From: Salinibacter altiplanensis
Lineage (GTDB): Bacteria > Bacteroidota > Rhodothermia > Rhodothermales > Salinibacteraceae
Length of the DNA: 64,000 nucleotides
Assembly: GCF_002894645.1 (NCBI RefSeq)
Contig: NZ_NCQY01000020.1
Span: forward strand, 533,183 to 597,182
Direction: 5' to 3'
Made by a program: the position numbers and the translations under genes. How positions within the stretch are numbered: the stretch's first letter is position 1; each line of letters begins with the position of its first letter. Below are positions 1 through 64,000 of the stretch, in pieces. The notes under the pieces were generated by a model. The model was not told the DNA's origin. It saw nothing but the letters and a program-made list of their open reading frames with translations, and ran no database searches.

Positions 1-3
1 GGA

Positions 4-741
4 TTATGCTGGTTCTTGGGTGCGTATTTGCTCCAGGAGCGGTCGCAGCTTCTTCCACACGGTCTGGGCCATGAGGCGGTGGCCGGCGGCGGCAGGATGG
101 ATGCCGTCGTCCTGCATTAGGGAGTCGGATCCGGCGATGTCGTTGAGGATGAACGGGATCAGTGTGACGCGGCCGTACGCCTCGGCGACCGTCGGGTAGA
201 CCTGGCGGAACTGCCGGGCGTACCCCTGGCCGAGATTCGGGGGAACTTGCATCCCTGCCAGAAGGACGTGTGCCCCCGGGTATGTGCTCAGGGTCGTATC
301 GATGATGCCCCGCAGGTTTTTGCGGGTGACGCCGGGATCGATGCCGCGCAGGCCGTCGTTGCCCCCGAGCTCCAGCACGAGCACGTCCACCGAGTCCTGC
401 AGGACCCACCCGATGCGCTCCAGGCCCCCGGCTGTCGTCTCGCCGCTCACGCCCGCGTTCTGGACCTGCACGTCCCACCCGAGCGAGTCGGCCTTCCGCT
501 GAAGCAGGGCCGGGAAGGCCTCCTGGGGCGACACGCCGGCGCCGGCGGCAATGCTGTTGCCGAGGACGAGCACGCGGGCTTCCGTGCGGGACGTGTCCGC
601 CGGATCCGGGGCGGACGCGGCAGCAGATGCGGTCGTGTCGTCCGATGAGGCAGCAGGCGACGAAGTGGAACGATCCTGCCCACAGCCCACCAGGCCCAGA
701 ACCCCGACGAGCAGAAACAGGTATAGGCGGACGCTTGACAT
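4..741 (-). CDS. tesA: TesA-like GDSL/SGNH esterase lipoprotein
   Basis: A 245-residue SGNH hydrolase, probably an arylesterase or lysophospholipase/thioesterase acting in the periplasm. Block I reads GNSIAAG at residues 61-67: the nucleophile Ser63 is kept, but the Asp of GDSL is Asn. Block III, ELGGNDGLRG, matches the form known in E. coli TesA, and the C-terminal DGIHP supplies the catalytic Asp and His. The N-terminus is a signal sequence ending in the lipobox LVGC (Cys20), followed by a Ser/Ala/Asp-rich linker, so it should be a membrane-anchored lipoprotein rather than the soluble periplasmic TesA of E. coli. It is divergent from the YbbA-like ATPase at 876, an arrangement also known for E. 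coli tesA/ybbA. The family is certain; the substrate is not. Confidence 0.9.
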   Translation of the reverse strand: MSSVRLYLFLLVGVLGLVGCGQDRSTSSPAASSDDTTASAAASAPDPADTSRTEARVLVLGNSIAAGAGVSPQEAFPALLQRKADSLGWDVQVQNAGVSGETTAGGLERIGWVLQDSVDVLVLELGGNDGLRGIDPGVTRKNLRGIIDTTLSTYPGAHVLLAGMQVPPNLGQGYARQFRQVYPTVAEAYGRVTLIPFILNDIAGSDSLMQDDGIHPAAAGHRLMAQTVWKKLRPLLEQIRTQEPA

Positions 742-875
742 GAGTGAGGCAAAACTGTCGGCAAGAGTCGAACCATCTGGCCCGCCGAACCGAAACCGAC
801 GCGACAGGGTTTCCGGGGCCGGTTGGCCAGCAGCCTTCCCTCCATCCCTTTCCCACCGATCCTTCCCGAGTGCCT

Positions 876-1589
876 ATGAGCGAGGCATCCGTGCTTCAGG
901 TCGAGTCCCTGACGAAGACGTTTCCCAGCGGGGGGCGTACCCTAACCGTCATTGACGACGTGAGCTTCTCGGTAGACGAGGGCGATACCTGCTCCATTGT
1001 CGGCCCGTCGGGCAGCGGCAAGACGACTCTGCTGGGACTCTGCGCCGGCCTCGACCAGCCCACGACGGGCCGCGTAGAGCTTTGTGGTGTTGGGCTGCGT
1101 CCGCTCGACGAGGACCAGCGGGCCGAGGTGCGCAACCAGAACGTCGGGTTCGTCTTCCAGACCTTCCGCCTGCTCCCGACGCTCACGGCGGTGGAGAACG
1201 TGATGGTCCCGGCAGAATTGCGGGGTGACGCCGACCCGCACGACCGGGCGGCGGACCTGCTCGCCAAAACGGGACTGGGCGATCGGCTCGGCCACTACCC
1301 GTCGCAGCTCTCGGGGGGCGAGCGCCAACGGGTGGCCATGGCCCGTGCCTTCATCAACCGGCCCCGCGTGCTCTTTGCGGACGAGCCCACCGGCAACCTC
1401 GATGCTGAGACGGCCGGCCGAATCGAAGACCTGCTCTTTGACCTCAACGAGACGACGGGGACGACGCTTGTGCTGGTCAGCCACGACCAGGAGCTGGCCG
1501 CCCGCACGGAGCGCATCCTGCACCTCCGCGGGGGCGAGATTGTGGAGGACGAACAGAACCCAAGCCCGGCCGAGTCGGCCGTCGCGTAG
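876..1589 (+). CDS. ybbA: YbbA/LolD-type ABC transporter ATP-binding protein
   Basis: A 237-residue ABC ATPase. Walker A GPSGSGKTT lies at about 43-51, then the Q-loop region (FVFQTFRLLPTLTA), the signature LSGGERQR, Walker B VLFADEPTGNLD, and the H-loop SHD. The 'RLLPTLTAVENV' and 'DEPTGNLD' wording is typical of the MacB/LolD/YbbA group, which pairs with a FtsX-like permease. The frame is open from 744, but ATG 876 (MSEASVLQVE) places the domain normally and leaves a 134-bp divergent region before tesA. No FtsX-like permease follows: the next gene is on the opposite strand, so the partner must be encoded elsewhere. LolD is an alternative name; the tesA neighbour favours YbbA. Confidence 0.88.
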   Translation: MSEASVLQVESLTKTFPSGGRTLTVIDDVSFSVDEGDTCSIVGPSGSGKTTLLGLCAGLDQPTTGRVELCGVGLRPLDEDQRAEVRNQNVGFVFQTFRLLPTLTAVENVMVPAELRGDADPHDRAADLLAKTGLGDRLGHYPSQLSGGERQRVAMARAFINRPRVLFADEPTGNLDAETAGRIEDLLFDLNETTGTTLVLVSHDQELAARTERILHLRGGEIVEDEQNPSPAESAVA

Positions 1590-1610
1590 AGGGCCGTCGC
1601 GGAGCGGGCA

Positions 1611-2588
1611 CTACAGGGCAGGCACGTACGCCATGCCGTCCGGGCCTCGGCCTGCGGGGATGGTGTCCGTGACGGCACGAGCGTTCAGGTCAACAATGCT
1701 CACAGTGCCCGATCCGGCGTTGGCCACGTATGCCCGATCGTCGGTGGGGGCGAGCACACCGATCGGCTTGCTGCCCACTTCAAGGCGCGTCATTAGGCGG
1801 CGGCTCTGTGCGTTGTACAGCGCCACCTCTCCGGCCCGCGGGGCCGAAACGAGCGCATGACGGCCGTCCGGGGACACGTCCACGCGGATTGGAAAGCCGT
1901 CCACGGAAAGGGTGTCTCTCTCCGACGTGGAGGCGGCGTGCAAAATCGAGACCGTATCGTCGGCCCGGTTCGTGACCCACACCTCTTCGCCATCGGGCGT
2001 TACCCCGAGGCCCTCCGCGCCCGCGCCCGTCGCGACATGCGGGCCCACGTCTCCCGTCTCTAGGTCGACTTTCGACAGCGTGCCGCTGCCAATGCTCGTC
2101 GCGTAGAGCGCAGGGGCATTGGGGGCAAGCGCCAGCATATGGGTCACGTCTCGTCCGGTCTCAAACGTGCGCCGCACCGTTCCGGACGCCGCGTCGAGCT
2201 CGAGGACGGCCTGCCGGTCTTCGGCCGTAACGTAGACGCGCTCCTCGTTGGGGCCCACCCCGATTCCGTGCGGCCGCTGGGTTGCCGGCAGCTGCCACCG
2301 GGCCGTCTCGGTCGGGCCGTCGACGTCGATTGCCGAGATCGTGCCGTCGCCGTAATTGGCCACGAAGGCACGGCGCGTTTTCGGGGCCGCGGCCACCTCG
2401 TGCGGGCCTGCCCCCGTCGACACACTATCGGTCACCTGTCCCGAGGCCGGATCCACGACGTAGAGCGACGCCCCGTTCTTGTTCGCGATGAGCAGGGCCG
2501 GCTCGCCCGTGCCCGGCCCGTACAGCGCCAGGGCGACGCCGGCCACGAGCACGGCGACAATGGTGAGGGTAAAAGGCGCCCGGGGCAT
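1611..2588 (-). CDS. YVTN-type beta-propeller repeat protein
   Basis: A 325-residue protein with an N-terminal hydrophobic segment (residues about 7-23), probably an uncleaved anchor or signal peptide, followed by about seven repeats of some 40 residues. Repeat hallmarks include LYVVDPASGQV, AFVANYGDGTISAIDV, VYVTAEDRQ, VWVTNRADDTVSIL and AYVANAGSGTVSIVDL. These are the YVTN/YncE-family beta-propeller motifs, so it should fold as a seven-bladed propeller outside the cytoplasm. Propellers of this class bind ligands or DNA, or are surface-layer components; nothing here fixes the ligand. It converges on ybbA with a 21-bp gap and precedes the phosphohexomutase on the same strand only after that gene has ended (27-bp gap), so both could share a transcript. 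Confidence 0.85.
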   Translation of the reverse strand: MPRAPFTLTIVAVLVAGVALALYGPGTGEPALLIANKNGASLYVVDPASGQVTDSVSTGAGPHEVAAAPKTRRAFVANYGDGTISAIDVDGPTETARWQLPATQRPHGIGVGPNEERVYVTAEDRQAVLELDAASGTVRRTFETGRDVTHMLALAPNAPALYATSIGSGTLSKVDLETGDVGPHVATGAGAEGLGVTPDGEEVWVTNRADDTVSILHAASTSERDTLSVDGFPIRVDVSPDGRHALVSAPRAGEVALYNAQSRRLMTRLEVGSKPIGVLAPTDDRAYVANAGSGTVSIVDLNARAVTDTIPAGRGPDGMAYVPAL

Positions 2589-2615
2589 GACCGCGTGGGA
2601 TCTGGACGGGAGGTC

Positions 2616-4037
2616 CTACTCGTTGAGCCCGAGCTGTCGGGAGGCGTCTTTGACCAGTGCCTCGGCCGCCTCGGGCGATTCGGCCTCCGAGTAGACGCGC
2701 AGCACGGGCTCGGTGCCGGAGGGGCGGATGAGGAGCCAGCCGTCGTCGGTGAGGTGCTTGAAGCCGTCGAGCGTCTGCACCTCCTGCACCGCGTGGCCGT
2801 TCACCGTGTCGAGGCCGCCCTGGGTGTTGAGCCGGTCCAGTACGTCCGCCTTCTGGTCTTCGCGGATGTGGATGTCGTCGCGGTAGTTGTAGTGCGGGCC
2901 GAACTCTTCCAGCAGCTCGTCGACGAGCTCTGACAATAGCATCCCGCGCTCCACCATCATTTCCACGAGGAGGAGGCCGATGTAGACGCCGTCGCGCTCC
3001 GGGATGTGGCCGGCCGCTGCGATGCCGCCCGACTCTTCGCCGCCCACGAGCACGTCGCCCTCGGCCATCTTGGGGGCGATGTGCTTGAACCCGATGGGTG
3101 TGGTCTCCACGTCGAGCCCGTAGTGGGCGCCCATCTTGTCAAGCAGGTGGGTGGTGGAGAACGTCTTCACGATCGAGCCGGTGAGGCCCCGCTCCTCGTG
3201 GAGGTACTTCACCAGCAGGGCGAGGATGCGGTGGGAGCTCACGTAGGTGCCGTGCTCGTCCACCATGCCAATGCGGTCGCCGTCGCCGTCGTTGGCGAGG
3301 CCGACCTGAGCGTCGCTGTTGGCCACGGTGTCGGACAGCTCGCCCAGTCGGTCCGCGATGGGCTCCGGGGCCACGCCGTAGAACCCGGGGTTGAGGTCGT
3401 GGCGGAGAGGCACCACGCCGTCCCCAATCAGGGCCTCCACGAGCCCCTGGGCCGCGCCGAACATGGCATCGTGGGCGATTGTGAGGTCGGCGTCCTGAAT
3501 CGCCGCCACGTCGAGGGCGTCTCGGAGGGCATCGAGGTACCCGCCCCGAACGTCGTTGGTGCCGATCGTGCCGTCGGCGGCAAGGGCGCCGAAGGCTGAG
3601 AGGGACGTGGTGTCCACGTCGTGGTCCGGCACGGCTGCCTCGACAGAGGCGATCATGTCGGGGGGCGCGGGGCCGCCGAAGTGCGCCTTGATCTTGTAGC
3701 CGCTATAGGTGGGCGGGTTGTGGCTGGCGGTAATCACCACGCCGGCGTCGTGCCCGGCGGCCTGGGTGGCCCAGCTGACGGCCGGGGTAGAGACGACCGA
3801 GTCGGCCAGCGTCACGTCGACACCCGCCTCCGCGAGCACACGAGCGGCCCGTTCGGCAAACTCAGTTCCGAGAAAGCGGGTGTCGTGTCCAAGGACGACC
3901 GACGGCGCGTCGCCGTAGTCGTCGTGCAGCCAGTCCGCAGTGGCCTGGGCCACACGTTCGAGGTTGGCGAAGGTGTAGTCGTCGGCAATGACGGCCCGCC
4001 AGCCGTCGGTCCCAAATTCGATCGGCGTGTTGGCCAT
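2616..4037 (-). CDS. Phosphoglucomutase/phosphomannomutase family protein
   Basis: A 473-residue alpha-D-phosphohexomutase that interconverts hexose 1- and 6-phosphates in the cytosol, feeding nucleotide-sugar and polysaccharide synthesis. All four family landmarks are present in order: the catalytic phosphoserine loop TASHNPP; the metal-binding loop DGDGDRIG; the sugar-specificity loop GEESGG; and the phosphate-binding loop RPSGTEP near the C-terminus. The GEESGG loop is of the glucomutase-like type. The frame stays open far upstream (to 4901), but that part runs antisense through the barrel protein at 4285. ATG 4037 (MANTPIEFGTDGWRA) begins exactly where the family's conserved FGTDGWR strand begins. 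Whether glucose, mannose or glucosamine phosphate is preferred cannot be read from sequence. Confidence 0.93.
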   Translation of the reverse strand: MANTPIEFGTDGWRAVIADDYTFANLERVAQATADWLHDDYGDAPSVVLGHDTRFLGTEFAERAARVLAEAGVDVTLADSVVSTPAVSWATQAAGHDAGVVITASHNPPTYSGYKIKAHFGGPAPPDMIASVEAAVPDHDVDTTSLSAFGALAADGTIGTNDVRGGYLDALRDALDVAAIQDADLTIAHDAMFGAAQGLVEALIGDGVVPLRHDLNPGFYGVAPEPIADRLGELSDTVANSDAQVGLANDGDGDRIGMVDEHGTYVSSHRILALLVKYLHEERGLTGSIVKTFSTTHLLDKMGAHYGLDVETTPIGFKHIAPKMAEGDVLVGGEESGGIAAAGHIPERDGVYIGLLLVEMMVERGMLLSELVDELLEEFGPHYNYRDDIHIREDQKADVLDRLNTQGGLDTVNGHAVQEVQTLDGFKHLTDDGWLLIRPSGTEPVLRVYSEAESPEAAEALVKDASRQLGLNE

Positions 4038-4284
4038 GTTGGAGGTGAGGTCGGTAGGAAGGGCAATGAAGGAACGCTCCCAAGAGGAGAGGAGCATTCC
4101 AAAGAAAAGAAGCCGCGGGGGAAAAAGCCACCGTTCGAAGCAGGTAGGGACCGGGACGCGGGGGGCGGACAGACGAACGGCTGTTGAAGGAAAAGCAAAT
4201 CCCGAGAGAACGAGCCGAAAGAGTCTGCGTTGGGGTCGCTGACATATTCCCATCATCCTGTTCTGCAACCGCCCAATTCTCTCT

Positions 4285-4950
4285 ATGCACCTCCGTTTCT
4301 TCCCCGCAGCGTCGCTGTTGATCGTCGTCTTTGTGCTGCTCGGGGGCGGGCGGGCCGAGGCGCAGGCCGTGCGGGTGGAGGCCGGGGGTGGATGGGCCCT
4401 TCCGTCGACGGAGGTGGACGTCTCGGTGCAGGGACAGGACGAGACCGCTGAGATCGATCCTGGATCCGGGCCGAGCGGGTACGCCGCGGTGGGGCTCGTG
4501 TGGACGCTCACGGATAACTTCTCGCTGGAGGGGCGTCTCCGCGCGCAGCAGTCCCAGTTGCGTGTGGGAAGTGATGATATTTCGCCTTCCGTTGATCGCT
4601 GTGTAAATTCGTGTCCGGACGGGCGTCTTCGGTCACTGTCATTCGAAGGGCAACTTTCTCTCACCTCGATCGGGCGCATCACCCCGTACTTCCTGGTTGG
4701 CCTCGGGGTGGTGCGGACGACTATTGATGGCACTCGCATTGAGGCGGCCGGGGACGAATTCCAGCTCGCGGAGGCCGACGTGACGGACGCCGGCGGCGAC
4801 GTGGGCTTCGGGGCGGCCCTGCGGCTTGCCGGCGGGCTGTCGCTCACTGCGGAGACGCGCGTGACCGGGAGCCTGCCGGGCGGCAAAGAAAATGCCGTCA
4901 CGACGTTTCCGTTTACGTTGGGGCTCGCCTATTACCTTGGGCGTCTGTAG
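4285..4950 (+). CDS. Small outer-membrane beta-barrel protein
   Basis: A 221-residue protein with a clear Sec signal peptide (hydrophobic core about 8-23, probable cleavage after AEA near residue 27). The mature part is made of alternating amphipathic strands: VRVEAGGGWALP at the start, YAAVGLVWTLTDNFSLEGRLRAQ, GRITPYFLVGLGVVRT, and a terminal strand FPFTLGLAYYLGRL ending in hydrophobic/aromatic residues. This pattern suits an eight-stranded OmpA/OmpW-like barrel ('outer membrane protein beta-barrel domain'). It has two Cys residues (CVNSCPDG region) that could form a loop disulfide. No enzymatic motif is seen and the function is unknown. It lies divergent from the phosphohexomutase with a 247-bp spacer, and just before two secreted proteases. 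Confidence 0.7.
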   Translation: MHLRFFPAASLLIVVFVLLGGGRAEAQAVRVEAGGGWALPSTEVDVSVQGQDETAEIDPGSGPSGYAAVGLVWTLTDNFSLEGRLRAQQSQLRVGSDDISPSVDRCVNSCPDGRLRSLSFEGQLSLTSIGRITPYFLVGLGVVRTTIDGTRIEAAGDEFQLAEADVTDAGGDVGFGAALRLAGGLSLTAETRVTGSLPGGKENAVTTFPFTLGLAYYLGRL

Positions 4951-5041
4951 TGTCCACGCCGCGGTCCGTCGTGGGCACTGAGACTGTGCACTGGATGGGC
5001 GCCGTGTCCCCGTTTGCTTTTTACTGACGATCCTTGTGTCT

Positions 5042-6994
5042 ATGATGCTTTCTCTACGACCTGTCGGGATGGGGGTCTGCATTGGGGCATTGGTTCTGCT
5101 CTGCACTCCCGCGACGACCGTCGCCCAATCTTCGTCGTGGGAGGTCGTAGACCGAATGTCATTTGGGCAGGCGGCTGTCACGTACCAGGACTGCGGACTG
5201 CGCAAGATCGACCGGGACCTGTTCGTGGAGCAGTATCCGGACGGGATGCGCGCGAAGGCCCCCGCAAAGCAGATGGCTACCATCGAGGTAAGTTACAGCA
5301 ATGACTTCCCGGCCGAAGCCCAGGAGGCGTTTCAACGGGCGGTAGAGATCTGGGAAATGCATATTTCCTCTTCGGTCACGATTCGGATTGATGCTCGGTG
5401 GGAGTCCCTTGGAGAAAGAACGTTGGGGGCTGCGGGACCCAGTCTTGCGCTGGTAGACGCAAACGGCGACGACGATGGGGACACGATTGTCGGCTTCCCC
5501 CTGTTCGACGCTATCACCGAGACGGATCAGTTTCCCGGCGACCCAGACGTCTTCGCGCAGTTCAACGACCAGCGGACCGATTGGCACTTCGAGGAGAGCC
5601 CGGCCCCGTCAGGGATGATTGACTTTACGAGCGTTGTGCTCCACGAGATTGGACACGGCCTGAATTACACCGATGTATTCAGCCACAGCAACGGGACCGG
5701 CAGTTACGGAGTCGACTTCAATAGGGACGGTCAAGTGACCGGCAATGAGCGGTCGCCCGGCCCGTTTGGACGTCGGTTGGCGGAAAAAGAGTCCGATGGG
5801 TCGCTTGCATCGCTGACCAATTTCTCCAATCCGTCGGAAAACCTCGGCGATGCACTGACGAGCGAGCAGCTCTTTTTTGCGGATGAGGGGGCAAGCGTGG
5901 CGGCTGAGTTGGGGGACGGCCCTGTTCCGCCACGGATGTACGCGCCTTCTCCTTTCGAAGAAGGATCGAGCATTGCCCACCTGGACGAGAGGACGTACTC
6001 CGAGGAGTCCCCGAATGCGCTCATGACCCCCCAAATCGGGGCCGCCGAGACGAATCGCCAGCCCGGCCCGGTCATGTGTGGCCAGCTTCAGGACATGGGC
6101 TGGCCGCTTGGGGTCGGGTGCGAGCAGTACTTCCGAGCACTCTTTGCCGTGGAGGTGCAGCCGACCGACGGGCGCAACGGCAGCCGGACCCTCTCGTGGA
6201 GTGAGGCGGACGACGCGAATATCCAAGAGTACATCGTCGACCGCCAGTACTTCGGCGGGGCTTTCGAAGAGGTCAAGCGGGTGGACGCGTCCGAGGTCTC
6301 GGGCACGAGCCTGACCGTAGAGGATCTGGGGCTTGGCGCCTTTGCCTTCCGCCTGCGCTGGAAAACCGCAGACGGGTCGACCGCCGCGTCGCCGGAGGAG
6401 GTGCGCGACACCGTGAATGTACAGGAGGTGACCACAAGCATTCGGGACCGGGACGAGCAGGGGCGCGGAACGATCGATCTGTCGTGGACCGTGCCCTCTG
6501 GAACGAGGGGCGATTTCGTCTACCGGGTGGAACGACGGGTGGGGCGGGACGGCGCGTTCGAACCGGTGGCCACCATTCCGCAGGAGGGGGCTGCGGGGAA
6601 CGACCAGACCAAGCAGTACACGGCGGAGCAGCAGACCCCGGGGCGGTACGAGTATCGCGTGCGGGCCCAGGACGGAGCGGGGAACGCGGTTACCAGCGCG
6701 AATCGCGAGTCTCAGATCGACTTCGAGGGCGACGTGTACGCCCTGGGGCCGTACCCGAACCCCGTGCGGGAAACAGCCTCGTTCGACCTGACGGCCCGGC
6801 AGCCCCAGAGCGTCCAGGTGGAGGTGTACAATACGCTCGGGGAACAGATCTACGCCGAACAGCGAGAGGTGCGTGCACAGGAGCCCACGTTCCTCTCCAT
6901 CGACGCCAGTCAGTGGGCCAGTGGTGTGTACTTCCTGCGCCTGCGAGGGGAAACGAGCGTTGGGCAGACCAAAAAGATGATCGTCGTGCAGTAG
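5042..6994 (+). CDS. Secreted zinc metalloprotease with T9SS sorting domain
   Basis: About 650 residues, with a signal peptide ending near VAQ. The catalytic motif is HEIGHGLNYTD (His201, Glu202, His205, and a possible third ligand Asp211, numbered from ATG 5042). This resembles the metzincin pattern HExxHxxGxxH/D, with Asn in place of the turn Gly and Asp as third ligand. A Met-turn candidate follows further on (ESPNALMTPQIG). After the protease part come two fibronectin-III-like segments (around LSWSEADDANIQEY and IDLSWTVPSGTRG). The C-terminus, YPNPVRETASF...VYNTLG...WASGVYFLRL...KKMIVVQ, is a type A T9SS sorting domain, so export through the outer membrane by the Por/T9SS machinery is expected. 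GTG 5036 is an alternative start. It is followed after 75 bp by another T9SS protease. Confidence 0.85.
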   Translation: MMLSLRPVGMGVCIGALVLLCTPATTVAQSSSWEVVDRMSFGQAAVTYQDCGLRKIDRDLFVEQYPDGMRAKAPAKQMATIEVSYSNDFPAEAQEAFQRAVEIWEMHISSSVTIRIDARWESLGERTLGAAGPSLALVDANGDDDGDTIVGFPLFDAITETDQFPGDPDVFAQFNDQRTDWHFEESPAPSGMIDFTSVVLHEIGHGLNYTDVFSHSNGTGSYGVDFNRDGQVTGNERSPGPFGRRLAEKESDGSLASLTNFSNPSENLGDALTSEQLFFADEGASVAAELGDGPVPPRMYAPSPFEEGSSIAHLDERTYSEESPNALMTPQIGAAETNRQPGPVMCGQLQDMGWPLGVGCEQYFRALFAVEVQPTDGRNGSRTLSWSEADDANIQEYIVDRQYFGGAFEEVKRVDASEVSGTSLTVEDLGLGAFAFRLRWKTADGSTAASPEEVRDTVNVQEVTTSIRDRDEQGRGTIDLSWTVPSGTRGDFVYRVERRVGRDGAFEPVATIPQEGAAGNDQTKQYTAEQQTPGRYEYRVRAQDGAGNAVTSANRESQIDFEGDVYALGPYPNPVRETASFDLTARQPQSVQVEVYNTLGEQIYAEQREVRAQEPTFLSIDASQWASGVYFLRLRGETSVGQTKKMIVVQ

Positions 6995-7069
6995 CGTCTG
7001 TGGGCCCGGCGACGTCCGGCCGGTACGGCATTGCTCTTTCGATGGCACTCGACCAACCGCGTCCTCGTC

Positions 7070-9700
7070 ATGCATCGCACCACCACTGTCATCGTCGTGC
7101 TCGTGGGGGGACTGTTGGGGCTCGTTCCGCCCGGAGCGTTTGGGCAGGATGGAAGAGCTCCCCAGAGTCTGGGGATGCTCACCGTGGATCGGGCAAATTC
7201 GGCCGCCCTGACGGCCGCCCGAGCGGCGGTCAGCGGGCCGGACGGAACTGCGAAGGATGGACCGCTGGCCGCAGTAGGCATGGAGCTGGCCCTTCTCTAC
7301 CACCAACAGCAGACAGAGGGCGCGGCGGGAATCCAGGCCCTCAGTGAAGCGTCCCGGCAGCGCCGAAAGACACGCACAAGCGATGGACAGCCGCGCACAG
7401 AGTCGGGACGCGTTGTATCGCCCGTCTCGTCGGACGGTCGGCTCGTGACCGTCGACGCCGTCGCGTCTGGTGATCCGTCTCGCCTCCTGGAAGACTTGCG
7501 AGAACTAGAGCTAGAGGGGGGCGCGCGCGCCGGAAACGTCGTGTCGGGACGCCTGCCGATTGCCTCGATTGAAGAGGCCGCCGCGCTTTCGTCCCTCCGG
7601 GGCATGGTGCCGGCCTACGCCCGCACGACGGCCGGGAGCGTCGGCTCGGAGGCCGATACGGCCCACGGTGCGGACGCGGCCCGCCTGAATACAGGGGCCA
7701 ACGGAAGCGGACAAAAGGTGTGCGCCTTGTCCGACAGCTATGACACCTCGGATGCCCCGGTCACGGCAAGCGACGACGTCAGCTCTGGGGACCTTCCCGG
7801 CGCGGACAACCCAGAGGGACGGACAACGCCCGTCGACGTGCTTGATGATGGGGGAAGCGACGATAGTGACGAGGGACGAGCAATGCTCCAACTGATTCAC
7901 GACATTGCACCCGGGGCCGAACTGGGCTTTCATACCGCAATTGGAGGAGTAGCTGCGTTCGCGAATGGGATTCGGGAGCTGGCGAGTGCGGGCTGTACCG
8001 TAATTGTCGACGACATCCGCTACAGCTCAGAACCGTTTTACCAGGATGGACTGGTGGCCAATGCCGTCGATGACGTCGTGACCAACGACGGGGTTACCTA
8101 CTTCTCCTCGGCCGGCAACGACGGCCAAAATTCCTACGAAGCCTCGTTCCGCGATTCTGGAGAGCCGGGCGTGATCAGCGCCAGCTCCGTGCGCCACGAC
8201 TTTAACGATTCGGCGCTCAATACTGATACGCGCCAGGAGATCACGATTCAGCCTGGGGGGACCTTTCAGGTCTTTTCGTTTCAGTGGACGGATCCGTCCG
8301 CACGGGTGGGCTCGGGGGGTCCGGACACAGACCTCGACATTGCCCTGGTTGATGAGGCCGGGGCTGTCGTGGCCCAGTCGGCCCGCGACAATATCTCCAC
8401 GGGCGTGCCGTCCGAGACAATGGAGTACACCAATGATGGAAGCACCGCCGAGACGCTGTTTTTGGTAATCGAGAAGGCCGGCGGGCCCGATCCAGATCGG
8501 ATCAAGTACGTGTACAGCGGCAGCGGGCCGTTCACCGACAGCGACGTCACGATCGAGGAGTACGACACGCTCGGCCCGACGCTGTACGGCCACCCGATGG
8601 CGGAGGGGGCGATGGCGGTGGCCGCGGCGCCATTTTTCAACACCGCCGCCTACAACCCGAACGCCGATCCGGCGACGCTAGAGGCGTTTTCCTCGAAAGG
8701 AGGGCTCCAGATTCGGTTTGATCAGGACGGCAGCCGTCTCTCTGCGCCGGAAAACCGAGAAAAGCCGGATGTGACCGGCACCGACGGCATTGACAATACC
8801 TTCTTCGGTCAGGACTTGCCCACCGACTTCCCGAATACGTCGAACGTTGACCCGGACCCCCATCCCAATTTCTTCGGCACCTCAGCGGCGGCGCCGAACA
8901 TCGCGGCCATTGGGGCGCTCATTCAACAGGCGCGGCCCGGTCTTACCCCGTCGGAGGTCTACGGCCGCCTGGAGAATACCGCGGCCGACGTGACCTCGCG
9001 CCAACGGCGAGACGGTGATTTTGTCGAGTTTGCCAATGGAGAGGGCATAGACCTGTGGAGCGGCCACGGCTTCGTGCAGGCCGAGCCGGCCGTACCGGCG
9101 GTGGACGTGGCCATTACCAACGCGAGTGGAGAGGGACGCGCAATGGGGGGCGGGGACGGGGCCGTGGACCTGACATGGCGACAGGTGGGTGGAGAGGAAG
9201 ACGTGACCCTGGACGCCTTCGTGGTTCAGCAAGGCTACTTTGGGGAGGGCTTTGAGGACCGGGTCCGAATCGAGTCGAAGGGGGCTGGGGAGTACAGCCA
9301 GACAATCGAAAATCTGCCCGTGGGCACGCATCGCTTCCGTATACAGGGAGTCACAGAAACGAGCACCGGGGCGGACAGTCTCGTCACGAGAGGCAGCGCG
9401 CAGGTTGCGTTGCGAACGTCCGAGGTGAACGTGACGGCCTACCCGAACCCATTCCGGAATGACCTGAATCTTTCCGTCACATTTCCCGAGGCGCAGGACA
9501 CCCGTCAGGCCGTCCGGGTGGATGTCTATGATCTCCTCGGTCGTCGCGTGGCGACTCCGATCCTAAGCCGAGAGATTGGAGATGCCGAGTCGCTCGACCT
9601 CGGGGGAGAATTGCCGGCGTCGCTCAGCAGCGGCACATACTTCTTCCGTGTCTGGAACGAAGACTTTGCCGCCACCACGAAGGCCGTTCACGTTCGCTAG
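7070..9700 (+). CDS. Subtilase-fold (S8/S53-like) serine protease with T9SS sorting domain
   Basis: About 876 residues with a signal peptide (cleavage near AFGQ). Subtilase landmarks are Asp222 in LSDSYD, the oxyanion Asn350 in SSAGNDG, and Ser605 in GTSAAAP. The usual HGTHVAG histidine motif is absent; at its place is DEGRAML with Glu268, followed by IHDIAPGA. This matches a recognised group of subtilisin-fold enzymes described as S53-like, where Glu may replace His as base, as in sedolisins. After the catalytic domain there is a fibronectin-like region, then a T9SS type A sorting domain (YPNPFRNDL...VYDLLGRRVA...SGTYFFRVW...TKAVHVR). ATG 7070 directly precedes the signal peptide; an upstream ATG at 7031 adds 13 unlikely residues. 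Probably co-transcribed with the metalloprotease upstream. Confidence 0.87.
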   Translation: MHRTTTVIVVLVGGLLGLVPPGAFGQDGRAPQSLGMLTVDRANSAALTAARAAVSGPDGTAKDGPLAAVGMELALLYHQQQTEGAAGIQALSEASRQRRKTRTSDGQPRTESGRVVSPVSSDGRLVTVDAVASGDPSRLLEDLRELELEGGARAGNVVSGRLPIASIEEAAALSSLRGMVPAYARTTAGSVGSEADTAHGADAARLNTGANGSGQKVCALSDSYDTSDAPVTASDDVSSGDLPGADNPEGRTTPVDVLDDGGSDDSDEGRAMLQLIHDIAPGAELGFHTAIGGVAAFANGIRELASAGCTVIVDDIRYSSEPFYQDGLVANAVDDVVTNDGVTYFSSAGNDGQNSYEASFRDSGEPGVISASSVRHDFNDSALNTDTRQEITIQPGGTFQVFSFQWTDPSARVGSGGPDTDLDIALVDEAGAVVAQSARDNISTGVPSETMEYTNDGSTAETLFLVIEKAGGPDPDRIKYVYSGSGPFTDSDVTIEEYDTLGPTLYGHPMAEGAMAVAAAPFFNTAAYNPNADPATLEAFSSKGGLQIRFDQDGSRLSAPENREKPDVTGTDGIDNTFFGQDLPTDFPNTSNVDPDPHPNFFGTSAAAPNIAAIGALIQQARPGLTPSEVYGRLENTAADVTSRQRRDGDFVEFANGEGIDLWSGHGFVQAEPAVPAVDVAITNASGEGRAMGGGDGAVDLTWRQVGGEEDVTLDAFVVQQGYFGEGFEDRVRIESKGAGEYSQTIENLPVGTHRFRIQGVTETSTGADSLVTRGSAQVALRTSEVNVTAYPNPFRNDLNLSVTFPEAQDTRQAVRVDVYDLLGRRVATPILSREIGDAESLDLGGELPASLSSGTYFFRVWNEDFAATTKAVHVR

Positions 9701-9772
9701 CCCAGGCGAGATGGGCAGCGCCCCTGAGGAAGCAAGTCTCCTCACGGGAGCCCATCCCGATAGGGGGACGGG

Positions 9773-12514
9773 CTACGAGGAGGCGTCGTCCACTGCGTCG
9801 CTGGCGGCATCGTCGTCCATCGCGCCGTTCGTGGCGGCCGCGGCGTCGCTGGGGGACTCACCGTCGAGGGTTTCGTCGGCAGGGGGCTCGTCCTCGACCT
9901 CCGGCTCGTCTGTGTCGGCCACCCGGGTGACGTCGGCAATCGCGTCGCCGTCCTTCAGGTCGATCACCTGCACGCCCTGCGTGTTGCGGCCCATCGTGCT
10001 GATCTCCCCGACCCGGGTGCGAATCATGATGCCGCCCTCGGTGATGACCATCAGGTCTTCGGCCCCGAGCACGCCCTTGATCGACACGAGGTCGCCCGTG
10101 CGGTCGGTGCGGTTCAGGGTGATGAGGCCCTTGCCGCCCCGCCCCTGCACGCGGTAGTCGGACAGGGCCGTGCGCTTGCCGTAGCCGTGCTCCGTGAGGG
10201 CCAGCACGTCGAGGTCGTCGTGCATCTCTGGGGGCACCGAGATCATGCCCACCAGCTCCTGGTCGCCGGGCAGCTTCATGCCCCGCACGCCGCGCGTGTT
10301 GCGGCCCATGGGACGGGCGTCGCCCTCGTCGAAGTGCACGGCCCGGCCGCCGGAGGAGGCCACCACGACCGTGTTGTCGCCGCCGGTGAGGGACGCCTCG
10401 ATGAGCTGGTCGCCCTCGTCGATCTTGATGCCGATGATGCCGTTGGAGCGGGGGCGACTGTACGCTTCGAGCGCGGTCTTTTTGACCTGGCCCTGCCGTG
10501 TGGCGGCGAGGACGTAGTGGCTGTTGAGGAAGTCCTCGTCCTCGAACTCCTCCTTGCCCACGCTGATGACAGCCCGCACGCGGTCGTCCGGGTCGAGGTC
10601 GAGGAGCTGCCGGATCGAGCGGCCTTTCGCCGTGCGGCCGCCCTCCGGAATTTCGAACGGGCGGAGCCAGAAGCACTGGCCCTTGTCGGTGAAGAGGAGC
10701 AGCACGTCGTGCGAGTGGCACACGTAGAGGTGCTCGATGAGGTCGTCCTCCCGCTTGCCGGTGCCCCGCATGCCGACGCCCCCCCGCCCCTGCGTGCGAT
10801 ACGTGTCGATGGGGGTTCGCTTCGTCAAGCCCTGGTTTGTAATCGTCACGACGACGTGCTCCCGCTCGATCAGGTCCTCGATGATGATGTCGTCGCCGCC
10901 GGTGTAGTCGATCTCGGTGCGGCGCTCGTCGTCGAATCGGTCCTTGACCTTGAGCAGCTCCTCCTTGATGAGCTCCATCCGGCGGTCGCGGCTGTTTAAG
11001 ATCCGCTGGAACTCCCGAATTTTCTCGATGATGTCCTCGTACTCGCCGATAATCTTCTCGCGCTCCAGCCCGGTCAGGCGGCTCAGGCGCAGGCGCAGGA
11101 TGGCGTTGGCCTGGGCCTCGGTCAGCCAGTGGCCCGCCTCGGGCTGATCGACCAGCTCCGCGTACTCGTCCCCCAGCAGCTTCTGCACGGTGTCCTGCCC
11201 TTCGTCGGCCTCCACGGGGGGGGCGTGCGGCACGTTGATCTCGTCCAGGTCGGCGTCGCTGAGCGCATCCGGATAGCGGCCCTGGCGTAGGTTCTGGCGG
11301 GCCGTGCCGGTGTCGGGCGAGTGGCGGATGATGGCGATGACCGCGTCGAGGTGGTCGAGCGCCAGGGTGAGGCCCTCCAGGATGTGGGCGCGGTCCTGGG
11401 CCTGCTCCAGGTCGTACTCCGTGCGGCGGACGACGATCTCGTGGCGGTGGTCCACGTAGTGCCGGATCGCGTCCTTCAGGGTGACCACCTTCGGCCGCCC
11501 GTTCACCAGCGCCACCATGTTCACCCCGAACGTGTCCTGCAGGCGGGAGTGCTTGTAGACCTGATTCTTGACGATTTCGGCGTTGGCCCCCTGCTTCAGC
11601 TCGATCACGATGCGGAGGCCGTTTCGGTCGCTCTCGTCGCGCAGGTCGGCGATCCCCTCGATGCGTTCCTGGCGCACGCGGTCGGCGATTCGCTCCACCT
11701 CGCGGCTCTTGTTCACCTGGTACGGCAGCTCGGTGACCACGAGGGCGTCGCGCCCACTGCGCACCTCCTCCTCGTGCATCTTGGCACGCATGACGACGCG
11801 GCCCCGGCCCGTATGGTACGCCTCGTAGACGCCAGCGTAGCCGTAGATGATGCCGCCGGTGGGGAAGTCCGGCGCCGGAAGGTGCTCCATCAAGTCGTCG
11901 ATCGCGATGTCCGGATCGTCGACGTAGGCCACCGTCGCATCGATCGTCTCCCCCAGGTTGTGCGGCGGAATTTTCGTGGCCATGCCGACCGCGATGCCGT
12001 CGGCCCCGTTCACGAGCATGTTGGGGAAGGCCGCCGGGAGCACCGTCGGCTCCTCCAGCGTCCCGTCGAAGTTTTCCTGCGTGTCGACGGTCTCCTTCCC
12101 GATGTCGGTCAGCATCTGCTCGGCGATCCGCGTCATGCGGGCCTCCGTGTACCGCATGGCCGCGGCCGAGTCGCCGTCGACGGAGCCGAAGTTGCCCTGC
12201 CCGTCGGCCAGCGGGTAGCGCATCGAGAAGTGCTGGGCCATGCGCACCAGCGTGTCGTAGACCGACGAGTCGCCGTGTGGGTGATACTTTCCGAGGACCT
12301 CTCCCACGATGCGGGCGCTCTTCTTGTAGTTCGCGCCCTGGGTGAGGCCGAGCTCGTGCATGCCGTACAGGACGCGGCGGTGCACCGGCTTCAGGCCGTC
12401 GCGGACGTCCGGGAGCGCACGGCTCACGATCACCGACATCGAGTAGTCGATGTAGGAGGACTTCATCTCCTCCTCGATGTTGATCGGGATTACGCGGCTG
12501 TCGTCGGCTTCCAT
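9773..12514 (-). CDS. gyrA: DNA gyrase subunit A
   Basis: 913 residues; the breakage-reunion subunit of DNA gyrase, which introduces negative supercoils with GyrB. The active-site tyrosine lies in AAAMRYTE as Tyr122, the same number as in E. coli. The quinolone-resistance region reads [11 protein letters not shown] with Ser83 and Asp87, the residues found in sensitive enzymes. The C-terminal domain has repeated propeller blades and a GyrA-box-like QGRGGKG, one residue different from the canonical QRRGGKG, which supports GyrA rather than ParC. The last 50 or so residues ([12 protein letters not shown]... to the end) are a low-complexity acidic tail, likely a halophilic or regulatory extension. 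Its stop lies 72 bp from the converging protease gene. No gyrB is nearby. Confidence 0.96.
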
Positions 12515-12974
12515 AGTGCGGAAGAGAGGCTAATTTAGAGGGTGGTGACGGAGAGACGAGCCCAGAACTTAGATGACAGGGTGTCAGAACCTGCTGGGTG
12601 GACTGTCTGTGGCCCCCAGAGGACTTGGGTACTGTGCTCCCAGCGCACTCTGAAAGTACTTGGTCGCTGTGCTCCCAGCGCTGTGACTTTGCGGGTCTCG
12701 CGCAGTGGGGCCCGCAGGAGTCCTGTGGCGGCGGCTCCGGGGGCGTGCAGACCCCGCTTGTGCGTGCCGCCCGCTGTGTCTCGGCTCGATGTCTATTTTC
12801 AAGCAGGATTCTAGACTATTAAGTGTACAAAATTGGGGCCGGAAGTGCCACCAAAACGGCCCACAGAGACCGCCTCCACCGGCTTTTGACAAGGGGGCCG
12901 GGGCCGTTGACGGAGGAGCGTCGAGACCGTACCTTCTGGGTGGATCGCATTTCTCCACGACGCGCATTTTTCGC
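12515..12974. other. Intergenic region between divergent gyrA and pyrC
   Basis: 460 bp without a credible gene. Short frames here have no conserved features. It must contain promoters for both gyrA (leftward) and pyrC (rightward), but I see no strong sigma-70 match. An AT-richer patch at about 12812-12835 (TCTAGACTATTAAGTGTACA) is the best candidate for a pyrC-side promoter. A 35-bp-period direct repeat is listed separately. Confidence 0.5.
12623..12681. repeat. Two-copy 24-bp direct repeat upstream of gyrA
   Basis: The block ACTTGG(GTA/TCG)CTGTGCTCCCAGCGC occurs at 12623-12646 and again at 12658-12681, a 35-bp period. The last 15 bases (CTGTGCTCCCAGCGC) are identical. It lies about 110-170 bp upstream of the gyrA start, in its leader or promoter zone. 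It could be two protein-binding sites spaced by just over three helical turns, or simply a small duplication. Confidence 0.7.
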
Positions 12975-14267
12975 ATGACTCCCCACCTTCTCCTCCGCGG
13001 CGGCACCCTGCTTCGGCCCCGCCCCCAAACGACCCAGGACGCCGACCTGCTGATTCGAGACGGCACGATCGCGGCCATCGGAGACGTTCCGGACGTGGAC
13101 GACGACCTCCCCGTGTACGACGCCTCGGGAATGCTCATCTCGCCGGGATGGATGGACATGCACGTCCACCTCCGCGAGCCCGGCTACGAGCACAAAGAAA
13201 CCGTTGCGACTGGAAGCCGCGCGGCGCTCGCGGGCGGGTTTACCGACGTGGCCTGCATGCCCAACACCGATCCGCCCCTCCACACGCGCGACGTGGTGGA
13301 GTTCGTGCGGGAACGGGCCGAAGACACACCGGTGGGCGTCCACCCCATTGCCTGCGTGTCGAAAGAGCGGGCCGGCAATGAGATCGCCGAGATGGCCGAC
13401 CTGCGGGACGGTGGGGCCGTCGCCTTCAGTGACGACGGGGCGCCCGTGCCGACGGCGGAACTGATGCGGCGGGCCCTGGAGTACAGCAGCATGCTGGACC
13501 GGCCCATCATCAACCACATGGAGGAGGAGACGCTGAACCCGAGCGGGCAGATGCACGAGGGGGCGGTCTCGGCGCGGCTCGGACTGGACGGCATTCCGGC
13601 GGCGTCCGAAGACGTCATGATTGCCCGTGATATTGAGCTGGCGGCCCTCACTGGAGGGGCCCTCCACGTGGCCCACATCTCCACCGCTCGCGGCGTGGAG
13701 CTGGTGCGGCGGGCCAAGGCGCGTGGCCTGCCCGTCACGGCGGAGGTGTGCACCCACCACCTGACGCTCACTGACGCGGCGGTGGAGCGGACTGGGTTCG
13801 ACACGAACACGAAGATGCACCCGCCCCTCCGCTCGGCGGCGGACGTGGACGCGCTGAAGGAGGGTCTCGCCGACGGCACCATCGACGCGATCTGTACCGA
13901 CCACGCCCCCCACGCGTCCTACGAAAAGCAGGTCGAGTTTGCCCACGCCCCCTTCGGCATCCTCGGCCTCGAAACGGCGTGGGGCCTCATCGGGCGTGAG
14001 CTGATCGAGCCCGGCGTGCTCTCCGTCGCGGAGGCGGTGCGAAAGCTGACCGTGGCCCCGCGTCGCATCCTGCGCCTCGACGCGCCGCAGCTCGCGGAGG
14101 GCGCCCCGGCGCGGCTCACGGTCTTCGACGCGTCGACCGAGTGGACCTTCATGGAGGACGACCTCCGGTCGAAGAGCGAAAACACCCCGTTCACGGACGC
14201 CGAGATGGTGGGGCGCCCCTGGGCAGTCTACAGCGACGGGCAGTTCGTGGAGTGTGGGGCGGCGTAA
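12975..14267 (+). CDS. pyrC: Dihydroorotase
   Basis: 430 residues; catalyses reversible cyclisation of N-carbamoyl-aspartate to dihydroorotate in de novo pyrimidine synthesis. The first signature, GWMDMHVHLREPG, carries the metal ligands His63 and His65. The second, ICTDHAPH, carries the catalytic Asp and ends the metal site. NTDPPLHT, HMEEE and HVAHISTARG supply further family motifs. Length and motifs fit the class I (longer, Bacillus-type PyrC) dihydroorotases rather than the shorter E. coli type. The frame is open from 12705, but ATG 12975 (MTPHLLLRGG) starts the conserved N-terminal beta-sandwich. It is followed by ddl after a 120-bp gap. Confidence 0.94.
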   Translation: MTPHLLLRGGTLLRPRPQTTQDADLLIRDGTIAAIGDVPDVDDDLPVYDASGMLISPGWMDMHVHLREPGYEHKETVATGSRAALAGGFTDVACMPNTDPPLHTRDVVEFVRERAEDTPVGVHPIACVSKERAGNEIAEMADLRDGGAVAFSDDGAPVPTAELMRRALEYSSMLDRPIINHMEEETLNPSGQMHEGAVSARLGLDGIPAASEDVMIARDIELAALTGGALHVAHISTARGVELVRRAKARGLPVTAEVCTHHLTLTDAAVERTGFDTNTKMHPPLRSAADVDALKEGLADGTIDAICTDHAPHASYEKQVEFAHAPFGILGLETAWGLIGRELIEPGVLSVAEAVRKLTVAPRRILRLDAPQLAEGAPARLTVFDASTEWTFMEDDLRSKSENTPFTDAEMVGRPWAVYSDGQFVECGAA

Positions 14268-14387
14268 GGGGGATGCCTTCGCCCGATGAAAACGCACTCG
14301 GCACTTGGGGGATCGTCCGGGCGCTCCTCCCCGTATCGGTCTCTTGTCTCTGCGTCGTTCTGTCTCTTGTCCCACCCCGGACCCACT

Positions 14388-15641
14388 GTGTCTTCCGAGT
14401 CGTTACAGGTCGGCGTCGTCCTCGGCGGGGTGGCGCCCGAGCACGAGGTGTCGGTGATCTCCACGTTGCAGGCCGCCGCGGCGCTCGACCGCACCCGGTA
14501 CACGCCCGTGCCCATCTACGTGGCGAAGGACGGCACGTGGTACACTGGCGATGCCCTGCTGGAGGTGGAAACGTACCGGGACCTTGAAGCCCTGCGCGAG
14601 ACGGCGATGCCGGTCTCCCTCGCGCCCACGCCGCACGGGCACCTTGAGCTGATCGAGGACCGCCCGCCGGGCGTACTGAAGCACCTCCAGCGCCCCCGGC
14701 TGCGGCGTCGGGTGGATGTGATGCTTCTGGGACTGCACGGCGGGCCCGGGGAGAGTGGGGGAGTGCAGGGCCTCTGCGAAACGGTCAACGTGCCCTACAC
14801 CAGCGCCGGGGTGCTCGGCTCCGCCCTCGGCATGGACAAGGCACTGTCGAAGCAGGTGTGCCAACAGGCCGGCATCCCGGTGGTCGATTGGGTGGCGTTC
14901 CGCGAGGACGAGTGGGCGTACCGGGAAGAGGCGGCCCTGGACGAATGCGAGGCCGCCCTCGACTATCCGCTCGTCGTGAAGCCGGCCCGCTGCGGGTCGT
15001 CCATCGGCATCGCGCAGGTGGACACGCGCCCCGCACTCGACGCGGCCATCGAGGATGCCTTTCGGTACGACGACAAGGTGATCGTGGAGCGGGCCGTGGA
15101 GGCACTGCGGGAAATCAACTGCTCGGTGCTCGGGGACGTGCACGAGGCCACGCCCAGCGTGCTGGAGGAGCCGGTGGCGGGGGAGGACGACGAGGTGCTC
15201 ACCTTCCAAGACAAGTACATGCGGGAGGACGAAGAAGCCACGAAGGCGGGGGGCACCAAAAGGGCCGAGGCGAGCCCGGAGGGCATGGCCGCGCAGGACC
15301 GCATTGTGCCGGCGAATCTCTCCGAGGAACGGACCGAGGAGATCCAAGACCTGGCGGTCCGCATCTTCCACCAGTTCGAGTGCGCCGGCGTCGTCCGTAT
15401 CGACTTCATGATCGACGCGGCCACCGGGCAGCTTTACTTCAACGAAATAAACACCATCCCGGGCTCGTTTTCGTTCTACCTGTGGGAGCCGTCCGGCGTC
15501 TCCTTCGACGAGCTGGTGGACCGGCTGGTGACCATCGCCCGCCGCCGCCACCGCGATCGGAACGGGCGGGTTCAGACCCACGCCGTCAACCTCCTCGCCG
15601 AAAAAAGCCTGCAAGGGGTCAAGACGGACGAGGCGTCCTAA
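14388..15641 (+). CDS. ddl: D-alanine--D-alanine ligase family protein
   Basis: About 417 residues from GTG 14388 (an ATG at 14286 would add 34 atypical residues). ATP-grasp ligase that joins two D-alanines for peptidoglycan. N-terminal GVAPEHEVSVIS corresponds to the family GGxSxEHxVS motif; LGLHGGPGESGGVQGLCE and SALGMDKALSKQ are the substrate/ATP elements; DFMIDAATG and FNEINTIPGSFSFYLWE contain the Mg-binding Asp/Glu/Asn. Compared with E. coli Ddl (about 306 residues), there is extra sequence before LGLHGG and an acidic insertion (KYMREDEEATKAGG to SPEGMAAQDR) next to the omega loop. The variant NTIPG.FSFYLWE ending is a known subgroup of Ddl-like ligases; D-Ala-D-Ala specificity is likely but not proven. 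Confidence 0.88.
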   Translation: MSSESLQVGVVLGGVAPEHEVSVISTLQAAAALDRTRYTPVPIYVAKDGTWYTGDALLEVETYRDLEALRETAMPVSLAPTPHGHLELIEDRPPGVLKHLQRPRLRRRVDVMLLGLHGGPGESGGVQGLCETVNVPYTSAGVLGSALGMDKALSKQVCQQAGIPVVDWVAFREDEWAYREEAALDECEAALDYPLVVKPARCGSSIGIAQVDTRPALDAAIEDAFRYDDKVIVERAVEALREINCSVLGDVHEATPSVLEEPVAGEDDEVLTFQDKYMREDEEATKAGGTKRAEASPEGMAAQDRIVPANLSEERTEEIQDLAVRIFHQFECAGVVRIDFMIDAATGQLYFNEINTIPGSFSFYLWEPSGVSFDELVDRLVTIARRRHRDRNGRVQTHAVNLLAEKSLQGVKTDEAS

Positions 15642-15671
15642 CAAAGAGGCCACGCTTGGCCTGTCCCACTC

Positions 15672-16910
15672 ATGGCTCGCCCCTCATCCCGCCGTCCATT
15701 GCCGATCTGGGGCCTCGCCGCGTTGTTCGGGGCGCTGCTCACCGTGGGCCCCGTGTGTGCCCATGGCCAGGTGCGTCCGGCCGCGGCGGCCGCCGAGACC
15801 ACGACCGTGGCGCAGGCCTCCTCCGTGCTCACCGACGGGTTTGTGCGGACGACGGGCACCGAGGGGCTCGACCGGCTCTACGGCATGGAGTTTGAGAAGG
15901 CGAAGGCCCGGTTCAACGCGATCGATGCACGCTACCCCGACCATCCCATCGGGCCGTTCCTGCAGGGGCTCAACCTGTGGTGGACCATCATGCTCGACCT
16001 CACGGATACCTCTCACGACGAGGCGTTCATCGAGCAGATGAACACCGTCGTTGAGCGGTGCGACGCGCTGCTGGCAGAGGACCCGGACCACTTTGACGCG
16101 GCCCTCTTCAAGGCGGCGGCCCACGGCTTTCTGGCGCGGCTCCACTCCAACCGGCATCGCTGGTGGAAGACGATCCGAAACGCACAAAAGGCCATCAGCA
16201 ACGTCCAGACGGTGGAAGAGGGGGCCCCGGAGCGGGGCGACTATGTTTTTGGCTCAGGGATGTACGACTACTACGCGGCCATTCTGCCGGAGGAGTATTC
16301 GGTGTCGAAGGCCATCATGTGGATGCTGCCCGATGGGGACAAGGAGCAGGGCCTTGAACGGCTCCGCGAGACAGCCACAAACGGCCACTACGTGCGGACC
16401 GAGGCGATCTACTTCCTCGCGAAGATCCACTACCTGTACGAGGATGATTTTCGAACGACGCGGAAGTGGACCGACCGGCTGCGCGAGCGGCACTCGGACA
16501 ATCCGTTCTTCCACACCTTCGAAGGACGGGTGTATGCGCGCTGGGGACGCTGGCGGCAGGCGCGGCGCATCTTCAGGACGGTGCTGGAGCGCGCCGAGGC
16601 CGGACGGGCGGGCTACAACGCCCACATGGAAGAGATTGCCCGGCTGTACCTGGCCCGCGACCGGCTCTACCAGGACGCCTATCAAGAGGCCCTCCAACAC
16701 CTGGCGGCGCTGGAGCAGTTGACCGCCCGCACGACCGTCGAAGACACGCGCTACCGAATGCTCGGATATTTGTATCAGGGCATGGTGTACGACGCCCTCG
16801 GCCGCCGCGACATGGCCGTCAACCGTTACCGGACGGTGCTTAACATGGAGGATGCGTCCGGAGCACACGAGCGCGCAGAAAAGTACCTTGATGAGCCCTA
16901 TTCGGGATGA
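15672..16910 (+). CDS. Exported tetratricopeptide-repeat protein
   Basis: 412 residues with a signal peptide (hydrophobic stretch about 12-30, likely cut near AHGQ). The mature protein is all-helical, with TPR-like helix pairs: LDRLYGMEFEKAKARFNAIDARYPDHP near the start, RTTRKWTDRLRERHSDNPFFHTFEGRVYARWGRWRQARRIF in the middle, and GYLYQGMVYDALGRRDMAVNRYRTVL near the end. TPRs mediate protein-protein contacts, so this should be a periplasmic or outer-membrane-associated scaffold. No lipobox or catalytic motif is seen. It starts 30 bp after ddl and may be in its transcript. Specific role unknown. Confidence 0.72.
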   Translation: MARPSSRRPLPIWGLAALFGALLTVGPVCAHGQVRPAAAAAETTTVAQASSVLTDGFVRTTGTEGLDRLYGMEFEKAKARFNAIDARYPDHPIGPFLQGLNLWWTIMLDLTDTSHDEAFIEQMNTVVERCDALLAEDPDHFDAALFKAAAHGFLARLHSNRHRWWKTIRNAQKAISNVQTVEEGAPERGDYVFGSGMYDYYAAILPEEYSVSKAIMWMLPDGDKEQGLERLRETATNGHYVRTEAIYFLAKIHYLYEDDFRTTRKWTDRLRERHSDNPFFHTFEGRVYARWGRWRQARRIFRTVLERAEAGRAGYNAHMEEIARLYLARDRLYQDAYQEALQHLAALEQLTARTTVEDTRYRMLGYLYQGMVYDALGRRDMAVNRYRTVLNMEDASGAHERAEKYLDEPYSG

Positions 16911-17045
16911 TCGGAGGTCTACGGGAGAGAAATGAATGTCCCATCCGTGTAAGGATGCCCGCGATGCGTCCGTGAAGAACAAACAAACAGTGGGGGTCCG
17001 GCATACCTCTCGTGTAGTACTTTTCTTCAGACCAGCCACTCCGCC

Positions 17046-18152
17046 ATGCGTTTTCGGTATACCGACTGGGATCCCGTCCGCCACGGCAGTCAGAAGCCGC
17101 TCTTCGAGGAGCTCCTCGACCTCTTCCAGGAGCTGCTCGAACACACGGCTGGGGACGCGGAGGAGGCCCTCGACTGGATGGAACAGCTCGACGACAAGTA
17201 CGGGTTGACCGAAGGTTCGGACAAGGACCTCGATGACTTCATCGAGGAGCTGAAGAAGCGCGGCTACCTGGAGGACGGCGAAGACGGCGAGACGGTTGAG
17301 ATTACGGCCCGCACCGAGCGCTCGCTCCGACAGTCGGCCCTGGAGGAAATCTTCAATGACCTGAAGAAGGGCGGCATGGGCGGGCACCGCACCCCGTACA
17401 CCGGGCAGGGCGACGAGCGGCTCCCCGAGACCAAGGACTGGCAGTTTGGGGATGACCTCTCGAACCTCGATGTCACCGGCACCCTCTCCAACTCGTTCAA
17501 GCGCTCGGGCGTGGGGGACGACTGGACCCTCGCAGAGGATGATTTCCAGGTCCACAAAACGGACCACCACGCCTCGATGGCGACGGTGCTCATGATTGAC
17601 CTCTCCCATTCGATGGTGCTCTATGGAGAAGACCGGATTACGCCGGCCCGGCGGGTGGCGCTGGCCCTCTCGGAGCTCATCATGACGCAGTACCCGAAGG
17701 ACTCGCTCGACATCGTGGCCTTTGGCAACGACGCCTGGGAGGTCGACGTGGAGGACCTGCCGTACCTCGACGTGGGGCCGTACTACACAAACACACGGGC
17801 GGGACTGCGGCGGGCGCGCGACATCCTGCACCGCCGCAACAACCGCAACAAGCAGATCTTCATGATCACCGACGGCAAGCCGTCCTGCCACATCGAGGAC
17901 GGGGAGATGTACCGCAACGCGTACGGCCTGGACCGGAAGGTCGTGAACAAGGTGCTCGACGAGGCCACGGTCTGCCGGCGGGAGGACATCACGATCACGA
18001 CCTTTATGATCGCCCGCGACCCGGGCCTGCGGGACTTTGTCCGCGAGCTGACGGAGGCGAATCAGGGACGTGCCTACTACTCGGAGCTCGATGACCTCGG
18101 CTCGTTCCTCTTCGAAGACTACGTCCGAAACCGGCGGAAGCACCTGGGCTAG
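17046..18152 (+). CDS. VWA (von Willebrand factor A) domain protein
   Basis: 368 residues, no signal peptide, therefore cytoplasmic. The N-terminal 170 residues are acidic and helical. The C-terminal VWA domain starts at about residue 178 and has an intact MIDAS metal site: DLSHS (DxSxS, Asp185), a Thr in YTNTRAGL, and ITDGKP for the third element. The protein resembles VWA proteins that accompany AAA+ ATPases of the MoxR/CoxD/chelatase groups, but no ATPase is adjacent here (a moxR is about 36 kb away in the window). It is followed by rsmA/ksgA after 76 bp. A chaperone-like or metal-insertion partner role is plausible but not demonstrable. Confidence 0.8.
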   Translation: MRFRYTDWDPVRHGSQKPLFEELLDLFQELLEHTAGDAEEALDWMEQLDDKYGLTEGSDKDLDDFIEELKKRGYLEDGEDGETVEITARTERSLRQSALEEIFNDLKKGGMGGHRTPYTGQGDERLPETKDWQFGDDLSNLDVTGTLSNSFKRSGVGDDWTLAEDDFQVHKTDHHASMATVLMIDLSHSMVLYGEDRITPARRVALALSELIMTQYPKDSLDIVAFGNDAWEVDVEDLPYLDVGPYYTNTRAGLRRARDILHRRNNRNKQIFMITDGKPSCHIEDGEMYRNAYGLDRKVVNKVLDEATVCRREDITITTFMIARDPGLRDFVRELTEANQGRAYYSELDDLGSFLFEDYVRNRRKHLG

Positions 18153-18228
18153 GGAGAGGTCCGCTGAACGTTGAGGCCCGAGAGGCGTGTGGACTCGTGT
18201 ATCCCTTCCTCCTCGACCCGCCCGTCCC

Positions 18229-19032
18229 GTGCGCATTCCGTTTCGCCCGAAGCAGAGCCTCGGCCAGAACTTCCTGCAGGACCCCAACATGGCCGAGAAG
18301 ATCGTCGGGACACTGACGGCCCCGCTGGACGCCCACGTCGTGGAGGTGGGGGCCGGCACCGGCGTGCTCACCGAGCGCCTGGCCCAACGGCATGAGACCT
18401 TGACCGCCATCGAGATCGACGAGCGGGCCGTGGACGTGCTCCGCGAGCGAGTGCCCGACGTGGACGTGCGGCAGGAAGACGTGCGGGAGACGGATTGGGC
18501 CGCCCTCGCCGATGCGAAGGGCGGGCCGCTCCACGTCATTAGCAACACGCCGTACTACCTCACGAGCCCGATTCTGTTCTCTCTGTTGGGGCAGCGGCAG
18601 TCCCTCGCCGAGGCGGTGCTCACCATGCAGCGGGAGGTGGCCGAGCGGATCGTTGCGGAGCCGAGCACCAAGGCGTACGGCATTCTCAGCGTTCTGCTGC
18701 AGCTCTTTGCCGCGCCGGAGAAGCTCTTCACGGTGCCCCCGCAGGTCTTTTCTCCGCAGCCCGACGTGACGAGTGCGGTGGTCCGGGTCCGGTTCGGAAC
18801 CGATGCGGCGCCCGCCGATCTTCCATTCGACGACGTGCGTCGCTACGTGCGGGCCGCGTTCAATCAGCGCCGCAAGATGCTCCGCAACAGCCTGAGCGCG
18901 TGGACGAAGGAGCAGGACGTCGGCTTTCCAAACGATTGGGGCCGCAAGCGGGCCGAGGCGCTCACGCCCGAGGAGTTTGCGACGCTCGCGCGCCACCTGA
19001 ATGCCCACGCCGACCCGGTCCCCGAAGCCTAG
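18229..19032 (+). CDS. rsmA: 16S rRNA (adenine(1518/1519)-N6)-dimethyltransferase
   Basis: About 267 residues from GTG 18229 (VRIPFRPKQSLGQNFLQDP); an ATG at 18187 would add 14 residues. RsmA/KsgA dimethylates two adjacent adenosines in the 3'-terminal helix of 16S rRNA late in 30S assembly. Motif I EVGAGTGVLTERLAQ binds S-adenosylmethionine, IEIDERAVDVL is motif II, and SNTPYYLTSPIL carries the catalytic NxPY of motif IV. The N-terminal SLGQNFL is diagnostic of the KsgA family, and the C-terminal FNQRRKMLRNSL is the conserved RNA-binding helix. It sits between the VWA gene and mgtE, both co-oriented. Confidence 0.94.
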   Translation: MRIPFRPKQSLGQNFLQDPNMAEKIVGTLTAPLDAHVVEVGAGTGVLTERLAQRHETLTAIEIDERAVDVLRERVPDVDVRQEDVRETDWAALADAKGGPLHVISNTPYYLTSPILFSLLGQRQSLAEAVLTMQREVAERIVAEPSTKAYGILSVLLQLFAAPEKLFTVPPQVFSPQPDVTSAVVRVRFGTDAAPADLPFDDVRRYVRAAFNQRRKMLRNSLSAWTKEQDVGFPNDWGRKRAEALTPEEFATLARHLNAHADPVPEA

Positions 19033-19100
19033 CGCCCCTCTGGGACCAATCTGTTCGCGGAACGGACCGGCCTTGAATCCCGCCCAGTCCCCGTCGCTCT

Positions 19101-20516
19101 ATGCCCGCCTCCGATACGTCGTCGTCCTCGTCCCGGCCGCCGCCCGCCTCCGATGGCCCGCCCTACAGCGGCCTGCTGGAGGTTGACGAGTCGGTCGTGG
19201 ATGACCTCGTCACCTTGTTGGCGGAGCGGCAGCGGGGCATGGTGCTCAATCTGGTCGCCGACCTCTATCCGGCCGACGTGGCCCTGCTGCTTCGGCGCCT
19301 GCCGAACGCGGAGGCCCGTCGGCTCTTCCGGTGGCTCCCCCCGGAGATGGGCGCGGACGTGCTCGCGGAAATGGAGGACACGGTGCGGGCCGCGCTCCTG
19401 GAAGAGATGCCGCCGGACGCGATCGTGGGCCTGGTCGATGCGCTCGACACCGACGACGCGGCGGACGTGCTCGCGGACCTGCCGGACGAGGGGGTCCTGC
19501 AGGTGCTGCCCGACCTGGAGGCCGCGGAGGACCTGACCGAGCTGCTGGAGTACGGGGAGGAGACGGCCGGCGGCATCATGGCGCGCGAGTACGTGGTTAT
19601 CGCCCCGGATCAGACCCTGCAAGAGGCCACCGAGGCGGTTCGGCAGAGCGCCACCGACATCGATGAGGTCTACACCGCCTACGTCGTCGACGAAGCAGGG
19701 ACGCTCCTGGGCACCCTCTCGCTCAAGCAGTTGCTGCTCTCGGCGGGGGCGGTGAAGGTGCGCGACGTGATGGACGCTGACGTTATCTCGGTTCCCCCCC
19801 AGGTGGACCAGGAGGAGGTGGGGCGTGTGGTGCAGCGGTACGACCTCGTGTCCCTCCCGGTGGTGAACGAGGCGGGGCGGATGATGGGGCGGATCACGAT
19901 TGACGACGTGGTGGACGTCATCCGCGACGAGGCGGAGGAGGACATGCAGCTCATGAGCGGCCTCACCGGGGAGGAGGAGACCGTCGACTCGGCGGTGCAA
20001 GTGAGCCGGGGGCGCCTGCCGTGGCTGATCGTGGGGCTCGTGGGGTCGGGGCTCTCCGGGACCGTCATCGGTGTGTTCGAGGCGACGCTTCAGCAGGCCG
20101 TGGTCCTCGCCACGTTTATTCCCGTCGTGACGGCCATGGGCGGCAACGCCGCCGTCCAGAGCGCGGCCATCGCCGTGCAGGGGCTCGGGGCGGGCGAGCT
20201 CTGGCTGTCCGACGCCTTCGAGCGCATCGGGAAAGAAATGCTCGTGGCCCTGCTCAACGGACTCGTCGTGGCGGCCCTGCTTTGTGGAACGGTGGCCGCG
20301 CTCGGGATGGGCAACGTGATGACGCTCGTGTCGACCCTCGCTCTCACGATGCTGTCCGTGAGCCTGGTCGCGACCACCAACGGGGCACTCATCCCGTTTC
20401 TGCTGACGTGGCTGGGAATCGACCCCGCCAGCGCGATGGGGCCGTTCGTGACGACCCTCAACGACATCCTGGGCCTGGCCCTCTATTTCCTGATCGCTAC
20501 GGCGCTGTACCTGTGA
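19101..20516 (+). CDS. mgtE: Magnesium transporter MgtE
   Basis: 471 residues. MgtE is a homodimeric Mg2+ channel gated by cytosolic Mg2+. Domain order fits: a short Ser/Pro-rich start, an acidic alpha-solenoid N domain (about 30-150, with repeats such as ADVALLLRRLP, GADVLAEM and DAADVLADLPDEG), two CBS domains (about 155-280, including YVVIAPDQTLQEA and DVISVPPQVDQEEV), a plug helix, and five transmembrane helices from about 310. The pore signature MGGNAAVQS is present, and the last helix NDILGLALYFLIA carries the conserved Asp of the selectivity site. No M-box riboswitch could be recognised in the 68-bp upstream gap. The gene converges on the DUF1499 gene. Confidence 0.94.
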   Translation: MPASDTSSSSSRPPPASDGPPYSGLLEVDESVVDDLVTLLAERQRGMVLNLVADLYPADVALLLRRLPNAEARRLFRWLPPEMGADVLAEMEDTVRAALLEEMPPDAIVGLVDALDTDDAADVLADLPDEGVLQVLPDLEAAEDLTELLEYGEETAGGIMAREYVVIAPDQTLQEATEAVRQSATDIDEVYTAYVVDEAGTLLGTLSLKQLLLSAGAVKVRDVMDADVISVPPQVDQEEVGRVVQRYDLVSLPVVNEAGRMMGRITIDDVVDVIRDEAEEDMQLMSGLTGEEETVDSAVQVSRGRLPWLIVGLVGSGLSGTVIGVFEATLQQAVVLATFIPVVTAMGGNAAVQSAAIAVQGLGAGELWLSDAFERIGKEMLVALLNGLVVAALLCGTVAALGMGNVMTLVSTLALTMLSVSLVATTNGALIPFLLTWLGIDPASAMGPFVTTLNDILGLALYFLIATALYL

Positions 20517-20548
20517 GGGCTGTCCCTGTAGAGGCGTGAAGGGGCAGG

Positions 20549-20986
20549 CTACTCGGGAGAGGTTTCCTTCCGGAGGGCGGCCCCGACCGCCTCTAAGAAG
20601 CGGTCGACCCGGCGCCGGTTGACGCCGAGGTCACTGTGCCCCACCCGGCTGGCGCTGCGGACGTACAGGGCACTGCCGCCGTGTTCCCGCGCCCGGACGA
20701 CCACGTCCACGTCGTCTTTGAAAACGAGGGCTACCCGGTATACCGCCTCCAGTCGACGAGAGGCCGAGCCGCTGGGCTGGCGGAGCGTAACGGGACCCAG
20801 TGATTCAAGGGCTCGCTCGGCGGCCCCGTACAGCGTGTCCGGTGGAACCTCGTAGCCCTTGGCCACACGCTCACAGTTGGGCGTGTCGGGACAGAGAGCG
20901 AGCGGATTGTCGGGCAGCGACTGGGCCTCGGCCACGGGCAGGAGGGTCAGGGTGAGCAGGACGACACCAATTTGGGCGGTGGACAC
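20549..20986 (-). CDS. DUF1499 domain protein, last gene of the ccm cluster
   Basis: About 145 residues from GTG 20986, which starts 11 bp after the ccmE stop. An upstream in-frame ATG (21094) would overlap ccmE and is less likely. A signal peptide (hydrophobic core, probable cut near AEAQ) precedes a DUF1499 domain: CPDTPNCERVAKG near the start, DDVDVVVRAR in the middle, and RSASRVGHSDLGVNRRRVDRFLEAV near the end, the best conserved block of the family. The biochemical function of DUF1499 is not established. Its position directly after ccmE suggests co-transcription with cytochrome c maturation genes, but not necessarily a role there. Confidence 0.82.
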   Translation of the reverse strand: MSTAQIGVVLLTLTLLPVAEAQSLPDNPLALCPDTPNCERVAKGYEVPPDTLYGAAERALESLGPVTLRQPSGSASRRLEAVYRVALVFKDDVDVVVRAREHGGSALYVRSASRVGHSDLGVNRRRVDRFLEAVGAALRKETSPE

Positions 20987-20997
20987 CAAAGGGGCAG

Positions 20998-21432
20998 CTA
21001 CTGGGGAGAAGAAGCGGTTGCGGGCGTTTCTCCCTGGGCAGAGCGGCTGGCCTTCTGCTGCAGGCCCTTCGCGTCGTTGTACTTCGAAGGGCACTTTACG
21101 AGGATGTTTTCGGCCACGAACATGCCGTCTTGGTTCCGCCCCTCCACAACCACCTGCTCGGCCTCCTCAAAGTTGGCCGGCTTCGGATTGTTGTACCGCA
21201 CCTTCCGCACCGTCCCGTCCTCGTCCTCCATGTGGAAGGTGAAGACATTTTGCATGCGGTCGTAGCTCGTGGGCCGGTCCTCCGCCCACGTGCCCACCAC
21301 ATGGGCCGTAGCCCCTGTGCGGGCCGCCTGGTCAAAGTTCATGTACCCGCCCACCTGACTGCCGAAGTTGACGAACAGAAGCGTGCCGAAGCCGATCATG
21401 GCGGCCACGCCGAGAATGGTTTTCCACTTCAT
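20998..21432 (-). CDS. ccmE: Cytochrome c maturation heme chaperone CcmE, cysteine type
   Basis: About 144 residues from ATG 21432 (MKWKTILGVAAM); an overlapping ATG at 21465 would add 11 residues. One N-terminal membrane helix (about 5-20) anchors a periplasmic OB-fold domain (GTWAEDRPTSYD to VVVEGRNQDGMFVAENILVKC). The heme-attachment site reads CPSKYND: Cys replaces the His of the classical HxxxY motif, which is the CxxxY variant known from some delta-proteobacteria, archaea and Bacteroidota. The Tyr heme ligand is kept. The tail is Ala/Ser/Gln-rich. It follows ccmD with an overlap or very short gap, so it belongs to the ccmB-C-D-E operon. Confidence 0.92.
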   Translation of the reverse strand: MKWKTILGVAAMIGFGTLLFVNFGSQVGGYMNFDQAARTGATAHVVGTWAEDRPTSYDRMQNVFTFHMEDEDGTVRKVRYNNPKPANFEEAEQVVVEGRNQDGMFVAENILVKCPSKYNDAKGLQQKASRSAQGETPATASSPQ

Positions 21433-21457
21433 GGAAGCAGGGGAGGAAAGGGCAAAA

Positions 21458-21739
21458 CTACTCATTTTCTGAAATGGACCGGTCGACGCGCCGTTCCAGC
21501 TCGTCGATCTGCCGGTCGGTCCGGAAGAGGAGCGCGACCACCCCGATCCAGATCAGGAGCACCACGGCGAGCACGACGTAGATCTTGCCATCCTGGCCCA
21601 TGATGCGGTCGAGCCCCTCCGGGGCAGAATGGGCGGGCTGTTCCGTCCACGTGCTGTCGTAGGCCGTCGTCGTGTCCGGGCGCTCCTGCCCCGGCCGGAG
21701 GGCGGCAGAATCGGAGGGCCGGAGGGGATGGATGGTCAT
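21458..21739 (-). CDS. ccmD: CcmD family small membrane protein
   Basis: 93 residues from ATG 21739, or 47 from ATG 21601. The second half is a typical CcmD: MGQDGKIYVVLAVVLLIW and on to residue 80 forms one transmembrane helix, followed by a charged helix RQIDELERRVDRS. CcmD stabilises the CcmABC complex and assists release of heme-loaded CcmE. The first 46 residues are Pro/Thr-rich and unlike E. coli CcmD; N-terminal extensions do occur in Bacteroidota homologues, so I keep the longer form with caution. It lies between ccmC and ccmE, and its stop overlaps the possible longer ccmE start. Confidence 0.75.
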   Translation of the reverse strand: MTIHPLRPSDSAALRPGQERPDTTTAYDSTWTEQPAHSAPEGLDRIMGQDGKIYVVLAVVLLIWIGVVALLFRTDRQIDELERRVDRSISENE

Positions 21740-21802
21740 GAGGCAGCGGGGGCGGCAGGGGTCAGTCGAGGAGCAGCGGCGACACGAAATTGGCCACGGA
21801 CA

Positions 21803-22555
21803 TCAGTGTGCGGCGTCCCCGTCGCCGTGGGCATTGCCGAGGGCCTTCTGGCGCAGGACCTCCCGGAGCCAGGCCAGACGAACCCGCTGCGTGTACAGCA
21901 GCCAGCAGAGCCCGAGGAAGGCCAGTACAGACGGGTAGAAGACCCAGCGCATGGCGGGGGCGAGGTCCGTTTGGCTGAAGGCTGGGCTGCCCTCCCCGCC
22001 GGGGTGGAGGCTCGGCATCTGGCGGGGCAGGATGTAGAGGAGAAACGGCATGGTGACAACTGCGAATAGGTTGTAGACCGCCGCGATGCGGCCCCGCGTT
22101 CGGGGGGCATCGATGGCGTCACGCAGAACGAAGTACCCGCCGTAGATGAGCAGGAGGACCGCCGCCATCGACTGCTTGGGGTCGAAGTTCCACCACACCC
22201 CGGTGCCCTCGTACCACGTAAAGCGGGCCCACACCATTCCGGTCACGATGCCGAGCCCGCCGAAAATGAGGCCGAGCCGGGCCGCCTCCCGGGCGCGAAG
22301 GTCCCGAATGCGGTCGCCGTGTCGGAGGTGCTGGGCCGAGTGGTAGGCCGAGACGATCGTGGCCGCCATGAGCGCAAACCACATCGGCACGTGGAAATAC
22401 AGGTTGCGCGCCGACTGCTCGAGGATGTCCAGCTGCGGAATTTTGCCCAACAGGCCGGCGATGAGGATCCCGGTCAGCACCACCACGACGGTGCCCCGCA
22501 CCACGCGGTACAGTCGGCGGCTGACCAGCCCCTGGGTCTGCACTTGGGAAGGCAT
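21803..22555 (-). CDS. ccmC: Heme exporter/heme handling protein CcmC
   Basis: About 250 residues from ATG 22555 (MPSQVQTQG). Six predicted transmembrane helices. The periplasmic tryptophan-rich loop YEGTGVWWNFDPKQS corresponds to the WWD heme-binding motif, and conserved His residues occur in YFHVPMWFAL and in the loop RQMPSLHPGG. These are the CcmC features that hand heme to CcmE. It is too small for CcmF or CcsA fused forms. It lies directly downstream of ccmB (104 bp) and upstream of ccmD (63 bp). Confidence 0.92.
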   Translation of the reverse strand: MPSQVQTQGLVSRRLYRVVRGTVVVVLTGILIAGLLGKIPQLDILEQSARNLYFHVPMWFALMAATIVSAYHSAQHLRHGDRIRDLRAREAARLGLIFGGLGIVTGMVWARFTWYEGTGVWWNFDPKQSMAAVLLLIYGGYFVLRDAIDAPRTRGRIAAVYNLFAVVTMPFLLYILPRQMPSLHPGGEGSPAFSQTDLAPAMRWVFYPSVLAFLGLCWLLYTQRVRLAWLREVLRQKALGNAHGDGDAAH

Positions 22556-22659
22556 AACGCAGCAGGTGAACTTACAAAACAATGCACAAATTGGTACGCC
22601 GCCCCGAGTGGCGGCTTTCCGGGGCGCCTCTGAATTCGCTCAACGTTCAAGGCGGTGGG

Positions 22660-23328
22660 TCAGTCCACCCACACGTAGTCGAACAGCACCACGGCCGCGG
22701 AGAGGGTCGCCCCGGCGAAGCCCACCAGGGTTAAGAGCTCGTCCTGCGCCGCCCCCCATCCCTGGCCGAGCAGCGCCTTCCGCGTGGCCCCGACCCCCGA
22801 CACCAACACTGGGACCAGCACCGGCAAGAGGAGCACCGGCAGGAGCGGCCCACCGCGGGAGGCGCGGGCCACGAGGGCCGAGAGCAATGTGGTGGCGCTG
22901 GTCAGCCCGAGGGCCCCGAGGGCGAGGGTGCCCGCGAACAGCCCGGGGGTGCCGACGGAGACGCCGAGCAGCAGCAGGAAGACGCTGGTGGCGACGAGGG
23001 TCAGAAGCACTACGAGGCCGAAGTTGAAGAGCAGCTTGCCGGCGAACACCATGCTTGCCCGCGTGTGGAGGCGAAGCAGGAGCGCGGTGCCGCCCTCGTA
23101 CTCCGCCACGAACGACCGCCCAAGCCCGATGGAGGCCGCGAACAGAAGCACGATCCACAGGAGCGCGGCCCGCACCCGGGCGCTCAGCGGCTGCGGCCCG
23201 ACCGCGAACGCCACCAAAAAGAGGGCCGCAAGGGCAAACAGCAGAAGCGTGTTCGCTGCGTACTGACTGCGCAGCTCGACGCGAAGGTCTTTCCGAAAGA
23301 CGGCCCAGGCGCCGGTGAGCCAATTCAT
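22660..23328 (-). CDS. ccmB: Heme exporter membrane subunit CcmB
   Basis: 222 residues, the normal CcmB length, from ATG 23328 (MNWLTGAWAVFRKDLRVELRS). An open extension to 23427 lacks family similarity. Six membrane spans are visible. FRKDLRVELRS at the N-terminus and SIGLGRSFVAEYEGGTALLLR in the first loop are CcmB signatures; the latter is the coupling segment for the ATPase CcmA. No ccmA is next to it: upstream is the divergent ADP-ribosylglycohydrolase, so the ATPase must lie elsewhere. First gene of the leftward ccm operon. Confidence 0.92.
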   Translation of the reverse strand: MNWLTGAWAVFRKDLRVELRSQYAANTLLLFALAALFLVAFAVGPQPLSARVRAALLWIVLLFAASIGLGRSFVAEYEGGTALLLRLHTRASMVFAGKLLFNFGLVVLLTLVATSVFLLLLGVSVGTPGLFAGTLALGALGLTSATTLLSALVARASRGGPLLPVLLLPVLVPVLVSGVGATRKALLGQGWGAAQDELLTLVGFAGATLSAAVVLFDYVWVD

Positions 23329-23483
23329 CAGAAGAATAGAGGCGAGAAGCGGAACGCGACCGTGCTCCCTCATTTCGAGGGACGCATCGAAAAATAGCGA
23401 TGCGGACATCGAAAATCGACTCCCCATCCGCTACCCCTGGAGTCGTCTCTCGGTCCCACTCACTGGATTGCACCGCCCGTCTG

Positions 23484-24461
23484 ATGAGCACTGTGTCTTT
23501 GACTCCTGATTCGATCGCCGGGGCGCTCCTCGGCACCGCCGTCGGCGACGCGTTGGGCATGCCCGTCGAGGGGCTCAGCCACGCGAACGTGCGCACCTAC
23601 TACAAAGGCATCAAAGAATACCGGGACGACGATCAGCGGGGGGACCTGGACGCCGGGCAGTGGACGGACGACACGCAAATGACGTTTGCCCTCGTGCGGG
23701 CCCTCGCCGCTCACCCTGAGGCGCCGGACGCGTGGCCGACCGCCGTCGCGGACGAGTACGTTGCCCTTCGGGCCGAGGCGCGACGCTGGGGCGAGACGAC
23801 CACGACGGCCATCGATCGTCTGGCGAAGGGGAGCCCTCCCGCTGAGTCCGGCGTGCCCGACCGCCCCACGGACGGTGCCGCCATGCGGGCGGCTCCGCTC
23901 GGGGCCTGGTGGGCAGCCCACGATCTGGATCGGACCGCGGCCTTCGAGGCGGTGCGCCCGGTGCTGTCGGTTACGCACCGCCACCCCGCCGCCCTGGCGG
24001 CCGGGTGGGGACAGGTCGTGGCCGTCCGCACGCTGCTGGAATGGACGCCCGATACGGTCGACCGCGCAGCGTTTTGGGACCGGCTGGTCGATGCCACATC
24101 GTGGGCGGAAGAGCACCTCGACGGAGACGACCGCGTCTCGGGGCGCCTGAGAGCCCTCTCGGATCAGCTCGACGCCTTCCCGCTCAACCTCGGGGACGCG
24201 TGCGACGGAGTCGGGGTGTGGGCAGACGAGGCCTGGCCGTTCGCGTCTGCCATGGTGGCCCGCCGTGCCCATCTTCTCGAAAACACACTCCTCTCCGGCA
24301 TCAACGTGGGCGGCGATGCCGACACCACCGGGGCCATGATGGGGGCCATGCTCGGCGCACTGCACGGCTGGGCCGCGTTTCCGGACGAGTGGGGCGACGG
24401 GTTGGAGGCCTCGGATCGGTTGACGACAGAGGCAGAGGCCTTCGCCGACGCCGTCCTGTAG
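23484..24461 (+). CDS. ADP-ribosylglycohydrolase family protein
   Basis: 325 residues from ATG 23484. The family removes ADP-ribose from proteins, nucleic acids or small molecules using two Mg2+ ions. The start GALLGTAVGDALGMPVEG, the metal motif GQWTDDTQM (TDDT), and the C-terminal INVGGDADTTGAMMGAMLGALHG (DxDT) are all intact, so it should be catalytically competent. No signal peptide, so cytosolic. It could be DraG-like (needing a DraT partner, not seen) or a general detoxifying hydrolase. It is divergent from ccmB with a 155-bp spacer, and a repeat-bearing gap separates it from murB. Confidence 0.9.
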   Translation: MSTVSLTPDSIAGALLGTAVGDALGMPVEGLSHANVRTYYKGIKEYRDDDQRGDLDAGQWTDDTQMTFALVRALAAHPEAPDAWPTAVADEYVALRAEARRWGETTTTAIDRLAKGSPPAESGVPDRPTDGAAMRAAPLGAWWAAHDLDRTAAFEAVRPVLSVTHRHPAALAAGWGQVVAVRTLLEWTPDTVDRAAFWDRLVDATSWAEEHLDGDDRVSGRLRALSDQLDAFPLNLGDACDGVGVWADEAWPFASAMVARRAHLLENTLLSGINVGGDADTTGAMMGAMLGALHGWAAFPDEWGDGLEASDRLTTEAEAFADAVL

Positions 24462-24844
24462 GGAGGCGTATGGGCTGAAACGTGTGGGGCTGGGCGGTGG
24501 GGAAGGGGGATGCACACCCCGATTTCTGCTATCCCTCCGGGGCAGTGCCGCGGGCGAGAAGTTCACTCTGGGGACCCCGGCGTGTCGAGGAGGCTCTTCA
24601 CGGACACCCAGAGCGCCCTGCTGTGTGGGAGTTGGAGAAGAAGTGTGCACCGGCAAGGCAAAGAGGGGAGTGCCCGACCACCAAGAGTCTGTTCTGATTT
24701 TGTGTCGGATCGCGAGAGCGAAAATTGACGGAGCGAAAATCGCATCCTGAACGAGGTCTGTAGTGGGACTACCGCCCGAGACCGGAGGCGATGTGCAGGC
24801 CCTTACTGCCGCTCGGAGCCCCGAGACAGAAGTTGAACCCGGTT
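24462..24844. other. Gene-free region between the convergent ADP-ribosylhydrolase and murB genes
   Basis: 383 bp between converging genes. Short frames have no recognisable features. The right-hand half (from about 24688) holds one copy of the dispersed intergenic element listed separately. I see nothing identifiable in the left half. Confidence 0.55.
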
Positions 24845-24852
24845 CTAAGATG
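24688..24852. repeat. Dispersed intergenic element, copy A (MITE-like)
   Basis: Shares two blocks with copy B at about 60229. The first is CTGTTCTGATTTTG...GAGAGCGA (copy B CTGTTTTGATTTTG...GAGAGCGA). The second is GCCCGAGACCGGAGGCGATG, continuing TGCAGGCC and GCCGCTCG (copy B differs by a few bases). Copy A is shorter in the middle by some 30 bp. Its right end read on the minus strand, CTTAGAACCGGGTT, resembles the left end of copy B, CTGAGAACCTGTTT, so the ends look like degenerate inverted terminal repeats. The right end overlaps the murB stop codon (TAG at 24847-24845). No transposase is encoded. Confidence 0.65.
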
Positions 24853-25876
24853 CCTTCGCCCGGTCGGCCGCCGTCACGAGGTCGGGGTCTTTCGGGACGA
24901 AGGTAGGCTCCGCGTCGGTCGGGGGGGCAAACTCGCCGACGAAGTCAATCTCCGTCTCCAGCCGGTGGCCCGTCTCGCGCGCTACCGTGTCCCGGGCCAG
25001 CTCAATCAGGGCGCAGACGTCCGCGGCCCGGGCGTCCTCTACGTTCACGAAGATGTTGGCGTGACGGTGCGTGATCATGGCGCCTCCGATCCGCGCGCCC
25101 TTCAGGCCGCACTCGTCGATGAGGCGCCCGGCGCCGACCCCCTCAATTTTCTTGAAGATCGACCCTACGCTCGGCTCGGTGTCCAGCGGGGGGTGCCGCT
25201 CGGCACGCCACTGCAGGTTCGCGTCCATGATCTCACGCATGCGCGTCGGGTCGCCGGGCTCGAGCTGCGAGGTCGTGGCTAGCACCACGTCGTCCCGGTC
25301 GTGGAGGATGGAGTAGTCGTAGCCGAAGTCGAAGTAGCCCGGCCCCACGGTCTTTCGGTCGCCCTCTTCGGTCAGAAGCTCGGCGGAATGGACGACCTCG
25401 TCCCAGAACACGGTCCGCTCCCGGTCGGGCGGGGGGGACAAGAAGTGGAGATTTTGCCAGAGGGCGCCGCCCACGGTCGAGGGGATGCCCACGTAGTGCT
25501 CCAGTCCCGAGAGGCCGGCCGACACGGCCCGCTCGATGAGGTCGGGGTACACCAGGGCCCCGCTCTCGGCCCGAATGCGATTTGTGTCGTGATCGACCTG
25601 CAGGCCCCGGGCTCGATTGTGGATGACGAGGCCCTGGTACCCGTGGTCGCCCACGATCACGTTGGCGCCGGTGCCGAGGAGAAAATACGGCACGTCGTGC
25701 GCACGGGCGGCCCGGGTCACGGTCGCGAGCTCATCGGCCGAGCGTACGTCGGCGTACCAGTCCGCGGTGCCGCCCAGCTTAAAGGTAGTGAAGGGAGCGA
25801 GGGACACATCCCGGCGGAGCCGACGGGGACTGAGGGCCTCACGGAGGGCGGTCGTCAAAGACGAGGAGAGCGTCAC
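24845..25876 (-). CDS. murB: UDP-N-acetylenolpyruvoylglucosamine reductase
   Basis: About 343 residues from GTG 25876 (VTLSSSLTTALRE). The frame is open to 26113, but the extra part is unlike MurB. MurB is the FAD/NADPH enzyme that makes UDP-MurNAc for peptidoglycan. TFKLGGTADWY and LLGTGANVIVGDHGYQGLVI form the FAD-binding region; GIPSTVGGALWQN is the conserved glycine-rich loop; PSVGSIFKKIEGVGAGRLIDECGLKG holds the catalytic Ser; and the C-terminal ETEIDFVGEF supplies the late Glu. Length and motifs suggest a type I/II-intermediate enzyme. Its stop codon lies inside the end of the dispersed element. Confidence 0.9.
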   Translation of the reverse strand: MTLSSSLTTALREALSPRRLRRDVSLAPFTTFKLGGTADWYADVRSADELATVTRAARAHDVPYFLLGTGANVIVGDHGYQGLVIHNRARGLQVDHDTNRIRAESGALVYPDLIERAVSAGLSGLEHYVGIPSTVGGALWQNLHFLSPPPDRERTVFWDEVVHSAELLTEEGDRKTVGPGYFDFGYDYSILHDRDDVVLATTSQLEPGDPTRMREIMDANLQWRAERHPPLDTEPSVGSIFKKIEGVGAGRLIDECGLKGARIGGAMITHRHANIFVNVEDARAADVCALIELARDTVARETGHRLETEIDFVGEFAPPTDAEPTFVPKDPDLVTAADRAKAS

Positions 25877-26280
25877 GAGGGCGGAGGAGGGACGGTGAAA
25901 AGTGTTGTTCTCGCAACCGACGGCAAATACAACTGGGACCTGTTCGATGGATCCATTCCCGGCGCCGATCTTCGGAAAATTCCCGGAACGTAAACCCCGT
26001 GAGGGGGCGACCGGATCTCCTCCTGACTCACAGTGCCGGGGTCCGGGAGAAGCACCGGCGCTCGCCCGAGGACTGTTCGCCCGTGTTCGCTGAACGCGCC
26101 AAACGTGCAACACGGCCCGCAGCCCCAGCTCATCCGATGGGGGATGCCTATCGAGACCCGTCTTGTCCTGAATGCCTGCCCTGAGCCCTGGCTGCTTTCA
26201 GATTCGCGGAGCGTCTCCCTGTTCCCCAGGCCCAAGGAACCAACCCGTGCACCACGCCGCACGGCAAAAATTCTGAGCAG

Positions 26281-26416
26281 AGGTCGTCCTGAGCGGAGCG
26301 ACGTCGAAGGACCTCTTTGGCGTCAGCGGAGACAAGATCCGGGACGACGTGCCTTTTTCTGCAGATTCCGCGCTCTTCGAGAAGATTCTTCCGTCGCAGG
26401 CTCCGTCAGAACGACC
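26281..26416. repeat. REP-like inverted repeat pair
   Basis: Left unit 26281-26314 begins AGGTCGTCCTGAGCGGAGCG and ends GTCGAAGGACCT; its own ends can pair. Right unit 26379-26416 on the reverse strand reads GGTCGTTCTGACGGAGCC and ends GGAAGAATCTTCTC. Both follow the widespread pattern GTC(N)TTCTGAGCGGAGC...GAAGAATCT / GTCCTGAGC...GAAGGACCT seen as palindromic repeats in many bacterial genomes. Head-to-head copies about 65 bp apart resemble a BIME. No RAYT transposase is in the window. Confidence 0.6.
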
Positions 26417-26509
26417 CGTCTTGCTGTGATTGACGCAGGCAACGGGCCGGTTGAACTTTTGTCGTGTGGCAAGCCCGTGCACACGATTCCCCTGCAGGGG
26501 CGCCCAGCA

Positions 26510-26900
26510 GTTAAGAGCTACTTAATATCAGTCTTTTGACAAAAATTTAGACCAATAAATGAATAAGAAAAAGTAAACGTATCCAGAAAAGTATTCGTGT
26601 GATCAGTGATAAACCCCGCGCGCAGTGTGAATGAGTTTTGAACAAAAAGATGTATAGAATAGTGTTTAAAAGAAGTAAGAATAGTGGTTCGTTTAACAAC
26701 AGTTTTATCGGAAAAAGAGCTTTCTGTGAAGCAGAGGTGCATATGCCCGTGCTGAGATGCCTACCGGGGCGTTTGACTATCCCGACAGGTTTCCGTAAAA
26801 ATTGAGGTCCCTTAGAGAAGTCCCAAATGCGTAAGCAATAGTGACAGAAAAACGAAACCATTTTTGCGAACTGTAACCGGGCCAATCAGCCAGGAGACCG
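26510..26900. other. AT-rich island within the susC1 leader
   Basis: A stretch with conspicuously more A/T than the rest of the window (runs such as AATAAATGAATAAGAAAAAG and GTGTTTAAAAGAAGTAAGAATAG). Neither strand encodes a plausible protein. A weaker counterpart lies upstream of susC2 at about 32570-32630 (ATTAAATGAATAATAAATAA), so it may be a shared regulatory leader, or a foreign remnant. Confidence 0.5.
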
Positions 26901-27092
26901 CGTTGCTCTTCTGCGGTGGAGGGCGGCAGAAGCATCTCCACCAGAAGCATTTCCAGGCGTTTTGGGGGCCTTTCGATCATGGGCCATTGGGGGACGGTGG
27001 ATGAGGGTTTTGACCAACGCGTCCCTCTTCCCCAATGGGCTCCGCGAGTGGGCTCGCACCGAAACTTTTAGAACCATAGCAAAACCGAGATT

Positions 27093-29993
27093 ATGAACCG
27101 ATGGATACAGGGCGTTGTACTCAGCATCGCACTTCTTTCCTTCCCTGGACTTGCTTGGGCACAGCAGGGGGCGATTACCGGGACGGTCACGGAGGCCGAG
27201 ACCGGTGATGTCCTCCCCGGTGCGACCGTACAGGTCGTTGGGTCAGGCAGTGGTGCCGCCACGGACGGGCAGGGCCAGTACCAAATATCGGGGGTCCCTG
27301 CGGGCGAGCAGACAATCCGCGTCTCCTTTGTCGGGTACCAGGCGTCGGAACGCACCGTGGAGGTAGCGGACGGGGAGACAGTCCGGGCCGACTTTCGGCT
27401 CCAGACCGCTCAGGCCCAGCTCGAGGAGGTTGTCGTGACCGGGTTCGGGCGAGAGCAGACCCGTGGAGAAGCGAACGTGTCGGTGTCACAGATCGACGCC
27501 AGTGAGCTGACGGAAACCACGGAATACGAAAACGTGACCGATCTCCTGCAAGGGCGCACCTCGGGGGTTACGGTCACGCGTTCGTCCGGCAATGTCGGCG
27601 CGGGGCTGCGGTTCAACGTGCGAGGGGGCGTGAGCCTCAACAGCGACGGACAGCCGCTCATTTTCGTCGACGGGACGCGCATCACGCAGGACCCGGCCCC
27701 CGGGTTCGACGTCGGGGGACAGCCCACCGGCTCGCCCCTCGCGGACCTGGACCCGAGCAACATTGCTTCGATCAATGTGCTCAAGGGACCGGCGGCGACG
27801 TCCCTGTACGGGACCGACGGGACCGACGGCGTGGTGCTGATTGAGACAAAGAGTGGGGAGCGGGACCAAGATCTGCAGGTCGAGTACCAGGGCACCCTGG
27901 GCGTCGCGACGAAGCAGAGCGACTACAACGATGACATCTACCCCACGGCCGGTCGGCTCAACGACATTCACCGCCAGGGAAACATCCAGGGACACCGGGT
28001 GTCGATTTCCGGGGCGGGTGACATTACCACCTACAACCTCTCGTACTCCCACCGCGATACGGAAAGCATCTTCCCGACCGGGGAGGGACAGCGGAACAAT
28101 GTGAGCGCCAACGTGGAGGCACGCCCGACGGAGTCGCTCACGATCAGTAGCCGCTCGACCCTTGCGTTCAACTACTACGACCGCCCCCTGGCGGACAACA
28201 ACATCTTTGGCGTCCTCGGGGCCCTTGCCCTGGACGCGCCGTTCGGCGGCTTCACGGAGCGGGACAGCGCGGCGGCCTTTGCCGTCGAGGACCGGCAGCG
28301 GGTCCGGAAATTCCAGCAGTCCGTCGAGCTCTCGTACCGCCCGGAAGCCATCCCTGGGTTGCGCCTTCGCGCTCAGGGAGGGGCCGACATCAGTGCGCGG
28401 CGCAACGACCAGACCTGGCCGAGCCAGTACGAGGACATCTATACGTCCAGTGGCGGCGAACGAAATGCACTCGACTCGGATCGGCGTCGCTTCAATGCCG
28501 ACCTGACGGCGACCTACGACTACGACCTCACGTCCAGCCTGAGTGCCACAACCACCGCCGGGACGCAGCTCTTCACGGAGTCGGATCGGCAGGTCAACGC
28601 GACGGCGTCGCAGATCGGTACGGACCTGATTACCGACATTTCTGCCGGGACGCAGCTCGACTTCATCGGCGAAAACCTGTCGAACGAGCGGAGTGCAGGC
28701 ATCATTGGCCGGCAGCAGCTCGAGTTCCGGGGCCGCTACTCCCTCGAACTCTCCGTCCGGCGAGACTGGTCGACCCGGCTCGTGGCGGGGGAGACCGACT
28801 CGTTCAAGGAGTGGTATCCTGCCGCACGGGCGTCGGCCCAGATTGGGGACTTCGAGGTCATTCCGGACGCGGTCAGTCGCCTCAACGTGCGGGCCTCCTG
28901 GGGACAGTCCGGCTCCCTTCCCGACCTGGTGGACGGGGAGTTCCTGCGCCTTCAGGGGCAGGCCAGTGGGTTTGGGTCCGGGGCAACCATCGGAAACATC
29001 GGCGATCCGGACCTTGGCCTCGAGCGGGTGAACGAGGTGGAGGGCGGATTCGACCTGGGCATCAATAACCGGTATTCGCTCTCGTTCACCTACTATCGCC
29101 AGAACACGAACAACTCGATCGTAAACTTCGACCCGGCCCTGTCGACGGGGTTTGGCAACCAGTCGGCCCCCCGAAACGTCGGGGAGATCTTCGCGCAGGG
29201 GATTGAGACGAGCCTCGACGTGACGGCGCTTCGCACGGAGCAGTACACACTGAGCTTCAACGCCAACTACAGCTACCGCGAAAGAGAGGTACGAGAGCTG
29301 GGCGGTCAATCCATCTTCGGAGGCTTTCAGCGAAATGTCATTCGCGAAGACCTCGCCCCCTTCAGCTTCTTCGGGCGGCGCGTCGAGGGGGCTCGCTTCG
29401 ACGACGCCGGCGAGTACCTCGGGCCCGCCGTGAGCGACGAACGGGTCGAGCTCGGGAATCCGGTGCCGGACCACTTCGGCGGGTTTGGCCTCTCGGCCAC
29501 CCTGTTTGAGAACCTGCGTGTGAACGCGCAGGCGGAGTACCAGCTCGGCCATCAAACCTACTCGAACACGGCCCGCTTCCTTGCTCTGAGGGGAGGGCAC
29601 GCGCAACGAAGAGAGCTCCAGGCGGCGCTCGATGAACTTGAGACTGGGACCGACCGGTACAGGGCGGTTGCGAACGACCTCGCCCGAACCAACCCGGGGG
29701 CCGGAATCGGAGAGATTGACAACTTCCTCCAGGACGCGGACTTCCTCAAGCTCCGCTCAGTGGGGGTCCGGTACGATGCGTCCCAGCTGATTGGGAGATT
29801 CGCCGGTACGGACCAGCTGAGAAGCTTCACGGTCGGGTTCTCGGCGTCGAATCTCTTCACGATCACGGGGTACGACCAGGGCCCCGATCCGGAGGTCAAC
29901 TCTGAGGGGTCGCGAGGCCTCATTCGCGGACAGGACTTCCTGACCCTGCAAAACCCGCGGGAATACACCTTCACCCTCGAGGTTGGCATCTGA
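27093..29993 (+). CDS. SusC/RagA-type TonB-linked outer-membrane protein, copy 1
   Basis: 966 residues. Signal peptide ends at AWAQ. A carboxypeptidase-D-regulatory-like domain (about 25-100; GAITGTVTEAETGDVLPGATV to IRVSFVGYQ) is followed by the SusC plug (LEEVVVTGFGREQ; VTDLLQGRTSGV; LKGPAATSLYGTDGTDGVVLI) and a 22-strand barrel ending YTFTLEVGI. SusC proteins import oligomers (glycans or peptides) energised by TonB, with the SusD lipoprotein as lid. The partner susD lies 102 bp downstream behind a hairpin. The protein is on the short side for SusC. It is closely related to the protein at 32989 along its whole length. No glycan hydrolase is nearby, so the substrate is unknown. Confidence 0.93.
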   Translation: MNRWIQGVVLSIALLSFPGLAWAQQGAITGTVTEAETGDVLPGATVQVVGSGSGAATDGQGQYQISGVPAGEQTIRVSFVGYQASERTVEVADGETVRADFRLQTAQAQLEEVVVTGFGREQTRGEANVSVSQIDASELTETTEYENVTDLLQGRTSGVTVTRSSGNVGAGLRFNVRGGVSLNSDGQPLIFVDGTRITQDPAPGFDVGGQPTGSPLADLDPSNIASINVLKGPAATSLYGTDGTDGVVLIETKSGERDQDLQVEYQGTLGVATKQSDYNDDIYPTAGRLNDIHRQGNIQGHRVSISGAGDITTYNLSYSHRDTESIFPTGEGQRNNVSANVEARPTESLTISSRSTLAFNYYDRPLADNNIFGVLGALALDAPFGGFTERDSAAAFAVEDRQRVRKFQQSVELSYRPEAIPGLRLRAQGGADISARRNDQTWPSQYEDIYTSSGGERNALDSDRRRFNADLTATYDYDLTSSLSATTTAGTQLFTESDRQVNATASQIGTDLITDISAGTQLDFIGENLSNERSAGIIGRQQLEFRGRYSLELSVRRDWSTRLVAGETDSFKEWYPAARASAQIGDFEVIPDAVSRLNVRASWGQSGSLPDLVDGEFLRLQGQASGFGSGATIGNIGDPDLGLERVNEVEGGFDLGINNRYSLSFTYYRQNTNNSIVNFDPALSTGFGNQSAPRNVGEIFAQGIETSLDVTALRTEQYTLSFNANYSYREREVRELGGQSIFGGFQRNVIREDLAPFSFFGRRVEGARFDDAGEYLGPAVSDERVELGNPVPDHFGGFGLSATLFENLRVNAQAEYQLGHQTYSNTARFLALRGGHAQRRELQAALDELETGTDRYRAVANDLARTNPGAGIGEIDNFLQDADFLKLRSVGVRYDASQLIGRFAGTDQLRSFTVGFSASNLFTITGYDQGPDPEVNSEGSRGLIRGQDFLTLQNPREYTFTLEVGI

Positions 29994-30002
29994 TGGCCTC
30001 CA

Positions 30003-30042
30003 GGCGAGGGGCGAGTCCCACTCTCGGGGCGTCCCCCTCGCC
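30003..30042 (+). terminator. Hairpin between susC1 and susD1 (attenuator or RNA-stabilising)
   Basis: GGCGAGGGG (30003-30011) pairs with CCCCTCGCC (30034-30042), with additional inner GC pairing. No U-run follows, so it is more likely an RNA-processing or partial-attenuation hairpin than a full terminator. The other two susC-susD gaps have hairpins at the same place. Confidence 0.6.
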
Positions 30043-30095
30043 GGCCCACCTTTCGACTTGCCTCGATGATTTTTACCCACAGCTAGAACCACACC

Positions 30096-31652
30096 ATGAG
30101 TAGCTACGCGATCCCCTTGAAGAAGATTTTGGCACTCAGCGTCGTCCTGGCGCTTGCCGGGTCGCTCTCGGCCTGCGACTCGTTCGTCTCAAACGTTGAC
30201 CAGCCGAAGGATGCGGCCGGCGATGAGCAGTTCAACGATCCGGCCGAGGCCGAGTACCTTATCACGGGTGTTCGGGCGCAGTGGGCCGACTCCCACGCGG
30301 GCGTCACGACCCTGGCCGACGGCCTGTCCGACGAGTTCCGCTTTGGGATCAATGACGACGCAACCTTCCCGACGTTCGCCCAGCTCGACGCCGGGATTGT
30401 GGCGGACGACAACAACAGTATCACGAACGCCCTCGCTGACCTCCAAGAATATCGGTACCTGGCGGACGACCTGCTCCGGCGGCTAGAGGCATCGGAAGAA
30501 TTCGACCCCGAGGCGTCCTCCGCCTCTGCGTCGGCGGCCGAGATTCGCTTCGCGGCCAACGTGCACGGGGCAAACGCCCGGTATTACCTCGCCACGTACT
30601 TCGGCCACCCGGACGATCCGCGTCGGGGCGGGGCGACGGTCGACACCTCCGCGTTCATCCCGTCGCCGGAGCTGTACCAACGGGCAGAGGACAAGTATGC
30701 GAATGCGCTGGCCCAGGCCAAAGCGATGGACGATGAGTTGCGCCTGCGGCGTGTGCAGTCGGTTCGTGCCCGGAATGCCCTCTACGCCGGCACCCACGAT
30801 TTTGAGGACGCCGGAGGACTTCAGGGGACGGCCGCGCTTGAGGCCGCCGCTGAGCATGCGCGCGAGGGCCTTCAAGAAGGCGAGTCCTGGCAGGTCCGCC
30901 ACGACCTGAACACCGTGAACGACTATCACAACCAGGCCGGAGTGGGGCGTCTCCAGCTGGCCGTGCAGGACGGCCGCCAGGCCCAGCTTGCGACCCGGAG
31001 CCCGGACCCCTCGCAGAGCTATCGCGTGGCCGACGAAAACACCGGAGAGCTGGCGGCACGGAGTCACGTTGAGACGGTGGCCGACAACCCGCAGGAGCTG
31101 CGCCGACTCCCCCTCACGGTCATCAACTCCCGAGGGGCGACGCTCGGTGGGTTCGGGGCCCTTCCGGAAAACCTGACGGACCTCGGGATCAACCGTGAGG
31201 ACTTCTCTGCGGTATCCGACGCCTGGCAGGCAGATGGGGAGGCGAATTCGCTCCCGACCTCGGTGGGCGACTTTGAGGAGGGAGACACAATTATCGAGTG
31301 GGGACAGGGCCGATGGGAAGAGCGCACGGACATGCCGTTCATCAGCTGGCAGGAGCATTTCCTCGTCCGCGCCGAACTCGAACTGCGGGGATACGATGCT
31401 GGAAGTGAGACGGCGTTGGAACTGGTGAACACCGTCCGGGAGAGCTACGGCCTCGGCACTCTTTCCAGCGTAGACCTGAATCGCCTGGCCATCGAGCGGG
31501 ACCGCACCCTCTTTGCCACCGGAAATCGCCTTCCGGATCAGCGCCGAATGGATGCGGTGAAGTGGCACCTGAAGGATCAGGTCAATGGGGAGACGACCGC
31601 GCAGTGGCTGCCGCTCACGCGTGCGGAGACGGACCCCAACCCGAACTTCTAG
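30096..31652 (+). CDS. SusD/RagB-family lipoprotein, copy 1
   Basis: 518 residues. Signal peptide with lipobox LSAC (Cys at about 27), followed by DSFVSNVDQPKDAA. SusD-like lipoproteins form the hinged lid over SusC and capture the substrate on the cell surface. The helical SusD core shows TPR-like segments (ALADLQEYRYLADDLLRRLEA; HGANARYYLATYFGHPDD) and a C-terminal stretch ERDRTLFATGNRLPDQRRMDAVKWH, the family's typical 'E R xx L F xx G x R xx D' end. It pairs with susC1 upstream and is nearly collinear with the copy at 35982. A strong terminator follows. Confidence 0.9.
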   Translation: MSSYAIPLKKILALSVVLALAGSLSACDSFVSNVDQPKDAAGDEQFNDPAEAEYLITGVRAQWADSHAGVTTLADGLSDEFRFGINDDATFPTFAQLDAGIVADDNNSITNALADLQEYRYLADDLLRRLEASEEFDPEASSASASAAEIRFAANVHGANARYYLATYFGHPDDPRRGGATVDTSAFIPSPELYQRAEDKYANALAQAKAMDDELRLRRVQSVRARNALYAGTHDFEDAGGLQGTAALEAAAEHAREGLQEGESWQVRHDLNTVNDYHNQAGVGRLQLAVQDGRQAQLATRSPDPSQSYRVADENTGELAARSHVETVADNPQELRRLPLTVINSRGATLGGFGALPENLTDLGINREDFSAVSDAWQADGEANSLPTSVGDFEEGDTIIEWGQGRWEERTDMPFISWQEHFLVRAELELRGYDAGSETALELVNTVRESYGLGTLSSVDLNRLAIERDRTLFATGNRLPDQRRMDAVKWHLKDQVNGETTAQWLPLTRAETDPNPNF

Positions 31653-31687
31653 GCATTGGGCCCCCAACGTATGGGCGTCAGTTCCCT

Positions 31688-31727
31688 GGCAGGGTTGCTT
31701 CTATCTAGGAGCAACCCTGCCTTTTTT
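31688..31727 (+). terminator. Rho-independent terminator after susD1
   Basis: Perfect 12-bp stem GGCAGGGTTGCT (31688-31699) / AGCAACCCTGCC (31710-31721), a 10-nt loop and six Ts. The stem core CAGGGTTGC is the same as in the terminator after susD2. Confidence 0.93.
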
Positions 31728-31728
31728 A

Positions 31729-31842
31729 TAGAGCCATTCTTTTTGTAGAGCCATTCTGTTTCTCGTGGGGGGAAGGGCGGCGAGACGGCCCGACACGTCC
31801 CTCCGGACGATTTTTCGCCCGCAGGGATTTTCGCCCGCAGGG
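31729..31842. repeat. Two short tandem duplications downstream of susD1
   Basis: TAGAGCCATTCT occurs at 31729-31740 and 31746-31757 (17-bp period). ATTTTCGCCCGCAGGG occurs at 31810-31826 (with one extra T) and directly again at 31827-31842. They look like slippage products in a non-coding spacer (31653-32025) that otherwise holds only the susD1 terminator. Confidence 0.75.
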
Positions 31843-32025
31843 AGAAGGACCCTTCGTGCCCCGCAACGCTCGGAATGGCCGACGCAGCCCGGAGACCGTG
31901 CACGGCATGGTCTGGGTGTATTTGTGTTGTGTGTGTTCGTATCATGAGCGACCCTAATGATTATGCACCAGCGTGCCCCGAGTGTTTTTCGGGCTCCAAT
32001 CTCCGTCCTTCCGTCTCGACTCCCA

Positions 32026-32394
32026 ATGGGTGAGCATTCAGACTCGAACGAACCATTTTTTGAGCGCGTCCAGGCCGTCGTTGCCCAAATTCCGGCGGGT
32101 CGTGTCACCACCTACGGCGACATCGCCGCGCACCTCGGGCGCCGCGGGGCGGCCCGGATCGTCGGGTGGGCCCTCAAGGATGCGGTGGGGAGCGGCCTCC
32201 CGTGTCATCGCGTGGTGAACCGCGACGGGGTGCTTACGGGCAAGCAGCACTTCGAAACGCCCCATGTGATGGAGGAGCGTCTGCGCAGCGAAGGGGTCAC
32301 GTTCGTCGGCGACGACCAGGTAGACCTCGACGCGCACCGCTGGCGGCCCGATGCTGCGGAGCCAAACACACAAGACGACGACAACAGCTCCTGA
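32026..32394 (+). CDS. MGMT-family (alkylguanine transferase-like) protein
   Basis: About 122 residues from ATG 32026 (MGEHSDSNEPFFERVQAVVAQ). It is the C-terminal, DNA-binding and alkyl-acceptor domain of O6-alkylguanine-DNA alkyltransferase alone: FFERVQAVVAQIPAGRVTTYGDIAAHLG is the helix-turn-helix start, and LPCHRVVNRDG contains the acceptor Cys of PCHRV. True ATL proteins have Trp here, so this one could transfer alkyl groups, although the N-terminal domain is missing. Role: repair or flagging of alkylated guanine. The downstream tail is acidic. A broken copy lies at 39761. Confidence 0.9.
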   Translation: MGEHSDSNEPFFERVQAVVAQIPAGRVTTYGDIAAHLGRRGAARIVGWALKDAVGSGLPCHRVVNRDGVLTGKQHFETPHVMEERLRSEGVTFVGDDQVDLDAHRWRPDAAEPNTQDDDNSS

Positions 32395-32988
32395 CTACAG
32401 AAGTAGGGCTTTGGGGCATTCAAGACGATGTGCATGCACAGGGGGCACGTTGCACCTCCCCCCACAGGCCTGCCCCAGGCAGTAAGTGGCCCTCCGAGCG
32501 TCGGCATGCCCGATCTGTCCCCAATTCTCCCCGAAAGGGTCTACGGAGCAACCACCACACAAAGCAAAAGTCGAAGCTCTATTACCCACATTAAATGAAT
32601 AATAAATAAAGTTTAGAAAACATTTCAGGAGGAGAACCCGGTGAGAAGGCCAGCGGACGGGCGTGAGTGCGGGGATGAGCAGGAAAATGCCGTAGCAGCC
32701 CCGCTCGGGGCACCGGTGGAGACGCAACGCATCTCTTGACATTGTCTCCATGGCGGTTAACATTGGGTTATCAGAAGAAGAGAACAGAGAGAAGTTCTGC
32801 GGTACTCCGGGTTAAAACCAGCGTGCCGGTTTTCTTTGCTGGTGATTTCCACCGCCGGGGGCCATGCATTTTCGGTGTACAGGCCTTTCGGGTCGACGCA
32901 GGCACTCAGCACGGAGCACGATGCTGCCATACATTGAGCCCCCGTGCCCGAAGACCTCAGATAGATTCCTCACAGACAGCCCAAAACG
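32395..32988. other. Leader region upstream of susC2
   Basis: 594 bp without a credible gene. It holds an AT-rich patch at about 32570-32630 that resembles part of the susC1 leader, and a promoter-like pair at 32736 listed separately. The last 200 bp before the susC2 ATG are ordinary in composition, giving a long 5' leader if that promoter is used. Confidence 0.5.
32736..32763 (+). promoter_or_regulatory. Candidate sigma-70-type promoter for susC2
   Basis: TTGACA at 32736-32741, 16-bp spacer, TAACAT at 32758-32763. The predicted leader is about 220 nt. The -35 is a perfect consensus; the -10 matches at the key T, A and final T. Confidence 0.45.
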
Positions 32989-35886
32989 ATGAAGCGACTG
33001 ATACCAAGCATTGCGTTCGGAGTCTTGTTCTTGCTGCTTCCGGGACTTACCTGGGCGCAGCAGGGCACCGTGACGGGAACGGTCACGGAAGAAGAAACTG
33101 GTGACGTCCTGCCAGGAGCGACCGTCCAGGTTGTTGATTTGGAAACTGGGGCTGCTGCAAACGCCAGTGGGCAGTACCGGGTAGCAGGAGTACCTGCAGG
33201 AGAGCAGACCATTCGAGTTTCCTTCGTGGGATACCAGGCGGCAGAGCGGACCGTGAACGTGCCGGAAGGCGGAACCGCTCGTGTGAACTTTCAGCTCCAG
33301 ACTGCCCAGGCTCAGCTTGAGGAGGTTGTGGTGACTGGCTTCGGTCGCCAGGAACAAACCCGCGGAGAGGCCAGCGTCTCGGTCACTCAGATTGATGCCG
33401 GAGAACTTACAGAAACGACAGAGTACGAAAACGTAACTGACCTTCTACAAGGACGAACATCTGGTGTAACAGTGTCGCGCTCCTCTGGCAATGTAGGGTC
33501 TGGCCTGCGGTTCGACGTGAGGGGCGGTGTGAGTCTGAATAGTGATGGTCAGCCACTCATCTTTGTGGACGGAACGCGAATCGCGCAAGACCCTGCTCCT
33601 GGATTTGATGTTGGAGGGCAGGATACGGGGTCTCCGTTGGCCGACCTCGATCCGAGCAACATCGAGTCGATCAACGTGCTGAAGGGGCCATCGGCGACGT
33701 CATTGTACGGTACCGATGGAACCGATGGTGTGGTGCTGATTGAGACGAAAGCTGGGGAGCGCGGTCAGGACCTTGAGGTTGAATATCAGGGCACCCTGGG
33801 GGTGGCCACGAAGCAGGAAGACTATAACAACGATATTTACCCCACGGCAAGCCGACTGAACGACATCCACCGTGATGCAAGTATCCAGGGACATCGGGTG
33901 GCCATTTCTGGATCGGGAGAAATTACAAACTACAATCTTTCGTACTCCTACCGCGATACGGAAAGCATCTTCCCGACTGGGGAAGGACAGCGAAACAACG
34001 TGAACGCCAACGTTGAGGTGCGCCCGTCGGAGTCCTTGACGGTTAGCAGCCGATCCACTCTCGCGTTTAACTACTATTCCCGGCCGCAGGCGGACAACAA
34101 CATCTTCGGCGTGCTCGGCGCCCTTGCTCTTGATGCGCCGTTTGGAGCCTTCTCAGCGCGGGATAGCTCGGCCTTCTTTGCTATCGATGATCAGCAACGC
34201 GTTCGGAAGTTTCAGCAGTCTGTTGAGCTTTCGTACAGCCCTGATGCCATTTCGGGATTGAGTCTTCGCGCTCAGGGAGGGGCTGACATCAGTGCGCGGC
34301 GCAACGATCAGAGCCTGCCCAACCAATTCGAAGACATTTACACCTCTACTGGGGGAGAGCGAAATGCGCTTGACTCAGACCGGCGCCGCTTCAACGCCGA
34401 CCTGTCGGCAACCTACAACTACGATATCACGTCTGATGTAAGTGCTACGACAACTGCGGGAACGCAGCTCTTCACGGAGTCGGACCGGCAGGTGAATGCG
34501 ACGGCGTCTCAGATTGGTACGGACTTGATTACCGATGTTGGCGCAGGGACGCAACTTGATTTCATCGGGGAGAACCTGTCGAATGAGCGGAGTGCAGGCA
34601 TCATTGGCCGACAACAGTTTGAGCTCCTGGATCGATACTCCGCGGAGTTTTCAATTCGGAGAGACTGGTCCACTCGGCTTGTCGCGGGAGAAACTGGTTC
34701 ATACGACGAATGGTACCCCGCTGCGCGAGCGTCTGCTCAGATTGGTGACTTTTTGCCAGAGGCAGTCAGCCGACTTAACATCAGGGCTTCCTGGGGACAG
34801 TCCGGCTCACTTCCTGATCTAGTCGACAGTGAGCTGGTTCGCCTGAACGGGCAGTCCAGCGGCTTCGGGACTGGCGCGACCATCGGCAACGTTGGGGATC
34901 CGGATCTTGGCCTGGAGCGTGTGAATGAGGTGGAAGGAGGATTCGATCTGGGGATCAATAACCGGTATTCCCTCTCGATCACCTACTACCGGCAGTCCAC
35001 GGAGAATTCGATCGTTAACTTCGATCCCGCACTGTCAACCGGATTCGGTAATCAGACGGTGCCCCGAAATGTCGGAGAGATTTTCGCTCAGGGTATTGAG
35101 ACGAGTCTCGACGTGACGGCGATTCGTACCGAGCAACATTCGCTGAGCTTCAATGCGAATTACAGCTACCGAGACAGAGAGGTAGAAGAGCTTGGCGGGC
35201 AGTCCATCTTCGGCGGATTTCAGCGGAATGTGATCCGCGAAGGATTTGCGCCGTTCAGCTTCTTTGGTCCCCGAGTAAATGGGGCCAGTTTCGCTGAGGA
35301 TGGTACCTATCTCGGCCCGGACGTGAGTGATGAACGGGTCGAACTCGGGAATCCGGTGCCGGACCACTTCGGTGGATTTGGGATCTCGGCCACTGTGTTC
35401 GAAAACCTGCGGTTCAATGCCCAGGCGGAGTACCAGCTTGGCCATCAGACCTTCTCGAATACGGCGCGCTTCCTTGCCCTAATTGGTGCTCATGAGCGGC
35501 GGAATCAGCTCTCTGAAGAACTCGGAGGACTTGAGCCCGGCACCGAGGAGTACAGAGGGGTCGCGAATGAGCTGGCTCGAACCAATCCGGGTGCTGGAAC
35601 AGGTGAAATTGATAACTTCCTCCAGGACGCGGACTTTCTCAAACTCCGCACGATTGGGGTTCGGTATAACGCGTCCGACTTGATCGGATCGCTCACTGGA
35701 GTGAGCGAGCTGCGGAGCTTCACGGTCGGATTTTCGGCCTCAAATCTCCTTACGATCACGAGCTACGATCAGGGTCCCGATCCAGAGGTCAACTCCGAGG
35801 GATCGAGAGGCTTGATTCGTGGGCAGGAATTCCTCACCCTGCAGAACCCGACGGAGTATACGTTCACGCTTGAGGTTGGGATCTAA
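32989..35886 (+). CDS. SusC/RagA-type TonB-linked outer-membrane protein, copy 2
   Basis: 965 residues, collinear with copy 1 over its entire length with long identical blocks (for instance TTEYENVTDLLQGRTSGVTV, DQGPDPEVNSEGSRGLIRG). Signal peptide (ends TWAQ), carboxypeptidase-regulatory-like domain, plug with LKGPSATSLYGTDG, and barrel ending YTFTLEVGI are all intact. Replacements cluster in places likely to be loops (for example RVNGASFAEDGTYL against RVEGARFDDAGEYL). Codon use differs: copy 2 uses more A- and T-ending codons than copy 1 and the rest of the window. This suggests either import from a lower-GC relative or long divergence under different constraint. Partner susD2 follows after 95 bp with a hairpin between. 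Confidence 0.93.
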   Translation: MKRLIPSIAFGVLFLLLPGLTWAQQGTVTGTVTEEETGDVLPGATVQVVDLETGAAANASGQYRVAGVPAGEQTIRVSFVGYQAAERTVNVPEGGTARVNFQLQTAQAQLEEVVVTGFGRQEQTRGEASVSVTQIDAGELTETTEYENVTDLLQGRTSGVTVSRSSGNVGSGLRFDVRGGVSLNSDGQPLIFVDGTRIAQDPAPGFDVGGQDTGSPLADLDPSNIESINVLKGPSATSLYGTDGTDGVVLIETKAGERGQDLEVEYQGTLGVATKQEDYNNDIYPTASRLNDIHRDASIQGHRVAISGSGEITNYNLSYSYRDTESIFPTGEGQRNNVNANVEVRPSESLTVSSRSTLAFNYYSRPQADNNIFGVLGALALDAPFGAFSARDSSAFFAIDDQQRVRKFQQSVELSYSPDAISGLSLRAQGGADISARRNDQSLPNQFEDIYTSTGGERNALDSDRRRFNADLSATYNYDITSDVSATTTAGTQLFTESDRQVNATASQIGTDLITDVGAGTQLDFIGENLSNERSAGIIGRQQFELLDRYSAEFSIRRDWSTRLVAGETGSYDEWYPAARASAQIGDFLPEAVSRLNIRASWGQSGSLPDLVDSELVRLNGQSSGFGTGATIGNVGDPDLGLERVNEVEGGFDLGINNRYSLSITYYRQSTENSIVNFDPALSTGFGNQTVPRNVGEIFAQGIETSLDVTAIRTEQHSLSFNANYSYRDREVEELGGQSIFGGFQRNVIREGFAPFSFFGPRVNGASFAEDGTYLGPDVSDERVELGNPVPDHFGGFGISATVFENLRFNAQAEYQLGHQTFSNTARFLALIGAHERRNQLSEELGGLEPGTEEYRGVANELARTNPGAGTGEIDNFLQDADFLKLRTIGVRYNASDLIGSLTGVSELRSFTVGFSASNLLTITSYDQGPDPEVNSEGSRGLIRGQEFLTLQNPTEYTFTLEVGI

Positions 35887-35898
35887 CGGCATCTCAAG

Positions 35899-35930
35899 AG
35901 GAGTGGGAGGCGACTCCCCACTCCTTATTT
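35899..35930 (+). terminator. Hairpin between susC2 and susD2
   Basis: AGGAGTGGG (35899-35907) pairs with CCCACTCCT (35917-35925), followed by TATTTT. It is stronger as a terminator than the susC1/susD1 hairpin because a T-rich tail follows, and would act as a partial attenuator between the two genes. Confidence 0.7.
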
Positions 35931-35981
35931 TCCTGTCCCCAATTTGCCTCTACGTTTCTAACGCACAGCCAGAATTGAGAT

Positions 35982-37562
35982 ATGAGTAGCTACGCAACTA
36001 CCTTGAGAAGGATTTTTGCACTCAGTACCGTACTGCTTCTTGCAGTGACGTTTGCGGCCTGTGACTCATTCGTCTCGAACGTTGATCAGCCGAAGGACGC
36101 GTCCGGAAGTGAGCAGTTTAGCGATCCGGCTGAAGCTGAGTTCCTCATCACCGGTATCGAATCGCAGTGGTCCGACACCCACTCCGGCGTCACAGACCTG
36201 GCCGATGGTCTGTCCGACGAGTTTCGCTTCGGGATCAACGGCGACGCAACCTTCCCGACGTTTGCCCAGCTTGACGCTGGAATCTTGGCGGACGACAACA
36301 ACAGCATCACGGGCGCCCTAGCGGATCTTCAGGAGTACCGATTCCTGGCAGATGATCTCCTCCGACGGGTGGAGGAGGAGGAAGAGTTCGATCTCAGCGA
36401 TCCCTCGGCGTCGGCTTCGGAAGAAGAGGTCCGTCTCGCAGCGAACCTACATGGAGCCAATGCACGGTATTACTTGGCCACTTACTTCGGCGATCCGGAC
36501 GATCCGCGACGCGGCGGTGCCACGATCGATACCTCCGCGTTCATTCCGTCCCCTCAGTTGTACCAGCAGGCGGAGGATAAATATGCGAACGCCCTTGCTC
36601 AGGCTGAGGCGCTAGAAGATGGAGCGGTCCAGCGGCAGATTCAGTCTGCACGAGCCCGTGCCGCTCTCTATGCTGGGACTCACGACTTTCAGGACTCAGG
36701 AGGATTCCAGGGAGACGCTGCCCTTCAGGCCGCCGCACAGTATGCGCAGGAAGGACTCCAGCAGGACGAGAGTTGGGATGTGCGCTATGACTTAAATACT
36801 GGGAATGATTATCACTTTCAGGCGGGAGCGGGGCGCCTGCAACTGGCTGCACAGGATGGGAACCTGGCCCAGCTTGCCACTCGTAGTCCCGATCCGACCC
36901 AGAGCTACCGCGTAGCTGATGAGAGCACAGGAGAGTTGGTTGTCCGAAGCCACGTTGAGACGGTAACGAACAACCCGGCTGAGTTTAGTCGGATTCCGCT
37001 TACCGTTGTCAATGACGGAGGCACGTCGCTGCTTGGGTTTGGTGCTCTTGCCCCTAACCTTCCCAGCAGTGGTTTGGCTCTTGGTGCATTCGATGCACCG
37101 GCTTTTCCCGGAGTGCTTGCTGACTGGGTGCCAGATGGAGAGGCAAATCTTCTTACCACACTGTTTGGAGAAGACGCTGGTCCTGACAGTGGACTTTCCG
37201 TCATCGAGTTCGGACAAGGCAGATGGGCCGAGCAGACGGACATGCCGTTCATCAGTTGGCAGGAGCACTTCCTCATCCGCGCTGAGCTTGAGCTGCGTGG
37301 ATACGACGCGGGAAGCGAGACTGCCCTTGAACTGGTCAACACCGTTCGGGACAGCTACGGCCTGAGCGAGTTGAACAACATCGACCTTGAGCGGCTCGCC
37401 GTTGAACGCGACCGCACCCTCTTCGCGACCGGAAGTCGGCTTCCGGACCAGCGCCGTATGGATGTGGTTGAGTGGCACCTGAAGGATGAGGTGGACGGTC
37501 AAACCACGGCACAGTGGCTGCAACTCACGCAGGCTGAAACGGACCCCAATCCGAACTTCTAA
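35982..37562 (+). CDS. SusD/RagB-family lipoprotein, copy 2
   Basis: 526 residues; lipobox-containing signal peptide ending FAAC, then DSFVSNVDQPKDAS as in copy 1. The two proteins align end to end; copy 2 carries a small insertion (around PDGEANLLTTLFGEDAGPDSG) where copy 1 is shorter. The conserved end ERDRTLFATGSRLPDQRRMDVVEWHLKD is present. Surface substrate-binding lid for susC2. Like susC2 it shows more A/T-ending codons. The same type of terminator follows. Confidence 0.9.
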   Translation: MSSYATTLRRIFALSTVLLLAVTFAACDSFVSNVDQPKDASGSEQFSDPAEAEFLITGIESQWSDTHSGVTDLADGLSDEFRFGINGDATFPTFAQLDAGILADDNNSITGALADLQEYRFLADDLLRRVEEEEEFDLSDPSASASEEEVRLAANLHGANARYYLATYFGDPDDPRRGGATIDTSAFIPSPQLYQQAEDKYANALAQAEALEDGAVQRQIQSARARAALYAGTHDFQDSGGFQGDAALQAAAQYAQEGLQQDESWDVRYDLNTGNDYHFQAGAGRLQLAAQDGNLAQLATRSPDPTQSYRVADESTGELVVRSHVETVTNNPAEFSRIPLTVVNDGGTSLLGFGALAPNLPSSGLALGAFDAPAFPGVLADWVPDGEANLLTTLFGEDAGPDSGLSVIEFGQGRWAEQTDMPFISWQEHFLIRAELELRGYDAGSETALELVNTVRDSYGLSELNNIDLERLAVERDRTLFATGSRLPDQRRMDVVEWHLKDEVDGQTTAQWLQLTQAETDPNPNF

Positions 37563-37598
37563 CTGCCGGTTCCCAACGCTCATCTTCAAGTTCCATTA

Positions 37599-37636
37599 CA
37601 GGGTTGCCCCTACATTCAGGGGCAACCCTGTTTTTT
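37599..37636 (+). terminator. Rho-independent terminator after susD2
   Basis: Perfect 12-bp stem CAGGGTTGCCCC (37599-37610) / GGGGCAACCCTG (37619-37630), 8-nt loop and six Ts. Its core CAGGGTTGC matches the terminator after susD1, supporting a common origin of the two modules. Confidence 0.93.
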
Positions 37637-37732
37637 GTTTCTCATGGCAAAAATCGGTCGTCACGAAAGCAACTTTCTCCCCTTGTGACTTTAAAGACAT
37701 GTGAACAGAGTCAATGAGAGCGAGCAAAAATC

Positions 37733-39112
37733 ATGTGGTTGCGGCGGCTCGTGAAATGGTTATTTCTCCCTGCAATCCTGTTCTGTGTGACAGGGGAAGC
37801 GGCTGGCAGCTTACATGGGCAGGTTCCCTTTTCCCGTCTCGTCGCCTCGCCTGTTGCTTCTGCTGCGGATACACTCCGTACCCTTCAGACTGGAATCGAC
37901 TACGTTCGGGCCGGGCGTCATGACCAGGCGGCTGAGACACTCACACTCCTTTTCTGACATGATCGCCTCCCTTGTATCCTTCCTGGTGAAGGAGGGGTTG
38001 CGTATTGGCTGGGTCGTGCTCACTTCGAAAAAGGCCGAGAGTGAGCAGCCTATACAATTTGGCAAACAGGCATTCGAGAAAAGAAATCCTCAAGGAGAAT
38101 TTTGGCCACTCGTCCCCCGACGCGTATGCTCGGGCGATCGCGAGACAAACGCTCGTTGCGGGATGGTCGCGTGCCGAGTCACTGTATCTGCAGCTCATGG
38201 AACAGGTAGACCGTAAAGCGCGGGAAGCCTTCTCAGATGAGGAGTGTGAACGGCTGAGAAGCTGTTTGGTGGATGGATATCAAGCCGAGACACAGCGGGT
38301 GACGGACACGGACGGGGCCCAAACGAGCCCTCTAGCGACGCTACCGGGCGAGTGCAGAACCTGTTCTGCCCGAGATCCGTGAAGTCGCAGGCCATAGACA
38401 GTCCGCCAAACAGCTTCTGAATCGGTATTTTCGAGAGGTGGCCCTTGTGCTGCCTGAAGGTGTACAGAGGCGCACAGGGATCACGGTTGACCCGTTTGAA
38501 CTGGATGTATCCGTAAACCCGACGGACTCCGCCGGGGCGATTATTGCTGGCTGGTGGCGGTTACAAAATCCCCTGCCGGTTACAGAAAAGAATGAACGAC
38601 TCCGGGAGCACCCCCGGCGTATTGCATATGCCCATGAACATTTTGAGGCACGAGGAGACCGGCTTGATGAGCGGGGGAGAGTATTCATTCAATTAGGGAA
38701 GCCCAGCAAGAAGACATGGGCGCGACTAGGACCGGGCGAAGAAGCTGCACCGCATCAGGCAAATGTTCGGATCCGGGATAATGATTTTTGGACGCACCCG
38801 GACGTAGACCCAAAAGCTCATTTTCTATTCGTGAACTATGGGACGTTGCGTTTCGAGTTGAGTGGGGTTGACATGCTGTTTCCCCCGGATGTCCATATGG
38901 GGCTTGGCCGATCGTTCGACGCGACGCTCAGCCACCCGGCGGGCTTACAACGGGTGCTGGGGCAACTGGCTGCTTACCATGAAGACTTCGGCCTGCGCTC
39001 TTCGGAGGTCGTTGGCGCAAGGCAGGCTGGACTCAATCAGGCAAAGTTTGGTATCCGGTCGGAGGAGAATCCGAATGTGAACCAGGCCCCAGCGCGAAGG
39101 CCCGCGAACTGA
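37733..39112 (+). pseudogene. Decayed GWxTD-domain protein gene with N-terminal TPR
   Basis: Three consecutive pieces in alternating frames make up one protein. The first (37733-37957) has a signal peptide (MWLRRLVKWLFLPAILF) and a TPR-like helix GIDYVRAGRHDQAAETL, then stops. The same frame resumes with VAYWLGRAHFEKGR. A second frame (about 38030-38382) continues DAYARAIARQTLVAGWSRAESLYLQL. The first frame returns before 38438 and continues to 39112 with YFREVALVLPEG, WWRLQNPLPVTEKNERLREHPRRIAYAHEHF and LDERGRVFIQLGKPSKK. That last part follows the GWxTD-domain family pattern, where a Trp and 'TD/DERGR(V/I)(F/Y)I..G.P' are typical. At least two frameshifts are needed, so it is probably non-functional unless the sequence contains errors. 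Function of the family is unknown. Confidence 0.75.
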
Positions 39113-39220
39113 GACGAAAAAATAAACAGGCGGATCAGAAAAATGCGCGTGAACGAGTGAAGTATATTCCGAGTTGGCGAGTGGACTCCGTAGTCTTCAA
39201 ACTGACTGGTGATCCTTGAA

Positions 39221-39694
39221 ATGCTAGATGTACGGGTTCTCAAGAAATTTCATGTGCTAGTTCTTGTGATCGGTGGACTCGCTGTCGGGGCATGTGATTT
39301 CGGCTTCGATGTTGAAAATCAGGTCCGCGATCAGTTGGAGGAGGCCCGGCAGCGCTGGCAAGAGGAGGCCATTCAGGACTATCAGTTCGTATATACTCAG
39401 CAACGTGGGGACGTCATCGTGGATACCGCCGAGGTGTTTGTTCGGGCGGGAACGGTGGACTCCATCGCGACCTCTCCAGCAGACGTGCCGGAAGAGGAAT
39501 TGCTCGTGGGCACGGTCGAATCATTCTTTGACCTCATCGAACCGCGAATTGGAGAAGAGGACAGCCAGTTTGGTGCAAACTTCGACGAGGATCAGGGTTT
39601 TCCTACGGAGTACAATGCTGGCTTTCAGGACGACCGTCGTGACCAAGATATCATCACGATCGAGTTCGTGGACTCCGTGGAGGATGTTCAGTAG
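39221..39694 (+). CDS. Small DUF6174-like lipoprotein
   Basis: About 157 residues from ATG 39221; GTG 39209 is an alternative. Signal peptide with lipobox VGAC, then a short acidic helix (ENQVRDQLEEARQRWQEE) and a domain with IQDYQFVYTQQRGDVIVDTAEVFVRAGTVDSI...GTVESFFDLIE, and an end IITIEFVDSVEDV. This strand-turn-strand-helix arrangement is that of the DUF6174 family of short periplasmic lipoproteins, whose function is unknown. It lies between two pseudogenes and appears intact. Confidence 0.7.
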   Translation: MLDVRVLKKFHVLVLVIGGLAVGACDFGFDVENQVRDQLEEARQRWQEEAIQDYQFVYTQQRGDVIVDTAEVFVRAGTVDSIATSPADVPEEELLVGTVESFFDLIEPRIGEEDSQFGANFDEDQGFPTEYNAGFQDDRRDQDIITIEFVDSVEDVQ

Positions 39695-39760
39695 ACCTCC
39701 CAATTCGATTTCCAGTTCCTCTCAAATCTCGCTCTGTTGTCTGGGATCTATCTCTCTAGA

Positions 39761-40060
39761 ATGACCGAGTGTACGGACTCGAAAGATTCGTTCTACGAGT
39801 GCGTCCGGCCCGTCGTTGCCCAAATTCTTGTGGGTCGCGTGACCAGGTACGGCGACATGGCCGAGCACCTGGGGGGCCGGGGCGCAGCCTGGGCCCTGGG
39901 ATGGGCTCCTCAAAGACGCGCTGGGGAGCGGCCTCCTGCGTCATCGTGTGGCGACCCGCAGCGGGGTGCTCACGGGCCAGCGTCCCTTCGAAACGCTCCA
40001 TGTCATGGAGGAGCGTCTGCGCAGCGAAGCGGGACATCCACAGGAATATATTTTGTGTGA
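39761..40060 (+). pseudogene. Broken second copy of the MGMT-family gene
   Basis: The DNA aligns with the intact gene at 32026. Frame 1 encodes MTECTDSKDSFYECVRPVVAQ and RVTRYGDMAEHLGGRGAA, matching the first half of the intact protein. A net +1 change near 39900-39915 shifts the frame; continuing in the next frame gives LLKDALGSGLLRHRVATRSG and FETLHVMEERLRSE, matching the second half. The acceptor motif PCHRV has become LRHRV: the Cys codon TGT is now CGT (Arg). Both the frameshift and the lost nucleophile show it is dead. Confidence 0.85.
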
Positions 40061-40370
40061 CCAGAAAATATTACTGGGAGGTAAAATATAGCTTCCTGAG
40101 TATCGATACTGCTCGTAATGTTACGGCGTGATTTGCAAATTTGTGGTCTCTTGACATTCCGCCCCGAGAGGCAGACCTTGAAGAGCGTAATGCTAAGGTC
40201 ACACGTTCTACAGCAAAACTTCGTCTGAAAGCGGCGGACATCCTTCCTCAGGAGAAGACTGGCCCGGATAAAGCTGGCCTAGAAGAGTTCAGGAGAGAGC
40301 CATTTTCTCTCCCTGCCGCCTCCGATCAACCCTCGCGCACTCCGTTATTCATCCATCCCCAAGCCAACTT
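40061..40370. promoter_or_regulatory. Leader region of susC3 with palindromes
   Basis: 310 bp without a gene. It starts AT-rich and holds an inverted repeat ATATTTT (40048-40054) / AAAATAT (40065-40071), a perfect 12-bp palindrome AGTATCGATACT at 40099-40110, a lone TTGACA at 40151-40156 with no good -10 at standard spacing, and a hairpin GGAGAGA (40292-40298) / TCTCTCC (40306-40312) about 60 bp before the susC3 start. The palindrome is a plausible operator for a dimeric regulator. Confidence 0.45.
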
Positions 40371-43300
40371 ATGTTTCGAAAGCTACTATCTGTGCTTGCA
40401 GGTCTGTTGCTGTTGCTTCCGGCAACTGTGCTGGCCCAAGACACCGGTACCGTTGCGGGCACCGTTGTCGATAGCACCACCTCCGAAACCCTCCCGGGCG
40501 TCAACGTGACGGTTCAGGACCTCAACATTGGGGCCGCCACCGGGCCGAACGGGCAGTTTGAGATCTCCGGCGTCCCGGCGGGGGAGCAGGTCCTTCAGGC
40601 GTCCTTCGTCGGGTACACCCGAAAGAGCATCCCGGTGGAGGTGGAGGCCGGCGAAACGACGACTGTCAATGTCCGCTTGGCGCCCCAGGCGGTTGGCCTC
40701 GAGGATGTCGTGGTGACGGCCCTAGGCGTGGAGCGCGAGGAGCGCGCCGTCTCGTCGTCTGTGCAGCAGGTAGACGGGGCAGACCTCGACGCCACGGACA
40801 ATGCCAACTTCGTCAACTCCCTCCGCGGAAAGGTCTCGGGGGCGAACATCCGGTCGTCCAGCACGATGGGCGGGTCCTCGAACATCGTCCTGCGCGGCTA
40901 CAGTTCGATCAGTGGCGACAACCAGCCGCTGATCGTGATTGACGGCATCGTGGTCTCCAACCAGTCGCGCCAGAGCGGAGGGGGGACCGTTGAGGGAAAC
41001 GGTGGGTTTGACTTTGGAAACGCCGCCTCACGGTTGGATCCGGGCAACATCAAGTCGGTCTCGGTTCTGAAGGGTCCTTCCGCCGCCGCACTGTACGGGT
41101 CTCGAGGCGCGAACGGGGTCATTCAGATTACGACGAAGGACGGGTCCAACCTCGACGATGAGATTGGGGTCTCCTTCTCCTCCAGCGTCAGCATGAGTCA
41201 GGCGTACGAGTTCGTAGACTACCAGAACAAGTACGGCGGCGGCGCGCCGAGCTCCACGTTCTCGACCCTGGATGGCGACTTCAAGAAGTCGGGCGACGAT
41301 CAGTACGTCGCGCAGTACGCCGTGGATGAGTCCTGGGGGCCCCGCCTCGACGGGCGCCCGGTCCGGCAATGGTACAGCTGGGATGACGTGAACGGGCTGA
41401 AGGGGCAGGCGACGCCTTGGGAGGCTCATCCGGACGCGGTGAAGGATTTCATGGACACCGGCGCGGTGTTTACCAACAACGTTGCCCTGTCGCAGCAGAC
41501 CGAGTCGCTCAACTACCGGCTGGGACTCACCAGTCGCAATCAGGGCAGTGTGATGCCGAACGGCTCGATGGACCGATACCAGGTCAACTTCAACGGGTCG
41601 GTCGACCTGAGCGATGATCTCCAGGCGACGACCTTCGCGAAGTACAGCTATCAGGACGTGAAGGCGCGGTCCGGAATGGGCTATGGGTTCGAGGAAAATC
41701 CCTTCGCTGCCTTCAACACCTTTACGCAGCGACAGCTCGACTACGGGGCCGACAGCTACATGCGCGACTACCAGCGCACGAATGGCCAACAGCGCGGCTG
41801 GAACTACGCTGGTGTCTCGGGGGCGCAGGGACCGGTCACTCAGTTCCAGTACACCGACAACCCGTACGTGAACCGGTACGCGAACTTCCAGCAGGATGAC
41901 GAACAGCGCCTGCTCGGAAAGGCCGAGGTGGCCTACGACATCGTGCCGAACCTGACCGGAACGGCTACGGTCACCACCGACTTTCGGACGCATCGGTTTA
42001 GCGACCGCCGCTCCGACATCTCTACGGGGGCTCCGGGATCCTTCAGTGAGGACGTGATCGAAGAGCAGGAAACGAGTTCCTCGCTCCGGTTTGACTACTC
42101 GCGGTCCCTGACGGATCAGGTGGACCTGACCTCTTTCGTGGCCGGAAAGGTGCGGTACGAGACCTACGAGCAAAACTTGGGCTCGACCCAGAACGGGCTC
42201 GCCGCGCCGAACGTGTTCACGCTTCAAAATTCCGTCGGCCGACCCGACGTGGAAGAGACGTTTCGAGAGAGTATGGTCTACAGTACATACGGGCTTGTTA
42301 GCCTGGGCTATCAGGACATCGTGTTCCTGGAGGGGACGCTCCGAAACGACTGGTCGTCCACGCTCCCGGCCGACAACAACTCGTACCTGTACCCATCGAT
42401 CTCGGGAAACTTTATCTTCACGGGCCTAGACGCCCTTCAGGACCAGGAAATCCTGTCGTTTGGAAAGGTGCGGGCGAGCTGGGCGCGCGTCGGGCAGGAC
42501 ACCGATCCGTATCGTCTCGGCGTGACGTACCCGGGCAGCACTCCTTTCCAGGGGCAAGCCCTCCAGAACGTGCAGCGGTCGGCTAACAATCCGGACCTGA
42601 AGCCGGAACGGACGACGGGGATCGAGTTCGGTGCGGACCTGCGCTTCTTTAACGAGCGAGTCAACCTGAGCACGACCTACTACCGCGACGTGACGAAGGA
42701 CCAGATCCTTGCGGTGGACGTGTCGGGCGCCTCCGGCATCGGGTCGTCCCTGATTAACGCCGGGGAGGTGTCGAACCGAGGGCTGGAGGCGAGCCTGACG
42801 GTGACTCCGGTTCTGCAGGAGGATCTGCAGTGGGACGTGACGGCCAACTTCAATAAGAACGTGAACAAGGTCGTCGACCTGGCCGAGGGACTGGACACCT
42901 ACAATCTGACCGCGGGAGGAGTGATCTTCGGCCCAACGATTCAGGCCCGGGAAGGCGAAGCCTATGGTGCGATGGTGCAGCCGTCCCTACGTCGTGACGC
43001 GAACGGCGATGTGGTCTTTCGGCGAAATGGCGTTCCGCGCACAACATCCAGCCCGCAGGTCGTGGGGAACTTCCAGCCGGACTGGACCGGGGGGCTCTCG
43101 ACTACGCTATCCTACCAGGGAGTTACGGTCAGTGCCGTCGTCGACGGGCAAGTGGGCGGAGACGTGTACTCCCTCTCCAACAAGTTCGGGACCTACAGCG
43201 GGCTTGTGGGGTCGACAGTCGCCGACAATCAGCGTGAAACCGGTGTCATCCCTGAAGGCGTCGTGGTGGATGATGGCACCCCGAACGAGAATGGCAACTA

Positions 43301-43649
43301 CGACGTCGAGGGCACGGACTTCGGCGAGGCCGAGGGCCGCATTCCGGCGGCGAGCTACTGGAAGAATTGGTTCTCTGCGGGCGGAGGCGATCAGTTCATC
43401 TACGACGCGACGCACGCCAAGCTGCAGGAGCTGGCGATCACCTACAGCCTCCCGCAGCGCTGGTTTAACGACTTTGCGCTCCAGCGGGCCAGTGTCTCCC
43501 TCACCGGGAGCAACCTGATGTTCCTTTACAAGGAGGCGCCCAACATCGACCCCTCGGTGACCCTTGGGGCCGGAAACGTTCAGGGCGTCGAGTCGGCTCA
43601 GATTCCGCCCCAGCGTCAGTACACCTTCCGCGTGAACCTGAGCTTCTAA
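40371..43649 (+). CDS. SusC/RagA-type TonB-linked outer-membrane protein 3
   Basis: 1092 residues; signal peptide ends VLAQ. Carboxypeptidase-regulatory-like domain (TGTVAGTVVDSTTSETLPGVNV to LQASFVGY), then the SusC plug with VGLEDVVVTALGVEREERAVS and SVLKGPSAAALYGSRGANGVIQI, and a long barrel ending PQRQYTFRVNLSF. Unlike the other two SusC proteins, it has the classic 'ALGVEREER' and 'GSRGANGVI' wording of the larger SusC/RagA class and is not part of the duplication. Its susD partner at 43751 is also of a different subfamily. Substrate unknown. Confidence 0.94.
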   Translation: MFRKLLSVLAGLLLLLPATVLAQDTGTVAGTVVDSTTSETLPGVNVTVQDLNIGAATGPNGQFEISGVPAGEQVLQASFVGYTRKSIPVEVEAGETTTVNVRLAPQAVGLEDVVVTALGVEREERAVSSSVQQVDGADLDATDNANFVNSLRGKVSGANIRSSSTMGGSSNIVLRGYSSISGDNQPLIVIDGIVVSNQSRQSGGGTVEGNGGFDFGNAASRLDPGNIKSVSVLKGPSAAALYGSRGANGVIQITTKDGSNLDDEIGVSFSSSVSMSQAYEFVDYQNKYGGGAPSSTFSTLDGDFKKSGDDQYVAQYAVDESWGPRLDGRPVRQWYSWDDVNGLKGQATPWEAHPDAVKDFMDTGAVFTNNVALSQQTESLNYRLGLTSRNQGSVMPNGSMDRYQVNFNGSVDLSDDLQATTFAKYSYQDVKARSGMGYGFEENPFAAFNTFTQRQLDYGADSYMRDYQRTNGQQRGWNYAGVSGAQGPVTQFQYTDNPYVNRYANFQQDDEQRLLGKAEVAYDIVPNLTGTATVTTDFRTHRFSDRRSDISTGAPGSFSEDVIEEQETSSSLRFDYSRSLTDQVDLTSFVAGKVRYETYEQNLGSTQNGLAAPNVFTLQNSVGRPDVEETFRESMVYSTYGLVSLGYQDIVFLEGTLRNDWSSTLPADNNSYLYPSISGNFIFTGLDALQDQEILSFGKVRASWARVGQDTDPYRLGVTYPGSTPFQGQALQNVQRSANNPDLKPERTTGIEFGADLRFFNERVNLSTTYYRDVTKDQILAVDVSGASGIGSSLINAGEVSNRGLEASLTVTPVLQEDLQWDVTANFNKNVNKVVDLAEGLDTYNLTAGGVIFGPTIQAREGEAYGAMVQPSLRRDANGDVVFRRNGVPRTTSSPQVVGNFQPDWTGGLSTTLSYQGVTVSAVVDGQVGGDVYSLSNKFGTYSGLVGSTVADNQRETGVIPEGVVVDDGTPNENGNYDVEGTDFGEAEGRIPAASYWKNWFSAGGGDQFIYDATHAKLQELAITYSLPQRWFNDFALQRASVSLTGSNLMFLYKEAPNIDPSVTLGAGNVQGVESAQIPPQRQYTFRVNLSF

Positions 43650-43666
43650 GCGCTGGGCTGCTGTTC

Positions 43667-43697
43667 CTCGCCCCCGGTGCGGCCTGTCGGGGGCGAG
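43667..43697 (+). terminator. Hairpin between susC3 and susD3
   Basis: Perfect 10-bp stem CTCGCCCCCG (43667-43676) / CGGGGGCGAG (43688-43697) with no T-run. Same position relative to the genes as the hairpins in the other two SusC-SusD pairs. Confidence 0.65.
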
Positions 43698-43750
43698 AAC
43701 GGGCTACAGGACCTGCAATCATTTCCCCAACAGTTGATTGACTCCCTACT

Positions 43751-45388
43751 ATGAGACGCCACGCTACACTGACACTACTCGTTGCCGGCGGGCTTTCGGT
43801 CCTCCTGGCCTTGGGGGGCTGCGACAGCCTCACGAGCTACAACGACAACCCCAACGAGGCCACGTCTGCCAACCCCAATAACCTCCTCGCCAATGCCCAG
43901 CGTTACATGGCGGGCGAGGTGTACGCCGGGACCAACATGATGCGCCGCTCCAACGTGTGGGCGCAGTACACGACCCAGAACTTCTACCCGTCGGAGAGCC
44001 GTTACTCTCCGGTGGACTACCCGTGGGAAGGCTTTTATACCCGGCTGACCGACCTCAAGACGGCCAAGCAGATTGCGAAGGAGCGGCCGGGCACGGTTCA
44101 GAATCAGGGTAATTTCCAGGCGGTTGCCACGATCATGCAGACGTGGGCCTTCCAGATTCTGACTGACGCGTACGGGGACATTCCCTTTGCCGAGGCCCTC
44201 CAGCAGCGCGAAAACCAGTCGCCTGCCTACACGGCCCAGGCGAACATCTACCCGGCGCTCGTGGACAGCTTGAATTCAGCGCTGGATCAGATCGACACGG
44301 AAGCGGCAGGGCCGTCTGGGGATCTAGTGAACGGGGGCAGTATGGCGATGTGGCAGAAGTTTGCCAACGGTCTGAAGATGCGGATCGCCCTGCGTGGTTA
44401 CGATCTTGATGCGGATTGGGGAGACCTTCAAGGACCGGACGCCATCATCTCGAACGCCATGGACCCGAACGTAAATGGGGAGCCGCTCACCAGCAACGCC
44501 GACAACGTGTACTTCCAGTTCAGCACGAGCGCAACTCACCGAAATACTTACTACGAGAACCGGGAGGTCGACTTCCGAGACGACTTTGACGGGTCGGCAC
44601 GCTTTATCGACTTCATGGAGACGAAGTACGGTGCGGCGGATCCCCGCCTGGACGCGTACTTCGAGCAGACGTCGAACTCCGGGCGTCCCTGTGAGGATGG
44701 AAGTGGCGAGTACGAAGGGTTTCCGTTTGCACTTGAGCAGGGGGATGCTCAGGGACTGTATGGTGACAATTCGACCTGTGGGTTCTCACGGCCAGAGGCC
44801 TGGTTCCCGAATGGTCCCAGCAGTGAGGGAGACTCATTCGCCCCGATGATGTACTACGATGAGGTGCTGCTGACGAAGGCCTGGGCCGCCGACGAGGGCA
44901 TCATCTCTGGCACCCCGCAGGAACTGATCGCCGACGCGATCGAGGCATCCGTTAACTTCTATGGGAACCAGACGGACGCCGACATCTCGGGGTCGAGCAG
45001 CGCAACGCAGAATTACGTCTCTCAGGTGCAGAACGACTTCGGGTCGGATCCGAAACAGGTGATCGGGGAGCAGCGCTACATCTCCTTCTACATGCACAAC
45101 ATTCAGGGGTGGTCCACCTGGCGACGCTTCGACTTTAAAGGCGTGCTTGGTGCTCCCACAGGCGGTGTGGCCGGTGGGTTCGACTCCTACGCCCCGCTCC
45201 GCGTGCCGTACCCGGCGTCGGAGGCCAACCTGAACGGTCAAAACTACACCGAGGCTGCCAACAAGTGCAGTGGAGACTTTCAGGGCTCTGGCGGTTCTGA
45301 GGGCGGTGCGCAGAAGGAGGACGAGGACTGCCGGGTTGCCTGGGATGTGGACGGTCCCCCGTCGGGCAACGCATACAGTTCCGACTAG
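43751..45388 (+). CDS. SusD/RagB-family nutrient-binding lipoprotein 3
   Basis: 545 residues. Signal peptide with lipobox LGGC (Cys at about 24) and then DSLTSYNDNPNEATSANPN, the typical start of the SusD-like 'nutrient-binding outer membrane lipoprotein' subfamily (SusD_2 type). TPR-like helices include GNFQAVATIMQTWAFQILTDAYGDIPFAEAL, a highly conserved block of that subfamily, and SMAMWQKFANGLKMRIALR. Near the C-terminus are ISFYMHNIQGWSTWRR and the strand APLRVPYPASEANLN. Paired with susC3. Confidence 0.92.
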   Translation: MRRHATLTLLVAGGLSVLLALGGCDSLTSYNDNPNEATSANPNNLLANAQRYMAGEVYAGTNMMRRSNVWAQYTTQNFYPSESRYSPVDYPWEGFYTRLTDLKTAKQIAKERPGTVQNQGNFQAVATIMQTWAFQILTDAYGDIPFAEALQQRENQSPAYTAQANIYPALVDSLNSALDQIDTEAAGPSGDLVNGGSMAMWQKFANGLKMRIALRGYDLDADWGDLQGPDAIISNAMDPNVNGEPLTSNADNVYFQFSTSATHRNTYYENREVDFRDDFDGSARFIDFMETKYGAADPRLDAYFEQTSNSGRPCEDGSGEYEGFPFALEQGDAQGLYGDNSTCGFSRPEAWFPNGPSSEGDSFAPMMYYDEVLLTKAWAADEGIISGTPQELIADAIEASVNFYGNQTDADISGSSSATQNYVSQVQNDFGSDPKQVIGEQRYISFYMHNIQGWSTWRRFDFKGVLGAPTGGVAGGFDSYAPLRVPYPASEANLNGQNYTEAANKCSGDFQGSGGSEGGAQKEDEDCRVAWDVDGPPSGNAYSSD

Positions 45389-45404
45389 GTGACGCCTGTC
45401 ACAC

Positions 45405-45437
45405 GTCCCTCCGGGCTCTTGTTCGGAGGGACCTTTC
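45405..45437 (+). terminator. Probable terminator after susD3
   Basis: Perfect 9-bp stem GTCCCTCCG (45405-45413) / CGGAGGGAC (45424-45432), followed by CTTTCC. The T-run is weak, but the stem is GC-rich. Confidence 0.7.
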
Positions 45438-45494
45438 CTGCAGTTCTGCTACGTCATCTACATCGTGAGACACTCCGAATCAGTTACGGGACTT

Positions 45495-46745
45495 ATGAGA
45501 AATCGATATCACACACTTCTTTTGCTTTGTGCGACCGCTGCGCTGGTGCTTGCGGGCTGTGATCAGAGCTCGCAGCAGGCGAGCCCGGAGAACGCAAATC
45601 GATACATCATCACCCAGAGCAGTTCAGCTGGAGACGCAGCTACCGGGTCATTCTCCGACGCAAACGTGGTGAATGTCCCCGATACGGTGGACTACTACAT
45701 GCAGGGGTACACCGTCGACAAAGACTACACCTGGACGGTGAACGGGTCGTCGGACCTTCCCACGTCGGCAAGTTCCGATCAGACCTACGAATGGCAGAGT
45801 CGTGGCGGCGAATTCATCACGGTCGTGTACGGGCCGGGCGACCCCATTGCCACCACGGCGGGCATGAGCGCGAGCACCAACTCGATTCAGGTGGACGCGA
45901 GCAACGACGACATCAACGCCGAGACGATTGATGTTTCGGCGGCGGTGACCGACAGCATCAGCGGCCAGATCGGGCGCTTCGGGGCCTTCTCAACCCTGAC
46001 GAATCTGGCCGCCTCCTCCGGCATTGCGGAGTTTCTCGGTCAGGAGGGGCCGTCCTTCACATTGTTCGCGCCGTCTACCGCCGCATTTGCGGCCGACATC
46101 GACGGGGACGACGAAGTTGAACAGGCAGGAGCCATCGGCGGCACGCCCACGCAGGCCGTGGACGACGATGAGGACACCGATTCGAGCGTCCGTGCGCAGC
46201 TTCTAAAATACCACGCCATCCAGGGCGATAGCCTCACGGCGAGCGACCTGCCGGTAACCAGGGAGACGGTACTGGGGCCAGAGGTTACTGTGAACGGCGA
46301 CAAGGTCTCGCAGGCCAACATTCCGGCGACGAACGGTGTGATCCACAAGCTCAACGAGCCGCTCTTCCCGCCGACAGCTCTGGTGGACTTCACGGACCGC
46401 ACGCTGGCGGACACGTCCGTCACGGACACGGACTCCCTGACGGTCGATGGGTCCTACTTCCCGGAGGCAGGTGGATACATCGTCCTTCACGAAGGCTCTG
46501 CTGGTGGGCCTGTCGTAGGAAGCTCAGAGTACGTCGAAGGGCGTGGGGTTAGCAATGACGTACAGGTGTACTTGAACAAAGACTACAGCGGAGAAAGCGC
46601 TGTGACCCTGGTCGCCATGCCGCACGAGGAAACCACGGGCGATGAGACACTTGACTTCCCCGGAAACGACACGCCGTACACACTCAGCGGAAGTCCTGTG
46701 ACCGATCAGGTGGAGATTACGGTGGAGTCTACCGGGTCCAACTAG
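45495..46745 (+). CDS. Lipoprotein with fasciclin (FAS1) and DUF7282-like domains
   Basis: About 416 residues from ATG 45495; lipobox LAGC followed by DQSSQQA. An N-terminal strand-rich segment (about 30-160) has no clear family. A FAS1 domain follows: FGAFSTLTNLAASSG, FTLFAPSTAAFAADI (first FAS1 motif), LLKYHAIQG, and ATNGVIHKLNEPLFP (second motif), with a long acidic loop between. The C-terminal 115 residues (SLTVDGSYFPEAGGYIVLHE; GSSEYVEGRG; VTLVAMPHEETTGDETLDF; PYTLSGSPVTDQVEITV) match the DUF7282 pattern common in haloarchaeal surface proteins. FAS1 domains mediate adhesion. It follows the SusC3/SusD3 pair after a terminator. Confidence 0.85.
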   Translation: MRNRYHTLLLLCATAALVLAGCDQSSQQASPENANRYIITQSSSAGDAATGSFSDANVVNVPDTVDYYMQGYTVDKDYTWTVNGSSDLPTSASSDQTYEWQSRGGEFITVVYGPGDPIATTAGMSASTNSIQVDASNDDINAETIDVSAAVTDSISGQIGRFGAFSTLTNLAASSGIAEFLGQEGPSFTLFAPSTAAFAADIDGDDEVEQAGAIGGTPTQAVDDDEDTDSSVRAQLLKYHAIQGDSLTASDLPVTRETVLGPEVTVNGDKVSQANIPATNGVIHKLNEPLFPPTALVDFTDRTLADTSVTDTDSLTVDGSYFPEAGGYIVLHEGSAGGPVVGSSEYVEGRGVSNDVQVYLNKDYSGESAVTLVAMPHEETTGDETLDFPGNDTPYTLSGSPVTDQVEITVESTGSN

Positions 46746-46990
46746 CAATCCTTGGGGGTTGCCCTTGCACCGTTCTGCCAGATATGGGGAGCCGATTGTC
46801 CCGGTCGGGGCGGTCGGCTTCTCTGTTTGGGGAGGAGAGCACGCCCGTCCATCCCTGTGAGGACGCGCACGTCGGTGTCCCCGCGACCGGAAGGCCTTTG
46901 AGAGGTCCGTCGCCGCACCATCGTCACGGAACTGTAGGCCGTAGGACCCCCCTTCTGGAGAATCGATTTTGCGTAACAATAGTAGGGCTA

Positions 46991-47575
46991 ATGGTTGACA
47001 TGAACGTTCATGCCCAAAAAGGCTGGTTTGTCTTTGTTCTTGTGTTTTTGATCGCTGGGTGCGGCAGCTCCTCTCCGCCCGTTCAGATCACCCAGGACGC
47101 GTCGTCCGGCCAAACGACCTACAAGACGCGCCAAATGCCGTTGTCCGGAATTGAGATGACGCAGGGCCTCGAGACGGGAAATCGGTTCTACATGCAGGTT
47201 GTGGGGACGTGCGCTAGCCAGGACTGCGTGCCCCGATCCTACGCCCTCCGCTTCATCAAGGAGGGCACGCAGCCTGTTCAGCTTGAGGGGCGGGGCGTGA
47301 GCCTGACCATTGGGACGGAAACCCTTACCTGGAAAGACCCTCAGAACCGCTCGGTGAACCGAACGTCCACCATTCGAAGCGGCACGTTTGCGCGTGTGGA
47401 GGTAACGAGCGAGCAGCTGTCTACCATCGGAGGCGTGAACGAAGTCAGCGGGACGGTCGGGGGAGAAGGCTTCTCCGTCTCCCACGAGGCGCGTGCGCCC
47501 ATCCGCCGGTTGCTGACGCGGCTGGAAGAAGACGTAGACGATTCGTCGGGGGGACGCCCATCGCAGAGGGATTGA
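46991..47575 (+). CDS. Hypothetical lipoprotein
   Basis: About 194 residues from ATG 46991 (or 47000). Signal peptide with lipobox IAGC, then a Ser/Pro-rich start. The mature part is predicted to be mostly strands (GNRFYMQVVGTC; RSYALRFIKEG; QLEGRGVSLTIGTETLTW; FARVEVTSEQLSTI), with a positive C-terminal helix RRLLTRLEEDVDD. The Cys pair in GTCASQDC could form a disulfide. I recognise no family. The frame is open upstream to 46784, but that part has no signal-like start. Confidence 0.65.
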   Translation: MVDMNVHAQKGWFVFVLVFLIAGCGSSSPPVQITQDASSGQTTYKTRQMPLSGIEMTQGLETGNRFYMQVVGTCASQDCVPRSYALRFIKEGTQPVQLEGRGVSLTIGTETLTWKDPQNRSVNRTSTIRSGTFARVEVTSEQLSTIGGVNEVSGTVGGEGFSVSHEARAPIRRLLTRLEEDVDDSSGGRPSQRD

Positions 47576-47781
47576 CCGCGGCACCCCCGCCGGTATTCAG
47601 GCGTGTCCAGGGCGGGAAGTGCACGTGCGATCGCGAGCTGCGGGCCTGGTGCCGGCACCGACCGGCCCGCGCGGAACGACCGAGAGATCGACGGAGAGCG
47701 GTGATCAGCAGGGAATGTATTCGGCGACGGAGCCGGAGGTTCTCCGCCTGGGCTGGACGCACCACACCTGTGTAGAGTTGA

Positions 47782-50112
47782 ATGCTGCGGATGCATTTGT
47801 TCGGGGCTTATCACCATCGAGGGCCGTTCTCCAGGCGCTGGAGAGTGTGGGGCTGGGGGCTTCTGGTGGTCGTGTACGTCGTCTCGATAGGGCCGGCGGC
47901 CGCGTTGGCGCAGCCGGATGCGGAGGAGGCCGTCCTGCGTGGGTTCGTGCGGAGTGAGGAGGGAGGCCGGCCCCTGCAGGGAGCAAACGTGGTGGTTCGT
48001 CGAATGTCGGGCGAGATTGAGGCGGCGGGGGTCGCCGGCGACCGGGGCTTTTATCAGCTCTCGCGGATCCGTCCCGGCCGTTATCGGCTTCGGATTAGCT
48101 TTGTCGGCTACCGGCCCTACCGCGACACGCTCCGGCTTGCTCCGGGGGCCCGTCGGACGCTCTCGGTGGAGCTGGCGGCGGCGCCCCGCCAGATGGATGA
48201 GGTGACGGTCGAAGGGGGGGAAGGGGTCGAGGATGCTGAGGTAGGGCTCCGCAAGATCCAGCCTGCCGACGTGGAGAACATCCCCACCCCAGGGCCGGGA
48301 AGTGACCTTGCCTCCTACCTGCGGTCCCTCCCCGAGGTGGCAACGACTGGGGATCGAGGCGGGCGTCTGTATGTCCGGGGCGGGACCCCGTCTCAGAACC
48401 TTGTCCTCGTGGACGGCATCCCGATCTACAAGCCCTTCCACATCATCGGGTTCTACTCGGCCTTTCCGGGCCGGCTCGTGTCGAGCACCAATTTTCACGC
48501 GGGCGGGTTTGGTGCGGAGCACACTGGGCGCATCTCGTCGGTCATGGACGTTCAACTTCGTCCGGGCAACACGAAGCAGTATCAGGGCAGTGTGGGGACC
48601 GGTCCGTTTTTGGCCTCCGCGCACCTGGAGGGCCCCCTGCAACGCGGCCAAAAATCCTTTTTGGTGCATGCCCGGCACTCCCTTATTGAGCAGGCGGGGC
48701 CTACCCTCCTGGGACAGGACGCGCCCTACAAGTTCTACGACGTGACCGCGAAGGTGCACACCCAGGGTGCCTCCAGCCAGTGTTCATTTGCTGGCGTGCG
48801 CACCTACGATCGGGGACGCATCGATCCCGACAACGAGGCCTCTTTCCGGTGGGACAACACCTCCGTTGGGGGGGAATGTCTCTTGTTTAGCACCCAGTCC
48901 GCCCAGACGCTGCACCTCAGTTTTGGGACGACGCACTTCAACAACCGAGTACAGTCGCCCGACGGGACGGTCCGGACCGCGGGCACGTGGAAGGTCCGGA
49001 CAAAGTTTGACTTGACCCAACCGGCCCCCTGGGACGGCGCGCTGCGGTGGGGCGGGAAGGTACAGGTCGACGACTACGGATTCGGGCTGGAGGAGCCGTT
49101 CTTGGGGTTCACCAGCGAGGACGACTTTTTGCTCAGTGCGTCACTGTACGGGGACGTCGAATGGAAGGTGAATGAATCGCTCATGGTGAACCCGAGTGTT
49201 GGGGCGCAGTCGCTCTTCGATTGGGGCGGGGTGTCCTTCGATCCCCGCGTGCAGGTGTCGTACCAGCCGTGGTCCGGCCGGTCGGCGACGCTCACTGCGG
49301 CCCTCGGGGTGTATCAGCAGATCCCGACCACCGTGACCGACGAGCGGGATGTCGGGTCCACGTTTCGGGCCTGGACCCCCAGCCCGTTTGAGAACCGCCC
49401 CCTTCGCGCCGACCATGCCCTGCTCGGGTGGGAGCAACAGATTCTGTCCGACATTCGCCTTTCGGCCGAAGGGTGGTACCGACGATTTCAGGATCTTCCC
49501 GTACCACGGTGGACGCCCCTCGTCCGATTTAACACCAACCTGGTGCGGGCAGACGGCACCGGGTACGGAGTGGACCTGTCGCTGCAATACGACCGGGAGC
49601 CGTTCCGGGTTGACGTGACGTACGGGTACGGGCGGGTTCAGTATCGGGCCTCAAGGGACCAGCTCGGGGCCTGGGTCGGCGATCCTGTCGTGGAATACTC
49701 GCCCCCTCACGACCGGCGGCACAAGGTCGGCATCGTCACGTCCCTGGAGGCGGGCTGGGGCACGGCCTCCGTGCGGTGGCAGTACGGATCCGGACGCCCG
49801 TTCACGCAGGTGTACGGGTACGATACGCTCCTTGAGGTGCGGGGCCTTCGAGACACCCCCTCCGATGCTGTGGGGGTGCCGCGCGCCCTCTTCGACCGTC
49901 CATACCGTGCACGCCTGCCGAGCTATCACCGGCTCGACGTGTCGCTGGGGCGCTCGTTTGACCTGGGACCCGATGTGGACCTGTCGGTGGAGGCAGGGGC
50001 CATGAACGCGTACAACCGGTCCAATGTGTTCTACATTGACCTCTCTACGCTCGACCGAGTCGACCAGCTTCCCCTCATCCCGTACCTGTCCCTTCAGGTT
50101 GACATCCAGTAA
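47782..50112 (+). CDS. TonB-dependent outer-membrane receptor with carboxypeptidase-like N-domain
   Basis: 776 residues (ATG 47791 would remove three). Long signal region ending AAALAQ. Carboxypeptidase-regulatory-like domain (AVLRGFVRSEEGGRPLQGANVVV to LRISFVGYRPY), then a TonB plug (LRKIQPADVENIPTPGPGSDLASYLRSLP; GRLYVRGGTPSQNLVLVDGIPIY), then a barrel ending LPLIPYLSLQVDIQ. Shorter than SusC and with the DGIPIY.PFH wording of the non-SusC receptor group. It has no SusD; instead the next gene encodes a DUF4249-like lipoprotein, the common partner for this group in Bacteroidota. Ligand unknown. Confidence 0.9.
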   Translation: MLRMHLFGAYHHRGPFSRRWRVWGWGLLVVVYVVSIGPAAALAQPDAEEAVLRGFVRSEEGGRPLQGANVVVRRMSGEIEAAGVAGDRGFYQLSRIRPGRYRLRISFVGYRPYRDTLRLAPGARRTLSVELAAAPRQMDEVTVEGGEGVEDAEVGLRKIQPADVENIPTPGPGSDLASYLRSLPEVATTGDRGGRLYVRGGTPSQNLVLVDGIPIYKPFHIIGFYSAFPGRLVSSTNFHAGGFGAEHTGRISSVMDVQLRPGNTKQYQGSVGTGPFLASAHLEGPLQRGQKSFLVHARHSLIEQAGPTLLGQDAPYKFYDVTAKVHTQGASSQCSFAGVRTYDRGRIDPDNEASFRWDNTSVGGECLLFSTQSAQTLHLSFGTTHFNNRVQSPDGTVRTAGTWKVRTKFDLTQPAPWDGALRWGGKVQVDDYGFGLEEPFLGFTSEDDFLLSASLYGDVEWKVNESLMVNPSVGAQSLFDWGGVSFDPRVQVSYQPWSGRSATLTAALGVYQQIPTTVTDERDVGSTFRAWTPSPFENRPLRADHALLGWEQQILSDIRLSAEGWYRRFQDLPVPRWTPLVRFNTNLVRADGTGYGVDLSLQYDREPFRVDVTYGYGRVQYRASRDQLGAWVGDPVVEYSPPHDRRHKVGIVTSLEAGWGTASVRWQYGSGRPFTQVYGYDTLLEVRGLRDTPSDAVGVPRALFDRPYRARLPSYHRLDVSLGRSFDLGPDVDLSVEAGAMNAYNRSNVFYIDLSTLDRVDQLPLIPYLSLQVDIQ

Positions 50113-50180
50113 CAGGACTGACACTCAGTGACGCAGGTGCAGGCGTTCTCCAGTCGTTTGCCGAGGTTCCGTTTCGTTCG

Positions 50181-51092
50181 ATGCGACCGCCCGTCTCCCC
50201 ATTCCGGCCCTTTTTCGTGCTAGGAGCCGTGGCCGTCCTCGCGGCCATCCTGATGCTGGGGGGGTGTGATCCCGCCGTGTCGGTGCTCAACCCGTCCGAC
50301 CAGTATCGATTCTCACTGTTCGGCACCCTGAACGTGGCCGCCGACACGCAGGTGATTCGGGTAGACCCGCTGGGAGACGCAACCCAGGTGAGAAGTCAGC
50401 AGGCCTTTGCCGCAACCGTTCTTCTCGAGAACTTGGAGACCGGAACGCAGGTGACGCTCGCCGACTCCTTTGAGGCCATCGGAGAGGGATCTGCCCGGTT
50501 TCACAACCTCAAGACGGCTCATCCCATCCAGCCCGACACGCGGTATCGCGTATCGGTGCGTGTGGATGGGGACCCCGTAACGACGGCGACCACGACGACG
50601 CCGGCCCGTCCCCCAACCCTCCGGCACGAGCCCAGCTCGACGGACGACGAGCCGTTTCTGCTTCCTTGCCTCACCCGATCCCGCGAGCTCGTGGAGTCGG
50701 AGAACACGTTCACCCTTCGGGCCAGTGCCGTCGAGTCCCTTGCGGCCGTGCAGGTGCGCTATCCGATCGAGGGGGCCTTCAGACAGGTCGACCACTATGG
50801 CGACGCCGAGTACAGAACGAGCGTCAATCTATACCGGATTTCCGTGTATTATGGGGCGGACCTCCGCGTTGGAACCCTCGCGGGGGAGGGGTGTGCCGGT
50901 CGGTCTCAGTTCGTCCAGCCGCGTGCCCAGGTGGCCGTGACTGCGGGCGGACCGGACTGGCCGGATTGGCAGGACGCGTCGCTCAACGACATTGCTCGTC
51001 CGGACACCTTCACGAATGTGGAGGGTGGGCATGGCTTTGTGGGAGGGGTCTACTCGGACACGATCCAGATCCCCATCCAGCGGCGGGAGTAG
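50181..51092 (+). CDS. DUF4249-like lipoprotein, partner of the TonB receptor
   Basis: 303 residues. Signal peptide with lipobox LGGC (Cys at about 29), then DPAVSVLNPSDQYRFSLFGTLNVAADTQVIRV. The extracellular part is strand-rich and Thr/Asp-rich (ATVLLENLETGTQVTLADSF; HPIQPDTRYRVSVRVDGD), resembling the DUF4249 family of surface lipoproteins that sit beside TonB-dependent receptors. It starts 68 bp after the receptor gene and is co-oriented, so an operon is likely. Assignment rests on position and general pattern, not on a decisive motif. Confidence 0.65.
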   Translation: MRPPVSPFRPFFVLGAVAVLAAILMLGGCDPAVSVLNPSDQYRFSLFGTLNVAADTQVIRVDPLGDATQVRSQQAFAATVLLENLETGTQVTLADSFEAIGEGSARFHNLKTAHPIQPDTRYRVSVRVDGDPVTTATTTTPARPPTLRHEPSSTDDEPFLLPCLTRSRELVESENTFTLRASAVESLAAVQVRYPIEGAFRQVDHYGDAEYRTSVNLYRISVYYGADLRVGTLAGEGCAGRSQFVQPRAQVAVTAGGPDWPDWQDASLNDIARPDTFTNVEGGHGFVGGVYSDTIQIPIQRRE

Positions 51093-51230
51093 TCGCTCAT
51101 TCGAGGTTGCGATTTTCCCGACTCGTTCCCACACGGACAGAGGAAAATCAGGAAACGGCGAAGGAGCCCGCTTTGATGTCCGGAAGAGATGGGTACATTG
51201 GAGAAGGCGGTTGGGCCCACCCCACAAAAT

Positions 51231-51248
51231 CCCCGTGGATTCACGGGG
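51231..51248. terminator. Short perfect hairpin before the phosphatidyltransferase gene
   Basis: CCCCGTG (51231-51237) / CACGGGG (51242-51248) with a 4-nt loop. Read on the minus strand it is followed by ATTTTG, so it could end a leftward transcript; on the plus strand there is no T-run. Confidence 0.4.
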
Positions 51249-51339
51249 CGAGGCCGGGGAGGGAGGGGCTTTTGCAGACCACCCGTCGCGAGTCCTCGTA
51301 GCACATTCCCCAATCTTCTTGAGGAATTAGGCAGATTCC

Positions 51340-51942
51340 ATGTCGCTTGTGCCGTCACTCCCAACCCTGGGCCGCTTCTGGACGGCCGCAAATGTGCTCA
51401 GCCTGAGTCGGTTGGGACTGGTGGTGCCCATCACCGTTCTCCTGTGGCGGGACGGGCCCCTGGGCTGGCTGCTCGGGCTCGTCCTCCTCGTCATCCTCAC
51501 CGACTGGTTTGACGGGCGCATCGCGCGGTGGACCCGCACCGTGTCGGAGTGGGGGAAGGTGATTGACCCGGTGGCCGACAAGTTTGCGGCCGTCATGACG
51601 GTCACGGCCCTCACTTTTCGGCCCGCGGAGCCGCACCTCCCGCTCTGGTTCTTTGGGCTCGTGGTGGGCCGGGACGTCGCGATCCTGCTCGGCGGGATGG
51701 CGATTGCGCGGCGCTCGGGCCAGATCGTGATGAGCGCCTGGGCCGGCAAGGCGGCCTCGCTCTGGCTGGCCCTCACAATCCTGAGCGTCATCCTAAAGGC
51801 CGACCCGCCGGTCCTTCGGGTCTGCCTCTGGATGGCGACCGGCCTGTTCGTCTTCTCGTTTCTTCTGTACGTTGTCCGCTATCTGCAGGCCACGCGGAAC
51901 GCCGAGGGGGCGGCGCCCGATTCTGTTCCGCAGGGACCCTAA
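51340..51942 (+). CDS. CDP-alcohol phosphatidyltransferase (PgsA-like)
   Basis: 200 residues with five or six membrane helices. The catalytic signature D-x2-DG-x2-AR-x8-G-x3-D-x3-D is exactly met by DWFDGRIARWTRTVSEWGK followed by VIDPVAD. These enzymes swap CMP for an alcohol: phosphatidylglycerophosphate synthase uses glycerol-3-phosphate. The size and the N-terminal WTAANVLSLSRLGLVVPI (family 'PNxLTxxR' element) fit PgsA, but serine, cardiolipin or inositol-type enzymes share the motif. It precedes ftsY by 45 bp and may be co-transcribed with it. Confidence 0.88.
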   Translation: MSLVPSLPTLGRFWTAANVLSLSRLGLVVPITVLLWRDGPLGWLLGLVLLVILTDWFDGRIARWTRTVSEWGKVIDPVADKFAAVMTVTALTFRPAEPHLPLWFFGLVVGRDVAILLGGMAIARRSGQIVMSAWAGKAASLWLALTILSVILKADPPVLRVCLWMATGLFVFSFLLYVVRYLQATRNAEGAAPDSVPQGP

Positions 51943-51987
51943 CGGACGACGGATCGCCGTGCTTTTTTTGGATTTGTCTCGCACACC

Positions 51988-52962
51988 ATGGGCTTTCTCG
52001 ACACGTTTACGAACTGGAACGACGACGATGAGCAGGAAAAGCTGGAGGAGGGGCTCGACAAGACCCGCGACAGCTTCTTTGGCAAGCTCGACCGCATGGT
52101 GCGGGGCAAAGACACGATCGACGCCGAGGTGCTCGATGAGCTCGAAGAGGTCCTGATCACCAGCGACGTGGGGGTGGACACCACGCTCGACATCATCGAC
52201 CACATTAAGGCTCGGGTGGAGCGGGACCAGTACGTGTCGGCCCAAGAGCTGGACGGACTGATCCGGGACGAAATTGCGAAGCTCATGCTGGAGGGAGCCG
52301 AGGAGCGTCCGGCCGACTTCACCGCGCCACTCCCCAACCAGCCCCATGTCATCATGGTGGTGGGCGTGAATGGGGTGGGCAAGACGACCACCATCGGCAA
52401 GATGGCCCACAAATATCGCCGGGCGGGCAAGAGTGTGCTGATGGGGGCGGGGGACACCTTCCGGGCGGCCGCCATCGAGCAGTTGGAGGTGTGGGCCGAC
52501 CGGGCGGAGGTGCCCCTCATCAAGCAGGCCCATGGCGCGGACCCGGCGGCGGTGGCGTACGACACGATTGAGGCCGCCGAGGCACGGGGCGCGGACGTGG
52601 CCATCGTCGACACGGCGGGGCGGCTCCACACGAAGGGCGGGCTCATGGACGAGCTCGCCAAGATGAAGCGGGTGATGGGACGCAAAATTCCGGACGCGCC
52701 CCACGAGGTGCTGCTCGTGCTCGACGCGTCGACCGGACAAAATGCCCTCCGACAGGCCGAGGAGTTCATCGACAGCGTAGACGTAACGGACCTGGCGCTG
52801 ACCAAGCTCGACGGAACGGCGAAGGGAGGGATTGTGATCGGGGTCTCGCACCAGTTTCAGGTGCCGGTCAAGTACATCGGGGTGGGGGAAGAGATCGACG
52901 ACCTGCAGGTGTTTGACCGCAAGGGGTTTGTGCAGGGGCTGTTCAAAGGCGTTGAAGGGTGA
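51988..52962 (+). CDS. ftsY: Signal recognition particle receptor FtsY
   Basis: 324 residues. SRP-type GTPase that docks SRP-ribosome complexes at the membrane. The N domain (about 10-110) is followed by the G domain: G1 GVNGVGKTTT at 126-135, DTFRAAAIEQL (insertion box start), G3 DTAGR, TKLDGTAKGG (G4/G5), and the family end YIGVGEEIDDLQVFD. The long acidic A domain of E. coli FtsY is absent, as in many bacteria, although the first 40 residues are acidic. Its TGA stop lies within a run of AACGTT-type repeats. Confidence 0.96.
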   Translation: MGFLDTFTNWNDDDEQEKLEEGLDKTRDSFFGKLDRMVRGKDTIDAEVLDELEEVLITSDVGVDTTLDIIDHIKARVERDQYVSAQELDGLIRDEIAKLMLEGAEERPADFTAPLPNQPHVIMVVGVNGVGKTTTIGKMAHKYRRAGKSVLMGAGDTFRAAAIEQLEVWADRAEVPLIKQAHGADPAAVAYDTIEAAEARGADVAIVDTAGRLHTKGGLMDELAKMKRVMGRKIPDAPHEVLLVLDASTGQNALRQAEEFIDSVDVTDLALTKLDGTAKGGIVIGVSHQFQVPVKYIGVGEEIDDLQVFDRKGFVQGLFKGVEG

Positions 52963-52983
52963 ACGTTGGAACGTTGAACGTTC
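52960..52983. repeat. AACGTTG-type short repeat at the ftsY stop codon
   Basis: TGAACGTTGGAACGTTGAACGTTC contains three AACGTT units and is nearly self-complementary. The core TGAACGTTGA also occurs at 18165-18174 (after the VWA gene) and inverted at 22640-22649 (after ccmB). It may work as a weak hairpin in 3' ends. Confidence 0.6.
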
Positions 52984-53057
52984 TGCCCCTGACCGATGTC
53001 TGATCCCTTTTCCCGTGCCCATTTCATTGTCAAACGCACCAACGGTCCAACGCAAAC

Positions 53058-53981
53058 ATGAGAGTCCTTTTTATGGGCACGCCGGAATTCGCGGTGCCCT
53101 CGCTTACGGCCCTCGTTGACGCCGGGTACAGCCCCGAAGCCGTGGCCACCGGGCCCGATCGGCCGCGGGGGCGTGGGCAAGAGGTGACGCCAACCCCGGT
53201 AAAGTCCGCGGCGGAGGCGGCGGGCATCGACCGCATTCTCCAGCCGGAAGACGTGACCGATCCGGACTTTGCCGCTGAGGTGTCGGCGCTGGCGCCCGAC
53301 GTCATCGCGGTGGTGGCCTACAAGATTCTTCCGCCCGAGGTCTTCACGGCGGCCCGCGAGGGGGCCTTCAACCTGCACGGGTCGTTGCTGCCGAAGTACC
53401 GCGGCGCCGCGCCCATCAACCACGCCATCATGCAGGGCGAGAGTGAGACCGGCGTTACGACCTTCTTTCTGGAGCCGTCTGTGGACACGGGCGATGTTAT
53501 CCTGCAGAAGAAGATGTCGATTGGGCCTGCCGAGACCGCCGGGGAGGTGCACGACCGAATGGCTGAGCTCGGGGCCGAGGCGGTGGTGGCGACGGTCCGT
53601 CAGATCGACGAGGGCACCGTTGAGACGCGCCCGCAGGACGACGACGCGGCCACGCCGGCCCCCAAGATCCACGACGACGACGGCACGGTCCCGTGGCCCA
53701 GGTCGGCCGAGGCCGTGCACAATCACGTCCGTGGGCTGTCTCCCTACCCGGGGGCGTGGACCCTGCACGACGACACGCGCCTCAAGCTATACCGCACGCG
53801 GCGGGCGGAGGGCACGGGAGCCCCCGGCACGGTGCTCGACGCCGACGGACGCCTGCTCGTGGCCTGCGGCTCCGGGGCGGTGGAGGTGGTCACGCTGCAG
53901 CAGCCCGGGCGGAAGCGCCTCGATGCTGTCGACTTCCTGAACGGCTATTCCCTGTCGGAAGGCGACCGCCTGGGCGAGTGA
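53058..53981 (+). CDS. fmt: Methionyl-tRNA formyltransferase
   Basis: 307 residues. Formylates the initiator Met-tRNA using 10-formyl-tetrahydrofolate. MRVLFMGTPEFAVPSL is the family N-terminus; NLHGSLLPKYRGAAPINHAI is the folate-binding/catalytic block, and TGVTTFFLEPSVDTGDVI completes the active site with its Asp. The C-terminal tRNA-binding domain is present (VRGLSPYPGAW; KLYRTRRA) through to the end. No def (deformylase) gene is adjacent. Length is normal for the family. Confidence 0.96.
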   Translation: MRVLFMGTPEFAVPSLTALVDAGYSPEAVATGPDRPRGRGQEVTPTPVKSAAEAAGIDRILQPEDVTDPDFAAEVSALAPDVIAVVAYKILPPEVFTAAREGAFNLHGSLLPKYRGAAPINHAIMQGESETGVTTFFLEPSVDTGDVILQKKMSIGPAETAGEVHDRMAELGAEAVVATVRQIDEGTVETRPQDDDAATPAPKIHDDDGTVPWPRSAEAVHNHVRGLSPYPGAWTLHDDTRLKLYRTRRAEGTGAPGTVLDADGRLLVACGSGAVEVVTLQQPGRKRLDAVDFLNGYSLSEGDRLGE

Positions 53982-54136
53982 TTCCGCCCCAAGAGAATCC
54001 CGATATGTAGCGGATCGGAAAACGCGCCGGATGGCTTCGACATTGCAGAGATGGAGGGACGCGAAGAGAGAGGGATGGGAAGCGCAGGTGCGTCCCCCCA
54101 TCTCCGACGCCCACACGCACTTACGCACATACGAAA

Positions 54137-55132
54137 ATGCCCGAACGCGACCTTTCTGAAATCGAGGACCGCATCGCGGCCGAGAGTGCGTTCGTAGAAG
54201 ACCTGCTGGAGGAGATGAGCCGGGTGGTGGTGGGGCAGCGGTACATGATCGAACGGCTCCTGATTGGCCTTCTGGCCGACGGGCACGTGCTGCTGGAGGG
54301 GGTGCCCGGCCTCGCGAAGACCCTCACCGTGCGCACCCTCTCCGACGCTATCGGGACGGACTTTCAACGCATCCAGTTTACGCCGGACCTGCTCCCGGCC
54401 GACCTCCTCGGCACCCAGATCTACGACCAGGAGACCGGCTCCTTCTCCATCAACAAGGGGCCGATTTTCACCAATGTCATTCTGGCCGACGAGATCAACC
54501 GCTCGCCCGCCAAGGTGCAGAGTGCGCTCCTGGAGAGCATGCAGGAGCGGCAGGTTACCATTGGCGAAACGACGTTTCCGCTCGACGACCTGTTTCTGGT
54601 GCTCGCGACCCAGAACCCGATTGAGCAGGAGGGCACCTACCCGCTCCCCGAAGCGCAGGTGGACCGGTTCATGCTCAAAATCAATGTGACGTATCCGACG
54701 GGGGAGGAGGAGCTGGAGATTATGCGGCGCATGGCGCAGACCGACGCGTCGCCCTCCGTGGAGGCCGTCGCCAGCCCACGGCAAATCCTCCGGGCGCGCG
54801 CAGTGATCAACGACCTTTACATCGACGAGCGGCTGGAGCAGTACATCGTGAACCTCGTCCTGGCGTCCCGCGACCCGGAGGCGCACGGGCTCGGGGAGAT
54901 GGCGCCGCTGCTGGAGTACGGGGCGTCGCCGCGGGCCAGCATCAACCTGAACCTTGCCGCCCGGGCCCATGCGTTCCTTCGCCACCGTGCCTACGTGACC
55001 CCCGAGGACGTACGGGCGGTGGCCACGGACGTGATGCAGCACCGGCTCGTGATTACATATGAGGCGGAGGCCGAGCAGGTCGCCGCCGCAGACCTCGTCG
55101 ACCGCATCCTGGGCAGCGTGGAAGTGCCCTAA
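54137..55132 (+). CDS. MoxR-family AAA+ ATPase
   Basis: 331 residues. Walker A region EGVPGLAKTLTVR (GxPGxAKT form used by MoxR), Walker B NVILADEINRSPAKVQSALLESMQE, and sensor 1 VLATQNPIEQEGTYPLPEAQVDRF are all intact, followed by the C-terminal lid (SPRASINLNLAARAHAFLRHRAYVTPEDVRA). MoxR ATPases act as chaperones in activating metalloenzymes or membrane complexes, usually with VWA and DUF58 proteins next door. Here the next gene is hprK, so the usual partners are missing. The VWA protein at 17046 is a possible unlinked partner. Confidence 0.93.
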   Translation: MPERDLSEIEDRIAAESAFVEDLLEEMSRVVVGQRYMIERLLIGLLADGHVLLEGVPGLAKTLTVRTLSDAIGTDFQRIQFTPDLLPADLLGTQIYDQETGSFSINKGPIFTNVILADEINRSPAKVQSALLESMQERQVTIGETTFPLDDLFLVLATQNPIEQEGTYPLPEAQVDRFMLKINVTYPTGEEELEIMRRMAQTDASPSVEAVASPRQILRARAVINDLYIDERLEQYIVNLVLASRDPEAHGLGEMAPLLEYGASPRASINLNLAARAHAFLRHRAYVTPEDVRAVATDVMQHRLVITYEAEAEQVAAADLVDRILGSVEVP

Positions 55133-55169
55133 CGCGGATGTTCGTTCCGATCGCCCCCTCTGTCCCGCC

Positions 55170-56186
55170 ATGGACCGCCCCCGGACCTTTCAGAAAGAGT
55201 CGATCACGGTTGCCTTCATGGTCCGCCAACTGCGCGAGACCGTGGGGGTGGAGGTGACACCGGCCAACGACGCGGTGGACGCCGCCGAGCGGTCGGTGAC
55301 CGAGAGCACCCTCCATCGTCCCGGCCTCGCCCTCACCGGGTACGTTGACCTCTTTACTCACCAGCGCGTTCAGATTCTCGGCAACACCGAGACGCGGTAC
55401 CTCCGCCAGCTCGACGCCGCCGATCGGCGGGCTGCGTTCGGGCACCTGACGCAGTTTTCAGTGCCCTGCATCGTGCTCACGGATGGGAATGAGGTGGACG
55501 CGTCGCTCGTAGACATGGCGACGGAGGCGGGCATTCCCGTGTACCGCACCCCACTGCCCACGGTGCAATTCATGTCGTCGCTCCGCAACTTCCTGGCGGA
55601 TCAGTTTGCGCTCCAGCGGGCCGTCCATGGCTCCCTCGTCGACGTCTACGGCATCGGCCTCCTCCTGATCGGCCCGCCCGGCATCGGAAAGAGCGAGGTG
55701 GCCCTGGACCTGGTGGAACGGGGGCACCGCCTCGTGGCCGACGACGTGGTGATTGCGACCCAGCGGGACGAATCGATTCTGATGGGGGCGGGCACCGACC
55801 TCGTACAACACTTCATGGAGGTGCGGGGGCTGGGCCTCGTGGACATTCGGTCCATGTTTGGCATCCGGTCGATCCGCTTCCAAAAGCGCATCGAGATTGT
55901 CGTTCACATGGAGCTCTGGGATGAAGAGAAGGAATACACCCGGATCAACATGGTAAAAGATACCCATGAGATCCTGGGGGTGGACCTGCCGATGGTGCGG
56001 GTGCCCATCACGCCGGGCAAGAACATCACGGTGATTTGCGAGGTGATCGCCACGAACTATCTGCTGCGCCATTACGGGCACGATCCGGCAGAGGTGTTTA
56101 CCGAGCGGCTTCGAAATCGCATCCAGCAGGAGGGCCCGCCCGCCCCGCGGCGGGGCATCGAGTACTTCGAACGAGACTACGAGTAG
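55170..56186 (+). CDS. hprK: HPr kinase/phosphorylase
   Basis: 338 residues from ATG 55170 (MDRPRTFQKESITVAFMVRQL); upstream in-frame codons overlap moxR. Bifunctional Ser kinase/phosphorylase of HPr-type proteins. Catalytic His153 in VHGSLVDVYGIGLLLIG, P-loop GPPGIGKS at 168-175, ADDVV with the metal-binding Asp, and the signature MEVRGLGLVDIRSMFG are present. The N-terminal domain is complete. In Bacteroidota HprK exists without a full sugar PTS, so the target may be an HPr-like regulator. No hpr or PTS gene lies in the window. It starts 37 bp after moxR. Confidence 0.94.
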   Translation: MDRPRTFQKESITVAFMVRQLRETVGVEVTPANDAVDAAERSVTESTLHRPGLALTGYVDLFTHQRVQILGNTETRYLRQLDAADRRAAFGHLTQFSVPCIVLTDGNEVDASLVDMATEAGIPVYRTPLPTVQFMSSLRNFLADQFALQRAVHGSLVDVYGIGLLLIGPPGIGKSEVALDLVERGHRLVADDVVIATQRDESILMGAGTDLVQHFMEVRGLGLVDIRSMFGIRSIRFQKRIEIVVHMELWDEEKEYTRINMVKDTHEILGVDLPMVRVPITPGKNITVICEVIATNYLLRHYGHDPAEVFTERLRNRIQQEGPPAPRRGIEYFERDYE

Positions 56187-56532
56187 AGGGGCGACGACAA
56201 AAAGACTCTTTTGGAGGAGGGTTCGGCATGACCATTGCACCTATAGTTCCCCCGGTCTCATCGCAGCGAGGGCTGGGCCATTTTTTCCATTCTGGCACAG
56301 GGTCCCGTCAAAGGGGGGCCCGTGACTGGGTCGAATCAAGATCCGATGGGTCTACCTGCTCTGGTTGACAGACATGCTCCATCCCGCTATGTTTGCAGAC
56401 GATTGTGCCAAAATGTACAAAAAGCACGTCCTGCTCCGGACGTGCCTGCGCTCAGATGAGGCACCCGGGCCGGACGCCTCCTTGCCGTCCTGGCACCCGC
56501 TCCCCCACCGGACTTGACGAAGCGTCGCTGCC
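56187..56532. other. Intergenic region between hprK and the M23 peptidase gene
   Basis: 346 bp without a plausible gene. Contains the promoter listed at 56365. The left half is ordinary in composition, with a short GC-poor patch around 56195-56215. No good terminator is seen after hprK. Confidence 0.55.
56365..56393 (+). promoter_or_regulatory. Sigma-70-type promoter for the M23 peptidase gene
   Basis: TTGACA at 56365-56370, 17-bp spacer, TATGTT at 56388-56393. This is the best promoter match in the window. The leader to the ATG at 56533 would be about 130 nt. Confidence 0.6.
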
Positions 56533-57540
56533 ATGGACCGAGAACGAACATACGTGTACGACCCGGAAACCTGCTCCTTCAAGCAGGTTGAGACGACCTG
56601 GGCCGACTGGGCGGCTCGTGCCGGACAGATCGTAGGGCTTGCTGTGGTTCTTACAGGCCTCCTTTTCTGGGGGGTTGATCAGCAGTGGATCGCCTCGCCC
56701 AGCGAAAAGACGCTCCGGGTTGAGAATACGGCCCTTGAGCAACAACTCGACCGCGTCAATGGCCGAATGACGACGCTGTCTGACCGGCTCGATACGTTGG
56801 CACGGAAGGACCGCACGCTCTACCGGCGGTTGTTCCAGATGGAACCGATCTCCGAGGACGTGCGGCAGGTCGGAGTCGGGGGCGCCGATCCGTACCGGCA
56901 GTTTGACGACGTGGGGGCGGATACGGAGGCGCTCTTGAAGAAGACGGCTCAGCAGCTCGACAAGCTGGAGCGTCAGATGAGCCTCCAAAAGTCGAGCTAT
57001 CGGGAGCTCTACGACGTGGCGAAGGAGCGTCAGGACCGGCTCCGTCAGCTTCCCGCCATCCGCCCGGCCAACGGACGCATCGTCTCCAACTACGGAATGC
57101 GCGAGCACCCCATTCTGGGGGTCCGCAAGATGCACGAGGGGATTGACTTCCTTCTGAAGCGCGGGACGCCCGTCATGGCAACGGCCGAAGGAACGGTGCA
57201 GCGGGCCGAACAAAATCCGAGCTACGGGAAGGTCATCGAACTCAAGCACCCGGAGTCGGAGCACATGACCCTGTACGCGCACCTGTCCGAGATTCCGGAC
57301 AAGATCTATCGTGGGGCGGAGGTGCAACGGGGAGACACCATCGGGTACAGTGGCAACTCGGGATTGTCGACCGGTCCTCATCTCCACTACGAAGTTCATC
57401 GGCTCGATGGGGCGGCCCTCAACCCCATGCAGTTCCTGATGCCGGACATGAGTCCGGAAAGCTACCGCACGCTCGAAGAACGGACCCAGCAGTACCGGGC
57501 AAGCGCGAGCCAGGGCCCCTCCTCCGCGTCGGCACGCTGA
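56533..57540 (+). CDS. Membrane-anchored M23 family peptidoglycan endopeptidase
   Basis: 335 residues. One N-terminal transmembrane helix (about 32-50), then a coiled coil (about 58-85 with LRVENTALEQQLDRVNGRMTTLSDRLDTL, and a second at about 130-175), then the LytM/M23 domain. GIVSNYGMREHP-type start (GRIVSNYGMREHPI), zinc ligands in MHEGIDF (HxxxD) and HLHYEV (HxH) are present, so it should be active. M23 enzymes cut peptide cross-links of the wall; the coiled-coil/LytM layout resembles DipM, EnvC or MepM types, which act in division or elongation. C-terminal tail is Ser/Ala-rich. Confidence 0.92.
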   Translation: MDRERTYVYDPETCSFKQVETTWADWAARAGQIVGLAVVLTGLLFWGVDQQWIASPSEKTLRVENTALEQQLDRVNGRMTTLSDRLDTLARKDRTLYRRLFQMEPISEDVRQVGVGGADPYRQFDDVGADTEALLKKTAQQLDKLERQMSLQKSSYRELYDVAKERQDRLRQLPAIRPANGRIVSNYGMREHPILGVRKMHEGIDFLLKRGTPVMATAEGTVQRAEQNPSYGKVIELKHPESEHMTLYAHLSEIPDKIYRGAEVQRGDTIGYSGNSGLSTGPHLHYEVHRLDGAALNPMQFLMPDMSPESYRTLEERTQQYRASASQGPSSASAR

Positions 57541-57656
57541 GCGGGCACTGGGCGAAACGAAACGTGTCCGGGCGCGTCCGGCACTGTCCGTGCACTGGGG
57601 CGTTGTCTCCCTCCCCACGCGGGCTTTTTCCCGGACTTCCCGATTGCCGTTGCTTC

Positions 57657-60230
57657 ATGCAGACGCGCTTCCCACTGATCGTTTGGACCATCGCCGGGCC
57701 GCGCGCGAGCATCATGGGGGGATTGCTAGTGGGGGGGCTGCTTCTGGTCGGAACGGCCCAGTCTGTCCCGGCTGCTCAGGCGGAGGAGACCATGGGCGCG
57801 GCGGCGGATACCACCGCTCCGGTCGTCCGCGCGGTCGCGATTCAGGGCAACCACCAGTTCTCGTCCGGGGCCCTGAAGGAAAACATACGCACCCAGCCCA
57901 ATCGACGCATCCTGGGCGTTCCGGGCCTCACGTGGTGGCGCTGGGTGCACCGGCTCGGAAGCGCCGACTGGATGTGGGAGCGCCTGGGGACGGCCCTCCG
58001 GTCGGGGGGCGAACCGCCCGCCTACATCGACTCGACCACAGTGGGGGCCGACGCCGAGCGCCTGGAGTTGTTTTACCACCAGCGTGGGTTTCGGGACGCC
58101 GAGGTGTCGTACCGGGTCGAGCCTCGGCCACAAGACAATCGCGTGCGGGTGGTCTTCGAGGTGACACCGGGCCCGGCCACGTATCTCCGACGCGTTCAGT
58201 ATGCGGGGCTCGATTCGTTGCGGGCGGTTCAGAAGCGGCGCTTCCTGGAAGAGACGGTCTTCGAGGGAGCGCCTGTCTCAATGGAAGACACGTTGCGCCT
58301 GCGGACGCAGGGGCAGCGCTACCGGGAGCCGAAGCTTCTCGAAGAACGCCGGCGCCTCTTGGCCTTCCTGCAGAACGAGGGCTACGCCGGAGTGAGCCGC
58401 GATTCCGTGCGGGCGGTGGTGTACCGGGCGGCGCCCGACTCGTTTGATGTGACGTTCCGCGTGCGGACGGGGCCGCGCTACCGATTTGGGGACGTGCACT
58501 TCGTGGCCACAGGGCCGGAAGAGGCTCCGCCCCGCTCCGACACGCTCGCGGTGGCGGGGGATACGACCGGGGGACAAACGCCCCGGGTGATGTCCCGGAT
58601 CGAAGACGATCGACGCCTCGATCCGGGCGTCGTGCGCCGTAGTCTCCGGTTTGCGCCGGGGGCGTACTACGACCAGTCGGCCGTTCAGGCCACGAAGCGA
58701 CGCCTCGACGGCACGGGGGTCTTCGCCTTCACCAATCTGTCCCCCCAGTACGACGCCGCCCGCAGTGACACGACGGGGAACCCGTATCTTCCCCTCCGGA
58801 TCGACGCACAGACCCGGCAGCGGCACCAGCTCCAGGCGGAGACCTTTGCGCTCCAGCGTGAGTCGGTGGGGGCGACCGAGGCCGGGGTGCGACTCAATGA
58901 GTTTGGGGTGGGACTGAGCGGCACGTACGAGAACGTAAACGCCTTTGGGGGGGGAGAGACATTCCGGTTCCGCACGTCGGCCTCCGTGGCGACAGGTCTC
59001 GACTCGCTCCTCGTGAGCTCGAACCAATTCGAGGGCAGTGCGTCCCTTGTGCTTCCGTACCTCATCCGTCCGTTCCAGTCGCTCGACCGGACGCTCGACC
59101 TCTCGGACACGCGCACACGCGTCTCGCTCACGGGCCTGACGGCTCTCCGAAGCGACCTCGGGCTGCGAATTCGGAGCCGTGTGAACGCACGCTTGCGGCT
59201 GGAGATGGACCACACGCCGACCCAGTCCTCGCTGGTCGACGTCATGGACCTGAGCCTGAGCAACCCAGACACCCTCGACCAGTTCAGCCAGAAATTCCTG
59301 CGGCGCGTGTTTGGGCGCAGGGGGGAGAATCTACAGGATCCGGTGCAGCGGCAGCAAATCCTGGAGGACTACACGCAGCCCCAGGTGAATACCGCCCTCC
59401 GGTATACGTTTCGGGACGCTACGGCGGGACCGATGCGGCGGCGAAGCGGGCACATCTACGAGGCGTCCGGAGAGGTGGGGAATACGATTCCGCTCCTGCT
59501 GGACCGGTTCGTGTTTGGGTCCGGCACGCTGGACTACTCCTTGCCCAGTCTCTTCGGGGGGGCGGATGGAGCGACGGGGCGGCTGCTCTACCGGCCCTAT
59601 CTTCGGGCGTCGGTAGACCTGCGGCGGTACGTGCCCTTGGGCGCGGGCACGACGCTTGGGCTCAAATTCTTCGGCGGGTGGGCCCATCCCACGGCGGGGC
59701 CGACGGTGGTGCCGTTCGACCGACGCTTCTTCAGTGGGGGAGCAAACAGCGTCCGTGGATGGCGGCTCCGCGAGCTGGGGCCGGGGGAGGGACTGCCGGT
59801 GGACACCACGACGTCGGTGCCGGCCAGCCCCTCGAACATTCTGGGGGGAGACGTGAAGCTGGAGTCGAGCATCGAATTGCGGACGACACTCCTTCAAAGC
59901 CTACTGGCGGCCCGATGGGTGGGGGCCACGTTCCTGGATGTGGGCAACGTGTGGTTTGGCCCACGCAACCGTGGCTTCGGGCGTGTGGAAGATGAGCGGG
60001 ACGCGACGGCCTCTCTGCGCGACGGCCGCGACGGCCGGTTTGAGGGGCCCGAGGCACTGCTTGACGTTGGGATTGGGGGTGGGGGGGGACTGCGCCTAGA
60101 GTGGCAGTACCTCATCGTCCGACTCGACCTTGCCTACCGCCTGCACGATCCCTCGCCCCGAAACGACGACGTGTTCGGGGACAACTTCAGCGGTCCGCTC
60201 TTGCACTTCGGCATCGGCCACTCCTTCTGA
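57657..60230 (+). CDS. Omp85 family outer-membrane protein, TamA/TamL-like
   Basis: About 857 residues from ATG 57657; the open frame starts at 57564 but the extra 31 residues precede the signal peptide. N-terminal POTRA region: VRAVAIQGNHQFSSGALKENIRT, followed by NRRILGVPGLTWWRW and SGGEPPAYIDSTTVGADAERLELFYHQRGFRDAEVSY. This wording is typical of the TamL (TamA-like) group of Bacteroidota. The C-terminal barrel carries the Omp85 signature FDRRFFSGGANSVRGWRLRELG and ends HFGIGHSF. No lipobox is seen, so it would not be a lipoprotein as some TamL are. No tamB gene is adjacent. Role: outer-membrane protein or lipid assembly. Its TGA stop overlaps the start of the repeat element. Confidence 0.88.
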   Translation: MQTRFPLIVWTIAGPRASIMGGLLVGGLLLVGTAQSVPAAQAEETMGAAADTTAPVVRAVAIQGNHQFSSGALKENIRTQPNRRILGVPGLTWWRWVHRLGSADWMWERLGTALRSGGEPPAYIDSTTVGADAERLELFYHQRGFRDAEVSYRVEPRPQDNRVRVVFEVTPGPATYLRRVQYAGLDSLRAVQKRRFLEETVFEGAPVSMEDTLRLRTQGQRYREPKLLEERRRLLAFLQNEGYAGVSRDSVRAVVYRAAPDSFDVTFRVRTGPRYRFGDVHFVATGPEEAPPRSDTLAVAGDTTGGQTPRVMSRIEDDRRLDPGVVRRSLRFAPGAYYDQSAVQATKRRLDGTGVFAFTNLSPQYDAARSDTTGNPYLPLRIDAQTRQRHQLQAETFALQRESVGATEAGVRLNEFGVGLSGTYENVNAFGGGETFRFRTSASVATGLDSLLVSSNQFEGSASLVLPYLIRPFQSLDRTLDLSDTRTRVSLTGLTALRSDLGLRIRSRVNARLRLEMDHTPTQSSLVDVMDLSLSNPDTLDQFSQKFLRRVFGRRGENLQDPVQRQQILEDYTQPQVNTALRYTFRDATAGPMRRRSGHIYEASGEVGNTIPLLLDRFVFGSGTLDYSLPSLFGGADGATGRLLYRPYLRASVDLRRYVPLGAGTTLGLKFFGGWAHPTAGPTVVPFDRRFFSGGANSVRGWRLRELGPGEGLPVDTTTSVPASPSNILGGDVKLESSIELRTTLLQSLLAARWVGATFLDVGNVWFGPRNRGFGRVEDERDATASLRDGRDGRFEGPEALLDVGIGGGGGLRLEWQYLIVRLDLAYRLHDPSPRNDDVFGDNFSGPLLHFGIGHSF

Positions 60231-60410
60231 GAACCTGTTTTGATTTTGCATCGAATGGGGAGAGCGAGCATCGATGAGCCGACAATCGACGCATGGTCGA
60301 GGGCTGTCGTGGGGCGCCCTGAGCGCCAGCGAAGAAGTGCTTTCAGAGTGCTACTGCCCGAGACCGGATGCGATGTGCAGGCCTTCCCCGCCGCTCGTAT
60401 CCCCGACGGT
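60229..60410. repeat. Dispersed intergenic element, copy B (MITE-like)
   Basis: Starts in the stop codon of the Omp85 gene (TGAGAACCTGTTTTGATTTTG) and shares with copy A (24688-24852) the blocks CTGTTTTGATTTTG, GGGAGAGCGA, GCCCGAGACCGGATGCGATG and CAGGCC...GCCGCTCG. It is about 30 bp longer in the middle than copy A. It fills most of the gap (60231-60446) before the cyclic-nucleotide-binding gene. No protein of its own is recognised; the frame open from 60240 across it is not conserved. Confidence 0.65.
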
Positions 60411-60446
60411 TTGTTACACTTCTCGTCCGATTTGCACTCTGCGGCC

Positions 60447-61046
60447 ATGTCTTTCTTTCGTCCGCTTCTTCGGGCCGGCGCTCGACTGTACCGCTGGCTC
60501 TTTCGGCGCCGGCTGGATTCCCGCACGCGCGAGATCGCGGAGCGTCTCCGAAACGTGCCGGCCTTCAACCACCTCTCGTCGAGCGCCCTGTATGCGATGG
60601 CCGACGTGACACACCGGCGCACCTATCGACGTGGCGAGCCGCTGTACTACGAGGGCGACCCCGGACTCGGGCTGTACGTTGTGGAGGCCGGCCGGGTGCA
60701 GCTCGTGACAGACCGGGCGCCGGAGTCTGCCCGCGAGCTCCGGGTGGTCGAAACGGGGGAGATGATCGGCGGGCTGTCCCTGCTTGGGGACTTCCGGCGG
60801 CTCGAAACGGCCGAGACCACCGCGGAGACGCAGGTGTTGGGCTTCTTTCGGCCCGACCTCAAGAACGTCATGCGCCGCACTCCGAAGGCCGGCATGGAGA
60901 TCACGATGGCGCTCGCCCGGCACTTGGCGGCTCAGCACGTGGGGCTCATTCGGCGGTACGAAGAGCAGGCGGACGCCCGCACGGCACTCCGGGCCTACGC
61001 GGAGGCGGCCGCGGCGGTTGAGGAGGAGGGCCCGGCCGAAGTGTAA
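60447..61046 (+). CDS. Cyclic-nucleotide-binding-domain protein
   Basis: 199 residues from ATG 60447 (MSFFRPLLRAGARLYRWLFRRRL). An N-terminal basic, amphipathic segment is followed by a cNMP-binding fold (about 35-150): NVPAFNHLSSSALYAMADVTHRRTYRRGEPLYYEGDPGLGLYVVEAGRVQLV, then GEMIGGLSLLG, where the phosphate-binding cassette would have an Arg (in FRRLETAETTAE). There is no helix-turn-helix C-terminal domain, so it is not a CRP-type transcription factor; it may be a stand-alone sensor. Next to an ABC exporter (186-bp gap). Confidence 0.8.
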   Translation: MSFFRPLLRAGARLYRWLFRRRLDSRTREIAERLRNVPAFNHLSSSALYAMADVTHRRTYRRGEPLYYEGDPGLGLYVVEAGRVQLVTDRAPESARELRVVETGEMIGGLSLLGDFRRLETAETTAETQVLGFFRPDLKNVMRRTPKAGMEITMALARHLAAQHVGLIRRYEEQADARTALRAYAEAAAAVEEEGPAEV

Positions 61047-61232
61047 GGCCCCTGCTCCACCGTCGCTCGTGGGCAAGACACGGGGCGTCGCGGACGGGCG
61101 GCCTGTAATGATCGTGTCGGTCACGTCGCGGGCACGGCAAAGGGAGGGCTTCGGTCCTGGCACGGGGATCAGCCCTTTCGGCCCTTGCGTTGAGAACAGC
61201 GCGTATTTTCTGTCCAAAGCTCTGTCTCCGGG

Positions 61233-63032
61233 ATGGGTGCCCTCGGCCGTCTCAACCACTTTTTCTGGGAATACAAGTACCTCTTCGTGCCGGGGCTCCT
61301 TTTCACGATGGTCTCGGCCGGATTTCAGATCACGGTGCCGATGGTGGTGCGGCAGGTCGTGGACAGCATTCCCCGCTTCGTGCGCCTGTACACGCTGTAC
61401 GGCGGCACGCCGGCGCAGACCGAGCTCTACGCCTACTTCTTCGTCACGCTCGTGCTCTTCGCGCTCGTCATCGTTGCCCTGTCGGGGACGAGCGGCCTCT
61501 TCATGTTTCTGATGCGGCAGACCGTCGTGGTGGCGTCCCGCCACATCGAGTACGACCTGCGGAATGCCCTCTACGACCACCTGCAGCGGCTCTCCTCGAC
61601 GTTCTATCAGGAGTACTCGACAGGGGACGTGATTACGCGGGCGACCGACGACATCGAGAAGGTACGGCGCTACGTGGGCCCGGCCATCATGTACGTCACG
61701 CGCTCGCTCGTGATGGTGCTGGTCGCGGCATCGGTGATGTTTGTCATCTCGCCCACCCTCACGCTCTACGCGCTCACACCGCTGCCGGTGCTGGCCGTGG
61801 CGGTGTTCTTCATGGCGCGCATGGTGCACGACCGCAGCGACCGGCTGCAGCGGCAGTACTCGACGCTGACCAGCCGCGTGCAGGAGGCGCTGTCGGGCAT
61901 TCGGGTGCTGAAGGCCTACACGCGGGAGGCCGCGGAGGCGGAGGCCTTCGACGATGAGAGCCGGGAGTACCGGGCGCGCAACCTGACCCTTGCCCTCGTA
62001 GAGTCGGCGTGGCGGCCCTCCTTTTTGTTGCTCGTGGGCGTGTCGACGGTGATCGTGGTGTGGATGGGCGGGCAGCTCGTGGCGGAGGGGGCCATTACCA
62101 TCGGAAATATTGCCGAGTACATCATTTACATCAACATGATGACCTGGCCGGTGGCCTCGCTCGGCTTCGTGATCACGATGATCCAGCGAGCCTCCGCCTC
62201 GGTCTCTCGACTGCAGAGCATCATGGACCGGGAGCCGGACATCGATGACGGGCCGCAGACCAATCCGGCGATCCAGCGCCTAGAGGGCCGCATCACGTTC
62301 CGCGACGTGTGGTACCAGTACGAGGACGAGGACGAACCGGCCCTGCGGGGGGTCAGCTTTGATCTTCCGGCCGACCAGACCCTCGCCATCGTCGGACGGA
62401 CCGGCTCCGGCAAGAGTACGCTCGTCCGCATGATCCCCCGCCTTCTGGAGCCGGACGCCGGCACGGTTGCCGTCGACGGATCCGAGATCGAGACCGTTCC
62501 GCTGCGGACACTGCGCGAGCACATGGGGTACGTGCCGCAGGACGTGTTTTTGTTCAGCGACACCGTCGCCAACAACATCGCGTTTGGCGACCTCGATGCC
62601 GATCGTGAAGAAATCCGGGCGGCGGCCGCGGAGGCGGATCTCATGGAGAACGTCGAGAATTTCACGGATGGCTTCGACACATACGTGGGCGAGCGGGGCA
62701 TTACGCTGTCGGGGGGGCAGAAGCAGCGGACCTCGATCGCCCGTGCCCTGATTCGAGATCCCCGCATCTTGGTCTTTGACGACGCGCTCTCGGCCGTCGA
62801 CACGGCGACGGAGCGCAACATCCTGCGCTCGCTGCGAGAGCGGCAGGGCCGCCACACGCTCGTCATCGTGAGCCACCGCCTCAGTGCTGTCCAGGAGGCC
62901 GACCTCATCCTCGTACTGGAGCAGGGCAGGGTGGTGCAGCGCGGCCCCCACGAGACGCTCGTGAACGAAGACGGTCTCTACGCGGACCTCTACGAAAAGC
63001 AGCTGCTGGAGGAGGAGATTCAGGCACTGTAG
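61233..63032 (+). CDS. MsbA-like ABC exporter (fused membrane and ATPase domains)
   Basis: 599 residues. Six transmembrane helices in the first 330 residues (type IV exporter fold), followed by the nucleotide-binding domain. Walker A GRTGSGKST (about 388-396), Q-loop GYVPQDVFLFSDTVANNIAFG, signature LSGGQKQR (about 492), Walker B ILVFDDALSAVD, and H-loop SHRLSA. Works as a homodimer or heterodimer exporting lipids, lipid-linked molecules or drugs. The Walker B carboxylate is Asp (DDALSAVD) where a catalytic Glu is usual (DE), so this half may be a degenerate site needing a partner. No second exporter half is adjacent, and the substrate is unknown. Confidence 0.9.
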   Translation: MGALGRLNHFFWEYKYLFVPGLLFTMVSAGFQITVPMVVRQVVDSIPRFVRLYTLYGGTPAQTELYAYFFVTLVLFALVIVALSGTSGLFMFLMRQTVVVASRHIEYDLRNALYDHLQRLSSTFYQEYSTGDVITRATDDIEKVRRYVGPAIMYVTRSLVMVLVAASVMFVISPTLTLYALTPLPVLAVAVFFMARMVHDRSDRLQRQYSTLTSRVQEALSGIRVLKAYTREAAEAEAFDDESREYRARNLTLALVESAWRPSFLLLVGVSTVIVVWMGGQLVAEGAITIGNIAEYIIYINMMTWPVASLGFVITMIQRASASVSRLQSIMDREPDIDDGPQTNPAIQRLEGRITFRDVWYQYEDEDEPALRGVSFDLPADQTLAIVGRTGSGKSTLVRMIPRLLEPDAGTVAVDGSEIETVPLRTLREHMGYVPQDVFLFSDTVANNIAFGDLDADREEIRAAAAEADLMENVENFTDGFDTYVGERGITLSGGQKQRTSIARALIRDPRILVFDDALSAVDTATERNILRSLRERQGRHTLVIVSHRLSAVQEADLILVLEQGRVVQRGPHETLVNEDGLYADLYEKQLLEEEIQAL

Positions 63033-63102
63033 TTCGTGTTGCGTAGTCCGTGTTGCCTCTCTCTTAGGACAAGCAGCCTGAGATACGCACTACGCAGTGC
63101 GT
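63030..63102. repeat. Short direct and inverted repeats after the ABC exporter gene
   Basis: TAGTTCGTGTTGC (63030-63042) and TAGTCCGTGTTGC (63044-63056) form a 14-bp-period repeat starting in the stop codon. TGCGTAGT (63040-63047) pairs with ACTACGCA (63089-63096), and ACGCAC (63085-63090) with GTGCGT (63097-63102). A possible weak hairpin terminator. Confidence 0.55.
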
Positions 63103-63146
63103 TTCCCACCCCGACAGATCCTCTCGACTGACTTTTCCTGCACTGG

Positions 63147-64000
63147 ATGACGACCGACGTTATTCCGCTCGGCACGTCCTCGGCGGTGCCGACGGATGAG
63201 CGACACCTCTCGGCCCTGGCGATTGAGCGGAAGGGACAGGTGCTGCTTTTCGACTGTGGCGAGGGGACGCAGTACCGGCTGCGGGAGGCTGGGCTCAGCT
63301 GGGCACGCATCGACGCCATCTTCGTGACCCACCTGCACGGGGATCACTGCTACGGGCTGCCGGGCCTGCTCTCAACAATGGACCTGCAGCAGCGGACCGC
63401 CCCGGTGACGCTCGTGCTCCCCCCCGGAGGTGCGGCCCTGCTACGGGCCGTGCCCGGAGTCGCGCCGGAGCGCCTGTCCTTTCCGGTGCACGTGGTGGAG
63501 GGGGACGCGGCGCTGGGGCCGAGCGCGGCGTACGAGGCCGACGAGGTGGTCGTGGATGCCCGGCGGCTGGATCACGGCGAAGCCGTCTCGATGGGCTTCC
63601 GGGTGGAAGAGCGAATGCGGCCCGGGCGGTTTGATCCCGAGCAGGCCGGAGCGTTGGGCGTGCCGGAGGGGCCGGCGTTCGGTCGGTTGCAGCGCGGGAA
63701 TCCGGTGACGACCCCGGACGGCACGACGGTGAACCCGGCGCAGGTGCTGGGCCCGCCGCGTCCGGGCGTCGCGGTGGCGTACGTGACCGACACGCGCCCC
63801 TGCGACGGGGGGCGTGTTCTCGCCGAGGAGGCCGACCTGCTCTACCACGACGCCACCTTTGCCGACGATCACGCGGCCCGGGCCCACGAGACGGGCCACT
63901 CGACGGCGCGACAGGCGGCCACGGTCGCCCGCGAGGCAGGGGCCGGTCGGCTGCTCCTGGGACACCTCAGTGCGCGCTATCCGGACCCCACGCCGCTGGA
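63147..64000 (+). CDS. rnz: Ribonuclease Z (partial, cut by window end)
   Basis: About 284 residues visible, reading on past the window end; usual length is near 305. RNase Z cuts off the 3' trailer of tRNA precursors lacking an encoded CCA, and related enzymes act on other RNAs. The start VIPLGTSSAVPT and the beta-lactamase motif THLHGDHCYGLPGL (His62, His64, Asp66, His67) are the classic family features; further ligands lie in AYVTDTRP (Asp) and LLLGHLSARY (the final His) near the cut end. DLLYHDATF and HETGHSTARQAA are also conserved. Start ATG 63147 gives the normal N-terminus. Confidence 0.93.
   Translation, partial: MTTDVIPLGTSSAVPTDERHLSALAIERKGQVLLFDCGEGTQYRLREAGLSWARIDAIFVTHLHGDHCYGLPGLLSTMDLQQRTAPVTLVLPPGGAALLRAVPGVAPERLSFPVHVVEGDAALGPSAAYEADEVVVDARRLDHGEAVSMGFRVEERMRPGRFDPEQAGALGVPEGPAFGRLQRGNPVTTPDGTTVNPAQVLGPPRPGVAVAYVTDTRPCDGGRVLAEEADLLYHDATFADDHAARAHETGHSTARQAATVAREAGAGRLLLGHLSARYPDPTPL

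Follow-up and report, generated by a model that had tools for sequence, protein, structure and literature searches.

A FAS1-DUF7282 lipoprotein encoded behind a SusC-SusD pair in Salinibacter altiplanensis and its family: a putative third transporter component with a haloarchaeal-type domain

The open reading frame that follows a SusC-SusD gene pair in Salinibacter altiplanensis encodes a predicted 416 amino acid lipoprotein in which a FAS1 (fasciclin) domain is joined to a DUF7282 domain of haloarchaeal type. The locus lies in a 64,000 nucleotide stretch of contig NZ_NCQY01000020.1, here termed the window. The protein is somewhat more probably than otherwise (roughly 0.55) a third, accessory lipoprotein of the SusCD transporter and a chimera in which the haloarchaeal-type DUF7282 acts as a ligand-binding module. 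The coordinates of the locus are given in Table 1.

Table 1. Features of the SusC-SusD-lipoprotein locus, by position in the window
Feature	Position	Strand	Basis
SusC/RagA-type TonB-dependent outer membrane transporter, first gene of the trio	40371..43649	+	TIGR04056 E 4.6e-167, Plug, CarbopepD_reg_2
SusD-like lipoprotein (second gene of the trio), which probably forms the lid of the transporter	43751..45388	+	PF12771 E 3.4e-72
GC-rich hairpin in the SusD-lipoprotein spacer (GTCCCTCCG...CGGAGGGAC)	45405..45432	+	fold
FAS1-DUF7282 lipoprotein gene, 416 aa, third gene of the trio	45495..46745	+	ORF translation, Pfam
Signal peptide and lipobox LAGC, Cys22	45495..45560	+	sequence motif
N-terminal region, residues ~23-163	45561..45980	+	beta-rich in low-confidence model
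FAS1 (fasciclin) domain, residues 164-292	45984..46370	+	PF02469, structural match
DUF7282 domain, residues 308-409, haloarchaeal-type	46416..46721	+	PF23951, trees, domain model

Both domains are recognized by Pfam above the respective cut-offs. The DUF7282 match has an E-value of 4.7e-19 (69 bits, cut-off 27) and the Fasciclin match an E-value of 2.7e-13 (50.6 bits, cut-off 22). The region between the lipobox and the FAS1 domain (residues 23-163) displays no match to a Pfam family. The lipobox was located by motif search alone and ends at Cys22; the signal peptide and lipobox predict that the protein is a bacterial lipoprotein. A reading made earlier from the DNA letters, the sequence-only reading, had proposed this joining of FAS1 and DUF7282 in a lipoprotein and is borne out on this point; the four motifs it quoted are all present in the translation. 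The genome as a whole displays one DUF7282 match and ten FAS1 matches.

The position directly behind a SusC-SusD pair, which had also been noted, is confirmed in the window, where 106 bases separate the stop codon of the SusD-like gene from the start of the lipoprotein gene. The link is kept elsewhere. The order SusC-SusD-lipoprotein on one strand is found at all 13 orthologous loci that were fetched, i.e. 14/14 when the window is included. The SusC sequences of the fetched loci display 45 to 96% identity to the SusC of the window, and with identity as low as 45% the order of the trio has thus outlived much divergence. Downstream of the trio the window has an open reading frame of 192 residues, followed by another TonB receptor gene and one for a DUF4249 protein. 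Five fetched loci (L145, L148, L149, L150 and L152) keep these three genes; at the other eight they are rearranged, incomplete or not seen.

The fusion is not particular to the genome of the window. Full-length FAS1-DUF7282 orthologues are present in 14 of the 27 family genomes searched, which places the fusion in five of nine genera, and among the family genomes of at least 90% completeness and at most 5% contamination it is found in 12 of 14. The Pfam scan covered 10 of the 13 orthologues outside the window and both domains are above cut-off in all ten. When the first 299 residues were used as the query against 114 genomes of the order, only partial matches were obtained outside the family. 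The partial matches all start at residue 99 or later and lie mostly over FAS1; the fusion therefore seems to be confined to the family.

DUF7282 itself is found in 163 of 194 Halobacteria genomes, in 26 of 394 genomes sampled from the phylum of the window (seven with the fused copy, 18 others above cut-off and one below), in 30 of 114 genomes of the order, including G640 below cut-off, and in 16 of 27 genomes of the family. It is also present on plasmids of Sulfitobacter, Palleronia and Limimaricola. The description of the domain as known mainly from haloarchaea has to be widened for the phylum genomes and the bacterial plasmids. The G640 match (L182) is probably a false one, with a very long branch and a score below the Pfam cut-off. 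FAS1 was detected in 1 of 26 haloarchaeal genomes in one set; a second set of 194 gave 22 matches, spread over 21 genomes. Fasciclin is absent from all 66 haloarchaeal DUF7282 proteins scanned, which represent 78 loci from which 12 near copies were left out. Conversely, the 12 fetched of the 22 haloarchaeal FAS1 loci, together with L137, show no DUF7282 within the stretch examined in a scan that had L001 and L004 as positive controls, and the other 10 have open frames of 139-228 aa, which are too short for both domains. No FAS1-DUF7282 protein was found in the parts of the haloarchaea searched.

The DUF7282 half displays a clear haloarchaeal affinity. With a domain of the fused type (G384) as query, all 26 plasmid records matched are haloarchaeal, and among the best 80 of 177 confirmed loci in species genomes 78 are haloarchaeal and two are fused copies already known; the latter are from uncultured Bacteroidetes and have domains identical to those of G409 and G394. 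A fused copy reaches up to 56% identity to haloarchaeal copies in its best segment. The tree built from 105 DUF7282 domains separates the other bacterial copies from the fused and haloarchaeal copies together with support of 100/100 and places the 14 fused copies in a single group (100/99). After clustering, the set for this tree was down from 260 to 67 haloarchaeal and from 35 to 24 bacterial domains; L057 and L072, whose domains duplicate those of G409 and G394, were left out, as were haloarchaeal domains that contain X or are shorter than 95 residues and two very diverged bacterial domains. After removal of 14 long or odd rows (five fused, nine bacterial) the bacterial split has support of 100/98 and the fused group of 99/84, and the fused copies are joined to eight haloarchaeal rows (96/85). 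When 11 more domains from the order were added, with L139 and L140 removed and the L181 domain (68 residues) too short for inclusion, 33 bacterial and order rows fall together (96/100) and the fused group is again obtained (99/89). The 11 added domains, the doubtful L182 among them, fall in the bacterial clade. The alignment has 116 columns only, and in none of the three trees had the bootstraps settled. A third DUF7282 repeat in L104, on a Haloferax elongans contig, gives a translation that left the impression of a sequencing artefact and was kept out of the trees.

A one-residue difference follows the same division. A Ser is present in 14/14 fused and 66/67 haloarchaeal rows, and a gap is found at this position in 21 of 24 other bacterial rows. 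The kinship of the fused DUF7282 with haloarchaeal copies, as judged from sequence comparison, is firm within the sampling used, where most haloarchaeal rows derive from a scan with patterns built on two fused and one haloarchaeal copy and bacterial phyla other than that of the window are represented by plasmids only. The fused domain is not placed deep among ordinary bacterial sequences; those copies lie across the 100/100 branch. In the best trees the fused copies are nested among the haloarchaea, which form a group of their own in 0% of 200 bootstrap replicates. A single haloarchaeal group with the fused copies as sister is not rejected by AU tests (p 0.369 and 0.262), which leaves the direction of transfer unproven. 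Nesting, and with it an archaea-to-bacteria direction, is favored but not proven by these alignments, and the likeliest history is a single acquisition of the domain, by an ancestor of these genera, from a haloarchaeon. The transfer between salt-lake archaea and bacteria that had been suggested accordingly stands as to the affinity of the DUF7282 half; as to direction, the nesting is that of the best trees and the sister placement is left standing beside it.

The tree of FAS1 domains comprises 13 haloarchaeal rows (the 12 fetched and L137), eight from the genome of the window and the 14 fused ones, with bacteria represented by the family of the window only. The haloarchaeal FAS1 domains cluster together (96/97) to the exclusion of the fused FAS1 domains; therefore the protein looks chimeric by descent, with a FAS1 half that appears to be of non-haloarchaeal stock. 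The 14 fused domains and two FAS1 domains of the same genome come together as 16 rows (95/91). Because these two split the fused ones, the latter do not make up a single group. The two domains of the same genome belong to the FAS1 lipoproteins L155:4723-8650 and L154:1554-8321 (-), which have two and four FAS1 domains and lie near receptor-like genes, so labeled from their similarity to the receptors of the window and by eye. Five of the eight FAS1 domains of the genome are on the haloarchaeal side (93/84). The earlier view of the FAS1 part as bacterial is therefore supported by its separation from the haloarchaeal FAS1 group and is qualified by these five domains.

A model of the full-length protein has a pTM of 0.70, with confidence that is high for DUF7282, fair for FAS1 and low for the N-terminal part. 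Structure prediction supports the FAS1 fold: alignment of this domain with TGFBIp (5nv6) gives a VIA-align Z of 16.4 and an rmsd of 2.1 over 127 residues, and its structural matches include TGFBIp and periostin, with Z of about 16, and also AstaP entries. DUF7282 modeled alone is predicted to form an Ig-like beta-sandwich of eight strands with a mean pLDDT of 91.3. Its top structural match is 8wae, a porphyran-binding carbohydrate-binding module (rmsd 2.9, 94 of 107 residues), at a Z of 7.9 that is just below the trust level and within reach of unrelated sandwiches; the next row has a Z of 6.5, i.e. 1.4 lower. Foldseek returned generic Ig-type matches for this domain, none below E 0.001, and the DUF7282 profile has no match up to E 1 among the sequences of solved structures.

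In PMC7618045 the lip of SusC is described as a platform for further lipoproteins, glycan-binding ones among them, and from this we infer the same part for the FAS1-DUF7282 lipoprotein. The protein would be exported to the outer membrane surface, where its N-terminal or FAS1 part may dock on the SusCD complex. DUF7282 would face outward and act as a ligand-binding module, capturing substrate for SusCD in a manner analogous to surface glycan-binding proteins (SGBPs). A more specific proposal, tentative and on the whole doubtful, is that DUF7282 is a hitherto unrecognized ligand-binding module in haloarchaea and bacteria alike, likeliest for surface polysaccharides, that was captured from haloarchaea by this bacterial family and wired into SusCD uptake, possibly of archaeal or shared brine glycans. 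Were this so, an archaeal surface domain would now feed a bacterial TonB transporter. No carbohydrate-active enzyme was seen among the 12 window open reading frames scanned, the trio included, and a glycan substrate is for this reason a guess.

Among the closest known parallels are SusE/SusF and the SGBPs of Bacteroidetes polysaccharide utilization loci, which likewise are predicted outer membrane lipoproteins encoded straight after susC-susD and have several domains in a row. They differ in that they display known carbohydrate-binding modules, whereas FAS1 and DUF7282 are found here and binding is a prediction, and no carbohydrate-active enzyme was seen here among the open reading frames scanned. 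No SusE/SusF model in Pfam or NCBIfam matches the lipoprotein up to E 1; SGBPs are very diverse. Haloarchaeal DUF7282 proteins share the DUF7282 clade, but often have several copies of the domain and often a PGF-CTERM (25 of the 66 scanned) and lack Fasciclin in all of these 66, whereas the lipoprotein has a single DUF7282 behind FAS1 and a bacterial lipobox. L154 and L155 resemble it in FAS1, lipobox and receptor-like neighbor, and some of their FAS1 domains are the closest to the fused ones; they differ by the presence of two or four FAS1 domains, by the lack of a DUF7282 match and by the lack of a SusD-like gene in the fetched stretch. Other bacterial DUF7282 proteins, in which the domain follows DUF305, occurs twice with a cohesin or is present four times, belong to the same Pfam family but to another clade and have other architectures. 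The cohesin-DUF7282-DUF7282 proteins, at L047:1156-2445 (-) and L049:574-1791 (+), occur in the same bacterial family as the fusion and have DUF7282 of the bacterial type.

Other explanations bear on the origin and on the role of the DUF7282 half. There may have been no transfer, if DUF7282 is old in both domains of life and adaptation to salt has led the fused copies to converge on a haloarchaeal look. This is unlikely, although the AU results agree with it, as does the presence of DUF7282 elsewhere in the phylum sample. The fused and haloarchaeal domains are also similarly acidic (net 0.162 and 0.175, and 0.119 in other bacteria), a property which could pull their rows together in the tree. 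However, copies of the other type from the same family and genus (G395 and G406) remain in the bacterial clade; they are less acidic (0.021 and 0.110), which makes them an imperfect control for convergence. The Ser/gap difference and the level of identity to haloarchaeal copies also argue against convergence. With respect to role, the main rival is that DUF7282 binds a transition metal such as copper. The lipoprotein would then capture or buffer a metal or metal complex for a SusCD-type transporter, a reading which is also improbable. Three columns are strongly conserved, i.e. His332 (66/67 haloarchaeal, 24/24 other bacterial and 11/14 fused rows), His377 (67/67, 23/24 and 12/14) and Asp392 (67/67, 22/24 and 14/14), but these residues may be structural. 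Moreover, G397 and G398 have other residues in place of both histidines and G147 in place of one, and the fusion and synteny are kept in these genomes; the losses in G397 and G398 show that the His site is dispensable in some copies. SusCD transporters are known to take up glycans and peptides, which also speaks against a metal. Plastocyanin-type Copper-bind domains and Ferritin_2 domains each occur in two of the 66 haloarchaeal DUF7282 proteins, and the haloarchaeal DUF7282 gene of L056 is near a gene for a heavy-metal P-type ATPase. Bacterial DUF7282 is fused to DUF305 in all four proteins of that look that were scanned (L033, L173, L174 and L178), and CopM is, we presume, a DUF305 protein. 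CopM is described as a copper-binding protein in PMC4335983, a paper that uses the term DUF305. The DUF305 fusions suggest a metal link for the bacterial DUF7282 clade.

The sequence-only reading had taken the protein to be a surface adhesin that may assist attachment to the substrate. In fasciclin I, TGFBIp and periostin the FAS1 domain serves adhesion, and such proteins are among the nearest solved structures; attachment to a substrate or between cells, with the SusCD operon link reflecting co-expression only, can thus be envisaged. It is nevertheless the least probable of the explanations considered. The SusC-SusD synteny is strict, two other FAS1 lipoproteins of the same genome are near TonB-receptor-like genes, which favors a transporter role, and FAS1 is also a carotenoid-binding module, as in the matched AstaP entries. 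Since adhesion is not borne out by any result and the SusCD link is so consistent, the adhesin reading is retained as a rival only; the operon position points rather to substrate capture for the transporter.

Lateral transfer from archaea to Salinibacter, and exchange of whole genes between halophilic bacteria and haloarchaea, have been published (PMC12613981). In the present case one domain, and not a whole gene, appears to have crossed and to have become fixed in a conserved third gene of a SusCD operon. A literature search on DUF7282 found no paper, and no report of a FAS1-DUF7282 fusion was found in the available parts of the literature on fasciclin/FAS1 with Salinibacter or SusC/SusD. If the accessory lipoprotein reading is correct, a domain that is widespread in Halobacteria and is still named for its unknown function gains a testable setting, in which the substrate of the SusCD pair would reveal the DUF7282 ligand. 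As a separate observation, a DUF305 membrane protein followed by DUF7282 occurs in several of the order's families (L171-L181 and L033). Ten of the 11 added order domains look alike, and the three of them that were scanned, together with L033, are all DUF305-DUF7282.

The hairpin in the spacer between the SusD-like gene and the lipoprotein gene may set the ratio of SusCD to lipoprotein. Among other spacers that were folded (n = 12), several display strong hairpins of diverged sequence at the same place; four short spacers (L141, L144, L151 and L153) gave no obvious hairpin on folding. The hairpin is absent from the terminator-like sites found in a scan of positions 43600-47100, and Rfam at gathering scores gave no match in 45300-45600. 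The scan of 43600-47100 yielded one promoter site, with 0.7 expected, and six terminator-like sites, with 2.3 expected; three overlapping terminator-like matches at 46801-46821 (+), 3′ of the lipoprotein gene, may end the operon. Elsewhere in the window, at 27093-31652 and 32989-37562, there are two more receptor genes with CarbopepD_reg_2 and Plug domains, each of which is followed by a large open reading frame (518 or 526 aa) without a Pfam match. These stretches are possibly two diverged SusCD-like pairs in tandem.
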